Assembly: GCF_033115175.1 (NCBI RefSeq)
Contig: NC_084840.1
Location: 77,515,179-77,579,178, forward strand
Direction: 5' to 3'
Length of the DNA stretch: 64,000 nucleotides
Origin: Lepus europaeus
Taxonomy: Eukaryota; Chordata; Mammalia; Lagomorpha; Leporidae
Shown here piece after piece: positions 1 to 64,000 of this stretch (the first letter of the stretch is position 1; every line of letters starts with the position of its first letter). A program made the position numbers and the translations under genes. The notes below the pieces were generated by a model. The model did not search any database. It was not told the origin of the DNA and saw only the letters and a list, made by a program, of their open reading frames with translations.

Positions 1-480
1 TGTTCATACAGAGATTATAAATTGGCACACTCTATGGAGGGGGAGGGATATTTGGCAGTATTTTTCAAAATTACAGAAGTTTGGATACTTTGATCCAAAA
101 ATTTCACTCCTAGGAATTTATCCTACAGACATTTGCATACGGTAGCATATTTGTAAGAGCAAAGGATTGGAAGCAATGCAAATAACCACCAATAGGAGAC
201 TAAGTAATTGCTAATGGGGTATCTTAAAGTGGAATGTGAACGAATGAGGAAGTGCTGTTTTCATCACTTACAAGGAAAAAAAGGGAAAAGTATATATACA
301 TACATATAAATGTGTATTTGTGTGTGTGTTTGTTCGTTTTATCCATGAACAATCTCCAGAAGGAAGCACGAAAAAAATGGACCCTTGATTTTTTCCACAG
401 AATGAACTAGATGGCTAGGGGGCAAGTAGAAGGGAAATTTTTCACCGTATGTTTTTGTGTACGTTTCGTATTTTGAACCA
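1..480 (+). repeat. Ancient L1/HAL1-like 3' region fragment
   Basis: TTTCACTCCTAGGAATTTATCCTACAG and the following wording resemble the L1M/HAL1 3' portion (hydrophobic to AT-rich tail). A small look-alike piece recurs near 945-1020. Its left end is outside the window. Confidence 0.5.
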
Positions 481-501
481 TATAATGGATTACTTGTTCA
501 A

Positions 502-2215
502 ATAAACTAATAATTTAAAACTGCATATTTTCTTTATTATTATGATATCAAGTAACACATATTTAAGTCTACAGAACTTTTACAATATTATCCATGCCTC
601 CTCTTCTGGTAGGCAGAATTAAATATAAAGGGCCCTTCTTTAAAGGAATATTGGAGATTCAAAAAGACAGCAGCATCACTCTGAGTAAATGAAATGGATA
701 ATTCCAAAACATCCTGCAGTGCTCACATTACATGTCAGCTTAGATATCTAAGAATCTTTCCCTGACTCCAAGGCTGGTTGAGAGGCCTCTGCCCCACATC
801 CTTATAGCACCCTGACCTTCCCTTCCCACAGCAGCCATCACCTCACCAGCCCCCACTACCTGCTTATCCTTCCCCAGCCCACATCAGCTTATCCTCCCAG
901 TGATTGTTAATCAACAGGTCTTGACTTACATTCTCATTACTGCTGTGCAGAGTATAAATGGGTACAAACACTATAGAGGACAATGGCAATATTTTTCAAA
1001 TGTCATATTTTTAAATTATGGAAGTGTAGATGTCTTGATCTAATTGTTCTTCGATAAAGTGGCATTTATCATGAGGGTTAAAAAATGAATAGGAATTACC
1101 CATTCTTGACAGGAATTAAGTTCCTAGCTTCTTCTTTAAGATGCTGCTGTGAAAGCAAGAATTCTGACCATGCCACTGATTTTTAATCTGCGACAGACGG
1201 AATCAACTCTGACAACCACAGGCATTCAATAAATATTTCAGTGAGCCAATCATCTTATCAAAACTTCAGATTTCCTTCATAATTTAAAACTCATTTTTAG
1301 GACCCCCCTTTCAAGTGGGACAATTAGCCAGTTCCATAACCTGAAGTGGCAAAGCAAGACATCTCTGAAGCACTTCCTTTGTTGAAATCTGCAACATATT
1401 TATTGCTGACATTTAGGTTTTTCTCCCACCTACTCCCCTCTTGCAAATATTTCAGAAGAAAATCCATCTCAGAGACATATTTATCTTCATTTACATCAAA
1501 TATTTCCCAGACTGCACTCTGTGGAGGAGTGCCAGAAAAGGTTAAGACAGTGGGGAAATGTGACAGCCAAGTAAACGCAGAGCTTCAATCAGCAATTAGT
1601 CAGCAGGAGTAAAGAAGCAAAGTAACCAGATGCTTTCTTTAGCAAGCTGCAAAGAACTACCCTTCCCAGTGACTGATAGTTGCAACACACACACACACAT
1701 ACACACACACAAAAAAAGTTTTCTTGGCTGGGATTCCAGATCCAGAAATGCAAAATTAAACAGGTAAGCACAATGGTATATAGCTCACCAACTGACCAGA
1801 AGCCAAAGCACTCTAAGCAATTCTGACTTACCTAGGAAGGCACATCTTTTCACACCACACTGGCCTGGAATAAAGAGTTTCTAAAATACATGTTGCAATA
1901 AGGGGTGTTGCTGATGAATCTAAACAAGAACAATTGTGAGAATGTAGCATTTTGGGGCATATGAGGTCAGGCCCAGTGCTTGTATTTAATGAAAGCCAAA
2001 GTGATCCTAAAATAACCTTTCCCTGCTTTGCACAATCATCTCTCCCCACAGAGCATGTGGCTGATATGATTACCAAAAATGTGATTCTCAGACTTTTGTT
2101 GAGAAACGATGATTGAAAACAGTTTTTGGTCTCAGGTTCCCTTCACACTCTAACAAAGACTTCCCTCAGCAGATAATGACTCAAAATGATTGAGTCCCTG
2201 CCACTCATGTGACAT
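502..2215. other. Non-coding stretch, mostly unrecognised
   Basis: Apart from a CA repeat and a possible L1-like scrap near 945-1020, nothing is recognised. An 88-aa open frame (1346-1612) has no family features. Confidence 0.5.
1684..1712. repeat. (CA)n microsatellite
   Basis: CA dinucleotides with one AT interruption. Confidence 0.9.
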
Positions 2216-2217
2216 AC

Positions 2218-2325
2218 CCAGATTGGGTTCCCAGCTCCTGGCTTCAGCCTGGCCAAGCCACAGCTGTTGTGGACATAAGGGAATGAATCAGCAGTTCAAA
2301 TAATTTTTTAAAAAATAAACAAAAA
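2218..2325 (+). repeat. C-SINE 3' fragment
   Basis: GTTCCCAGCTCCTGGCTTCAGCCTGGCC and GAATGAATCAGCAG match the 3' half of the C repeat. Confidence 0.6.
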
Positions 2326-2816
2326 TTTAAAGAGGACCTCAAAGTACTTTTGATTATGCAAGTTATATCTATCAATATTAATGATAATCACCATTAAAAG
2401 TGAGATTTTTATAAGAAGCATTTTTATAGTTACTCATAGAATTGTTGATAATTTATATCAATAATCATTAATATTATTCTTAATAGGATTGATGTGATTA
2501 TTAATATAATAGTGATTTATTAATTCAATTAAAAATAACAATAACATATCATATTAATAGAAATAAGATTCTACATGAAATAACTCTATTTTCCAAAACA
2601 AAAGCTAAGTTTAGTGAGAACAGCAATTTTTTGTAGTGTTGTGAATTTTAATGTTAAAGAGGATATTTGTATAAATATTGGGCCAAAGTTCTTTACCAGT
2701 TGTGTGATTTATAAATATGGTTTCCTAGAATGTGCCTTGTCTTTTCACTCTTTTATCTATTGAGTAGAAACCCCAATTTTAACAAAGGCAAATTTATCCA
2801 TTTTTAAAATAGGTTG

Positions 2817-3151
2817 AAGCCAGCGCTGTGTCCTAGTGAGTAAAACTGCCTCATGAAGTGCTGGCATCCCACATGGACACCGGTTCAAGTCTCTGTTGTT
2901 CCATTTCCCATCCAGGTCTCACCTGTGAAAGCAGTAGAAGATGGCCCAAGTCCTTGGGGCCCCTGCACTCACCTGGGAGACCCAGAGGAAGTTCCTGGCT
3001 CCTGGCTTCAGATCTGTGGAGCTCTGGCTCTTGCAGCCAATTGGGGAGTGAATCAGCAGATGGAAGACCTCTCTCTCTCTCTCTCTCTCTGCCTCTCCTT
3101 CTCTCTGTGTGTAACTCTTTCAAATAAATAAATAAATCTTTTTTTAAAAAG
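2817..3151 (+). repeat. C-SINE
   Basis: Full-length copy: tRNA-like head (CACCGGTTCAAGTCTC as B box), CT tract and (AAAT)n tail. Three open frames over it are SINE artefacts. Confidence 0.9.
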
Positions 3152-3294
3152 TTAATAGCAAACTTATTGATCTAAAATAAATAAATAAAACAGATCATGC
3201 TTTTGGTGTTATATCTTAGAAACTTTTGGCTACATACAGACCAATAGACCAGAATAGAAATCTCAGGAAAAAAAATCAGACATTTATTTATTTA

Positions 3295-3480
3295 TTTTAG
3301 GATTAGAAGATAAGTTTATTTTGGAGCAACAACATTTTGAAACCCATGCATAGTTTTTCCATAAACCATATTGCCCATAAATTTTTGAAGTCCCCTCCAT
3401 GCACAAGATTTAAAAATATTTTATACCAAAATAAACCTTTTAATTGCATTTCCACAAGCTTTTTGAAGTACCCTCATTTG
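3295..3480. repeat. Palindromic DNA-transposon-like repeat, copy A
   Basis: It contains AAGTTTATTTTGG-AACATTTTGAAACCCATGCATAGTTTTTCC with the end motif TTTTTGAAGTCCCC, then an inverted left half ending TTTTTGAAGTACCCTC. The same unit occurs near 24.9 kb. The TIR-like ends suggest a mariner-type MITE; the family is not named with confidence. Confidence 0.45.
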
Positions 3481-3542
3481 TGCATAATAAATTCATGAAA
3501 TTTTTAACTTCAATATGGTAAGTAAAAAAACCCTACCTCCTA

Positions 3543-3900
3543 GGTTTCCTGAATTTTTTATAGGAAGCTTTTATTTAATAAGTATAAATTTTATAAGTAC
3601 AACTTTTGGATTTTAGCCGTTCTTACCCCATACTGCCCTTTCACCCCCAAACCATCCCACCTCCTACTCCCTCTCCCATCCCATTCTTCATTAAGATTCA
3701 CTTTTAATTATTTTTATATACAGAAAATCAACTCTATACTAAGCAAAGATTTCAACAGTTCGCACCCACACAGACACAGAAAGTATAAAGTACCATTTGA
3801 AGACTAGTTGTAGCGTTAATTCGCAAAGTACAGCACATTAAGGACAGAGGTCCTATATGGGGAGCAAGTGCACAGTGACTCCTGTTGTTGATTTAACAAC
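3543..3900 (-). mobile_element. L1 3' UTR fragment, minus strand
   Basis: The reverse complement matches the lagomorph L1 3' UTR blocks seen at 44215-44560: the CAACAACAGGAG-CACTGTGCACTTGCTC block, then CTGTATATAAAAA, a G-rich tract, and TTAAATAAAAGC at the end. Confidence 0.75.
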
Positions 3901-3944
3901 TGACATATTTATAACCAGCATTTCTTTGAAAATGTATTAAAGAT

Positions 3945-5580
3945 ATTCCCTGAAGAAAGGATCATTTCTCTAATAAATGGTGTTGGGAAAATTGGATTTC
4001 CAAATAGAGAGATTTGAAACAAGGCCCCTGCCCTACACCCCATACATAAATCAACTGAAAATGGATCAAAGGTCTAAATGTAAGATCTGAAACTATGAAA
4101 TTAGTAGAGGAAAAAAACAGAGGAGAAACATTCAAAAACAATAGCACTGGCAACTATTATTTGAATAAGACCCCAAATGGATAGGCCACAAATGCAGAAA
4201 TAAATAAATAGAATTATATCATACTAGAATAGGAGGAAAAACTTGCAAACTATGCATCTTATAAATGATTAATATCCAGAATATATAAGGAGCTCAAGAA
4301 ATTCAACAACAGAACAAACAATCCAATTAAGAAATGGGCAATGGGTCTGAATAGACATTTTTCAAAAAAAGAAATGCAAATGGGCAACAAACATATAAAA
4401 GGATCATCAGCCATCATGGAAATGCAAATATAAACCACAGTCAGGTATCATCTCACTTCAGTTAGAATGGTTATGAAAACGTCAAAAAACAAAACAAATG
4501 CTGGTGAGGATATGGCAAAAAGGGAACCCTGATACATAGTTGGTGGAAATGCAAATTAGTGTAGTCATTATAGAAAACAGTATGGACATTCATATAAAGA
4601 CTAGCATAGATCTTCTAAGTGACCCTAAGGAGATAAAATCAGCATATGAAAGAGATAGCAGCACCCCTGTGTCTATCACAGCTCAACTCAAACAGCAGAT
4701 ATGGAATCAACCTAGATGTCCATCAATGGATTAATGGATAAAGAAAATGTGATTATATATACATATATATACACACAATATGATATTAGTCAAACATAAA
4801 AAGAATGAAATTCTGACATATTTGCAACATGGTAGGTGGAATTGGACCTCGTATAAGTGCTATTTGTCTTTTGTGTTGGTTTATTTTACTTAGCAAAATG
4901 ATATATTTGTATGGATGCTGTGTTATTTGGTTTATAGATTTTTTTTTTAGCTTTATTTTATTTGTTTGAAAAGCAGATTTGCAGAGAGAAGAAGAGACAG
5001 AGAGGTCTTCCATCCAGTGGTTGATTTCCCAAATGGCTGCAACAGCCAGGGCTGGGCTAGGCTGAAGCCAAGAGCCAGGAGCCTCTTCTAGGTCTCTCAC
5101 ATGTATGGCAGGGACCCAAGCACTTGGACCATCTTCTTCTGCTTTCCCAGAAGCATTAGCAGGGAGCAGTCGGTACTCAAACTGATGCCCATATGGGATA
5201 TCCACATTGCAGGCAGAGGCTTTCCCTGCTATGCCACAATACTGGCCCCTATTTGGCATATAGATGTTTATAAATGCTGTCTTTACTGAATTATAGCCCT
5301 TACATAATGATATACTCTTATTTCCTCATTTTAGAATCATTGTCATGAATCCTACATTATGTGATATTAATGTATCCATCCCATTTCAAAAAATAGTATG
5401 CATGTGTGTCTACATATGTATATATAATGTTTATATTATGAAGTGAATATGGCAAAATGTTAGTAATTGTTACATCTATATGTGTTGATTGAACTATTCT
5501 TTATACTCTTCCGTATTATTATTTGCAATATTTTAAGATAAAAAACTTTAAAACTTTTTGTCTAACCCAAAGTCACAAAG
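3945..5580 (+). mobile_element. Old L1 ORF2 C-terminus and 3' region, plus strand
   Basis: It contains the familiar L1 strings for the end of ORF2 and the 3' UTR (AATGGTGTTGGGAAAATTGG, ATATCCAGAATATATAAGGAGC, TGTCCATCAATGGATTAATGG). The copy is heavily mutated and interrupted by a C-SINE at 4941-5251. It directly abuts an oppositely oriented L1 3' UTR. Confidence 0.7.
4941..5251 (-). repeat. C-SINE
   Basis: Reverse copy inside the old L1 3' region; it ends CACAATACTGGCCCC. The 157-aa frame across it is not a gene. Confidence 0.9.
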
Positions 5581-5752
5581 AATGCTTTACTATATTTCCT
5601 CCCATAAATTTGCTAGTTTCAGATTTTACGTTTACTCCTATGATTAGTTTTAAGTTAATTTTATACATGAATTAATAAGAGCATAAATTGAGTCATTTTG
5701 TTATATATGGATATTTACTTATTTCAGCATTGTTTGTTGAAGAGACTGAATT

Positions 5753-6147
5753 GTTTTGTTTTGTTTTGTTTTGTCCTTGGTTTTTTGGGTTTTTTTTTGT
5801 TTGTTTTTTGTTTTTTTTTTGTTTTGTTTTGTTTTGTTTTTGACAGGCAGAGTGGACAGTGAGAGAGAGAGACAGAGAGAAAGGTCTTCCTTTGCCATTG
5901 GTTCACCCTCCAATGGCCGCCGCAGCTGGCGCGCTGTGGCCAGCACATCGCGCTGATCCGAAGCCAGGAGCCAGGTGCTTCTCCTGGTCTCCCATGGGGT
6001 GCAGGGCCCAAGCCTTGGGCCATCCTCCACTGCACTTCCCGGGCCACAGCAGAGAGCTGGCCTGGAAGAGGGGCAACTGGGACTAGAACCCGGTGTGCCG
6101 GCGCCGCAAGGTAGAGGATTAGCCTATTGAGCCACAGCGCCGGCCCA
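5753..6147 (-). repeat. C-SINE with (TTTTG)n tail
   Basis: The body is 5840-6147. Its A-rich tail, read on the plus strand, has become a TTTTG/TTTTTTG pentamer-like microsatellite (5753-5840). Confidence 0.9.
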
Positions 6148-6149
6148 AA

Positions 6150-7566
6150 ATTTATATTTATTAAATGAAAGTTTTCTAAAAAAGAAAGAAAAGAAAATAT
6201 GCCTAGGAGAAAAGAATAAGAGAGTCAGAGTCGCTGAGAGATCCTCTGGAGATGCTCTCATTCAACCCAAATCCAGGTTCAGCCCAAATTCCACTGCCTT
6301 CTAGTTGGGTATGATATAAGCAAACCTTCTGCAAACACTGGGACCTGGCCATGTGTCTGCTTCTTACTGCAATGAGTATTCAAATCTCTTTTCTGACAGC
6401 AGTCCCATAGGCTCAGTGAACTATCACCTCACATACAGAGTGTGAAATTGCAATAGTAATGCTATTATGCCCATGACACCAACTAGAACAAGTGTCAGAT
6501 GAACAGAAATAGAAGTATACTTTATAAATTGTGAAAATGCAGTGGGAGGGAAAATAAAAGACAGAACCTACCATAAGATCTATGCTGTGGCCACAAGCGC
6601 ATGTCACCCAACTTTCCTCAGGCTACAAAACCTATCTCTTCATGCACTTGTCCAAGTAACTTGGGCCCTCCAGTTCCACAAGGCCCAAGGTCCAATGAGC
6701 TATTTCAGGGAAATGTCTTACAGGAACTACTGAGCAACACTTTTTATTATTCTACTGCATTCCTGCCCCATAAAACACGAATGTCCTTCCCTAAGCTATA
6801 GATCTTAATGGAAAAAAATGACATTAATTCCATCAGCTCTTGTTGAGGTGAAGTCACGTTGGGTTCCAAAAAGAATAAAGAAGCTAATCATTTCTAGTAC
6901 TCTCAAGAGATTCACTTTTCACTCAATTGTATGATTTCTCAAACTAATAATCCCTATGACAAAGCTCTTTGTTAGTGCTTCATGTAGCTTCACTTTTCAC
7001 TTGGGGTTCTCAATAAAATGCTGATTCTGGTTCAGTAGTTCTGGGATAGAAACCTCTAGCAAGTTCTCAGTGACACTGATGTTGCTAGTCCATGGATCAC
7101 ACTGAGTAGCCAGATCTGGAAGTACTCAAACGATCATACTATAGTACTTAGCACCTATATTTCTTGTACAGAGTAGCTATCCAAGAAACATGTGTTGAAG
7201 GGGTAACTGAACTTATGGAAGGTTTCCACCAAAGTAGAATAAGGGGAAAAAAGTCTTTATCAAGACATCTGCCTTTCATCCTACTCATGTTCCACCTTGT
7301 TTTTGGAGTTATGAGATTAGAGTGTTGTTTTGTGAAAGCAAAACCAGTGAAGGATGGTTTACCTTTTGGCCCATGGAGCAAAATGAGAGAACATCAATAG
7401 TTGATGGCCTGTCCATTCTGTCTAAGGATCTGTCTTCCTAGAAAACTGTTTTTCCAACTTACAGGAGCTTACATCCCTATCCCCATCGCCATAACAATTA
7501 TTGGCCGAAATTATAGATTGATGATTGTTTACTCTTTCCAATGTCCACCATTTGAGTACATACACA

Positions 7567-7616
<50 letters not shown>

Positions 7617-8780
7617 CATCCCCCTTTTAATTTAAATTGCTCCTTCTGCTTTTACAATAAAAATTAATTTTGTGCAATTTTATACTCTCAAAAGCAAACT
7701 ATCAGTTATGTTACTGCCTTCTCACTAAGCCCCAGATATTCACAGAATGATATACATATCCTTCACCTTTCTTTGATTGTTGGAGATGAAATATAATCCC
7801 AATGTCATCTGAGTCACTACACTTGTTTTTTTGAATAAATATCCAATAATCTCTCACTTTTATTTCATTTCAGCAGAATTATCTTTAATTACGGGCTCCA
7901 TGTCCAAAATAATCATCCACTCTTGAAGCAGAATTATCTTCTCTCCTTGTGGTCAGAAATGCAGAGTCATGCAGCTCTGCAAGGAACCAGACTCCAGAGA
8001 ATGTTAGTATCAGGAAGCCTGAGCTCTGACAATAGCCTGTGTGTGATCCTCAGTGACTGGACACATCTATGTTTCTGTTTCTTCTTCTGAAAAGTGAAGA
8101 AATTGAACTAAACTAGGAAGTTCCCTTTGGGTAAGCAGTCTATAATTGTGGAAAAGTGCACCCCCTCAAAAAAGCATTTTAAAAAGACTGTTTAGTTATA
8201 TGTGATTATTGCTAACATATATGTAATTTTGCTAGTTCTACCTTCTAGATTTTACACACTAGCCAGATGAAAATAAGTACAACACAGGTCCAGGAGCTGC
8301 GGAGCTTGCATCCTCTCCTCATTCTGTGACGGATTGCCAGTGTGCTTCTGCTTGCCTTGACCCAAATTCTTTCCAACAATGTAATTTTCAGACTCGTGGC
8401 TTGGAAAGGTTGTTTGTTTCATTTAGTTCGGGTTCATTTCATTTCATTTGATTTAGAAATAAAAAGCCTTGTTCCCCACAAATTATTATGTATAACCCCA
8501 GCACAAAAATAGAAAGTTTGACATTCTGGTTACAATATGGAAGGCAACCTGATTCTCTGCCTCCTCGATCTCCACTCACACTATGCCCACCCTAAAGTTA
8601 TATTCCATAGTTTCACCATCATGAAGTACAGTGGTCATTTCTTTGTTGCTTATTTTTAAGTGACAGGAGGACCCTACACTATCTTTTATTTTATTTTTTG
8701 GTGTATAAGGGAGAATCTAACAGCATCTAGACTAAGGAAATTTTGCCCCTCAGTAATTCTTATTCATTAAAACTATTTCT
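6150..8780. other. Non-coding stretch, no gene seen
   Basis: Mostly unique-looking DNA with one compound microsatellite at 7559. No splice-flanked or conserved coding segment was recognised. Confidence 0.5.
7559..7614. repeat. Compound (CA)n(GA)n microsatellite
   Basis: About 12 CA units pass directly into about 14 GA units; not part of a recognisable SINE. Confidence 0.95.
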
Positions 8781-8782
8781 AG

Positions 8783-9096
8783 GGCTGGCACCGTGGCTCA
8801 CTTGATTAATCCTCCGCCTGCAGCGCCGGCATCCCATATGGGCGCCGGTTCTATTCCCGGTTGCTCCTCTTCCAGTCCAGCTCTCTGCTGTGGCCCAGGA
8901 GGTCAGTGGAGGATGTCCCAAGTGCTTGGGCCCCTGCACTCGCATGGGAGACCAGGAAGAAGCACCTGGCTCCTGGCTTCAGATCGGCATAGCTCCGGCC
9001 GTGGCAGTCATTTGGGGGGTGAACCAATGGAAGGAAGACCTTTCTCTCTGTCTGTCTCTGTCTCACTGACTAACTCTGTCAAATAAATTTTTAAAA
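8783..9096 (+). repeat. C-SINE
   Basis: Full-length. Flanked by diverged target repeats AAAACTATTTCTAG (8769-8782) and AAAACCTGTTTCTAG (9097-9111). Confidence 0.92.
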
Positions 9097-9125
9097 AAAA
9101 ACCTGTTTCTAGTATCTGGACTTTA

Positions 9126-9394
9126 TATATACAGTAGGTGATTGGCCTAACAATTAAGACATCTGCTGAGACACCCGCATCCCATATCAGAGTGCCAGGT
9201 TTCAACACATAACTCCACTCCCAACTCCAGCTTCCTATTAATGCAGACCCTGGAAGGCAGCAGGGATGGTTCAGTAACTGGGTTCCTGGCACCCTAATGG
9301 GAAACATGGATTTGGTTCCCAGCTTCCAGTTTCAACCTAGGGCCAACCCTGGCTGTTCTGAGACTTTGGAGAATAAACCAGAAGATGAAAGCCA

Positions 9395-9451
<57 letters not shown>

Positions 9452-9513
9452 GTGTGTGTGTGTGCATGTGTGTGTGGTGTGTGCATGTCTGCCTCTCAAA
9501 TAAATATGAAAAA
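9126..9513 (+). repeat. Divergent C-SINE with long (TC)n(TG)n
   Basis: Older subfamily (head GGCCTAACAATTAAGACATC). The CT tract has expanded to about 65 nt (from 9391) and is followed by TG repeats to about 9480. Confidence 0.8.
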
Positions 9514-9821
9514 AATTAAGTTGTAGTTACAAAAAAATGAATCCCTCTTACAAATGAAGTTCTTTTAATATCATCTCACATTTCTCATCTCTATCATTTC
9601 TTCTTCAGACAAAATCTCTAGAGTTTCTATGGCACTGCAGCAGGTTTCAGGTCCTTCATCATTTTGTTCATCATCTTCAAGTCAAGCTCCAGTCTATCAA
9701 CGTCATTTCATATAGACCCCCCACACACACACACACACAGCTCTGAATACATAGTCCTCCAGCAGCATTCTCAAACACAAAGAGCTTTACATTTTTCATT
9801 ATCCTAATATCTAGAGCTTTT

Positions 9822-9896
9822 CTTTTTTATTAATTGACAGTGAGAGAGAGAGAGACAGAGAGAAAGGTCTTCCTTCCGTTGGTTCACTCTCCAACC
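9822..9896 (-). repeat. C-SINE 3' fragment
   Basis: Only the tail and CT-tract end are present: GACAGTGAGAGAG to GTCTTCCTTCCGTTGGTTCACTCTCC. Confidence 0.8.
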
Positions 9897-10499
9897 CAAT
9901 ACACTAAGAAATTTCACCTAGTTAAAAGGGAGTAAGAGGGAGAAGATATATGGAGAAGACAATGAGAATAGAAAGATTCAAAGGGCCCCTCAAGGAGAAG
10001 GCACCACAGTCAAGAGACCGCAGTGACACAGGTTAAACCTAACCACATTGCCCAGCCCTCCCTTCCTAGATGGTGAAAATAACATTCCAATTTAACTTAG
10101 ATTTAATAAGTTAGTCATTTTATCCTGATCTTTAAAATGAATATTCCTGGGCATATCGCAGATTCTTAATCATCATTTCAATCCTTATCTCTATTTTTTA
10201 AATGAATTCAGAGAAAATAAATGATTGGATTAAAATTTACACAAATCTTTTCAGATCCTTAATAAAATCATTTCAGAAAAATTTTAGACTACCATCAATA
10301 GGGTCTGAGAAAATGTTTCACTTCATTAACAAAGAAAAATCTAAGTAAAACAAATGAAAAAATATTTTAATATTTGTTTTAATATCAAAGCTGACAAGGG
10401 TACGAGGAGATGGGTTCTCTCCTACACTGGAGCACAATTTGCATAAGTTAATACATTTTATTTCAACTACCAAGAACAGAGGGAGGAAATTGACCTCAT

Positions 10500-11030
10500 G
10501 TAAGCACTTTTCTCAGGCGAGGTCCTGGACTAGGTAATAACATATGTTATTTTATTTAATCCTCATAATAACCCACTATGCTAGGAATAATTTTTTTTTT
10601 ATTTTTGACAGGCAGAGTGGACAGTGAGAGAGAGACAGAGAGAAAGGTCTTCCTTTTGCCGTTGGTTCACCCTCCAATGGCCGCTGCGGTAGGTGCGCTG
10701 TGGCCGGCGCACTGCACTGATCCGATGGCAGGAGCCAGGTGCTTATCCTGGTCTCTCATGGGGTGCAGGGCCCAAGCACTTGGGCCATCCTCCACTGCAC
10801 TCCCTGGCCACAGCAGAGAGCTGGCCTGGAAGAGGGGCAACCGGGACAGGATCGGTGCCCTGACCGGGACTAGAACCTGGTGTGCCGGCGCTGCAAGGCG
10901 GAGGATTAGCCTAGTGAGCCGCGGCACCGGCCTCTATGCTAGGAATAATTATCCTCACTTCTGCTGATGAGGAATCTTAGGCCCAAAGATCCTCAACAAC
11001 TAGCAGTAGATCACCCACAACAGAATTTGG
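10500..11030 (+). repeat. MIR split by a C-SINE
   Basis: TTATTTAATCCTCATAATAACCC (left) and ATTATCCTCACTTCTGCTGATGAGGAATCTTAGGCCC (right) are MIR core and tail. The C-SINE at 10593-10933 interrupts it, with a 17-bp target duplication. Confidence 0.7.
10593..10933 (-). repeat. C-SINE inserted in MIR
   Basis: Perfect 17-bp target duplication CTATGCTAGGAATAATT at 10576-10592 and 10934-10950. Little decay, so this is a young copy. Confidence 0.97.
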
Positions 11031-11264
11031 CAGAGTCAGTTTCTGTATTGGTTCTGGTATTCAGGGATATTGGTTTGAACATCTACCTATGGCCAGAGGA
11101 GCGGGTCCTGGGCCCATGCATGTTTATTAGTTAGAACTGAGACTCCTGCAAAAAGCTCTTCATAGGAGAACAACCTTCATAAGACAAGGACTAAAAAAAA
11201 AATTCACCATTGGCATAGAGAAAAATTTACTACCTAATTTAAAAAAATTTTCATATAAGAAATT

Positions 11265-11591
11265 TTTTTTAGATTTATAATTTATTTGAAAGGCAGAGTT
11301 ACATAAAGACAGAGGCAGAGACAGAGAGAGAGCGGTCTTCCATCCACCGGTTCACTCCCCAATTGGCCGCAATGGCCGGAGCTGCGTCGATCCGAAGCCA
11401 GGAACCAGGAGTTTCTTCAGGGTCTCCCGTGGGTACAGGGGCCCAAGGACTTGGGCCATCTTCCACTGCTTTCCCATGCCATAGCAGAGAGCTGGATAGG
11501 AAGTGGAGCAGCCAGGACTCAAACTGGCTCCCAATATGGGATGCCAGCACTACAGGTGGCAGCTTTACCTACTATGTCACAGCACTGGCCC
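11265..11591 (-). repeat. C-SINE
   Basis: Target duplication TTCATATAAGAAATT (11250-11264) against TTCATACAAGAAATT (11592-11606), one mismatch. Confidence 0.95.
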
Positions 11592-11786
11592 TTCATACAA
11601 GAAATTGAAACCTCAGTTGGCAGTTGTCTTTCTCAGGATTAAAGTTCAAATTTAATCACAATCTATATGGTCCAGAAATTCCAAAACTAAAAAACTTTTA
11701 AAAAAAATGGTCCTAAGCCTCTTATACTTCCAAGATAACTAGAAGAAACAAGCTAAGGCATTTCTACAATTAAAGCTCTGAAGATG

Positions 11787-12124
11787 GGCCGGCGCCACGG
11801 CTCACTAGGCTAATCCTCCACATTGCGGCGCCGGCACACCAGGTTCTAGTCCCGGTCAGGGCACCAGATTCTGTCCCGGTTGCCCCTCTTCCAGGCCAGC
11901 TCTCTGCTGTGGCCAGGGAGTGCAGTGGAGGATGGCCCAAGTCCTTGGGCCCTGCACCCCATGGGAGACCAGGATAAGCACCTGGCTCCTGCCATCAGAT
12001 CAGCGTGGTGCGCCAGCCGCAGCACACCAACCGCGGCGGCCATTGGAGGGTGAACCAACGGCAAAAGGAAGACCTTTCTCTCTGTCTCTCTCACTGTCCA
12101 CTCTGCCTGTCAAAAAAAAAAAAA
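11787..12124 (+). repeat. C-SINE
   Basis: Perfect 15-bp target duplication AAAGCTCTGAAGATG at 11772-11786 and 12125-12139. High GC head; young. Confidence 0.97.
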
Positions 12125-12170
12125 AAAGCTCTGAAGATGAATAAACACACCAAATTAATAAATAAACAAA

Positions 12171-12525
12171 GGCCAGCATTGTGGCATAGAAGACTAAGCC
12201 TCCGCCTGCAATGCCAGCATCCCTCATGGGCAGTGGTTTGAGACCCAGTTGCTCCACTTCCAATCCTGCTCCCTGCTAATGCACCTGAGAAAGCAGCAGA
12301 AGATGGCCCAAGTGCTTGGGCCTCTGCACCCATATAGGAGACCTAGAAGAAACTCCAGGCTCCTAGCATTAGTCTGGCCCAGCCCTGGCCATTACAGCCA
12401 TCTGGGGAGTGAACCAGTGGATAGAAGATCTCTCTCTCTCTCTCTCTTTCTCTCTCCTCCACTTCTTACTCCTCCTCCTCCTCTCTCTGTAACTCTTCCC
12501 TTTCAAATAAATAAAAAATAAAAAT
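12171..12525 (+). repeat. C-SINE, older subfamily
   Basis: GGCCAGCATTGTGGCATAGAAG head, CT tract with CTCCTCC interruption, AAATAAATAAA tail. Confidence 0.9.
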
Positions 12526-12764
12526 CTAAAATGAAAGAATAAAAAAATTAAAGAAACAATATGAATGATAGTTCACAAAAACAATTGAAGGACTAAAATC
12601 TCAAGAATTTTGGATAAGACAACCTAGAAAAGATCATAAAATGCACACATTTATAAACTATTTAAAGGGCAGACAAGAGGTGTTGATATCATCAGAAATA
12701 AAGAGACATACTTTTAAAATAGACTTGTAAATGTTTAAAGTAAATAATATTTCTTGAATTTTTA

Positions 12765-13086
12765 AAAAGATTTTTATTTATTTACTTCAGAGATAGAGTT
12801 ACAGACAGAGAGAGGTAGAGACAGAAAGTTCTTCCATCCGCTGGTTCACTCCCTAGATGGCCGCAACAGCCTGAGCTGGGCTGATTCGAAGCCAGGAGCC
12901 AGGAGCTTTTTCCAAGTCTTCCACATGGATATAGGGGCCCAAGCACTTGGGCCATCTTCTACTGCTTTCTCAGGCCATCAGCAGGGAGCTAGATCAGAAA
13001 TGGAGCAGCCAAGAATCAAACTGGCATCCATATGGGATGCCAACAGCACAGGTGGAGGCTTAGCCTACTACACCACAGCGCTGACC
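12765..13086 (-). repeat. C-SINE
   Basis: Flanks share a TTGAATTTTTAA-like repeat (near 12755 and 13087), a probable target duplication. Confidence 0.9.
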
Positions 13087-13378
13087 TTGAAATTTTTAAG
13101 TAAATAAGATTTCTTGAAATAAAAAATAAATAAAATATAAGCCTCTAGAATAAGATATAAACAAACAATTCATTAGAAGAGTTACAGAAAAACTAGTGAA
13201 CTAGTGTAACAATATATAATACAAAGAATCAAAATAAATGAGGTAAGTGAACAAGAATTAAAGATACTTAAAGAAAAACAATGACAAATCCACTATACCA
13301 GTCAGGGCCACTTTTTGGCTTGTACAGTATCTGGGTCCATGTCTCTCCTTCAACTCTCCCAGCATCACAATAATTTCT

Positions 13379-13688
13379 TTCTTTTTTTTCTTTTTGACAG
13401 GCAGAGTTAGAGAGAGACAGAGAGAAAGGTCTTCCTTCCATTGGTTCACTCCCAAAATGGTCGCTACGGCTGGTGCGCTGCACCCATCAGGAGCCAGGTG
13501 CTTCCTCCTGGTCTTCCATGCGGGTGCAGGGCCCAAGCACCTGGGCCATCCTCCACTGCAATCCCGGGCCACAGCAGAGAACTGGACTGGAAGAGGAGCA
13601 ACCAGGACAGAATCCAGTGCCCCAACCAGGACTAGAACCCGGGCTGCCAGCGCCGCAGGCGGAGGATTAGCCTAGTGAACCGCAGTGC
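13379..13688 (-). repeat. C-SINE
   Basis: Target duplication AATAATTTCT at 13369-13378 and 13689-13698. Confidence 0.93.
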
Positions 13689-13870
13689 CAATAATTTCTC
13701 TTAGTTCTGATCAACTCCTAACCAGAATCATAAAAGGTAGTTCTGGGAAGCATATTCAGTTTAGCAAAATTGGCACATCATAAAACTACCATAGATATAT
13801 CTATCTAGCAGAAATGCCCAGGGAATATAGTACAGAATGAGAAAGAGGCAATATTGAAAGAGATATTGTG

Positions 13871-14180
13871 CTGCCGCCGCGACTCAATAGGCTAATCCTC
13901 TGCCTTGCAGCGCCGGCACACCAGGTTCTAGTCCCGGTTGCCCCTCTTCCAGTCCAGCTCTCTGCTGTGGCCCGGGAAGTGCAGTGGAGGATGGCCCAAG
14001 GGCTTGGGCCCTGCACCCCATGGGAGACCAGGAGAAGCACCTGGCTCCTGGCTTCGGATCAGCGCGGCGCACCGGCCGCGGCGGCCATTGGAGGGTGAAC
14101 CAACAGTAAAGGAAGACCTTTCTCACTGTCTCACTCTCTCTCACTGTCCACTCTGTTTGTCAAAAAAAAAAAAAAAAAAC
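13871..14180 (+). repeat. C-SINE
   Basis: GC-rich young type, with a shortened pre-B-box region (a single CCGGTTGCCCCTC block) and an A tail of about 18. Confidence 0.92.
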
Positions 14181-14657
14181 ATAAAAAAAGAGATAACAGG
14201 ATTTCCAGAATTAATAAATTGATAAAGCATCAGATTTAAGAAATACAGTAAGTCCTAAAGAGGAGAAAGTAAAACGTTATTGTAAAACTACAGAGCCCCA
14301 AAGAGAAATAAAAGATGACATCAAAAGCATCCGATAATAAACTGAATTATCTCAATGGGGACAATTCGTAGATCTGCAGAAAACTCTACAGGAACAATTG
14401 AAAAGAGAGGACAATAGAATAATATCTTCCCTATATGAAGAGAAAATGTCTGTTATCTAGAATTGCATTGCCAGATAAATTATCTCAAAAGAGGGAGGAC
14501 AAAATAAATACATATTCAGATGTTGGAAAGGTTTATGATTTATGAGCTTCCTGAATTATAAGGGAAGTTCTTCAACAAGACAGAAATTGAACACTGAAGG
14601 AAGGTGTAGGGTTCAAGGAGCAGTGTCTGCAAAGAAATTGAAAATGATATGGTCAAA

Positions 14658-14997
14658 GGCCGGCGCCGTGGCTTAACAGGCTAATCCTCCGCCTTGCGGC
14701 GCCAGCACACCAGGTTCTAGTCCCGGTCGGGGCGCCAGATTCTGTCCCGGTTGCCCCTCTTCCAGGCCAGCTCTCTGCTATGGCCTGGGAGTGCAGTGGA
14801 GGATGGCCCAAGTCCTTGGGCCCTGCACCCGTATGGGAGACCAGGAAAAGCACCTGGCTCCTGGCTTCGGATCAGCGAGATGCGCCGGCCGCAGCGGCCA
14901 TTGGAGGGTGAACCAACGGCAAAAAGGAAGACCTTTCTCTCTGTCTCTCTCTCTCACTATCCACTCTGCCTGTCCAAAAAAAAAAAAAAAAAAAAAA
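14658..14997 (+). repeat. C-SINE
   Basis: Target duplication GATATGGTCAAA at 14646-14657 and 14998-15009; A tail over 20 nt; young. Confidence 0.97.
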
Positions 14998-15128
14998 GAT
15001 ATGGTCAAATCTAAACAAGCATTGATTACAAATAATCATATGAATGCCTAATTTGGTTGGTGTAATGAATACCCAAGCAGAATGAAATTAAGATGAACCT
15101 AAAATATTAGACATATAAAAAGGAAGGA

Positions 15129-15420
15129 GAATATCAGTTAAGATGCTGGTTAGAATGCCCATATCCCACATAAGAGTACCTATTTTTGACTCCCAGCTTC
15201 AGCTTTTAATTCTAACTTCCCATTAATACAAGCTATGGAGTGTAGTGATGTAGAGTTGTAGCTGAGTTCCTGCCACACACATCTAGAGGTGCGGAATGAG
15301 TGCCCAGCTTCTGGTTTTAGTCTGGCCCAGTCCCAGTCTCAGCAGGCATTTCAGGGCATTAACCAGTGAATGGGAGCTCTCTCTGTCTCTGCCTCTCAAA
15401 TAAATCAACAAAATTTTCAA
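15129..15420 (+). repeat. Divergent C-SINE
   Basis: Old copy with degenerate head (CAGTTAAGATGCTGG) and GGGAGCTCTCTCTGTCTCTGCC tract. Confidence 0.7.
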
Positions 15421-15429
15421 AAATAGGAG

Positions 15430-17740
15430 CAGTATCTGCAAAAGTTCCTATAAAGCGCAGTAGGGTTAAATACATTAAGACAAAAAGCACTAATTGAGAT
15501 AAAGAGGCTTACAGCAAAATGATAAAAAGGAATCGTTTGTATATACCTAACCCTACAAATGTATGAAGCAGAAGTGGACAGACTTACAAGAAGAAATTGA
15601 CCAATCACAAACACATTAGGAGATTGATGTATCCCCTTCTAAAAGCAAGAAGTCAAGAAAATCCAACATTTGTCAGGGAAATTAGGGAGAACTAAATGAA
15701 AAAGATGACCATAATATTCTGTATCGTGTAAAATTTTATCAAACCATTGTAATATCTTAACATCAACCTTGTTTTAAGAAATAGGGAAGATAAATCAATC
15801 TACATTTTATAAAACAGGAAACAGAGAACCCAAGAATTTTAGTGACAGAATCAAATAACCAAACTATCAACAAAGGCCAAAATGGAAACTATTCTTGTTC
15901 CAAGCTGAAACCTTATAAATCAAGTTTTTCTTGCTATTACCTTAACTTCTTTATTCTATCCTTTTCTTTCACTGCCAAGATCAGATATTGAAAAAATAAT
16001 TATGTTATTATATTAAAGTGCTTTCAACATCATGGAGAATTAGGCATTATTAATATAATAAGTTGATCCACCCATTCTTCTCACTGTGTCCCCACACATA
16101 CTCTCTAGAGTATCTACCTCCTTAAATAACCTTCCAGATGTTGCTGCTGAGTTCATAAAAGATACCAATGGCTCACCAAGGCCAGAGAGAAGCGCAAACA
16201 CTGCAGCATACACATTTACGCTTTAGCAATAGGTGTGGAGGGAAATCATTATTTGCGGGAAATGACACCACTGGGATCTTGCTCGCTAACCATCCTCTTG
16301 CTTCCAAGATGCTCCTTTACCAAATGCAAGCAGAAGCAGCTTTCAGGTTGCAAACTGAATGTTCCACCTCCTTCTTAAGGATTGCATTTCTGAGAAAAAG
16401 ACACTTAAATTGGCACCTTTCTTGCTGCCCAGATCTATGAGGTACTCTGAATGGAACTGTCCAGAATGGTGAGAGTCAGTGGCCAACCCCAAGAGCCCAC
16501 CCTGGCAGGATTAGTGGGAAGAGATAAACTTGCCCTGTGTGGGTGAGAGGACACAGGGCTCAGGGGACTAAGACACATTATTCCCAAGGAGATCTGGCCT
16601 AGAAGAGGGAGGTTTCCAGGAAGTTAAGAGGAAACAGGACAGATTCCTAAGAAAGAAGCCAAGATTTATTGTCTCTACACCCCATACTCCAGAGCAGGGA
16701 TTCTTCGTTGGGGGCAATTCTGCCCCCATGACACATGGCTGGAAACATTCCAGGTCCTCTCAAAGTTGGGGGAGAGGGAGTTACAAGTTTCTAATGGTGA
16801 AGGTCAGGGATGCTGTTGAACATCCCACAATGCCCAGGGTGTTCCCCAAACCAGGAAATGCATGGCCCAAATGTCAACTGTGCCAAGATTGAGAAATCCT
16901 GCTCAGCAGGCACCAACCAAGACAGCCTGTCCTCACACATCAGAGCTCATAAAGACAGAGAGAGGTGTTAAACTCAGATTTCCAATTACCTACCTCTCAT
17001 CCTATATAAATCCTATCACTGTTGAGGTAGAAAAAATCTAAAACAAAAACTCAAAGTCTGTAATATGTGAACAAATGAACAAAGTAATGGATTTGTATTA
17101 AAACACATCTAGTTTCATGGTACTATGAATCTCAAAAATATCCCAGCCCAGACAGCTATAGATAAAGAAACAGATTGAGGTATCCCTAGAAAGAGGCTGA
17201 AACTTGGATGAGGGTTATCTCTCCACAATGGCTTTCCATATGACTCCCAAAACACTCATGGCTTTCAAGAGCTCTGATAACCTCAGAAGTCCACTGACCT
17301 CTCTAGAAGTCCACTGACCTCATCTAGAAAAATTTTGAGAGCTAAGATCAGCTGTCTGTGAGGGGGGTTAAGGTCTTTCTCAAAGGCCTGGGGAGCCCCC
17401 AGCTCTCCTGCACTGCCCCTCATTACTGCCTCAGCCCAAAATTCAAGGTGGATGTAGAAAGCAACAAGACTCAGTGCAAGGGCTGGTTCTCACCCTAACT
17501 CTGTCACCCTAGGCCTGTGTGGTCCTGGTAAGGCACTTCTCACAGCCTCAGTTTACTCGTCTGTTAACTAAGGGGTCACCTGGCTGAAGTACCCCACATC
17601 TCCCCATAGAGTAAAATCCAGGCTCCCTAGGCCATCCATCAGGGCATGCCTTGGGTGTGGACCAGCTTCTAACCCTCCACTGCCCATCTCCTTTCTGGTT
17701 GTCTTCCTTCCCCCTAGTTCCTCTCTTCCTTGGCTCGGTC
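15430..17740. other. Non-coding stretch with MER20
   Basis: Only the MER20-like element at 16697-16905 is recognised. A 90-aa frame at 16168-16440 is not supported. Confidence 0.5.
16697..16905 (+). mobile_element. MER20-like hAT-Charlie DNA element
   Basis: The wording AGCAGGGATTCTTCGTTGGGGGCAATTCTGCCCCC through to CCAAGATTGAGAAATCCTGCTC matches the MER20 plan (short non-autonomous hAT, about 219 bp). MER20 copies have been shown elsewhere to act as progesterone/cAMP-responsive enhancers; no such role is shown here. Confidence 0.7.
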
Positions 17741-17745
17741 CACAT

Positions 17746-18063
17746 TTTTTTTTGACAGGCAGAGTTAGTGAGAGAGAGAGACAGAGAGAAAGGTCTTCCT
17801 TCCATTGGTTCACCCCCCAAATGGCTGTTAAGGCCGGCACGCTGCGTCGATCTGAAGCCAGAAGCCAGATGCTTCCTCCTGGTCTCCCATGCAGGTGCAG
17901 GGCCCAAGGACCTGGGCCATCCTCCACTGCAATCCCGGGCCACAGCAGAGAGCTGAACTGGAAGAGGAGCAACTGGGACAGAATCCGGCGCCCCGACCGG
18001 GACTAGAACCCAGGGTGCTGGCACCGCAGGCTGAGGATTAGCCTAGTGAGCCACGGTGCCGGC
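17746..18063 (-). repeat. C-SINE
   Basis: Diverged target duplication GGCTCGGTCCACAT against GGCTCTGTCCATAT on the two sides. Confidence 0.93.
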
Positions 18064-18228
18064 CAAGGCTCTGTCCATATTAATTCATCCTTTTTGGTGA
18101 TGTCCCTTCTGCTTCTCTCCTCTCCTGACAAACGTGCACCTGTCTTGAGGTGGACAGTGTTACTTCCTGTGTACTACAGCATTTATTGCCACAGGGAAAT
18201 AGATTCAATTTTAGCCTATCTTTCTTTT

Positions 18229-18548
18229 AAAAAAATATTTATTTACTTGAGAGGCAGTTACAGACAGAGAAGGGGGAAGACAGAGATAGATCTTCCATCC
18301 CCTGGTTCACTCCCCAAATGGCCACAATGGCCAGAACTGGACCAATCTGAAGCCAAGAGCCAGAAGCTTCTTCTAGGTTTCCCACACGGGTACAGGGGCC
18401 CAAGGACTTTGGGCAATCCTCTTCTGCTTTCCCAGGCAATCAGCAGGGAGCCAGACTGGAAGTGGAGCAGCTGGGACTCAAACAGGCGCCCATATAGGAT
18501 GCCAGCCCCGCAGGCCCACGCTTAACCTAACGTGCCATAGTGCCGGCC
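18229..18548 (-). repeat. C-SINE
   Basis: Reverse copy ending CATAGTGCCGGCC; moderately diverged. Confidence 0.9.
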
Positions 18549-19039
18549 TGACTTTCTAAACTGTGAGTGCCCTGTCTGAACAGACACAGCCACTGACTTC
18601 TCTCTGAAACCCTGAGAGTCCTGGCAGCACCTGGAACACAGTAGGTACTCAATGAATAAAAAATGCATAAACCAGTGAAATTCAGGTGATTTTCCCATTA
18701 AAAACTCTAGGCACAGAGCATATGACAAGCACAATCATGACAAGGCACAGATAACACTGCTCAGTCAGAATTCACAAAAAATGGCAGAACAATAGATGCA
18801 CTTCAAATCATCTCCACTTGCAAAGCAAGTCCTGTATTCAGATTTCCCAAAGGAGGGTTACAGTGAGAGGGATGTAATAAGTCTGAAATTAGTCAGACAC
18901 CACATCTCAGTTTACCAGTGAGGTGCAGTTTTGTTTATCTGTTTGTTTGTTTTATCAATGAAGCAATTGGCTAAGGGCAGGAAGAGAATTGGGAGGTGAT
19001 AGGAGGGGAGGGCAGTAGGAGGGGTCAAGGCTATGGAGC

Positions 19040-19180
19040 ACCTGTCATCTGCATGACGTCAACAGCTGGTTCTGGTTGTATTTTAAATGAAATCTCATCC
19101 CAGTGTAGTTACTACGTCTGGAATTACGATCCACCCTGTGATCTGTCACTTTTATATATATACACAGGGGAGTGAAGCAG
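19040..19180 (+). promoter_or_regulatory. UCN3: Candidate UCN3 promoter (CRE, E-boxes, TATA)
   Basis: Seen: a perfect palindromic CRE, TGACGTCA, at 19054-19061; E-boxes CATCTG (19046-19051) and CAGCTG (19063-19068); and a TATA-like TTTATATATATA at 19151-19162. The stretch is non-repetitive and is followed by a candidate first exon. CRE and NeuroD-type E-boxes suit a cAMP-responsive endocrine gene. The link to UCN3 is inferred from spacing: about 7.8 kb upstream of the coding exon, in line with the several-kb intron of the human gene. Confidence 0.42.
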
Positions 19181-19181
19181 T

Positions 19182-19337
19182 TTCCATAGAGAAGGAATAT
19201 CACAGCCCACTTACTGACAATACAGGAGAAGAAGGAGCCAGCGACCCCAGAGCCTGCAGAAGTTCAAGGGGATGTGCCTGGGGCAGACCTCCTGACCTTG
19301 AAGCTGCGCCAGCCTTCCTGAACATTTCCACTCCAGA
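19182..19337 (+). other. UCN3: Candidate non-coding exon 1 of UCN3
   Basis: The region begins about 25-30 nt after the TATA element. It is fairly GC-rich, free of recognisable repeats, and ends at CTCCAGA|GTAAAG, an acceptable donor (GT at 19338-19339). An open frame (19087-19341) crosses it but looks incidental. Exon 1 of UCN3 is known to be non-coding in other mammals. Only cDNA could settle the boundaries. Confidence 0.35.
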
Positions 19338-19761
19338 GTAAAGTCCACTCACGGGTAGGATTGTGGTTGGGGACTGATTTATGAAGGATAAACGAATTTG
19401 CTCTGAGCGGGGCAGGAGGTGCTGGGTACCAGACAGGTGTAGGGGGTGAGAGTTGTTAGCATCCTGAGTAAGCACCTAGAGGCGTGAGTACTGAAGTCCC
19501 TGTATTTTTAATCGACATGAATTGGTCCCAAAGAGGGAAGTTTCATCCTCCCCTTGTTGGTATAGAGAGATCTGCTTTGCAAAAGATGATAGAGCAGAAG
19601 CAGAATGTGTTCATACAAATCTACTGTTTCTGAACAGAGTTCAGTTGTGAACATGAAAGGCAGTGCTTGGTGACAGTTTCCAAACTGAGGATGGGGTGGG
19701 GATTCTGGGAAAAACAGAAACTCCAGGACATCATCCCACAGCAAAGCCGTGAGGATATTTG

Positions 19762-19965
19762 AACTTGTATGTTTACCATGTGCCAGAGTCGTTAACCCTT
19801 ATCTCCTTTCATTCTGCGATACACCTGGGAGATAATGCCTTCTTTTTAGGATTCAGCAACTGGAACAGAGAGGGTAAGTGATTCACGCAAGGCAAGCTGT
19901 AAGTGAGGAGATGTTGGAACCCAGGTCCTCTGCCTTATAAGCCCAGAGTCCTTTCTTTGCCACAC
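19762..19965 (+). repeat. MIR element
   Basis: TTTACCATGTGCCAGAGTCGTTAACCC through GGTAAGTGATTCACGCAAGGCAAGC to GGAACCCAGGTCCTCTGCC follow the MIR consensus order. It lies shortly downstream of the candidate UCN3 first exon. Confidence 0.75.
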
Positions 19966-22084
19966 TGTGGGGTGGGTATGAAGAGGAGTCAGACATTTAC
20001 CAGGGCTAAGTGCTAACTGTAAAGGGAGGAATGGTAAAGGTGGATGTTTGATGCTTATATTGTGATGTCCAAGTTTTCTGAGAAATATTGTTTGCCATTT
20101 TCTCCCTTAACATAGCTATGCAGAAATAAAAGAAAGTGGGGGGGGGGGCACTTCTGAGACCAGATTGAATAAGATCCTATAATGACCAGGGTGTCCAGAG
20201 CACGCCAACTTTCTCCTAAGTGTTCCTCCCTCTTCAAGGGATACTCCTCTGATGCATAAACTCTCAGTGTTCATGTGTAGAGTGAGTTGCATAGGGAACT
20301 ATGTTTGTATGTGTTCCACATAAACCCTTCCACAAATCTAAAAAAGAAATTTTGAAACAGCTGATTTCTATAATATTTTTAAGTGCTTAAGGGTCCCCTA
20401 GGATCTGCAGCCATGGCTTCAAAAAATGTTTTTCAATGGTTCATTTTTTAGTTAAAACTGGGCCACTCAGAGAATAGCTCTGCCTTCATTGTTGCCACAC
20501 TTGGCAAAAGAGTGGAATCTGTGCCATTTGCCTCCTGACTTTTCTATTCTACTCTTTTTTCCCCCTCTCCCTAGCAGGTGCTCTGAGTTTTAGACTGGGC
20601 TGCTCCTCAATGCCTCACATTTTAGGTTGAACTCTGTCACAGTTTTCAGAAATAACTATAGCTCTTTAAAGAACGATCAAAAGACACTACTATAATAATA
20701 ATTCAAAGGAATGGTTGAGTTTCAGGCATTCAAAGAGATAAATATTGGTATAGAGTTTTGTCCCTTAAACCTAACTAGAGTGCTCAGTTTCCATGGCAGG
20801 TATTAGGAAATATTAAACCTCTGTGTTGATTCACTGGGGAGTATGGTGAAGGAGTCCCAAGAATGAACAGGGGTAACTTGCTAAGGAATTAGGCTATGTG
20901 AAGAGTCAAGCACAACTTTTCTGTGGTGAATAGTTTTTGTGTATCCTGCAAACCTGAAACAAATCCTAAAATGAAAAGTCCCAGAAAGGTACCTAAATCT
21001 GTCTTCCATCCTTCAGCCACTCACTTTGATGGTAAAATATCGAGGATGGCAAAAAGCCCTTATATTTTAGAAAATCTAAAAGTAAGATCAGCATGAGGCA
21101 TCCCTGTCATGTACAATTCATGGTTCTGGGGAGTGGTCTTTGCTTTATAACTCTGCATCAGTGCTAAGGACAAGGGGACACTGTCCAAAACCCCCACAAC
21201 CCTGCCCATGCTAGAGCCAAGGGCTTGCAGATATAGAGGGAGGTTTTGCTAAGCTAGGTGCATATGTGGCAGAACCCCTGCACAGCACTTGCTCACAGGC
21301 ACACTTTGTAGATGGTTTAGACATGTCAGGTACTCTCTGTACAAATACAATGTCTTCCCCTAATGAGCAACATGAGATTTGAAAAGCAAGAGGGTAAAAT
21401 ATTTTTAAAGAGTTGGTCCGCCAAAAAAATTGGGGAAAAGTAAACAAAAAGTAAAAAGAGATCACCTCCTCCATACCCTCCATGGATTGCTTTTGTAATG
21501 GACTTGAGTCCAGTCACTTTTCCAGGAGGCTACATCATTTGGCAGCCCACTGCATGGAAAAACCTGTATTTTTTCCCCCCAGGAAAACTGTAGGAAGTTA
21601 TTACGAAGTCTGTCTCATATTCAGAAACCCTTTTATAACTTTAGATATAGATGTATGAGTTCAAAATAAAGCACAAAACAAAAAAAAAAGCCTTTTAAAG
21701 GATTTTTCCCTCTGTAATCTGCAAAACTATGCATTTGCAGAGAGAATATATAGCCATAAAGAAAATTTAAAAAAGATTGCTTTGTTTTTGGAAAATGAAT
21801 TGGTTTTATTAAGTGCCTGGAATACTAATCTAACTTTAGTTCATTTAACAAATCTTTATTGAGTCTTTGATTCAGTATAAGACATCATTGACCACATCGG
21901 CCCCTCCCTAGCCTCTCATATGGCACCACTAAGGAACAAAATGACCCACAGGGAAAATCTGCCCATAATGAAATGTTTCCACATTGTAGCTGAAATGGAA
22001 ACTACAAAGAAATGCAACCCTCAAAGTGTTCCCCGGGTGGGGGATATATGGGCAGATAAATTCCGGTGTTAAAAAAAAAAAACT

Positions 22085-22443
22085 AGGCCGGCGCCGCGGC
22101 TCAATAGGCTAATCCTCCACATTGCGGCGCCGGCACACCGGGTTCTAGTCCCGGTCAGGGCACCGATCCTGTCCCGGTTGCCCCTCTTCCAGGCCAGCTC
22201 TCTGCTGTGGCCAGGGAGTGCAGTGGAGGATGGCCCAAGTGCTTGGGCCCTGCACCCCATGGGAGACCAGGATAAGCACCTGGCTCCTGCCATCGGATCA
22301 GCGCGGTGCGCCGGCCGCAGCGCGCCTACCGCGGCGGCCATTGGAGGGTGAACCAACGGCAAAAAGGAAGACCTTTCTCTCTGTCTCTCTCTCACTGTCC
22401 ACTCTGCCTGTCAAAAATTAAAAAAAAAAAAAAAAAAAAAAAA
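22085..22443 (+). repeat. C-SINE in presumed UCN3 intron
   Basis: Well-preserved GC-rich copy (GGCCGGCGCCGCGGCTC start) with an A tail over 20 nt. It is the only full C-SINE between 18.6 and 28.5 kb. Confidence 0.95.
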
Positions 22444-23317
22444 CTAAAAGGGCAGCCAGTGTGGTCAGAAAGAGAAATATAGATAATTTCTAGGACAGAA
22501 ATACGGACTTGGACACTAAATGCGTTTGGAATTCTCAACAATTCTTGTGTAAAATTGCAGAAGATTGAGGCTGAAGGCAGAATGTCCTGGGAAGGAAGGG
22601 AGGGTTCTGGGGAGAGGGGAATATGATTTTGTCTGGTGCTTTGGATTTTGTGGCAACAGTTTTAGTGAGGAGGAAATGGAGAGACCCTACAAGGTGGGGG
22701 ATGTGAGGACAGCCCCAAGGCTGCACCTCCAAACCCTCCTTCTTTAACTTATACTCATTTAGTGCCCAGGCAACTTTTACTGAGAAATCATTTCATTCTT
22801 CCAGGCTTTTTTGTAGAGAGGCCTCGTGCTTTCCAAAGTACAAGGATAAAGAATTCAAAAAGACTCCCAAATTGAATTTGCTGCTCTCAAACAGGAAAAC
22901 AGTGAGACCCAGTGTGGGGGGGAGGGGGGCATTTAGGCCTGAGCTGATTAGTGGGAGGGGCAGTCTGAAGCTGCTCAGTGAATGGAACAAGGGGACAAAG
23001 GAACCGATTTGCCACCAGCATTAACCCTTTCTGAACTGGTTTTAATTAATTCAGAGTTAACAAATCATTCAACACTGCTCCCAAGCATTAAGATGCCTTC
23101 AAGTTATAAGAAAGCTAAAACGTCCATCCATACTTTATGTATAAACAGCTAGCCATATCCTTAGTACGAAATAAAGCCATAAGTGTGGTGTTAGATGCAA
23201 TGTTTAAAAGAAAAAGTCCATTTTCTGAAGGACAGTCAATCCATCCTGTAAAGTATTCTCTAGGAGGTCCGGCCTGCATTCTAAGGAGAACAGGGGTGCT
23301 TGGAACTCAGGCAAAAG

Positions 23318-23490
23318 CAGTTGCCAAGTATGGTCCACAGACCCATAGCAGCAGTATAACCTGGGCCCCTGTGGGAAGTGCAAGTTCCCAGGCCCTCTAG
23401 TCAAATCACTGAATCAGAAACTCTCTCTGGATAGGGCTCCCTACTCTGTGTTTGAACAATCCCTTCACAGGATTCTGCAGTTCTCTGAGT
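23318..23490 (+). mobile_element. MER5A-like hAT-Charlie element
   Basis: TATGGTCCACAGACC, CTGAATCAGAAACTCTCTCTGG and CTCTGTGTTTGAACAATCCC are the landmark MER5A strings. It lies in the presumed UCN3 intron. Confidence 0.7.
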
Positions 23491-23645
23491 TAGGGAACAC
23501 TCGCACTAAGTTAAAGGCAAAGCTCACCAGTGTAGTTTGGGTGCATGAGAGGGTGGTATAGCCAAAAACTATAATCAAGAGGTACAACACAATCAAGGAT
23601 ACCGATCTGCAGAAACAAATTACTGGCTCCAACTATCTGACATGC

Positions 23646-23682
23646 ATGTGTGTGTGTGTGTGAGAGAGAGAGAGAGTATGTG
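23646..23682. repeat. (TG)n(AG)n microsatellite
   Basis: TG units pass into AG units, then TGTGTG again. Confidence 0.85.
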
Positions 23683-23764
23683 TGTGAAAAGATTATGTGC
23701 AGACCAAATCTCCTAGTAGGACCTGGAGATTATTATATTTATGTATAAATAGGCATAAACCAGC

Positions 23765-23975
23765 CTTCATTAAGTGTCTGCTTAAACAAACAGCTTTCAC
23801 TGATGGACATTTTTAATTTAATCTTTCACTTAACCTTTATGAAGTATTTATTGTAATCCCATTTATCAGTACAGGAAACTGAATTTCTCAGAGCTTAAGG
23901 AATCTACCCAAGGTCCTCAGACAAACAAAGACGAAGATGGAATTCGAGCATAAATCTGTGTAACTCCAAAGTTTT
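23765..23975 (+). repeat. MIR element
   Basis: TTCATTAAGTGTCTGCTTAAA, then ATCCCATTTATCAGTACAGGAAACTGAATTTCTC and AAGGTCCTCAGAC follow MIR order. Confidence 0.65.
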
Positions 23976-24234
23976 CATTGTTCTCACAGTATGACACAGC
24001 ATGTCCACATCTGGCTAGTGTACATATCGAATTACTTAAAGCAAGAAGGGTGAATTTTTTTATAAAATATTATGAAAAATGTTAGGTAAAATAAGCTGCA
24101 AACTTTTGTAAGGCAAAATGAAAGAAAAACAAATAAAACAAACCCTGGTTTCTAGGGAAAACATTTAAAATAAGGAAGCTGATACAATGGAGAAGACTAA
24201 GGAAAGCAGCAGCTGCCACAGGAAACTTGTCAAG

Positions 24235-24830
24235 CAAATGCACACATGTGTGTTTATGTGGTCCATGTGTGTATACATATATATGTATTTTTGCATACAT
24301 GAGATATGTGCATAAATGGGTACATATACACATGAACACTTTATGTGTGTGTGGAAAGTGTGTGCATGTACATGTGTTTATGTGTATATTGTGTAAAATG
24401 TGTATATGGTTGTGTGTGTCCATTTGTATATGTCTGAAATATATGTAAGTTTTTGTACATACATATGTGAAAGTATGTCTATGCATATATTATGTGTACA
24501 TGTCTGTGAAGTTTTATGTCTTAAATGTTTATATGTGTGTACATATATATTGAGGTATACATGAAATATGTACATGTTAACTGCATTTTATGTGTGTGTA
24601 GATCTATGTGAGTTATGTACATGTGAAGTATATGTTTATGTGAGTCATGTATTGTGAAGTGTATGTATGAGTGTGTGTGATGTGTGTATATGTGCATGAG
24701 TTTGAGGTATATATGTTATGAAGTGTTAATGTGTGTGATATACATGAGATATGTGTATGTGAGGTGTATAGAGCTTTGTATATGAGTAAATGTGCAGTGT
24801 GTATTTGTATACATATGTATTTGTATAGAT
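24235..24830. repeat. Degenerate TG/TATG-rich tract
   Basis: About 600 nt of alternating purine-pyrimidine words (ATGTGTGT, TACATATG, GTATATGTG). Open frames on both strands are by-products of its low complexity. Confidence 0.85.
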
Positions 24831-24964
24831 GAGGGTACCTCAAGACATTTGCAGAAAAATAGAATTAAAGATAAGTTTATTTTGTTGCAAAAAAATTTGA
24901 AATCCATTCACAGTTTTTTCATAAACACTTTATTTTCCACAAATGTTTTTAACACTCCTCTTAT
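24831..24964. repeat. Palindromic DNA-transposon-like repeat, copy B
   Basis: The ends are imperfect inverted repeats (GAGGGTACCTCAAGACATTTG against ACAAATGTTTTTAACACTCCTC). The interior AAGATAAGTTTATTTTG and ATCCATTCACAGTTTTTTCATAAAC matches copy A. Confidence 0.5.
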
Positions 24965-26742
24965 GTTTGTGTAGATGTGTATATGTTTGTGTGTGTTTCC
25001 AAGGTAAGTGAAAGAGCTGGAATTTGCAGGATCCTCTTTCAGGGGAGGCTCAGTTTAAGGGCAAATTCTGGTTCCAACCATCACTCACCACCTAAGGAAG
25101 TCTGGAAGGGCTTCCCACTGGAAGTCTGAAAGGTCCAATCCCACTAATGATATAGGAAATATCCAGTTCCAGATCAAAGTGATAGTGAGCCAAAGAGCTG
25201 GGGCTGGAACTCAGGTTTCTGTTGTCATCTCAACTTGGCTGGCTCTACTCTGTGCTGTCACCGTAGAAATCCCAGTCCCAGCCTCACACTGCTGAATGTC
25301 TGGGAGAATCTCCCTGTTGATTTATTTATACAATTGTTCATACTTGCTTTAAAAAAAAAGATGCCATAAGACAATAACTACCTCAAGTGTCATAGTTAAC
25401 CACATGCTTCTTTCTCCTTTTGTGGAAGCCAAGTGTGTCTTGGCTAATAAAATAAACTCCAAATCCAAGCAGTGCAACACAGTGTGAACAGTGGAGTCTT
25501 TTGCCACAGGTACCCTATATGACAGTCCCGGAGCAGATTCATTCTGATGGTGCAGCCTGGGAACAAGCATATGTCATACTATGCTGGACATCAGCCATGC
25601 ATACCCTAGGAGGATGGAACTCTGGAAATTTTGGCCTCACTTTTTTTTTCTTATGCATGATCAAGGATGACAATGAAGTAAATTAGTGTCATGTCTTTAT
25701 TTAAGATCTGTGTGTGCCCACAGATGAGGCAAAGAGGACTGAGGTACAGGGTGAGTTTAGTTCCAGGCCACAAGAAGTAAATAAACTCTACCTGCCTCAC
25801 AATTTCCCTAAGTAATAATGACCACAGACAACCCTAATTCTGATGACCTTCTGGCACATACATCTGTCTGCTTTTACATCAAAGGAGACTGGGCAGGAGG
25901 ACATGGGTGATTCAGCATTAGTCCTCTTCCCTGGGAAAAAGCAACTTGAAGTCATAACTGATGCTATTGATGGTTGGTAGACCAACAAGTATATATGATG
26001 GCTTGAGATCCTAACAGTCTGAGTTACAGAAGGGCCATTATTCTGGGTGTTTGCATTGCCAGCATGTTTCATACAATAAGACTTAATTGTTTCCTTTTAT
26101 AAAATAGTGAAAGAATGGATTCAAGTGGTCACTTTGAAAATATAATCCTTTCATACCCGTCAAGGTCTTGTATCTTGGACAATTGCACATCTCACCCAGA
26201 ATTTGGAAATACCAATGAACAGGTACCTGAAGGAGGTATTAGGCCTCTCTAGGTGAAGCATGTTCTCAAATAAGAGTTTCTGCTGACTGATCCTGAGACC
26301 CTCAGTCTCACTCAAGTCTGAGAGGCAAGCAAGAACACACGCACGTGATCAGAGGTGACTGACTGTCTTAGGATGGAGGCTCCAGGCCTCCCTGGGAGTT
26401 GCTTGGCTTTGTGCTGACATTTTGCTGACTTAGGTCTCATAAAATCAACCAAACTAATAAACCTGGTTATTCTTAAGAAACTAGGAATAACTTACCAGGA
26501 AATTAGCCTTAGAGATCTGCCTTAGAAGCAATGAGCAAATACCCACCATGCTGTTTAAGCCATATGCATATATTTAATCTGCCTTCCTAATGATGACATG
26601 AATAAAAATTCACGTGGCCATTCTAATTAACCCAGTTAGGCTGCTAAATGCCTACTTGTCATATTTGTTGTTCACTTACAGGGCCGGTGGCTGCCTACAT
26701 AGCTGAATTATATAAAACTCATATACTCGTAGACTTAAAGTT

Positions 26743-26862
26743 CGTCAAAATCAACTGAAAGTTTGTTAAAACACAGATTGCTATGCCCCATTAGTTCTGA
26801 ACAAGACCAGATATTTACATTTCTAGCAAATTCCCAGATGATGCTGAGGCTACTGATATGGG
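26743..26862 (-). mobile_element. MER5A-like fragment, reverse orientation
   Basis: GTTTGTTAAAACACAGATTGCTATGCCCC and TTTACATTTCTAGCAAATTCCCAGATGATGCTGAGG are the reverse of the MER5A core. It ends about 120 nt before the UCN3 coding exon and accounts for the upstream open frame there. Confidence 0.7.
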
Positions 26863-26970
26863 CACTATACTCTGGGAAACCCCATAGTAGAAATCAACAA
26901 CACCCTTTGTGTTTCCTTCCATGTACTTTCAAGCTCTATGTCACTTCTCATACCACCTCCCCACGCCCCT

Positions 26971-26984
26971 CTTTTCCACTGCAG
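26971..26984 (+). promoter_or_regulatory. UCN3: Splice acceptor of UCN3 coding exon
   Basis: A pyrimidine-rich CTTTTCCACTGCAG ends at 26984. It would give a 6-nt 5' UTR remainder (GGAGAG) before the ATG. An upstream open frame from 26763 spans this site and overlaps a MER5A relic, so that extension is intronic. Confidence 0.8.
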
Positions 26985-26990
26985 GGAGAG

Positions 26991-27494
26991 ATGCTGAGAC
27001 CTGCTCACTTCCTGCTGCTGCTGCTGCTGCTCCCGGCAGGCCCAAGAACAGGCCTCTCCCGTAAGCTCCACAAAGACAAGCCCATCTTCAGCTGCCTCAA
27101 CACAGCCTTGTCTGAGGCCAAGAAGAGCCAGTTGGAGGCTGTGTCCCTGCTGAGCAAGAGGAGCTTCCTCTACCTGCCCAGCCAAGGTCCATCCTCAGGA
27201 GAGGAAGAGAAGGAGAGAGAGGAAAAGCAAGACAAAGAGAAAAGGACTTCCCCAGGCTCTGGAGGCAGCAGTGCAGCTGGAAGCATTCGATACAAATACC
27301 TGTCCCAAGCACAGCTCCGGGGGAAGGTATACCAAGACAAAGCCAAGAGTGACCGGCACACCAAGTTCACTCTGTCCCTCGACGTTCCCACCAACATCAT
27401 GAACATCCTCTTCAACATAGCCAAGGCAAAGAACTTGCAAGCCAAGGCAGCTGCCAATGCCCACCTGATGGCACAGATTGGGCGGAAAAAGTAG
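26991..27494 (+). CDS. UCN3: Urocortin-3 (stresscopin) preprohormone
   Basis: This gene encodes a secreted CRF-family peptide hormone, known as the selective CRHR2 ligand expressed in pancreatic beta cells and hypothalamus. The predicted precursor has 167 residues (human is about 161). Residues 1-22 are a Leu-rich signal peptide encoded by a CTG run. A pro-region follows, with a Glu/Lys-rich segment at 70-85. The mature 38-residue peptide is residues 126-163, starting [13 protein letters not shown] and ending AHLMAQI, then G164-R165-K166-K167-stop. Gly is the amide donor and RKK the basic cleavage site. I chose the ATG at 26991 because a CTTTTCCACTGCAG acceptor ends at 26984, six bases upstream; the open frame continues upstream only through intron. 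The frame is intact. The single coding exon with a remote non-coding first exon matches the family. It is convergent with TUBAL3, as in human. Identity is secure; exon 1 is inferred. Confidence 0.96.
27366..27479 (+). other. UCN3: Mature urocortin-3 peptide coding segment
   Basis: These 38 codons encode the receptor-active amphipathic helix, from Phe126 to the C-terminal Ile163 that is amidated at the following Gly. The 40-residue stresscopin form would begin two residues earlier, at Thr124. Upstream S-D-R-H-T-K supplies the processing site. From memory, human has Leu14, Arg25 and Gln27, where this sequence has Ile14, Gln25 and Lys27; Ile14 and Lys27 are, as I recall, also in the mouse peptide. 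Confidence 0.93.
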
Positions 27495-28100
27495 AAACAG
27501 TGACCAGGCAGGAGGGCAACACATCGAAGACAGAGGTCAAAGCCAGAGGGTGAAGGGGGACTGAGGGTATGGTTTAAATTACTAGGGATCAAGCCAGTGT
27601 GACAGGTTGCTTCACCGCTGAGCCCCTGATCTTTCCTTGTCTGTAACTCTGTTTCCCTTGTGATCTGTAAATACCCAGGGAAGTGCAGTATTAGTCAACC
27701 CTCACAGATATAAGGTGATTCATGTCTCTTCCAGTATTCTGTGTCTCAATTCTCCTTCCCTGCGGCAAGAGACACAGGTCTCCCATTCCTCTTCTACTGT
27801 CTTCTCCCCATTTACCCCATGCCTGATAAGAGAGCCTCTGGGGCTCCTTTCCTTTCTGTACATCAACCCCTGCCAAGAAAAAGAAAAAAAGAGATACAAT
27901 GCTGAACATCTTGCCAGCAAATCCCTTTCCTACCTTTTCAACCCCATTAAAAACAATGGTTTCCTGAACTCCTGGCTTGTTTCAGTTCCTCCTCCTTCAA
28001 ACTCTGTGCTTGGGAAAGGGAAAGCTAATGAGGGAAGTTACTGGTGAGTCAATTCCTGCTCTCTCCAAGGAGGGGAATTGTTGTGAGAGGTGTCAGAAGG

Positions 28101-28106
28101 AATAAA
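28101..28106 (+). terminator. UCN3: Candidate UCN3 poly(A) signal
   Basis: AATAAA lies about 600 nt past the stop and is followed within 15-45 nt by a GT-rich stretch (TTTTGGTC, CTGTGGCTTGGTCTG), a good cleavage-stimulation context. An ATTAAA near 27946 is a weaker alternative. Confidence 0.55.
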
Positions 28107-28329
28107 GCAGCGTTTTGGTCATCAATCTCTGTGGCTTGGTCTGACCCAAGGACCATAGTCCCAGAAAGAAGGTTTACAGTACCATTCACTTCAGCATGGT
28201 GATAAAACTTAAGTAAATAAAATTAACCTTTTCATGGTAATAAATTGTAAGTAAATAAAATGGACTTCTGTGTGGTAAAACATACACAACCACCAACTAA
28301 CACCACATGACCACCAGAGGTAAGGTCAA

Positions 28330-29310
28330 AAGACAAATAAATGACACATTTGGAAAAATGTTTGCTACTCATATAAAAGACAAATGGTTTATCGAATATA
28401 TATGCTAAAATTGGAATAAGAACAAATCCAAGAGAAAAAGAAGCAAGGACATGATTAGATCATGTAAATGCACATATGCACACATGAAAATACAACACAC
28501 ATGCACATATATATACACACACAAACAACCCTTAAATGTGTGAGAAGATGCTCAACTTCATAACTGCACTGATATACAATTTCTGTTTTTTTAAGATTTA
28601 TTTATTTGAAAGGCAGAGTTACATGAGAGGCAGAGGCAGAGAGAGAGGTCTTCCATCCACTGGTTCACTCCCCAGATGGCCACAACAGCTGGTGTTGCGC
28701 CGATCCGAAGCCAGGAGCTAGGAGCTTCTTCCGTGTCCCCCATGTGGGTGCAGAGGCCCAATGACTTGGGCCAGTTTCACTGCTTTCCCAGGCCACAGCA
28801 GAGAGCTGGATCGGAAGTAGAGTAGCCAGGAATCAAAATGGTGCCCACATAAGATGCCAGCACTGCAAGAAGCAGCTTTACCTGTTATGTCACAGCACCG
28901 GTCCCTACAATTTCTAATCTATCATATTAGCAAAAGTTAGTAAGTTTGGCAATATATCCCTTTGATGAAGTTAATAGCCAGGCTTCTCCATTGCTGGCTG
29001 GTTGGAGTGTAAACTTACAAATTTGACAATATTTATGAAAATCATAAATTCATTTTCCTTTAACCTGGTCATCTTACTTCTGGTAGACGTTATGAGAAAA
29101 AGTTAGAAGTTAAATTTTTAAAATGTTAAAAATAAATGTCTCAAAAGATAGATGTTTACCATGATTTGAACATATACAAGGTATACAAGGTATACATGTA
29201 TCAAGACATCACATAACCCATAAATATGTACAGTTTTTATGTATCAATTAAAATGCTTTTGAGTTTTAAAATGCTTTTAACTTTTAAGTTAAAATTGAAA
29301 TTCAAAATAC
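28330..29310 (+). mobile_element. Old L1 3' fragment interrupted by a C-SINE
   Basis: ORF2-terminal wording (28330-28584) continues after the SINE (28906-29310). It ends with GATTTGAACATATACAAGG and CATCACATAACCCATAAATATG, typical of L1MA-like 3' UTRs. Confidence 0.65.
28585..28905 (-). repeat. C-SINE in old L1
   Basis: Target duplication TACAATTTCT at 28575-28584 and 28906-28915. Confidence 0.94.
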
Positions 29311-29321
29311 TCTATCTCAGG

Positions 29322-29632
29322 AGTGGGCATTTGGCCTAGTGGTTAAGATTACTTCATCCTCAGCTCTGTCTCCTGAATCAAGCTCCCTACCGATACAGAC
29401 TCTAGGAGGCAGTGGTGACAGCTCAAGCAGTTGAGTTACTACCATCCTCATGGGAGATCTGCATTACCTGGATTGTGTTCCTAGAGCCCCCAGCTTCAGC
29501 CCCTACTCAGTGTGGATTAGTCACTGCGAACATTTGGGGAGTGAATTAGCAGATGAGAGTGCCTGCTTTCTTTCTCTCTCCCGCCCTCCTTCTCCCTTTC
29601 TGCCTCCCAAATAAAATAATTTTATAAAAAAA
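29322..29632 (+). repeat. Divergent C-SINE
   Basis: GAGTGGGCATTTGGCCTAGTGGTTAAG head; CT tract and AAATAAAATAA tail. Confidence 0.8.
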
Positions 29633-29782
29633 AATATATATCCTGTCAACTAAACCAATGCTCTAAAAAAGTAAAAATGTCACTGTTGTTTCCATGCTGG
29701 AAAAACCACATGATATAGCAGAAAGACTCTCGTCCCAAGCCTGCAAACAGTTATGTCTGAATGTAGTTTCTTCTATGTGTTA

Positions 29783-29978
29783 AACACCAGTCCAGATTTT
29801 TTCACATCTGTGGCAGGGATCCGACTGCTGAAGGTACCACATTCTGTCACCCAGGGTGCACATAAGCAAGAAGCTGGAATTGGCAGCAGAGACAGGACTC
29901 AAACCTCGGCACTCTGACTTCTGATGTGGGCGTCTCAAGCAACAACCTAACTGCTGTGCTAAACACCCACCCCCTAAC
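29783..29978 (-). repeat. Divergent C-SINE fragment
   Basis: GGGATCCGACTGCTGAAGG to GCTGTGCTAAACACCCACC is the reversed head region of the older C-SINE type. Confidence 0.6.
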
Positions 29979-30483
29979 AATCGAATTTAATAGCAAGTTT
30001 CTGCACCCAGAGAGCAATTTATGAGAACAAGATCAGCCCCACCCACATAATCCATGACGATACAGTAAGTTTAACACATAAGAATTTGACACTGAGATTG
30101 AGACTTTCGTTGAGTACTGGATGTACAATAATTTGTCAACTTTCTGAGACACAGTTTTGAATTACTCTTCAAGGCAGACATGTGCAAATAGGCTACTCAT
30201 CTGGTGAGGGAGCCTAGGCCAGTTACAGTGCCTGTGTCCCCAAGAAGACAGTGGTGCTCATTACTAATTATCACATATACCCCATACCATTAACCATAAG
30301 GTTGCATAGGTTTTTCCCAGTTAAGAATTACTGCATTTTGCAGAGGAAATTACTGATAATCTGGCAAAACACAAAGATCTCAGATTTTCTCTATTTGATT
30401 CTGTTTTAGGCATACATCAGAAAACCACACCTCATCCTATTCTCTAAAACAATGATACAGGCATGATAGAAGTTGTATAGATG

Positions 30484-31150
30484 GGGCCTGCACTGTGACA
30501 TAGCCAGTAAAGCTGCTGCCTGCAGTGCCAGCATCCCAGAAGTGGGCACTGGTTCAAGTTCCAGCTGCTCCACTTCTGATCCAGTCCCTGATAATGTGCT
30601 TGGGAAAGAAGCAGAAGATAGCCCAAGTCCTTGGGTCCCTGCACCTATGTGGGAGACCTGAAAGAAGTTCCTTGCTCCTGGCTTCAGATCAGCTCAGCTC
30701 CAGCCATCGCAACAATTTGGGGAGTAAACCAGTGGATGGAAGACCTCTCTCTGTGTCTCTACCTCTCTCTGTAACTCTTTAAAAAAAAAAGATTTATTTA
30801 TTTATTTATTCGAAAGTCAGAGTTACACAGAGAGAAGAGAGGCAGAGAGAGAAAAGTCTTGCATCCGATGGTTCACTCCCCAGTTGGCTACAACGGCCAG
30901 AACTGCGCCAATCCGAAGCCAGGAGCTTCTTTTGGGTCTCCCACATGGGTGCAGGGGCCCAAGGACTTGGGCCATCTTCTACTGCTTTCCCAGGCCACAG
31001 CAGAGAGCTAGATCAGAAGTGGAGCAGCCAGGTCTGGAACGGGCGCCCATATGGGATGCTGGCGCTTCAGGCCAGGGTGTTAACCCACTGCTCCACAGCA
31101 CCAGCTCCCTGTAACTCTATTTCAAATAAATAAAATCAATCTCTTAAAAA
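30484..31150 (+). repeat. C-SINE split by a second C-SINE
   Basis: The outer copy is 30484-30778 plus the tail from 31109. It is broken inside CTGTAACTCT, which is duplicated (30769-30778 and 31109-31118). Confidence 0.9.
30779..31108 (-). repeat. C-SINE nested in another C-SINE
   Basis: Complete reverse copy inserted in the tail of its host, with a 10-bp target duplication. Confidence 0.93.
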
Positions 31151-31162
31151 ATTTGAATTCCC

Positions 31163-31439
31163 AGCCAGCGCCGTGGCTCACTAGGCTAATCCTCAGCCTG
31201 TGGCGCCAGCACCCCTGGTTCTAGTCCCGGTTGGGGCACTGGATTCTGTCCCAGTTGCTCCTCTTTCAGTCCAGCTCTCTGCTGTGGCCCAGGAAGGCAG
31301 TGGAGGATGGCCCAAGTGCTTGGGCCCTGCACCTGCATGGGAGACCAGGAGGAAGCACCTGGCTCCTGGCTTCAGATCGGCGCAGCGTACCAGCCATGGT
31401 GGCCATTTTGGGATTGAACCAATGGAAAAGGAAGACCTT

Positions 31440-31479
<40 letters not shown>

Positions 31480-31556
31480 ACTCTGCCTGTCAAAATAAAT
31501 AAATAAATAAAATAGAGTGATACCTACTGAGCATCTACTCATCTTAAAAAAAAAAA
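31163..31556 (+). repeat. C-SINE with possible 3' transduction
   Basis: The body and (AAAT)n tail run to about 31512. About 33 nt of non-SINE sequence and a second A tail follow, before the target repeat TTGAATTCCC recurs (31153-31162 and 31557-31566). Confidence 0.85.
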
Positions 31557-31569
31557 TTGAATTCCCTCC

Positions 31570-32587
31570 CCAACATTGCTTTCATCATTTATTGACACTT
31601 GCATCAGACCACTTCATTTCTTGCTCATTTTGGCTCTTGTCTTAATTTTTGGTGATTAGAATATATATGTAGATGACCTCTCCAGGCCCTGGCCCCTCGG
31701 TTCCTGAAACTCTTTTACCTCTCTGACCTTGTCCTCCACCAGACCTCACTCACTCATTCCCATGACCATGCCGCAGACTTTGTGGTTACACATCATAAAC
31801 TTTCTGACCACAACCTCCCATTTTTTCAGATCATTCTCTCTAGGATTCCAGTTCCAACAATCTCTCAGGCCCCCTGAGACCAAGAATCTGTGAATCCTGC
31901 TCCTCTCTCACTGCCCTCACCTCCTATCTCACGACTCTGGTCTTTGCCAGCCTAAATGTCACTGTCAATATTATGGCTGCTCCCTTGTAAATACCTAGAA
32001 TTTCTGATCCACTTTTGCATTACCTTATAGTTCAAACTCTGGCCAACGCAAACACTCCCTTATTCTGTCCTTGCATGCCACAGCTGAACACAGCTAAATA
32101 CACACATGCACATGCTGATCGGCCTCACTTTAAAATCCTCACTAGACTCCTTGAATAAATGCTTTGTACTGCCCAGCAGCTACACCACATTTCCTCACAC
32201 CACATATGTGCATATTATCCTAGGCTTTCATTCATTCTCTTCTCTCCTCAAACTTCTAATATGTCCTCCCCCTTCAGATCTCGTTGGTGATCTTGCTTTT
32301 GTTTCCAAAGTAAAATTTCACAGAAATTCCACCACCTCATGGACCTCCCTGAGGGTATCTATACTCATATACTGTGCCTTCCTTTCTATCAAGTTAGACA
32401 AACCATCCATGATCCTACTGAAGTGTTCTGCACTAAGTCCCCATACTCTCTCACCAACTTGGGATATGGATCCACTAACTTTTTCCTCTTTATTGCATAT
32501 TTCACATCAGCATTATAAATGCTGTACTTTAAGTACAAAATAGCATTTATAATATTGAACAGTACTGGCTTAAAAGAAAAAAATCAG
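31570..32587. other. Unrecognised CT-rich segment
   Basis: Pyrimidine-rich prose-like sequence with a 145-aa open frame (32106-32543). It may be an ancient LINE-type relic, but no motif supports a name. Confidence 0.35.
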
Positions 32588-32915
32588 GGGCTAGAGCTGT
32601 GACGTAGTTGGTTAAGCCTCTGCCTGTGGTGCCTGCATCCCATTTGAGTGCTGATTCAAGTTACAGCTGCTCCACTTTCAACTCAGCTCTCTGCTATGGC
32701 TGGGGAAAGCAGTGGAAGACAACTCAAGTGCTTAGGCCTCTACACCCACGTGGCAGACCCAGAAGAAACTCCTGGCTCCTGGCTTCAAATTGACCCAGCT
32801 GTGGCCATTGAGGCCATTTGAGGAGTAAACAGCAGATTGAGGATCTCTCTGTTTCTCCCTCCCTCTGCCTGTAACTGTGTCTCTCAAATAAATAAATAAA
32901 CAAATCTTAATTAAA
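32588..32915 (+). repeat. C-SINE
   Basis: GGGGCTAGAGCTGTGACGTAG head and (AAAT)n tail; older copy. Confidence 0.9.
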
Positions 32916-32919
32916 AAAT

Positions 32920-34010
32920 AAATGTTTTAAATACCTAGAAAAGAAAAAAATCATACTCAGCCTTGAATTTCTAATTTAATTTTCTGGATTGTAAATTTTG
33001 TAAATATATGGACAATTATTCAATTATTTTCTTAAGTAAACATCTTAGTAGTTATAAGTAGTTTTGGAACACTTATTAAATCACCATAGTTATAGTTTAT
33101 TGGGTTTTTTAATTACTTAGGGTAATTAAAGTACTTAAAAGACAATAAAAATATTAAATTTATATGTAATTTGAAATATTTAAGAGCATTTATCTTAAGC
33201 TTTAAAGACCAAAAATTCACATGCATACCCTTTAGAAGTGTTTAGACAAATTCATTAGGCTTATAAATAAGATTCACAAACTGAACTAAAAGCTGAATAA
33301 TTGAATTTTCATCTGACCTTTAGTAGATTGTTAACTTTTAGACACAAAAGGAAATCCATAGTCTTTTTCAGGATGCTTAAATTCACACTGTACACACACA
33401 CACACACACACACAATTATTTAAACATCACACTCCTGCCCTCCAGTGGCCAAAGGGAGAAACAACACATGTATATTAAAATTTTGCTTCATATACACTTA
33501 ATAAAAGTGTGAAGCGTTATGTAGGAAATACAAATAAGTACCTACTTCAATGCTATCCATATAGTGAGAGGTTCCTATAGTGTATACCAATTATCCACAA
33601 ATCCGAGGTGAGAATTCACGGATGCTCAAGACTGCTCTAGTAACTCAAAAGAACACGGAGAAGAAACATGAGAGGCTTCACAGAGCAGGTGACATTTGAA
33701 CTAGGCTTTGAGATAGAAATTACATAACATGATCATAGGGGGAAAGAAGGAGCAGAGGGAAATTTATGCTTAGAAGTGGTGAGCAGCCTTGTTTGCCTGT
33801 GGTGTACGAGATCACAGTGAAGGATAGGATAGGAAATTTCAGTGGGATCTAGTTAGAAGAGGCTCTGCATGCCATGTGTGGGAGTTTAGGCCCTATGCTA
33901 AGGCAAGTGGAAATAATTAAATCTTGAGTAAAGGAGCAAAATAATCCAACAATGTTCAATCACAGAATAGTGTATAGGTTGGGTCAGGAAGGCAAAAAGA
34001 ATCAGAAGCA
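32920..34010. other. Non-coding stretch, no gene seen
   Basis: AT-rich DNA with one CA repeat; no repeat family or exon recognised. Confidence 0.5.
33393..33414. repeat. (CA)n microsatellite
   Basis: About 11 uninterrupted CA units. Confidence 0.9.
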
Positions 34011-34011
34011 G

Positions 34012-34350
34012 CTGGCATTGTGGTGCAGTGGATTAAGCTGCTGCTTGGAATGTTTGCATCTCATTTCAAAGTACTCATTCAAGTCTCAGCTACTGTGCTT
34101 CTGATTCAGCTCCCTGCTGATATGCACCCTGGGAGGCAGTAGATGATGACCCAAGTACTTGAGTCCCTGTCACCCACATTGGAGCATTGGAGATCCAGAT
34201 AGAATTCCTGGATCCTGGCTTTGCCCTGACCCAGCCCTAGCTATTGCAGTCATTTGGGTAATGAACCAGTGAAAGAGAAGATCTCTATCTCTCTGTCTCT
34301 GTGTGTGCGTGACCCTATCAAGAAAATAAATATTTATTTAATAAAAAAAA
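34012..34350 (+). repeat. C-SINE, diverged
   Basis: GCTGGCATTGTGGTGCAGTGG head; tail ATAAATATTTATTTAATAAAA. Confidence 0.85.
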
Positions 34351-34936
34351 GAGGGAGAAAGAAAAGTATTTAGATATTAGAGCTCTAGTTAAGGGGAGTA
34401 GACTTGATGACCCAAAGAAAAAGGGAAGAGATTCTGGTAACATCACAGAAGTAAAAAAAAAAAAAATCAGAATTACTTCTTTGTGGAGAGCAAGGGGAAA
34501 GGGCAGTTAAAAATACAATGTAGTTTAAAACCAGCTTATGTAGGAAGATGATGATAAATAAGCAAGACAGAGTGCTGAAAATGTTTATGGAAAATAAACA
34601 GAAAACTTAGTCACCCACATAGAGATAACGTGGTTGTGAGTAAATAAGGTCAGGAGAAGAGGACCAAGGGCATCTCCATTAGGGAAAAAAACACATAAAA
34701 GAGGATCCTGGGGAGATGCCAGACACAGGAAGAGAATCAAGCATCATAGAACGCAAAGAAAAGGCTTCAGGAAAATTGCCAACTGCTTAAGGGCATGATA
34801 ACCTGAAGGCTGAGAAAGTCATTGTTTTGATGAATTATTGGTGATCTTCAAAACAGTTGTTTCAGCAGAACAGAGAAAACACCAAAAAACAAAGTTTGGG
34901 GAACAAGCAGAAGATAAGGTGTAGGCACTGAATATT

Positions 34937-35082
34937 TTTTTGAAAAAGATTGATTGATTGAATGATTATTGATTGATTTGAAAAGCAGAGCTACAGAGAG
35001 ACAGAAGCAGAGGCAGGGTCCATAGGGTTGCCAGGGCTCCAGGCGGAGGTTTAACCTACTATGCCACAGCTCCAGCCCCTGA
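34937..35082 (-). repeat. C-SINE with internal deletion
   Basis: It jumps from AGACAGAAGCAGAGGCAGG to GTTGCCAGGGCTCC; the middle two thirds are missing. Confidence 0.75.
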
Positions 35083-35768
35083 ACAGCTCTAGATAACTTT
35101 GACAGAGTGGGAAGACATGACAGTACATTATGTGGATAGGAAAGTCCAGGGCAGGAGCAGAAGGGTATTGGTTTTTTGAATGAGGAAAGCTAGACGTACA
35201 AGTAGGGAAAAGAACATAAATCAATTAAGAAAGGGGAATGGACTACAAGAAAGACTGAGGAGCTAGATCTGCTAGATATTAGGAGTCAAACAGTACAAAA
35301 GTAATAAATGATCTTAGAAAAACAACCATTTTTCCTGTGAAATAGTGGAAGATAAAGATTCAAAATCATTTTAAGGAGATTGAAAAGAAATATAAGAAGT
35401 TAAAGTCAGATATACATGATTTTAGCTAAGATAGGAAATAAGATTATGTCCTGGTACTTTTCAATTTAATAAATATTTGAGTTCCTAGAATGTTTCTTAT
35501 ATTACATATAATTAGCATTTACAGTCCTCAAAATGATTGCAATCACAATCTCACTCTTTGAGAACAAAAAGGCAACCATCATAACTTCTCAACACTGACA
35601 TTAAATATGAAATCAAAGGACATCATAGGAGTTGATCAAAGTTAATCAACAGTTTTGACGATGACACCTAGACTAGAACACAGTATCATTTTCTCTACTG
35701 AACTGTCACTACAAAATATGCCCTCTGTCAGATGTCACTTCACAAATATCTGGTTAGTTTAAAGTTTA

Positions 35769-36120
35769 GTTTTTAAAAGATTTATTTTCTTTATGTTGAA
35801 AGTCAGAGTTACAGAAAGAGAGAGAGAGAAATAGACAGAGAGAAATAGACAGAGACAGAGAGAGAAATCTCCCATCTGCATGTTCACTCCCCAGATGGCC
35901 ACAAACAGCCAGTGCTGGTAAAGGCCTAAGCCAGGAGCCAGGAGTCTCATCCAAGTCTCCCACATGGTGGCAGGGGCCCAAACATTTGGGCCATCTTCCA
36001 TTGCTTTCCCAGGTGCATTAGCAAAGAGCTAGATTGGAAGTGGAGAGGCTGGGCCACAAACCAATGCCCACTTGGGATGCTGGCATCGCAGGCAGTTAAC
36101 TTTACCAGCTAAGTCACAAC
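35769..36120 (-). repeat. C-SINE
   Basis: Reverse copy; the CT tract reads as GAGAGAGAGAAATAGACAGAGAG with internal duplication. Confidence 0.9.
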
Positions 36121-36160
36121 AGAACCACAAGAAATAAGATGGTAATAAGAAAAAGTTGCA

Positions 36161-36485
36161 TGGGGCCAACGCTGTGGCACAGCAGATTAAAGCCCTGGCC
36201 TGAAGCACCGAATCCCATATGGGCGCTGGTTCAAGTCCCGGCTGCTCCTCTTCTGATCCAGCTCTCTGCTATGTCCTGGGAAAGCAGTAGAATATGGCCC
36301 AAGTCCTTGGGCCTCTGCACGCGCATGGGAGACCTGGAAGAAGCTCCTGGCTCCTGGCTCCTGGCTTTGGATCAACGCAGCTCCACCCGCTGTGGCCATC
36401 TGGGGAGTGAACCAGTGGATGGAAGACCTCTCTCTCTGTCTCGACCTCTCTCTGTAACTCTGTTTTTCAAATAAATAAATCTTTT
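36161..36485 (+). repeat. C-SINE
   Basis: Target duplication AAAAAGTTGCA at 36150-36160 and 36486-36496. Confidence 0.95.
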
Positions 36486-37087
36486 AAAAAGTTGCAAACA
36501 TGTATCTCAAAACAATTACCAGGAACATCATTATATCTTCAAGAGACATTCATGAGTATTCACTATATGCACACAGCTGCGTCAGATGCCAGAAGTACAA
36601 AGATTAACATTCTGCTCTCTAGTAAATTACAGTTTAATAGAAGTAGAGAAAAGGCAAAAGTGAAAATTAGAGACTTTGTAATTCCCAAATAGAACTAAAC
36701 AGCCCTGTAAGCTTTAAATATAATATAAAATCATTTCTCATTCATTATTTTAATGCATCTTATGTACTTTAAACATCAAACTTTTGTCTTTCCAAGTACA
36801 AAGAATCTTATTAATTCTCTACAGTTTTTCCAGGTATCATTGGAATAAATTGTCACAAGTATAACTATTTTGAACTCCAATTTTAAAATGTACATAAAAT
36901 AGTAATAGGACTTTTCATAAATGCATGGATCTGTATCAATTCAAATGGGTTTCCAATGAAAAACAAAGATCTAACAACTACCAACGAACAGAATTGAGTT
37001 GTCTTTGGAGTTTAATAGAACAAACAGATTTGATTATTTCCACATTGTATCTCCCAAAACTTAGGTAAGGTAGAAAATATACAGCTG

Positions 37088-37421
37088 AAGCCGTTGCTGT
37101 GGCGCTTCGGGTTAAAGCCCCGGCCTGCAGCACCTGCATCCAATATGAGTTCAAATCCTGGCGGCTTCCCTTCCCATCCATTCCCTGCTAATGTGCCTGG
37201 GAAAGCAGTGGAGGATGGCCCAAGAGCTTTGGCCCCTGCATCCATGTGGGAGACCCAGAAGAAGCTCCTGGCTGCTGGCTTTGGATCAGCTCAGCTCTAG
37301 CAGTAGTGGCCATTTGGGGAGTGAACCAATGGATGGAAGACCACCTATTTTCTGTCTCTACCTCTCTCTCTCTCTAACTTTGTCTTTCAAATAAATAAAA
37401 TAAATATTTTTAAAAAAATAA
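37088..37421 (+). repeat. C-SINE
   Basis: Perfect 16-bp target duplication AGAAAATATACAGCTG at 37072-37087 and 37422-37437. Confidence 0.95.
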
Positions 37422-37856
37422 AGAAAATATACAGCTGGAAGGAGAGATGGAAAAAAATTTAAAATAAAAAAATTTGTAAATATGTGGAAATATTTAGAAT
37501 ATGTGTTGTCTGAGTCACATGAAAAGAGAACTTGGTCAAAAATAATATATGAATAAATGCTGGCCAAGCATTTCTACAATTTATAGAAGATATCAAGCCA
37601 TAGATTCTAAAAACTCTGGAAAAAAAAAACCCAAGTAGCATAAACACAATAAAAAACATACCTAAGCACAACATTGTTAAATAACTGAAAGAAAAACCTT
37701 ATCTTCAAAGATACAAAATGGATAGCTGAATTCTCAATAGCAATAATAGAAATCAAAGGGTAATGGAATAACATCTTTTGAAGCGTTATAGCAGAATAAC
37801 TATCATCCTAAAACTCTATACCTTCAAAGATGAAGGTAGTATAAAGATGCTTACAG

Positions 37857-38114
37857 GGGCCTGGCGCTATGGCATAGCAGGTAAAGTCACCACCTGCAGT
37901 GCCAAAATCCCATATGGGCACCAGTTCAAGTCCTGGATGCTCCACTTCCAATCCAGCTCTCTGCTGTGGCATGGGAAAGTGGTAGAAGATAGCCCAAGTC
38001 CTTGGCCCCTGCACCCATGTGGGAGACCTGGAAGAAGCTCCTGGCTCTTGGCTTTGGATTAGCTCAGCTCTAGCTGTTGCAGCCATCTGGGGAGTGAACC
38101 AGGAAATGGAAGAC

Positions 38115-38146
<32 letters not shown>

Positions 38147-38202
38147 GCCTCTGCCTCTCTGTAACTCTGCCTTTCAAATAAATAAAAATAATTTAAAAAA
38201 AA
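37857..38202 (+). repeat. C-SINE
   Basis: GGGGCCTGGCGCTATGGCATAG head, 28-nt CT run, A-rich tail. Confidence 0.9.
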
Positions 38203-38638
38203 AGAGATGTTTTCAGAAAAATATCCTCATCAATTAAAGATTTTCTTTCACACTTAAATAAAGAGCCAGACAATTCATTGTTGGTCAATGCTGGATATGA
38301 AGATAACCACTGAGGATTACCAAAACACTTCTTTTGGGGAATTTCTCTTTAACATGTTTGATCATAGCAAGGCACAAGACTGAGTTAGGATCATTTCCCG
38401 GTTCTTGAAACTAAAATCTTAGAACACCTTGAAATTAGCAAACTACAAATTCCAAATGAAATTCTACAATGTTGTTCTAGTGTCAGCACAGATAAAGTGC
38501 TTAGCAAAAGGGCTTGGAAGTCCAAAGGGGACCCAGACAGATGCTTGGAGACTGATAAAAATGCAACTTCTGATAGTTGTCTGAGCTGTGAAACCATAAC
38601 CTTTACAGGCACTGAAGACTATCATTGCCACCCAACTG

Positions 38639-39055
38639 TTTGCTGTGGTTTGGATATTATTTGCACCCCCAAATGTTCATATGTTGGGAGCTTGGTACTC
38701 AGTGCAGCAATGTTTGGCAGTAAACCTTTAGAGTAGGAGGTCCTTGGGCCAATTGCAGCATGCCATTGAAAGAGACCACAGCACCTCTCATGAGACCTTA
38801 GTTCTCTTGAGAGGATTGCCATAAAAGCCTGTGCCTAGCCACAGCCAGTCTGAATCCAGTTTCCTACATGGAGATGTGATATCCTCCTCCTACACACACT
38901 CCTGCTGTCTGCCATGAGGATTTGTGGAAATCTGTTCCATGCTGTTTGGTCTTTTAGGCCCCAAACTGTGAGGTAAATAAGTGTTTTCTCTATAAAGACA
39001 TGTTGCCTCAGGCGATTCATTACAGTAATGGACAACTGACTAATATACTAAGCAT
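38639..39055 (+). mobile_element. MaLR-type solo LTR (MST/THE1-like)
   Basis: The start GCTGTGGTTTGGATATTATTTGCACCCCCAAATGTTCATATGTTG, the middle CCATGAGGA, the AATAAGTGTTTTCTCTATAAAG polyadenylation area, and the end GACAACTGACTAATAT follow the MST/THE1/MLT LTR plan. No internal ERVL-MaLR region is attached, so this is a solo LTR in host intergenic DNA. Confidence 0.7.
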
Positions 39056-39157
39056 TGCTGTCCACTATGGCAATGGTTTGTGTTGAAAATAGGCAAAAAT
39101 GGCATATTGCTAAAGGTCGCATTTCAGGACCATGATTTTAGAATGTTAAAGAATCAC

Positions 39158-39443
39158 AGGGCTGGAGTTGTGGTGTGGTGGGTAGAGCAGCTGTCTGCGA
39201 TGCCGGAGTCAAATGTGGACACTGGTTCATGTCCCAGCTGCTCCACTTCCAATCCAGCTCCCTGTTGATGGCTTGCAAAGGCAGCAGAAGATGACCCAGG
39301 TGCTTGGGCCCCTGGAAACTCCTGATTTGGCCTGAACTAGTCCTGGCCATTGTGGCCATCTGGAAAGTGAACCAGCAGATGGAAGATTCTCTCTCTCTCT
39401 CTCTCTCACTTTCACTCTGACATTCAAATAAATAAATCCTTAA
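39158..39443 (+). repeat. C-SINE, target of the composite L1
   Basis: GGGCTGGAGTTGTGGTGTGG head. The A-rich tail holds the upstream copy of the 14-bp repeat that flanks the composite L1. Confidence 0.88.
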
Positions 39444-39468
39444 GAAAATAAAAAAGAGAGGAGAGCGG

Positions 39469-39480
39469 CAAGATGGCGGA
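39469..39480 (+). promoter_or_regulatory. YY1-like site at the L1 5' end
   Basis: CAAGATGGCGGA lies about 11 nt from the start of the element. Human L1 carries a YY1 site (core AAGATGGC) at the same place, where it sets accurate transcription initiation. Its presence means the copy is essentially not 5'-truncated. Confidence 0.6.
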
Positions 39481-40380
39481 ATAGGAAGGTAGAACACTAT
39501 TAGTCCGGGGGAGAGACACTTTAATAAAAGTGGAGATACTGCAGGGTAAAGGAAGAGTAGGGGAAGAAACAGAAGAGGAAACTCTTCCAGAACTAGTGAT
39601 TCACAGTGGACCTGCGTGGAGAGCGTGGGAGCCCAAGTTCGGGACACCAGCGGCAGACTCAACGCACCAGCGCTGGAACGCGAGGTGAGCCGAACCTCCA
39701 TAGCCCGAGACACCAGCGGGCAAGCAGAAAGAGGAGACTAGAGGGAACGAGGCTTGAAACTCCGTGGGGAAAAGTTCACCAGGCTAACTAGAAGAGAGAG
39801 AGGAAAAAAATAAAAAGTGACCGATACGGACACAAGTTTCTCTCTCTCCGCTCACCTCTCAAAGGCGAGCAAGACAAAGAGCAGGCGCCATTTTGACATA
39901 CGTCATAAGCAGGGTGACCTCAGGTCTGCACCGGCCCTCAGCCTAGCAGAAAAACCTGACTCTGGGGGGAGGGGTGAAATAACAGGAGATTAGCATCTAA
40001 CTTGGCAACCCAGTGGGAGACTGCAGGAAAATTGGAGCCCACACTGAGGGCAGCACAGATTCCCCCCGTGTGGTCCTTGGGAAAGAGCTTCCGATCTTTG
40101 GCTCCTGTGGGTATATCATTTGCCTGCTAACTACCTCCAATTATGTTCAGCTGTGTGGAATTACTTCCCTTTTGAATCAAAAAAAGAAAGAGAGATTTAC
40201 CACACCTAACCTGGGAGTATCATCTTTGACACACCCTCAACCCTGAGGAACCAAACACAGCTCTCAGTCCACACTCATCTCAAGCCTCCAAGGCTCCACC
40301 GAAAGCAGACAGTCCACTTAATATAGAGCCATAGTGTAACAAGAAACAACACCACAGTGAAGAAACCAAATATCTCCAAC

Positions 40381-41416
40381 ATGCCAAACAACAAACGCAA
40401 AAACCGAGCTAACAAGAACAAGGAAGATACTATGATACCCCCAAATGAAAAAGACACCCCAATTCGAGATTATGAAGATGATGAGATAGAAGAAATGCGA
40501 GAAGCGGATCTCAAAAAATTGATAAGATCATTAAGAAGTTCTCAAAACAAATTCTTGAACTACAGAAATCCTTCATGGACAAGATAGAAAATCTCTCTCG
40601 TGAAAATGAAATATTAAGGAGGAATCAAAATGAAATGAAACAACTAGTGGAACAAGAAACTATGATAGTGACAAGAAATCATAATGAAATGAAGAATTCA
40701 ATAGATCAAATGACAAACACATTAGAGAGCCTTAAAAACAGAATGGGCGAAGCAGAAGAGAGAATATCAGACTTAGAAGACAGAGAACAGGAAAGGAAAC
40801 AGGCAAGCCAAAGAAAAGAAGAAGAAATTAGAAATCTAAAAAATATTGTCGGGAATCTACAGGATACTATTAAAAAACCCAACATTCGGGTTCTAGGAGT
40901 TCCTGAAGGCATGGAGAGGGAGAAAGGATTAGAAGGCATTTTCAGTGAGATACTAGCAGAAAATTTCCCAGGTTTGGAGAAGGACAGAGGCATCTTAGTA
41001 CAGGAAGCTTATAGAACCCATAATAAACATGACCAAAAGAGATCCTCACCACGACACATCGTAATCAAACTCACCACAGTGAAACATAAAGAAAAGATCC
41101 TAAAATGTGCAAGAGAGAAATGTCAGATTACTCTCAGAGGATCTCCAATTAGACTCACAGCAGACTTCTCATCAGAAACCCTACAAGCTAGAAGGGAATG
41201 GCGAGACATAGCCCAGGTACTAAGAGAGAAAAACTGCCAGCCCAGAATACTATATCCTGCAAAGCTCTCATTTGTGAATGAAGGTGAAATTAAGACTTTT
41301 CATAGCAAACAGAAACTGAAAGAATTTGTTGCCACTGTCCTGTCCTGCAAAAGATGCTTAAAGATGTGTTACACACAGAAACACAGAAACATGGTCACCA
41401 ATATGAAAGAAGGTAA
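40381..41416 (+). pseudogene. L1 ORF1p, frameshifted
   Basis: ORF1p is the L1 RNA-binding trimeric chaperone. The ATG at 40381 starts MPNNKRKNRANKNK. A one-base loss near 40533 moves the reading into the frame that opens at 40575. From there it encodes a long heptad coiled coil (to about 40860), the RRM start NIRVLGVPEG (40881), and the C-terminal domain with the RREWRDIAQVLREKN block (near 41190-41240). A second shift near 41340 precedes the natural end; in the original frame the stop is TAA at 41414-41416. Total length fits a normal ORF1p of about 340 residues. The two breaks mean no intact protein is made. Confidence 0.88.
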
Positions 41417-41439
41417 AGGAAGGAAACCTCACAGCAAAA

Positions 41440-43150
41440 GATCACAGGAAGCTCAATTTCTCTTTGACATAGAATTAAACTCTGATGCTCTGTTAAAGCA
41501 ATGTGTTAAAGTAATCTATTATGTTCTCTTGATGTCTGTTAAATTCTAATTGTTCAAAAACAGCTGAATTTTTATTAAGAGCTATGGGTTATTTAAATAT
41601 GTGCTTATTTTCAAAGATTTGAATAATCACCTTGTAACAATGATCAAATTTGGTCTGTGTTATGTCATGATTTTAAGGAATCTTATTTCAACCAGATATT
41701 TTGGATTTTGAGCCTTCTTGGCATTCTTGACAGGCATTCAAAAAATCAAAGTTTCAAACAATCTGGTCTCTAAAATTTCCAGTAAATCCTGGACTTTGGT
41801 TTTTCCAGTTTGGGCCCAACTGAAATATCGAAGGACCTATGTCTCTCATCTTATAGAGACACCAACTAATCAGGCTATTTGGATTATATTAGAAGGACTG
41901 TCAAGATGTGATGTGGTACCAAACTTTAAGTTTCTATAATGGAAAATGCTATTAATACAAATGTTTGAGAATTAAAAAGTCTAATGATCTTGTGTTACTA
42001 GACATGATAGTTATCTTAATGAGAAAGCCTCAGAGGCCTAAAGGGTTAAATACTTGTAAAATCCTATAGGTGCTTTCAAAAATACTGTGAAGTAAGCAAG
42101 TGCCTCTTGTTGGTTGATGAGTTTATAATTTTAAACATGGCGACTTAAAGTCTTTTGTCATCCACAGTTATATATGATTTGCTGCTCATAAAACTAAAGT
42201 GTTGTTGGTTCTGTGTTTAGCTGCTCTCCTATAGGTTCCTATGGACTTTTTCCAGCCACTTCTATTGTATTCAGTACTTTGGGATGGCTCTGTAAACAGA
42301 TGAAGCCAATAATGTATTAACAGTACCAACTGAGAGAAAGTATGGTTAACTGAGGTTACTAAAAACAAAAAGCAATTCAAATCAATTGGCAATCTACAAA
42401 AAGAGTTAAAGATTTTAAAAGCTATTATTAAAATTGCTATATTGGTCTATTATGCTATGTTATATGTGTATACATATTGTATGTCCACATGGGGAAATTT
42501 TATTAAGAGTTTTATTTTAAATGGCTTATGGATAAGATTGTCCATAAATTTAAGCTGCTAAAATCAATCAAAGATACATTTTAATTTGTGTGACCTGAAC
42601 CTCTGCATCATATGTTTTAAACTTGTTGGTAGAAAGAAACTAAAAACATTTTATATGGTTGTGCTTAAGTTTACTGGTTAAACAAACTACACCATGTTAG
42701 ATATTTAAGAGTTGTTTTCAAATACATGATTCTTAAAATTTATAGAAGGCATCGGATCTTCTGGTAAATGTTTTCTTAAGTTGTTATCTAATGGTTGAAA
42801 CTGTTTGCTAAGTATTCATGTGATATTGTTATTGTCAGCAAGTGATCTAGGACTTGCTCCCTCATTTCTCTATTCTAAGCCCAACTTCTTTCATTTCTCT
42901 ATTCTCTTCAAGGTAGGAAACTAATTCTATTATGAAGGAATCTGTAGGACGCACAATTTAATCTTTAGACCTTATAAAAGAGATGGCTAACATTTTTCTG
43001 TAATAGCATAGCCAAAATAAGAACTTAAATAATAATCTCATAGCTAGATTCACTTCGCCATCAGCAAAGTATACAGTAAGTAGAAAAAACCTCCCTTTCA
43101 GAACAAAGGGAAAGAAAGTTTTAAAGTGAGAATATAATTTTCCTCATGGG
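41440..43150 (+). other. Unrecognised AT-rich insert inside the composite L1
   Basis: This is about 1.7 kb directly after ORF1. It has no long open frame, none of the ORF2 motifs, and no match to the MIR, L2 or C-SINE patterns. It could be retroviral gag or LTR sequence decayed beyond recognition, or an unusual 3' UTR shared by a rabbit L1 subfamily. Confidence 0.45.
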
Positions 43151-43700
43151 CATTGTCTACCTTAGAAAAACTACTACAGAACATGCCTGTGACTATAGAC
43201 TTGTAGTTCAGGCCACCGAAGATTAGAGATGGGAAACGGGCACTCCCTTGACTTGCTTCCTCTGGTCTCCTTTAACACAAACCAGGAAGAAAAGAAAGCT
43301 TGGCATCAGAAGCAATGGGTGGCAGGCCTATTAATGGCTGATCTGTACAGGGATCTGCCCTCAAGCAGACCCAACAGGCCAGTCCACTGCAGTGGCTTTC
43401 AATGTGGTAAGCATGGGCTTCAGCAGAAGTCAGCTTGTGAAGAGCCCTGGCAGCTCTGCCAAGAGTTGGATCACTGGAAATGGACCTGCCCTGGAGTCGA
43501 AGGATGCCCAGGTCAGAGCCACAGATCTTATTGGCTCTAAGCCGAAAAGCCCTTCACTCAGCCCAGCTTCCAAAGTGACCACTGCAGCTGAGGGGATGGT
43601 CAAGTAGGGTCAGCAACATTGCAGGCAGAACTGTAAATTTCTTGTTAGAGATGCCCCCTGCCTTTACCTGGCCAGCTCTCCTCCCAGGCCAGCCAAGTAA
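43150..43700 (+). pseudogene. Decayed retroviral gag nucleocapsid-protease remnant
   Basis: The frame opening at 43229 encodes a Cys/His stretch with FQCGK followed by DHWKWTCP, the layout of a gammaretrovirus-like (class I ERV) double zinc knuckle. The first finger has lost ligands. About 100 nt further on, in another frame, VSNIAGRTVNFLLEM resembles the strand before the retroviral protease active site, but the catalytic Asp-Thr-Gly is not there. Stops and frame changes make it non-functional. No integrase, RT or envelope was seen. Family placement is tentative. Confidence 0.5.
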
Positions 43701-44214
43701 TGAAAGTCAACAGAGTGCCTTCCCCTAGGAGGTTCACACCTCCCTTAGGATGTACCCCATGTGAAGAGATAGATAGGTCTGGGCCTCTTAACTTACAAGG
43801 CCTAAAGCCCACCAGATTATTATCAAGCCCCTTCTGTCAGGTTCTATTTGCCTCTCAATCAGAAAACTTAATTGTAGCTTAGAAAGCACCTTTCTTAGCT
43901 CCTCTAATAATGACTCTGTCCTTTGTTCTAGACCCTGTCTAGCATACTTGGGCCTCATTCCTTTGTAATCATAACCTCTACTCTACCACCAATGGCTTTA
44001 CTCCCAACCTGTGTGTACTGATGGTCCTCTTCCCCACTTAATGCTGTATAATTGTTCAAACCTGGTAAATGCCACTCTTAGGATCATTGGTTACTATCCT
44101 CACTCTGTCTTTTATGACCTTGTCTAAATATGATCAGAGTCGGCGAACTTGGAAGGCTTCCATAGCCTTGGTAACTCATGACGAGAGCCTAGGGTGGTTA
44201 CTGGTGCCATAAAC

Positions 44215-44560
44215 TAGAGTGTCAATTTGTTGGGTCAACAACAGGAGCCACTGTGCACTTGCTCCTCATGTGGGATCTCTGTCCTTAATATGCTGTACAT
44301 TTTGATTTAATGCTATAACTAGTACTCAAACAGTATGTTTCACTTTGTGTTTCTATGTGGGTGCAAACTGTTGAAATCTTTATACTAAATTGATCTTCTG
44401 TATATAAAGAGAATTGAAAATGAATCTTGATGCAAATGGAAGGGGAGAGGGAGCGGGAGAGGGGAGGGTTGTGGGTGGGAGGGAAGTTATGGGAGGGGGA
44501 AGCCATTGTAATCCATAAGGTGTACACTGGAAATTTATATTCATTAAATAAAAGTTAAAA
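44215..44560 (+). repeat. Lagomorph L1 3' UTR with G-rich tract and poly(A) signal
   Basis: This segment is nearly the same as that at 56640-56946 and, reverse-complemented, as 3543-3900. It holds the shared GGATCTCTGTC and CTTCTGTATATAAAGAG blocks, a G-run tract at 44438-44505, and AATAAA at 44547-44552. The three copies define the 3' end of the local L1 lineage. Confidence 0.85.
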
Positions 44561-44675
44561 AAATATTTAAAAAATGAAAATAAAAAAGAATATCCAGAGA
44601 ACTGTTACAAATGGAGAGTCATGCTTTCCCCTCAATTGTGCTGTGAAGCTGAAATAAGTAAAGCACATTTTATAG

Positions 44676-44870
44676 AATGAGGAGAAGGAAGAAGAGGATT
44701 CAGGAGGAGGAGGAGGAGGGGAGAAGAGGAAGGGGGAGGAGGGGAAGGAAGGAGAGAGTAATGAGGAGGAGAAAGGAAAAAAGAGAGGGAGGGAGGGAAG
44801 GAAGAAAGGGAAAGAGAGGAAAGGAGGGAGGGAGGGAGGGAGGGAGAGGGGGAGGGAGGAAACGATGAGG
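44676..44870. repeat. Polypurine (GGA/GAA)n tract
   Basis: Nearly 190 nt of G and A on the plus strand, with GGAGGA and GGGAGGGA units, just downstream of the composite L1. Confidence 0.9.
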
Positions 44871-45328
44871 TGATGCACAAGCAAGAGGAAAGTGACAGCA
44901 ATGTAGTTTGGGAAATCTCACAAAAGACACAGCTTCGTGTCTCTAGCTGAGGCTTTAGTACCACTACCTTTAGATGTCTATGTGGGCTAAAAGAATTTAC
45001 CTTGTAGAAGGCAAGAGGAAAATGTAGCTGGAAAGCTAAGGCCCTAAGGTAAAGCAGCAGAGGAACGAGGCTCCTGGAGAGCGCCCTCTGTTCAAGAGCA
45101 ACACCTGAGCCCACACCAGCTCATTTGCAATATCTACTTCACCTTAACTCTGAATTATTAATTGGGCTAAACATCATGATTTTTAAAAGTCTTACTAGTG
45201 GTCTTAAACCATTTATAGTCCATTAACAGTTATTTTGTAAACTGTATTCCATTGGTATTTTTTAAATGTTAAATGCTCAGGTCATACCCCTATTGCTCCC
45301 CATATTGCCATTTAACATTTAACTCTTG

Positions 45329-45645
45329 GGGCCTGCATTGTGGCATAGGGGGTAAAGCCACCAGTCTATGAGGCAGGTATTCCATATGGGCGCCAGTTCA
45401 AGTCTTGGCTGTTCCACTTCCAATTCAGCTCCCTGCTAATGGCCTGGGAAAGCAGTAGAAGATGGCCCAAGCATTCGGGTTCCTGCATCCATGTGGAAGA
45501 CCTGGATGAAGCTCTTGGCTCCTGGCTTCTGGCTGGCCCAGCCCTGACCCTAAAAAATAAACATTCCCTCTCTCTCTCTGTCTCTGCCTCTCCCTTTCTG
45601 TAACTCTACCTTTCAAATAAATAAAAATAATTTTTATATAAAAAA
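45329..45645 (+). repeat. C-SINE with small 3' deletion
   Basis: GGGGCCTGCATTGTGGCATAG head; part of the region between CTGGCCCAGCCCTGACC and the CT tract is missing. Confidence 0.88.
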
Positions 45646-45899
45646 TGGAAAAAAGAATCAGACTCTTAACTGAACGTCTAAAATGGCTCTGATGGAGGGC
45701 TCACTGGACACGCTTTGAGGACAGCTCCTCAAGGACAAGGTTGCTGAAGAGACAATTTTCACTCTCTGACCTACAGGACACCCAGATCCAAATGTTGAAA
45801 AGATGTAAGGATTTTCTTTTTGTTTGTATGATAAGCAAACTGACAGCTTAAGGTATACATCTGCAGGAATAAAAAGAAACATATTAAAAATGTTCATAA

Positions 45900-45905
45900 T
45901 TTAAT
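45900..45905 (-). terminator. TUBAL3: Possible TUBAL3 poly(A) signal (ATTAAA)
   Basis: ATTAAA on the minus strand lies about 440 nt past the stop codon. No AATAAA was found on that strand nearer the stop. No clear GT-rich element was verified, so this is only a candidate. Confidence 0.3.
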
Positions 45906-46345
45906 CAATGTATAAAATATAGATATAGGGAAACAACATTCATAATCATCATGTGATATTTTCCATCTCAAGAACAAGAAATAAAAAGCATAATCTTTAG
46001 GGATTCACAGTCTCTTGGTTAAAAAATATAAGGAAAGAATAAAGCCAGGTTTTCATTCTGACAAAAGGCAAACAAACAAACAAAAATCACCAACTAGAAT
46101 AAACCAGTTATTCAAAGAACTCTGAACCTCAGCAGGCTCGCAGGGATCACAGCTGAATTAGACAAAGAAGTATGTGATCATTGTTAATAATGACCCACGT
46201 AATTTAGTGTGGAACTTAGGGTCTTGCCTGATTTTAGATACTCTTCTAAAAGGAGAAACTATCTACTAAATGTATAATGGCTTGAAGAGAAAGCACGCAT
46301 TAGAACTTAACATTCATTTCCACCATTCATCCATAGTTCCATGCA

Positions 46346-47290
46346 TCAGGAACTTTGCCCCACTTCCTCATAATCCTTCTCCAGGGCTGCCAAATCTTCC
46401 CTGGCCTCTGAGAATTCTCCTTGTTCCATGCCTTCTTGAATGTACCAGTGCAGAAAGGCCCTCTTGGCATACATGAGGTCAAACTTGTGGTCTAGGCGGG
46501 CCCAGGCCTCCACAATTGCCGTGGTGTTGCTCAGCATGCAGACAGCCCTCCGGAGCTTGGCCAGGTCCCCTCCTGGTATCACCTCTGGTGGATGATTGTT
46601 GACGCCCACCTTGAAACCAGTTGGACACCAATCTACAAACTGAACAGAGTTCCTCGACTTTACAGCTGCAATTGCTGCATTCACATCCTTAGGCACCACA
46701 TCCCCCCTATAGAGCAGGCAGCAGGCCATGTACTTCCCAAGCCGAGGGTTACACTTGACCAGCTGGTTGGAGAGCTCAAAGCAAGCAGCAGTGATGTCTG
46801 ACACGGAGGGCTGCACATGGTAGGTTTTCTCGGCAGAGATGATGGGGGCAAAGGTTGTCATGGGAAAGTGTATTCTTGGATAAGGGACTAGGTTAGTCTG
46901 GAATTCAATTAGGTCCACATTCAAGGGCCCTTCAAACCGAAGAGAAGCAGTAATGGAAGATACCACCTGACCTATCAACCTATTAATGTTGGCATAAGAG
47001 GGGCGTTCAACACCAAGTTTGTGATGGCAGATGTCATAGAGGGCTTCATTGTCCACCATAAAGGCACAGTCCAAGTGCTCTATGGTAGAATGGGTAGTGA
47101 GGATGGAATTGTAGGGCTCTACTATAGCAGTGGAGATCCTGGGAGCTGGATAGACAGCAAACTCCAATTTAGTCTTCCTGCTATATTCTGCTGAAAGCTG
47201 CTCCATTAAGAGAGATGTAAATCCTGATCCAGTGCCTCCTCCAAAGCTTCGGAAAATCAAAAACCCCTGGAGTCCACTGCACTGCTCTGC
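46346..47290 (-). CDS. TUBAL3: Tubulin alpha chain-like 3, exon 4 (C-terminal 314 residues)
   Basis: Alpha-tubulin pairs with beta-tubulin in the microtubule; TUBAL3 is a divergent, restricted-expression paralogue. This exon starts at 47290, after the acceptor TTTCCCCAG (minus strand), with codons Ala-Glu-Gln, and runs in frame to TGA at 46346-46348. It covers residues 133-446. Visible landmarks are the tubulin signature GGGTGSG (149-155), the Glu in LNVDLIEF (E261, equal to canonical E254, which drives hydrolysis of the beta-subunit GTP), and the [14 protein letters not shown] helix. The protein ends DYEEVGQSS, without the acidic tail and terminal Tyr of ordinary alpha-tubulins; TUBAL3 is known for this. 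The frame is unbroken, so it does not look like a pseudogene. Confidence 0.95.
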
Positions 47291-47917
47291 CTGGGGAAAG
47301 TAAACACGATGTGAGAAATCAGACAAATAAATCCAGAGGCAGTGAGCTTGAGGGTAATGGAAGGATACAATTCCTCAAAACAAAAAAAAAAAAAAAAAAT
47401 TGAAGAAAGAACTAGCTTACCACTAACTCCACAGCAAACATAGCTACTTTGAAATATATTTGAGAGGTACTAATTCATAAGAATAATCTAAAACATTTTG
47501 AATCCTGACATGATGCCACACGTGGAAAATTCCAAACTTGACTTCATGTGATGGGTGTAGTCAAAATGCAGACATGCTAAATATATAGTATAAAATTATA
47601 TAAAATTATCTTCAGTCTATGCATACAAGATGTATATAAAACATAAATAAATTTTATGTTTTGATTTGGATTTCATCCCCAAGATATTTCATTTCATATA
47701 TGCGAATATTTCAAAATCTAAGAAAAATCTGAAATCTAAAACATTTATTTTCCCAAGAATATCAGATAAAGTATACTTATACAGCAAAGCATAAAAATTA
47801 AATTTTCACTACCCTCCATGTATTTATCTGGATAAGATCTATAGTAAGGCTTTTATCAACCAAAAGGAAAAAGAAAAAGAAAGAGAAAATGATAAACAAA
47901 ATATTCAAATGGTGCAG

Positions 47918-48205
47918 GGGGCAGATTATTTGGTGAACCAATTAGGATGCTCACATCCCATATCACAGTGCCTAGTTCAAATCCGGCTCCCCCATTTCCA
48001 ATTCAGCTTCCTGCTAACATGCACTAATAGTTTGGTCCCTGTCATCCTTGTGGAAGACCTGAATTGAGTTCATGGCTCGAAGCTTTGGCCTGGCCCAGGC
48101 CAGGCTGATCATTGTAGGCATTTGGGAATGAACCAACAGATGGGAGACCTCTTGTTTGTCTATCTGTCCACTTCTCAAATGAGTAGATAAGTAAAAATTT
48201 TAAAT
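47918..48205 (+). repeat. Divergent C-SINE in TUBAL3 intron 3
   Basis: GGGGGCAGATTATTTGGTGAACC head and GAACCAACAGATGGGAGACC near the end; antisense to the gene. Confidence 0.75.
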
Positions 48206-48663
48206 ATATGTATACATAGAAGCAAAATAATGTTATCCCATAGTAGATGAAAAGCCCATTATCTGTATGCTCTATCTGTAGTGCTGATGTAAAAGTGTGG
48301 TGTTATATAAAGATTATGCCAAACACCAAAACACTTATTCAGCAAGGAATCTTCAGACTCAGCTCCTTAACAGAAAAATTAACCATCAGTAAATAGAATA
48401 ACTAATCTCCAGGCAGGGTGTGCTCCTGTTAACGTCACAAATAGTGATGACTATTGGAAAATTAAAATGTTTTAGAGTGCTTCAGAAGTCTCTGAAAACA
48501 AGGCAAGCCCTGAGTTAGCAGAAGAAGGGAAGATGGGGACTACTGAGAAAGAATAAAGGCTTTTGTCATCCTTCCCACCTAACAGGGTGTGTTCAAAGCC
48601 CAGGTTAAGATTCTTCCCCAGTTCTGATCACCCAGAGTGAGAGGGCTAGGTGGCAATGGTGAT

Positions 48664-48713
48664 GGTGAGATAGATTGATAAATAGATAGGTCGGCAGATC
48701 AATAGATAGATAA
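48664..48713. repeat. (GATA)n-like short tandem repeat
   Basis: Degenerate GATA units about 75 nt past exon 3 of TUBAL3 in its intron 3. Confidence 0.75.
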
Positions 48714-48781
48714 TGCTGGGGAGTTCTGCTACAGGATCATAACTTCCCAGGCACAGTCTGGGTCAGAGCAGAAGATGAGCC

Positions 48782-48787
48782 ACTTGC
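48782..48787 (-). other. TUBAL3: GC-type splice donor of TUBAL3 intron 3
   Basis: On the minus strand the junction reads AAGCTG|GCAAGT. The acceptor of the next exon is CCCCAG|GCAGAGCAG. Only this junction preserves the reading frame and the alpha-tubulin sequence R-K-L-A-E-Q-C. GC-AG introns make up about 1% of mammalian introns and usually have otherwise strong donors, as here. Confidence 0.8.
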
Positions 48788-48936
48788 CAGCTTCCGGATC
48801 CTCTCTAGCACAAGATCGATGATCTCTGAGCCCACAGAGTAGCGACCTCGTGCGTAGTTGTTCGCAGCATCCTCCTTCCCACTAAGCAGCTGCTCTGGAT
48901 GGAAGAGTGAACGGTACTTTCCAGTACGGATGCCAT
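48788..48936 (-). CDS. TUBAL3: Tubulin alpha chain-like 3, exon 3
   Basis: This is a 149-nt internal exon, the same length I expect for exon 3 of alpha-tubulin genes. It starts after TTCATTCTCTGCAG (minus strand), finishes the split Asp83 codon, and encodes residues 84-132 ([15 protein letters not shown]... to ...ERIRKL). [17 protein letters not shown] and EIIDLVL are typical alpha-tubulin strings. To stay in phase with exon 4 it must end at AAG CTG, which makes the intron begin GCAAGT. The nearby GT two codons on would break the frame. The donor is therefore a GC donor in a strong consensus context. Confidence 0.93.
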
Positions 48937-49085
48937 CTGCAGAGAATGAAAGGAAGTCAGCTGTTAGCCCTTAGCTAATCTACTCAGGGGCCCCTATCCT
49001 GAATCCCATCTTTCTCCAAATATTGTGGTAAAGAATGAAATTTAAACTCCAGAATTCCTAATCTAGAAAAAGATTTCTTTTCAAA

Positions 49086-49355
49086 AAATAATTGTGTGTG
49101 TGTGTGTGTGTGTATGAAAGGAATAATAATAGAGAGAGATCTTCCATCTGCTGGTTCATATCTGAAATGGCTACACCAGTTAAGGCTGGGCCAAAACCAG
49201 GAAGCAGAATACCATCTGGTCTTCCATGAGGATGGCAGGGGTACAAGTTCTTGGGCCATTCTCCGCTGCCTTCCCACAAGCATTAGTTTCCCACTGGATC
49301 AGAAGTGGAAAAGCCAGGACTCAACCTTGGCACCAAAGAGCTGTGTCAGCCCTAG
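49086..49355 (-). repeat. C-SINE fragment, diverged
   Basis: GATCTTCCATCTGCTGGTTCA to AGAAGTGGAAAAGCCAGGACTCAAC in reverse; its tail side carries a (TG)n run at 49093-49112. Confidence 0.75.
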
Positions 49356-49967
49356 AAGCTCACTGCCTAAGTGGAGATTCATCAAGAGCAACACTGTTCT
49401 CTCAATTCACCTTGCACTCCTTTGTATGACCATGAATTTCTAAACCGCCATTCGCATACCCCAAAATGATCTTAAAATTGAGTTTAAATAACTTTTAACT
49501 GCTTACATCCAAAAGAAAACCAAGGTTTAGATGTTGTGAAGATATAGTCATAACTAAGATATATACATGCATATAATTCTTGGTAGACTATTTGCTTCCT
49601 ACTTGAAGCTATATGTTAATTTTCAGTCTAAGGAGGTAATTTACGGACATCTTCTTGTGACAATTTCCAGCTGGGTTCTTATGGGTTATTAGGTCCATAG
49701 ATTCCTTTAGTAAAATTCTTGCTTCAAGTTTAGTAGTTATAGAATCTGCTATTCATAACAACACCCATCCCATCCATCCTGACTTTCTGGACATTTGCAT
49801 ATTTTGCTTGAAGACTTCCGTACCTGATCTGGTCTTCTAAACCAACATCTTCAGAGATTTTGATGGTTTTTAAACACAGCTGTTTCACTGTCCCTTAGCT
49901 TCCTTAACTCCAATGTCAGTCAGCAGCACTTGAATCATCATCACTCAGAACTATTCGATTTCCAAAA

Positions 49968-50319
49968 TTTTTTTATTTTTTATTTTTTTGACAGGCAGAG
50001 TGGACAGTGAGAGAGAGAGACAGAGAGAAAGGTCTTCCTTTTCCCTTGGTTCACCCACAATGGCCACTGCAGCTGGCGCGCTGTGGTCGGCACTCTGCAC
50101 TGATCCGAAGTCAGGAGCCAGGTGCTTCTCCTGGTCCCCCATGCGGGTGCAGGGCCCAAGGACTTGGGGCCATCCTCCACTGCACTCCCAGGCCACAGAA
50201 GAGAGCTGGACTGGAAGAGGAGCAACCAGGACAGAATCCAGCGCCCAGACCAGAACTAGAACCCAGGGTGCCGGCGCCGCAGGTGGAGGATTAGCCTATT
50301 GAGCCACGGCGCCAGCCCC
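49968..50319 (-). repeat. C-SINE in TUBAL3 intron 2
   Basis: Target duplication ATTTCCAAAA at 49958-49967 and 50320-50329; well preserved. Confidence 0.95.
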
Positions 50320-50939
50320 ATTTCCAAAACCTTAAACTTGCCAAATCCTTTCTTAGCTTCCTAACCTCCCTGTAACCATGCTTATGATGCAACCCCTGGC
50401 TCAACTTCATCCCCCTTTGTTGTTTTGGTCACACACTCTAAGATCTGGCCACATGGAACACCTTGTTAAACCTGCTATAATCCTTTGTGCATCTGTACAG
50501 ATTTGCAAATGTAGTTCTCTCATGAGGTGTTTGAAGACTTCCTGGACTGTTGTTGTTTCCACCTTGTTGAAGTCATTCCTTCCATTATTAGCTTGAATCA
50601 TATGAAATTGATGGGGTTTTTTGTTTGTTTAAAACTAGTCACACTCACACACTGGCAATTTTACATAGCTCAATTTAATACCTATGTTAGTGTTGTGACC
50701 AGTTACATTTTGTTCTCCTCTAAAATACATTGCTTTTCTGTTAAAAAAAAAAAAAAACAGTGACTTTTATTAAAAAACAAACCTGGAACCAAATCCAGTA
50801 CCACATTTAAGTCAATGACATTTGGCAAGTTTCTTAAACTTTCAAAGATTCAGTCTCCTCATCTATAAAGTGAGAATGACAATAGTGACTCCTTACAAAG
50901 TCCTTGATAAATTAGCAAGTCCTTAATTGAAAAGGAGTA

Positions 50940-51640
50940 ACTGCTTTCCTGAATATTTGCCCCTCAAAAAGTCATCTGTCAATGCCTAATCCCCAGTGTG
51001 ATACTGTTGGAAATGGGGTCTTCAATATGCAAGTGAGTAATGAGGGGATCATCAGTTAGATTAGATTAGTGCTCTCCTAAGAAGTCATGAGAGATGATTT
51101 CCCAGCCAGGTGAGTACACTGCAAAGTGGGCACCACCCAAAAAACAGGAAAACAGCCCTCTACACAAAATGAAATTTTTAAGGGGTGGGATATTTGAATC
51201 CCATATCTGAGTGCCCGATTTTAGTCTTAACTCTACTCCCAGTCCCAGGTCCCTATTAATTTGCAGCCTGGGAAGTAACAGGTGATAGCTCAGATGCTTT
51301 AGGTCCTGCCACGCACATGGGATACTTGAATTGAGTTTCTGGCTCCTGGGCATTTGGGGAGCATGAATCAGAGGATGGGAGTGTGTGTGTATGTATGTGT
51401 GTGTGTGCACACCTGCACATGTGTATGCACAAGCATACATGCCTAAACATGCATGCACATGCTCATGTTTCTCTCTCCTCCTCCTTTCTGAATTAATTGA
51501 GTAAAAAATAAATTAATAATTTTTAAAAAGAGCTCTCACCAGAGGCCAACCATGGGGGCACTTTGATCTCAGACTTCCAGCTTCCAGAATTGTGAGGAAC
51601 AGACATCTGTTGTTGAAGCTCTGCATTTCCAATTGGAATC
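50940..51640 (+). mobile_element. MLT1-type LTR split by a C-SINE
   Basis: The left part (50940-51180) contains CAATGCCTAATCCCCAGTGTGATACTGTTGGAAATGGGGTCTTC wording, and the right part (51529-51640) GATCTCAGACTTCCAGCTTCCAGAATTGTGAGGAACAGACATC, both MLT1 hallmarks. A C-SINE sits between. Confidence 0.7.
51183..51528 (+). repeat. Divergent C-SINE inside MLT1-type LTR
   Basis: GGGGTGGGATATTTGAATCCC head; CT tract partly replaced by a TG/ATG-rich run (51376-51465). Confidence 0.7.
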
Positions 51641-54600
51641 AACCTACTGACACTAACATCCCATGCCCTGGTCAAATCCGTGCTATACTAAGGTGGTAGC
51701 TGGGTAAGAGGTTTGAGTAATCACCTTCCCACAGAGACACGATGTGAACAGCTATACACACACCAAGTTGTCTTCACTGCAGCTATGGAAGCCAAGTGAG
51801 AGAACACAGCACCTTATCTTGTTATAGTCACAAGAAAAGTTAAGAAGGAAAGAGTTGCATATGTCATCCCTCCCCCATCTCCCAAGGAGCATGGCCTAGA
51901 GAGATGCCTCTCACTTAGGAGAACAAGAGCAAACCAAATCCCAGTGCCAGGTCCACTGTGAAAAACAAAATCAGGTTGAGCCTTCTGGCTCCTGCCCACA
52001 AGCCCTTATCCATTCAGTAGTATTTGGTGCCTCCATAACCAGGTGGTATCCACTACCCTCCCCAAACACCAGAGGAAAGCAAAACTCAAGCCTTGCAGAA
52101 ACAGGAAAGGGAAATGAGGACTGTACCTTAGAGCTCAAAACATAGCCTACTACTCTGAGACCCAGCACCTGGTAGAGCCCAAAGGCCTCTACCACCTAGC
52201 CAACACTCACAGATTGAGCCTCTAGACTTACCTGGCATCAGACAGAAACCTGTGCTCCAATGAGTAGGACTCATTTTGGGGTGTGTCACTGCCAGACTTC
52301 AATGGGCCTGGAAGGTGCCCCTGAAATCTTGTGAGGCCCAAGGACAATGGAACCCATGTACACCCAGCCTGGGGCCAATCTGGGCAGCCAGGGAACTGTC
52401 AGCCCAGACAACAAGGAGCCAAAGGACTGTGTCTTAGAAATCAGTGTTGGGCTGGTACAGCCCAACTCTGGGCAAATCTGCCCACTGGGTTTCCATCCCC
52501 AGGCCAGTGCCTGTGGACCATCCTGGACTTGCCCCAATGTCACGTGAGATAGACTTTTTTGGTGTGCAGCACCATTTGTCTTTTGTGGGCCTTGTGTGCA
52601 TCCCTAAGATTTCACAGAACTTGGTGACTGTGAGACCCAGGTGTGATCCTCCTAGTACTTGCCTGAGGAGCTACCTCTCCCATCACCCCACCAACCTTGG
52701 ACACACAGAAAGGAATCATGAGACCGTTTTAGAACTCAATATCAGGTTGATAAAACCCAGCATCAAGAAGATTCTGATGGTTCCTTTCCCTAGGTCAGTG
52801 ACTAGATGGAGTGTTAGAACTTGCTTCAGTGTTCAGTGGAGTTCCATGTTCCTAGCTGAGCAGTCTTGTATCCCAGTCAGATATGTGCAGCATCAGGCAA
52901 TCGACCACCTCATTAGCCAACAGAACATAGCCTACCTCAGCAGCAGATTAGATTACTTAGACATTCTAGAAGGACAGCGACAAATGAAACCAGATTACTA
53001 CAATCCTTCAATGTGCAGACGTCATAGTTCAACAAGCATCAGAAAATTCCAGGGAAACAAAATTTCACCAAAGAAGCTAAATAGGTGCCAGAAACCAACC
53101 ATCTAGGAATGGAAATTTTGAAATGCTCAGAAGAAGATTTCAGAATTGCTGTTTTAAGTAAACTCAATGAAATTCAAGAGAACATAGAGAAATGATCAGC
53201 ATTCTAACAGAGATTTGATAGAGTAGGAAGTAATTAAAGTCAAGCAAAAAACCTTCAACTGAAAAATATACTCAGTGAAATTAAAAAAAAAAAAACATGA
53301 TAGAAGGCATCAGTAGCAGAATAGATAAAAGAGAAGAAATAATCAGTGCACTCAAAGATAGGCTATTCGAAAATACAAAGTTGGAGAAGAAAGAAGAGAA
53401 ATGAAGAAATTGTTGGGAAAATATGAGATAACATGGAAAGAGGAAATATTTGAGTAACTGGGATTTAAGAGGGACTTAAGAACGACAAAGGGATAGAAAA
53501 AATATTCCAGGAGATAACCACAGAAAACTTCCCATACCTACAGAAAACTATAACTAGCCTGGTACAGGAAGGTCAAAGGTCACCCAAGACAACACAACCA
53601 AGTCTACTCCAAGGTATATTACAATCAAACTCTACAAGGTAAAGAGAGGATTCTGGAAGCTGTATGAGAAAAGAAGCAAATAACAAAATGGGGAACCCAA
53701 GTCACCTGACTGCAGACTTCAGAAGTCTTACAGCCCAGAAATTTGTTCCCTTTATATAAAGAAGATAAAATAAAGAGAAAAAAAGAAACCTTATTGTCCA
53801 AGAGGGAGTGGGTTGAGACTTTCACAGTACCAAAAGAAAAACAATCGCCAGCCAAGAATACATGTATCGAGCAATGCTCTTCTTCAGAGGAGAAGATGAA
53901 GAGATTTTGAGCCAAAGAAAAAGTAAAAGAATTTATCATCACAGACCTGATTTTCAAGAAATGCTGAAGGGAATTATTCAAACTGAAAGAGGCTAATAAG
54001 TAAGAAGAAAGTGTCAGAAGGTAGAAAAGTCACTGGTAAGGGTAACTCTAACAACAAATTCAGAATGCTCTAATATTGTAAACATAGTGATGTTAATCAT
54101 TTACATTTCTATCATGAAGATTCTAAAAATTGTAACTACACTAAAATGTTTAGAGACAGGCAAAATGGGAAAAGCTCATATGTAACAGCAAAATTCCAAA
54201 TGCAGGGAGAAATGGAACACAAATGTAGAGTGCCTTATTAGGATTATTCTCCTCAATTTTTGATTGTCTCATTTCCCATTTTTAAAATCGATGTCAAGTT
54301 GTTATCATTTCAAGATATCTTGTTATAAGCAAAAGGAATATTTTGCAAAAATCAAGGTATAACTACAAAACAAAACCTACACATAGGGATACCAAAAACA
54401 ATAACCAGGGACTCAAAGTACACCACTAGAGAAAATCCCTTAACCATGAATGAAGATTGGGACAAAGAAATAAAGGGACTATAATAAAAATACAAAGTAA
54501 GTATCAAAATGGGCATATTAACATCTTACCTGTCAACAATTATCACATTTCAATGGACTAAATTATTGAATTAAAAGACATAGAGTGACCAAATGGATTT

Positions 54601-56639
54601 TTTGAAAACAGGACCCAACTATACACTGACTACAAGAAACTGACGTGACCTGCAAGAACACAGAAAGATTGAAAATGAAAGGATGGAACAAGCTATTCCA
54701 TGCAACTGAGATACAAAAGAAAGCAGGAGTAGCCACAGTTCTATCAGACAAAATGTGTTTTAAATCAAAAGCAGTAAAAAGAGACCAAAAAGGTCATTAT
54801 ACAAAGGGTTCAATCCAGCAAGAGGGAATAATACTTGCAAATATATATGCATGTAGTATTTGAAGCAACCAAATACATAAAACAAATATTAATGGACCTG
54901 AAGAGAGAAATAGACTCCAAGACAATAACAATAGAATACTTTAATACCCTTGTAGAAATGGACAGATCATATCCACAGAAAATCAACAAAGAAACAAGAG
55001 CTGAACTGTGCTCTAGATCCATTGTACCTGAAATCTATAGAACTTTCCATTCTTCTCCACAGTAAATAGGAAATTTTCCAGAATAGATCATAGAGTAGTT
55101 CACAAACAAGTTTCAAAAATTTAAAAAAGTAAAAATCATCTTGAGTATCTTTTCTAACCACAGTGTAGTAAACCTAGAAATCAACAGTGAGAAAAATGTT
55201 ACAAACTACAAAAAGAAGTGGAAATTAAACAACTTACTCCTGAGCAATCAATAGATCAAGGAGGAAGTCTAAAAATTTCTTGGAATGAATTCAGAAACAC
55301 AGCATACCCAAATCAATTGGATACAGCAAAAACAGTACTAAGAGAGAAGTTCATAGCAATCAATGACTGCATTAAAAAAAAAAAAAAAAAAAAAAACATG
55401 ATTTCAAATAAACAACATATGGGTACACCTCAAAGAACGAGAAAAACAAGAATAAATCAAATCAAAAATTGGTAGAAAGAAAGAAATAACAAAACCCAGA
55501 GCACAAATAAATAACATAGATGAAAAGAACACAAAATAATAGTAAAATGAAGTTGTTTCTTTCAATAGATAAACAAAATTGATAAACTCTTATCTAGGCT
55601 CACAGAGGTAAAAAGAGAGACATTTCAAACACACAGAATATGACATGGTAATGGAGATATTAGCATTGACACCACAGAAATACGGAAAAAAATGGACAAA
55701 TTATTGGATATATATACATTATACAAATGGAATCATGAGTAAATAGAATACATAAACAGATCAGTAATTAGTAGTAAGACTGAATCAGCAATAAAAATAC
55801 TACACATCAAACAAAAAAATGGCTTCACTGCTACATTCTACAAAACATTTGAAAAAAGAATTAACACCAATCCTTCTTAAATTATTTCAAAAAAAAAAAA
55901 AAGAGGAGGGAATTCTTCAAAATTCATTCTATGATGCCAGCTATAACTTGATACCAAAACCAGCAAAGATACAACAAAAAAAGAAAGTTGCAGGCCAATA
56001 TCCTTGATGAACACAGATGCAAAAATCTTTACAAAATACTAGCACATAAAAACCAACAGCACGTAAAAAGATCACTCACCATGATCAAGTGAGTTTCAGC
56101 TCAGAGATATAAGAAGGGTTCAACATACACAAATCAATAAATGTAGTAATACCGTATCAAAAGAATGAAGGACAAAAGTCATATGATCACCTCAACAAAT
56201 GCAGAAAAGGCATTTGATAAAATTACTTCATGATTAAAAACTCTGACCAAATTAAGTATACAAAGAACATACCTCAATATAATAAAGACCACAATTAACA
56301 TCATATTGAATAGGGAAATAATCAGACTTTCTAAGAACTGAAACAGCACAAGGATGATCACTTTTATTCAGCATAGTACTGGAGATCCTACCTAGAGCAA
56401 TTAAGCAAGAGAAAGAAATAAAGGGCATTCAAATTAGAAATGAGGAAGTCAAATTGTCACTGCTTCCAGGTGATAATTTTATATATAGAAAACCCCAAAG
56501 ATTTCACCCAAAAAATGTTTAAAGTAATAATTCAGTAAAGTTGCCAGATGTGAAGTAGATGTAAAAAAAAAAATCATTAGAATTGTCAAACACCAGAAGA
56601 AAATCATCTAAATAAAATTAATCAATTTTTAAAAAATAT

Positions 56640-56946
56640 CATGTAGGATCTCTGTCTTTAATGTGCTGTACACTCTTATTTAATGCTATAACTAGTACTC
56701 CAACAGTATTTTTTCACTTTGTGTTGCTATGTGGGGGCAAACTGTCAAAATCTTTACTTAATATATACTAAACTGATCTTCTGTATATAAAGAGAATTGA
56801 AAATGAATCTTGATGTGAATGGAAGGGGAGAGGGAGCGGGAAAGGGAAGGGTTGCAGGTGGGAAGGAAGTTATGGTTGGGGGAAGCCATTGTAATCCATA
56901 AGCTGTACTTTGGAAATTTATATTCATTAAATAAAAGTTTAAAAAA
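56640..56946 (+). mobile_element. 5'-truncated young lagomorph L1 3' end, nested in the old L1
   Basis: About 300 nt match the 3' UTR at 44269-44560, including the CTGTATATAAAGAG block, the G-rich tract and ATTAAATAAAAG. ORF2-like sequence of the old L1 stops just before it and resumes after it. A clear target duplication was not found. Confidence 0.75.
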
Positions 56947-57984
56947 ATCAAGAGAATAATCACATTTCCAATAGTTACCTCCCCCCCAAAAATGCATAAA
57001 ATACCTGGAACAAATTTAACCAGGTTAGTGAAAACTATCTAGAAAGAAAACTATAAATCATTGATGAAAGAAATTGAAGAGGTCACAAAGAAATGGAAAG
57101 ACATTCTGTTTTCATGGATTGAAAAATCACTATCATTAAAATGTGCAAACTACCTAAAGCAATTCACATATTCACTGTAATCCCTACCAAAATACCAATG
57201 ATACTTTTCCCAAAACTAGAAAAGACACCACTAAAATTTGTGTGGAACCACAAAAAAAAAAAAATTGCCAAAGTGATCATGAGCAAAAAGAACAAAGCAG
57301 GAGGCATTATACTACCAGTAACTAAAACAAAGCTACAGTAATTAAAACAGCAAGGTATTGGCATAAAATCATAGACAAACAGAATAAAATAGAGACCCTA
57401 GAAGTAAACCAATACATCTACAGTTAACTGATCTTTGACAAAGGTCCTAAAAACATGCATTGAATAAAAAGTCTTTTTAATAAATGGTGCTAAGAAATTT
57501 GGTTATACACATGCAGAAGAATAACCTAGAGCACTCCCACCTTGTACAAAAATCAATTCAAAATAGATTTTCTGGATCCAACCCCAAAAGCACAGGAAAT
57601 AAAAGCAAAAATTGACAATTGAGTTTCATCAAACTAAAGAGCTTTTGCACAGCCAGGGAAACAATCCACAGAGTGAAGAGACAACCAACAGAATAGGAGA
57701 GTTAATTTATAAGGTAAATGTCTCATAAGGGTTTAATGTCCAGAATATATAAAGAACTCAAACAATGCCAACAGAAAAAAATGCAAACAATCCAATTTTA
57801 AAATGGACAATAGACCTAAAAAGATATTTATCAAAGAAAGACATACAAACGGCCAACAGATACATGAAAAATTCTCAGCATCACTAATCATCAGGTAAAT
57901 CCAAATCAAAACCACAATAAGATAGCTCCTCACTGCAGTAAAATTAGCTATTATCAAAGAGAGAGAGAGAGAGAGAGAGCAAAA

Positions 57985-58297
57985 AATGAGGCTAGAGTTA
58001 TGGCTGAGAGGATTAAGCTGCTGGCTAAGATGCTGGCATCCCAAATGAGCACTGGTTCAAGTCCCAGCTGCTCCACTTCCAGTCTAGCTTTCTACTAATG
58101 TATCTAGGAAAGCAGCAGAAGATGGCCCAGAAACTTGGGCCCCTATCATCCACGTGGGAAATCCAAAGGAGTTCTAGCCTCCTGGCTTCAGCCTTGCCCA
58201 TTTCAACTGTTGCAGCTGTTTAGGGAGTAAACCAGAATATGGAAGATCTTTCTTTTTCTGTAACACTGTCTTTCCAAATAAAAAAATCTTAAAAAAA
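57985..58297 (+). repeat. C-SINE inside old L1
   Basis: Head GAGGCTAGAGTTATGGCTGAGAGG, preceded by (GA)n at 57958-57979. Confidence 0.85.
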
Positions 58298-58489
58298 TGG
58301 TAACAAGTGTTGGCAAGGATGTGGAGAAAAGGGAACCCTTGGACACTTGGTAGGAATGTAAATTATTGCTGCCTTTGTGGAAAACAGTATGGAGGTTCTT
58401 CAGAAAAAAAAAAATAGAACTACCATATGATCCAGCAGACCCTCTTCTGATTATAAATCTAAGGAAAAAAAATTTTTTAAAAAGGCAGG

Positions 58490-58905
58490 GTGGGGCTGGA
58501 GAGAGCAGTTGTGGTGCAGTGGGTAAAAAGCCACTACCTGCAATGCTGCCATCTCCTGTGTGAACTAGTTCAAGACCTTGCTGCTCTACTTCCAATCCAG
58601 CTCCTTGCTAATATACGTAGGAAAGCAGCATCAGATGACCTAAGAGTTTGGGACCCTGCACCCACATAGGAGACCCAGAAGAAGTTCCTGGTTTCTGGAT
58701 CTGCCTGGCCCACCTCTGGCCATTGTAGCCATTTGGGGAGTGAACCAGCAAATGAAAGATTCTCTCTCTCCCTCTCTCTCTTCACCTCTCTCTCTCTTTC
58801 CCTCTCTCTCCTTCTCTCTCCCTCCCTCCCTCTCCCTCTCCTCTCTCTCCCTCTCCTCTCTGTGTAACTCTGACTTTCGAATAAATAAATAAATATTTTT
58901 TAAAA
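58490..58905 (+). repeat. C-SINE with 100-nt (CT)n expansion
   Basis: GGGGCTGGAGAGAGCAGTTGTGG head; pyrimidine tract from about 58763 to 58862, far longer than usual. Confidence 0.88.
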
Positions 58906-59984
58906 TCTAAAGAAAATAAAATCCATCTCTCAAAGAAACATCTGAACTCCCCTGTTTATTGTAGTACTATTCACAATAGCCAGGAAATGGAAATGATTTA
59001 AGTGCCCATCAATTGATGAATGGATAAGGAAAACATGGTACATACGGACAATGAAGCATTACTTAGCCATAAAAAGGATAAAATCTTATCATTTGCAACA
59101 CCATGGATGGAACTGGATAGAGGTGAGTATGTTAAGTGAAATAAGCTAAACACAGAAAGACAAATATCACTGATCTCACTCATCTGTGGAATCTAAAACA
59201 TTTAGGTGATCTCATAGAAATTAAAAATACAACAGGGGTTACCAGAGGCTGGGGCGGAAAGTGGAGAAAGAGGGAGGAAGAAAGGGTAATTGATGGGTGT
59301 ATAAAGTTCTGGGGTTCTATTGCACAGTAGGATGAAGATAGATAATGTTGACTTATTATATATTTCTATATTTAAAAACTAGAAGATAGGATTCTTGGAT
59401 GTTTCCAAAATAAAGAAATGTTAAATAGTTGAAAGAATAAAGAATTTACCCTGATTAGATATCACATAGTATACACATGTAATGAAGCATCACATAGTGC
59501 CTCATAAATATGCACAATTTCATATGACTATGAAACATTTTTAAAGAAAAATAAACACATAAAATTAGAATTAAGAAGATCCAAAAAAATTAAATTCCAT
59601 GTCCCACACTGAACTTGTCTCTACTACAAAATAAGGTCCTCCTATAATATTCATATTTCATCTATCAATCTCAGGGAGGCTCTTCTGTCTTCTCTGTCTA
59701 GAATATTTATTTAACACATAAGGGAGTTTTAAAGATATCAAGGAAGAATGGAAGTAGAAGATAGCATCCATTTTCTACATAGACATTTCCCTGATCAGTT
59801 TTCTTTTCTATTCTCAACATCAGGACATTAGGTGAAGCCTACATGTTACAACAGTCCTGTAACTTTCTCCAATTCACACTGTCTCGATAAATATCTGGCA
59901 CATAGCATGTACCAAGTAAATGTTGAAGAAATTAATGAATAAATCTCTGTAACCAATCTTACTAACTCAATTTGTTTTTAATCA

Positions 59985-60960
59985 TCTTTTTCCATGCTAG
60001 AAAGTCTTTACTGCCCCCTACTATTTCCTTTAAAATTCAGATTAAGCATCTTATTCAAGGAGACTCCATTTTTTGCCTTCTAAGACTACAGTTGTTAAAA
60101 CTGTTTGTTTTCTTTTTCTTTTTTTTTTTTTTTTTTTTTTTTTGGACAGGCAGAGTGGACAGTAGAGGGAGACAGAGAGAAAGGTCTTCCTTTTTGCCGT
60201 TGGTTCACCCTCCAATGGCCGGCACACCGCGCTCATCCGATGGCAGGAGCCAGGTGCTTCTCCTGATCTCCCATGGGGTGCAGGGCCCAAGCACTTGGGC
60301 CATCCTCCACTGCACTCCCTGGCCACAGCAGAGAGCTGGCCTGGAAGAGGGGCAACTGGGACAGGATCGGTGCCCCGACCGGGACTAGAACCCGGTGTGC
60401 CAGCGCCACCAGGCGGAGGATTAGCCTACTGAGCCATGGCGCTGGCCAAAACTGTTTGTTTTCTAAACCACTAGATTATGTTATTTATAATCCTGTTTTA
60501 GTCTTCAATGATTCCTATTTATCAACTCATTTTCCATGTTCAAGCCAAAACAATACTCACAGGTGTCTGAATGTATCATTGCTTGTGGTGTCTATTCTCT
60601 CGTCTGTGAACTATTCTGCACCCATTCAAGACTCAGATGGAATATCACTTTGTCAAAAAAGCTTCTGATACTTTCCAGAGAAGTAATTCTGAGCTTCATT
60701 TCCTTCAGATCCTCATAATCAGGTCCGTGACAACCCTATAACCCACTGACTCCCACTCACAACAGTCCCTGCCCCATCACCCCTCTGTTTTTCTCCATAC
60801 CACTATCACCATTAGACATGCTATTTGTTTGGTTCTTATTGGTCTGAACCCCACTTGAAAGTCAGCTCCATGAGGACTAAGACTTGACTCTCCAGAGTCA
60901 AGAATGATGCCTAGGACAGATAAGGTTCTCTTACCTGTTGAATAAAACAAGGAAAGTCAG
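59985..60960 (+). repeat. L2-like relics, interrupted by a C-SINE
   Basis: AAATTCAGATTAAGCATC-TTATTCAAGGAGACTCC, CAAGACTCAGATGGAATATCAC-TTTGTC and CAGCTCCATGAGGACTAAGACTTG resemble the L2 3' half. The C-SINE at 60114-60447 splits it. Confidence 0.5.
60114..60447 (-). repeat. C-SINE in L2-like sequence
   Basis: 17-bp perfect target duplication AAAACTGTTTGTTTTCT at 60097-60113 and 60448-60464; about 25-nt T tract; lacks a short piece after the CCAATGGCC block. Confidence 0.96.
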
Positions 60961-61609
60961 TGGCTTCTCCTGAAATCTGAGAACTGTGTTCAGGGACCCC
61001 CAAAGTCACCATTCCTCCAGGCTGAGTCCCAGAGGATTGGAATTTTTCTTTCAGTCTTCACCTTCTCTTTCTCCTCTGACTTCCTCAGCTTCTGATCCTG
61101 AGCCTTAATCCTCCCATTTGCCTACCATCTCTGGATGGGCACAGGCTAAAATATCTGCTTTAACATCCCTAATACTGAGATCTGACTTCTTATACTGCTC
61201 CCTCAGCTACATTTGTCAAAGTTTGTTAGGGACATACATTTCCAGCCTGCCCAGCTCCCAGACACAAGATCTCTGCTGAGGCTCACAGTTGCAAACTCCT
61301 ACTTATCTGAAACAAAAACACAGATATTCTATTAAAGCATGTATAACTCAAGTCAGAATATAAAACAATTGCTTCTCTTAGCATTCGTATGAATCTCATC
61401 CTTTCTTAAAGTCATCAATAATTCCTTATTTTTTACTTTCACAGTATCCAACAGAGTAATGTTGGACCATATATAGACCTCAACAGGTTTTAATTTCACC
61501 CTCTCAAAATTATTTATCTGTTCATTCACATGGGTATGAGTCTACTTTCCCTTATAATTTTGTAACTTATTCTGGCTCCACTCTGATAAGAAAATCAACT
61601 CCAATTTAG

Positions 61610-62165
61610 TATGGACAGACTGTGTTTTCCAAAGATGGCCACAACAATATATCTCATCTCACACATGTTCCTAGAACCTCACTATTCTGTAACAAAAGGA
61701 GGGATTTTTGTCTCCTGCCTGGGGGATCTTTATAACTGCCTAGATTCATTGAGAATAGCTGAAGTGATACTCTGTGATTTCAACGAATGAGTTATAGAAA
61801 TGTCATGAACTTCTCTCTTGTTTTCTTGGGATTATAATTCTTGGAACCCAGCTGCCATACCACAAAGAAACCCAAGCAAGCCATATAGATGCCCAAGTCA
61901 AAAGGGGCCAGGCTCCCAGTTACAGCCCTGGCCCAGGCCTCAGTCAATAGCCAGCACCAACTTGGCAGCCATGAGAGTGAGCCACCTTCAAAGTAGATCT
62001 CCCAGCTTCCCCTTGAACCTTCTTAGCTGGTCCCAAGTGAAACAGAGAGGTGTTGTTCCTCTGAGCCCAACACAAATGGCAGATTCATGAACAACATAGT
62101 GAATGTTACTGTCTTAAACCACTAAGTCTGGGAATTGTTAATTACACAGGAATAAATAACCAACA
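61610..62165 (+). repeat. LTR-like relic (MaLR/ERV group uncertain)
   Basis: It begins GGACAGACTGTGTTTTCCAAAGATGGCC, has CCCAGCTGCCATACCACAAAGAAACCCAAGCAAGCC in the middle, and ends CTTAAACCACTAAGTCTGGGAATTGTTAATTACACAGG. This order is typical of mammalian MLT-type LTRs. The subfamily is not determined. Confidence 0.5.
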
Positions 62166-62679
62166 TCTACATTCTTCTCTAGATTTTCTTTTAAGTCAGT
62201 AAGAATCTATATGCTCTCCAGAATTCTCTAGTTTCAAGTTTTTGAACAAGAAATTACAAAGTTCAGCATTAACAATCATAAAGTTGTGATGTTTTCCCCC
62301 ACAATTTGAAGATTTATTTGACTCTTCTTTGAAATCATTTTCAAATAGTCTACAAGTAAAAAATGACAACATTTTAGATTCTTTACCAATGGATTCTAAC
62401 AACTGGCTCTCAAATCCAGGAGATTTAGTGTTTTATTCTGATAAATGTGCAGATAAATTTTAATGGTTTTAACTAGTTTTATCACATAGGGAAACCTAAT
62501 CTTCCCTTTGGATATGTTTGTCTTGCTCATCACTCTAAATTGTCACTGAATGAAGCTTTACAATTGGAAAACTTCCACATGATCATGTACAGGTAGATTA
62601 GCTAGCTCTGATAATCACAAGCACTTGACTTGCTTATTTTGTCTGGGTTAAGTACACTAGAATGCAAAATTTACATTAC

Positions 62680-62923
62680 CTATAACAGTTGGTTCTAAAT
62701 CCATGAAGAGTGCTCTGGGCACATGATTCCCAGCTCTTGTCTCGCAAAAGAAGGTATTAAAAGATGTACTCATATGCTCCATGTTAGCATTTTCCGGCTG
62801 ATGCTGTTTACTGTCAAGAAGGATGCCATCTGGCTGGATTCCATGTTCCAGGCAATAAAGTTCCCAACAAGCGTCCCCAATCTGGATGCCAGCTTGACCA
62901 ATATGAATGGAAAGGCACTCCCT
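62680..62923 (-). CDS. TUBAL3: Tubulin alpha chain-like 3, exon 2
   Basis: This exon is 244 nt long, starts after GGCTTGTTTCAG (minus strand) and ends at ...ACTGTTATAG|GTAATG. It encodes residues 2-82 plus the first base of Asp83: [17 protein letters not shown] at the N-terminal nucleotide-binding strand, [14 protein letters not shown], and [14 protein letters not shown]. The luminal loop after Gly34 is seven residues longer than in canonical alpha-tubulin. A Lys still falls at position 40, the acetylation site of ordinary alpha-tubulins, but in a different context (DSK40QHQ). As in other alpha-tubulin genes, the initiator ATG must come from a separate upstream exon. Confidence 0.94.
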
Positions 62924-63465
62924 CTGAAACAAGCCATTGTAAGTTAGAACCAAACAGGTGTTTTTAAACAACATGAGCAATGTCATTCAGCACCTCTTGT
63001 TACAGATAAAAGAAGTCAAATTAACAATATCACAAAAGAAATTTGTTATAAGGATAATCAAAAGTGTCTCATGGAAACGAAAAACTATCATACAGGTAGC
63101 TCCAGGAACAACTGAACCAAGGACTCAAATCCCACTAAAATGTTTCTTACAACAACAAAAATTATATACCCACTGTGTAGTAGACTAAGAACTGGGTTAA
63201 GCTTATTTATAGTCTCATAATCTGTATAGCAATTTCTATAGATACTTATATAATCTATAAGTATCAGGCTGACTTAACAAGAAAAAAAATAGCTAGTTTT
63301 TGGTAAGGAATAAAACTAAAGTCAATGTATAAAATTGTCACATGTTAAAGCTCATTATAGATAAATTAGAGACATTATCTTTTTCACACCCTGAAATTTT
63401 ATATTTCCTATTATATGTACTCTGAATAAGGAAGGATATTCTAAGCTTAAAAGTAATGGAGTGGG

Positions 63466-63781
63466 AGGCTGGCACCACGGCTCACTAGGCTAATCCGGGG
63501 GGCCAGATTCTGTCCCGGTTGCTCCTCTTCCAGTCCAGTTCTCTGCTGTGGCCCAGGAGGGCAGTGGAGGATGGCCCAAGTGCCTGGGCCCTGCACTGGC
63601 ATGAGAGACCAGGAGGAAGCACCTGGCTCCTGGCTTCAGATCAGCACAGTGTGCCGGCCATGGCGGCCATTTAGGGGGTGAACCAATGGAAAAAGGAAGA
63701 CCTTTCTCTCTGTCTCTCTCTTTCTCTCTCTCTCTCTAACTCTGCCTGTCAAAAAAAAAAAAAAAAGGCTGGAAAAAAAAA
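63466..63781 (+). repeat. C-SINE lacking its B box
   Basis: Target duplication TAATGGAGTGGG at 63454-63465 and 63782-63793. About 45 nt, including the tRNA-like B box, are missing after CTAGGCTAATCC. Confidence 0.93.
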
Positions 63782-63793
63782 TAATGGAGTGGG

Positions 63794-64000
63794 GTCAGCT
63801 CCGTGGTACAGAAGGTTAATCCTCCACCTGCAGCGCCGGCATCCCATATGGGCATTCATTCTAGTCCGGGCTGCTCCACTTCCAGTCTAGCTCTCTGGTA
63901 GGACCTAGGAATGCAGTAGAAGATGGCCCAAGTCCTTGGGTCCCTGCACCCACATGGGAGACCAGGAAGAAGTGCCTGACTCCTGGCTTCAGATCAGCGC
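63794..64000 (+). repeat. C-SINE cut by the window end
   Basis: Head GTCAGCTCCGTGGTACAGAAGG through GGCTTCAGATCAGCGC; it continues past the window. Confidence 0.92.

Follow-up and report, generated by a model that had tools for sequence, protein, structure and literature searches.

A composite L1 insertion in the genome of Lepus europaeus (39458-44575) consists of an L1 5' end, ORF1, about 2.8 kb devoid of ORF2, an L1-type 3' end and an A-rich tail (Table 1). Positions are those of the window, the whole stretch of 64,000 nucleotides that was analysed. This ORF2-less composite is real and unusual, and the finding is a modest one until copies are counted. The initial annotation had described a perfect 14-bp direct repeat bracketing the element and had taken the whole as the product of one insertion event. 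The repeat proved to be exact at both ends and rare in chance tests, and the single event is supported by the 5' end, ORF1, the tail and the target-site duplication.

Table 1. Features of the composite L1 and its flanking duplications (window coordinates)
Feature	Position	Strand	Basis
5' copy of the target-site duplication, GAAAATAAAAAAGA	39444..39457	.	direct-repeat search and chance tests
L1 5' UTR with AAGATGGC (YY1 core) at 39470	39458..40380	+	place before ORF1
L1 ORF1 with recognisable RBD and CTD, frameshifted at least twice	40381..41416	+	domain and protein searches
L1 sequence between the ORF1 stop and the inferred junction	41417..41456	+	match to the C-termini of rabbit proteins P0001 and P0002 in a shifted frame
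AT-rich non-coding filler in the expected place of ORF2	41457..43141	+	change-points at 41457 and 43142; no Pfam or PDB relative
GC-richer non-coding segment	43142..44226	+	composition; no second copy in the window
L1-type 3' UTR end and A-rich tail	44227..44575	+	shared with other L1 tails in the window; motifs
3' copy of the target-site duplication	44576..44589	.	direct-repeat search

Boundaries and L1-derived parts

The left copy of the duplication adjoins the L1 5' end and lies within the A-rich end of a SINE that we take to be a C-type SINE. Since the flanks of the composite are A-rich, the chance occurrence of such a repeat was tested. Of 3000 Markov samples, 45 contained a match of at least 14 nucleotides at any place in the two flanks, and with the left copy fixed next to the element such a match was obtained in 71 of 20000; the window's own A-rich 14-mers recurred within 55 nt after a run of six or more A residues in 28 of 112410 trials. 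No SINE piece was detected between 39441 and 45337, against 54 matched pieces across the window (query included), and no direct-repeat copies were found at the internal junctions of the composite among the 20 of 22 families listed.

Judged from its position upstream of ORF1, the segment 39458-40380 is presumably a rabbit L1 5' UTR. The observed-to-expected CpG ratio reaches 0.45 in 39458-40382, compared to 0.12 and 0.17 in the two 3-kb flanks. The YY1-like site originally noted in it does lie 13 nt from the 5' end of the element; as a motif it is common, and because the two orientations of AAGATGGC together account for 11 occurrences in the window, the core counts only by its place. ORF1 can be followed from its start to its stop, yet its reading frame is interrupted by frameshifts, so that the ORF1 first annotated holds for its domains (RBD, E = 5.8e-25; CTD, E = 7.3e-24) and not for an unbroken frame. 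Thirty-five Oryctolagus proteins in UniRef are 81-89% identical to it. In a tree, it is placed within the rabbit L1 ORF1s, on a terminal branch of 0.06, and this position inside rabbit L1 diversity argues that the composite is no ancient HAL1. In viral contigs, the ORF1 protein pattern brought up 30 stretches, of which none is a relative.

At the other extremity, the assignment as an L1 3' UTR end with its tail was borne out, the last 300-330 nt being common to other L1 tails in the window. One copy (56639-56946) matches 44266-44563 with 88% identity, another, on the minus strand (3899-3568), matches 44227-44554 with 78% identity, and a third, short match is found at 6148-6199 (78% over 55 nt, E = 4e-5). 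The 3' end contains G-rich tracts (44442-44493) and an AATAAA at 44547, and the tail is A-rich with no pure A run. Viral contigs gave no match to L1-tail or filler DNA patterns. When prokaryote contigs were scanned with the L1-tail patterns, a single hit came up, in a Bacteroidota contig, and was rejected as a chance 22-mer, without other significant likeness.

Absence of ORF2 and the sequence in its place

That ORF2 is missing after ORF1 was confirmed with phmmer against PDB. No similarity to L1 ORF2p was detected in the six frames of 41418-44575 (one unrelated match, E = 0.78). As a positive control, an older L1 in the same window (54001-56636) matched human ORF2p in three forward frames, with E-values of 4.3e-40, 7.1e-10 and 4.3e-71. 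Pfam likewise gave no reverse transcriptase or endonuclease in the six frames of 41415-44575 (weak unrelated matches, E = 0.085 and 0.12). It is a weak detector of ORF2, however, as it also missed the old remnant in three forward frames of 55501-57602, and it was given up in favour of phmmer for this reason. The C-terminus of a rabbit protein (P0030) was considered as a shifted-frame ORF2 endonuclease, which would have been evidence for ORF2 behind a sister ORF1, and dropped, its match to the older L1 reaching only E = 0.74. Judged from the phmmer comparisons, the composite does not qualify as an ordinary full-length L1, with the endonuclease and reverse transcriptase of ORF2.

The ORF2-less part begins slightly later than the initial annotation had it, at about 41457, and extends as described to at least 44226. 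The rabbit proteins P0001 and P0002 track L1 likeness up to 41456, which is only a lower bound since both proteins end by 41465. We infer the junction at 41457 from composition, which changes there, 41 nt past the ORF1 stop. This change-point, together with the L1 likeness of P0001 and P0002 up to 41456, indicates that the ORF1 region was left whole.

A second composition change-point, at 43142, suggests that the filler is made of two parts, an AT-rich one of 1.7 kb followed by one of 1.4 kb. Over 41481-43180, the AT-rich part contains A and T in about equal proportions (0.33 and 0.36), in contrast to ORF1 (A 0.43, T 0.19); its CpG ratio of 0.12 is about as low as that of the tail (0.09). The 1.4 kb from 43142 may be an ordinary rabbit L1 3' UTR, with the GC-richer 43142-44226 as its upstream section, and part or all of the filler could be a normal lagomorph L1 3' UTR. 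No other copy of 41457-44226 exists within the 64-kb window. Rabbit proteins reading into the filler were sought with a 103-aa ORF from the GC-richer segment and with an 873-residue string of filler peptides, and neither query matched. Both negatives are weak evidence, since readthrough after stop loss is short, the queries covered parts of the filler, and the comparison took in the 7987 candidates with the most shared words. Comparison of 41400-44590 with phage and plasmid collections yielded short chance matches only (2 and 7 records), and Rfam had no match anywhere in the window at gathering scores.

Possible origins of the composite

The reading that we tentatively prefer, at somewhat short of an even chance, is that of a lagomorph HAL1-like derivative of L1, devoid of ORF2, whose RNA would have been retroposed in one piece by ORF2p acting in trans. 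A transcript from the L1 promoter would carry the 5' UTR, ORF1, some 40 nt past the ORF1 stop, the non-coding filler and a normal L1 3' end. The ORF2p of another L1 would nick the A-rich end of the neighbouring SINE, and target-primed reverse transcription of the composite RNA would leave the 14-bp duplications; ORF1p may come from the composite RNA itself or from elsewhere. The duplications enclose the L1 at its 5' end as well as at its 3' end, and this favours the HAL1-like reading, in which the RNA would stem from an ORF2-less, possibly multi-copy, source L1. So do the lack of ORF2p in six frames next to a control that succeeded in the same window, the ORF1 region left whole, the place of ORF1 within rabbit L1 diversity, and the absence of any internal SINE piece or, in the families listed, of junction repeats such as a later insertion might leave. 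The HAL1-like reading is weakened by the single copy of 41457-44226 in the window, by the lack of relatives of the filler in the protein, phage and plasmid searches, by a junction placed through composition and not through the proteins, by the frameshifts in ORF1, and by the possibility that a long L1 3' UTR is all that the filler represents.

The last point leads to an explanation that we also consider quite possible, though less so: a lagomorph L1 of the usual kind, its 3' UTR (41457-44575) long by nature, that lost ORF2 either in the course of that very retrotransposition, through splicing or template jumping, or by later deletion, with no family behind it. A single deletion would be enough, no second copy was seen in the window, and the shared tail and the similar CpG ratios of tail and filler speak for it. 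On the other hand, a random deletion would have had to start near the ORF1 stop (41 nt from it by the composition fit) and removed all of ORF2. Full-length rabbit L1 is reportedly about 7.5 kb long (Demers et al. 1989). At this length the 3' UTR would take up about 1.7 kb, while a 3' UTR of 3.1 kb would bring the element to about 8.9 kb; 43142-44575 thus fits a normal 3' UTR and the AT-rich part does not. The composition of that part, for which the searches found no relative, would suit a chimera formed once, dead on arrival, when reverse transcription joined an L1 RNA to an AT-rich RNA of unrelated origin. Sequence added by template switching usually lies on the 5' side, against the internal position of the filler, and two switches would be required, into the filler and back to the L1 3' end. 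Such an origin seems improbable, although human L1 insertions chimeric with other RNAs have been documented (PMC13174262). More improbable still is a normal L1 insertion in which a later genomic rearrangement put other DNA in place of ORF2. The CpG ratio of the filler does resemble that of the 3-kb flanks, but nearly 4 kb would have to be deleted and 1.7-2.8 kb inserted, with the left edge of the insertion beside the ORF1 stop, and the internal junctions bear no direct repeats in the families listed.

The HAL1-like reading can be carried further, to a proposal that we regard as rather unlikely: a leporid-specific, non-autonomous L1 lineage that swapped ORF2 for a captured AT-rich sequence of about 1.7 kb, kept the promoter, ORF1 and the L1 3' end, and was amplified by the ORF2p of its parent L1, with the filler perhaps serving spacing, stability or escape from silencing. 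Should the composite belong to a multi-copy family, it would show that a HAL1 arose recently in lagomorphs and would open a direct route to asking why an L1 parasite keeps ORF1 while ORF2p comes in trans, and whether what stands in for ORF2 is of any importance. If it stems from a mere deletion or a one-off event, it is a single-locus curiosity.

Comparison with known retroposed L1 derivatives

The composite resembles rabbit L1 (L1Oc) by its ORF1, 81-89% identical to the 35 Oryctolagus proteins, and differs from it by the lack of ORF2. HAL1 elements (half-L1; Bao and Jurka 2010) are described in PMC5322556 as L1-derived, with ORF1 only, a poly(A) tail and target-site duplications, and as dependent on L1 reverse transcriptase and endonuclease; several independent origins are indicated in PMC5753468. 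Our literature search retrieved nothing on rabbit HAL1. Like HAL1, the composite is L1-derived, has an L1 ORF1 (frameshifted in the present copy), is without ORF2 by phmmer with its positive control, and shows target-site duplications and an A-rich tail, though no pure A run. Unlike HAL1, it carries a non-coding stretch of about 2.8 kb where ORF2 would be and is known here from a single locus; unlike ancient HAL1, its ORF1 falls within recent rabbit L1 diversity. The SpIREs described in PMC5860796 are L1 copies in which an internal gap is likewise found and which were retroposed as one RNA. Splicing has cost them 5' UTR sequence, or 5' UTR and ORF1 sequence, so that L1 splice sites bound the gap, whereas in the composite the gap takes the place of ORF2 and is filled by other sequence; its ORF1 runs from start to stop, unlike in the 5' UTR/ORF1 type. 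Finally, the composite shares with the chimeric L1 insertions of PMC13174262 the association of L1 and other sequence in one insertion; the extra sequence appears to lie 5' of L1 in those insertions and is internal in the composite.

Limits of the element and the flanking repeat

The L1-type element is bracketed by a direct repeat (see table). As the flanks are A-rich on both sides, a chance origin of this repeat was assessed in three ways. A repeat of at least 14 nucleotides arose anywhere in the two flanks in 45 of 3000 Markov samples; when the left copy was required to adjoin the element, the count was 71 of 20000; and A-rich 14-mers of the window recurred at places following runs of six or more A in 28 of 112410 comparisons. 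These tests, and its exact contact with the L1 5' end, make the repeat a very probable target-site duplication, and the composite L1 with a perfect 14-bp flanking repeat proposed in the initial annotation stands.

Features of the element and its neighbours
Feature	Position	Remark
L1-type element	39458-44575	
Direct repeat GAAAATAAAAAAGA	39444-39457 and 44576-44589	exact copies bracketing the element
L1 ORF1	40381-41416	start to end of stop
Purine-rich repeat, long	44684-44862	a short way downstream of the element
C-type SINE	39161-39440	54 matching pieces, itself included, dense across the window; none in 39441-45337
Older L1	53166-57200	ORF1 remnant 53166-53988, ORF2 remnant from about 54519; about 530 bp between the two matches
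Lagomorph L1 tail insertion	56639-56946	interrupts the older L1
Alpha-tubulin-like ORFs (by eye)	46346-47326 and 62657-62986 (minus strand)	candidate gene or retrocopy pieces

ORF1 and the place of ORF2

The expected ORF1 is present, with RBD and CTD domains (E 5.8e-25 and 7.3e-24), though frameshifted: rabbit ORF1 aligns to it by tblastn only across three frames, hence at least two frameshifts, owing to which this copy cannot encode a full ORF1p. The top 35 protein relatives of this ORF1 (from 120 listed of 1740 matches), with identities of 81-89%, are all from Oryctolagus cuniculus, which marks the window as lagomorph DNA. A tree of 40 rows (the element, these 35 proteins and four others), made with the middle part of the element's ORF1, places it amid the rabbit proteins with an end branch of 0.06, and contains no well-supported rabbit subgroup that includes it. 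This position and branch assign the ORF1, by sequence, to recent rabbit L1 diversity and not to an ancient HAL1 (half-L1). No rabbit L1 was found in the viral and prokaryote contigs searched.

That no ORF2 follows ORF1, as first proposed, is borne out. Searched against PDB sequences with a cut-off of E 1, six frames of 41418-44575 gave no match to L1 ORF2p, the sole hit being unrelated (E 0.78), while three forward frames of the older L1 (54001-56636), used as a positive control, matched human ORF2p with E down to 4.3e-71. Pfam found no ORF2 domain in the filler, the non-coding DNA lying where ORF2 is expected, and is uninformative here because it also missed the domain in 55501-57602. The ORF1 of the older L1 aligns with 40605-41381 of the element; its ORF2 part gave only matches of at most 41 nt with the filler (E at least 0.07).

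The filler and its junctions

Two of the 35 rabbit proteins (P0001 and P0002) share the element's shifted frame and continue in it beyond the ORF1 stop. They agree with the element up to the codon ending at 41456, after which three residues differ and the proteins end; their alignments reach 41465, beyond which the rabbit proteins carry no information. Three others (P0007, P0010 and P0018) extend a few residues past the stop in another frame. Judged from these alignments, ordinary L1 likeness extends to at least 41456. When base composition over 41000-42000 was fitted with a single change-point, this fell at 41457, so that on composition the junction likely lies near there, 41 nt past the ORF1 stop; the rabbit L1 sequence used for comparison was that of ORF1. 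A second fit, over 42500-44000, gave 43142.

The AT-rich part of the filler (A 0.33 and T 0.36 in 41481-43180) is set against an ORF1 with A 0.43 and T 0.19. CpG observed/expected in that AT-rich part is 0.12, close to the 0.12 and 0.17 of the flanks and the 0.09 of the L1 tail. No second copy of 41457-44226 occurs within the window, and filler peptides had no match in protein searches. A 103-aa ORF in the GC-richer part (43229-43540), without Pfam or protein match, is probably due to chance.

L1 3' ends typically have G-rich tracts and AATAAA. The element's tail has both, and its last 300-330 nt are repeated at 56639-56946, within the older L1, and at 3899-3568, which upholds the L1-type 3' end; at both sites likeness stops upstream of the tail, as in 5'-truncated copies. 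A third match, of 55 nt, lies at 6148-6199. Demers et al. (1989) reportedly put rabbit L1 at about 7.5 kb. Subtracting the 5' UTR, ORF1 and a 3.8-kb ORF2 from this length would leave a 3' UTR of about 1.7 kb, on which reckoning the foreign part would be 41457-43141, followed by an ordinary 3' UTR in 43142-44575.

Origin and relation to HAL1

Since all L1 parts and the filler lie inside one pair of duplications, insertion from one RNA is the best explanation. A single RNA running from the L1-type 5' end through ORF1 and the filler to the L1 3' end would have been copied by target-primed reverse transcription, leaving one pair of duplications around the whole, with ORF2p supplied by another L1. 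A junction beside the ORF1 stop would be expected had an ORF2-less element persisted with a working ORF1, and would seldom result from random deletion, an argument biased by the locus having been picked in the initial annotation.

The element is real and unusual. In the literature searched, an incomplete set in which earlier publication may have been missed, no description of a rabbit HAL1 was found. PMC5322556 describes HAL1s as ORF1-only, tailed, duplication-flanked and dependent on L1 reverse transcriptase and endonuclease, and PMC5753468 gives them several separate origins. Of the ORF2-less composite first proposed as HAL1-like, the structure is real; membership of HAL1 is unproven, and the element is probably HAL1-like in its working.
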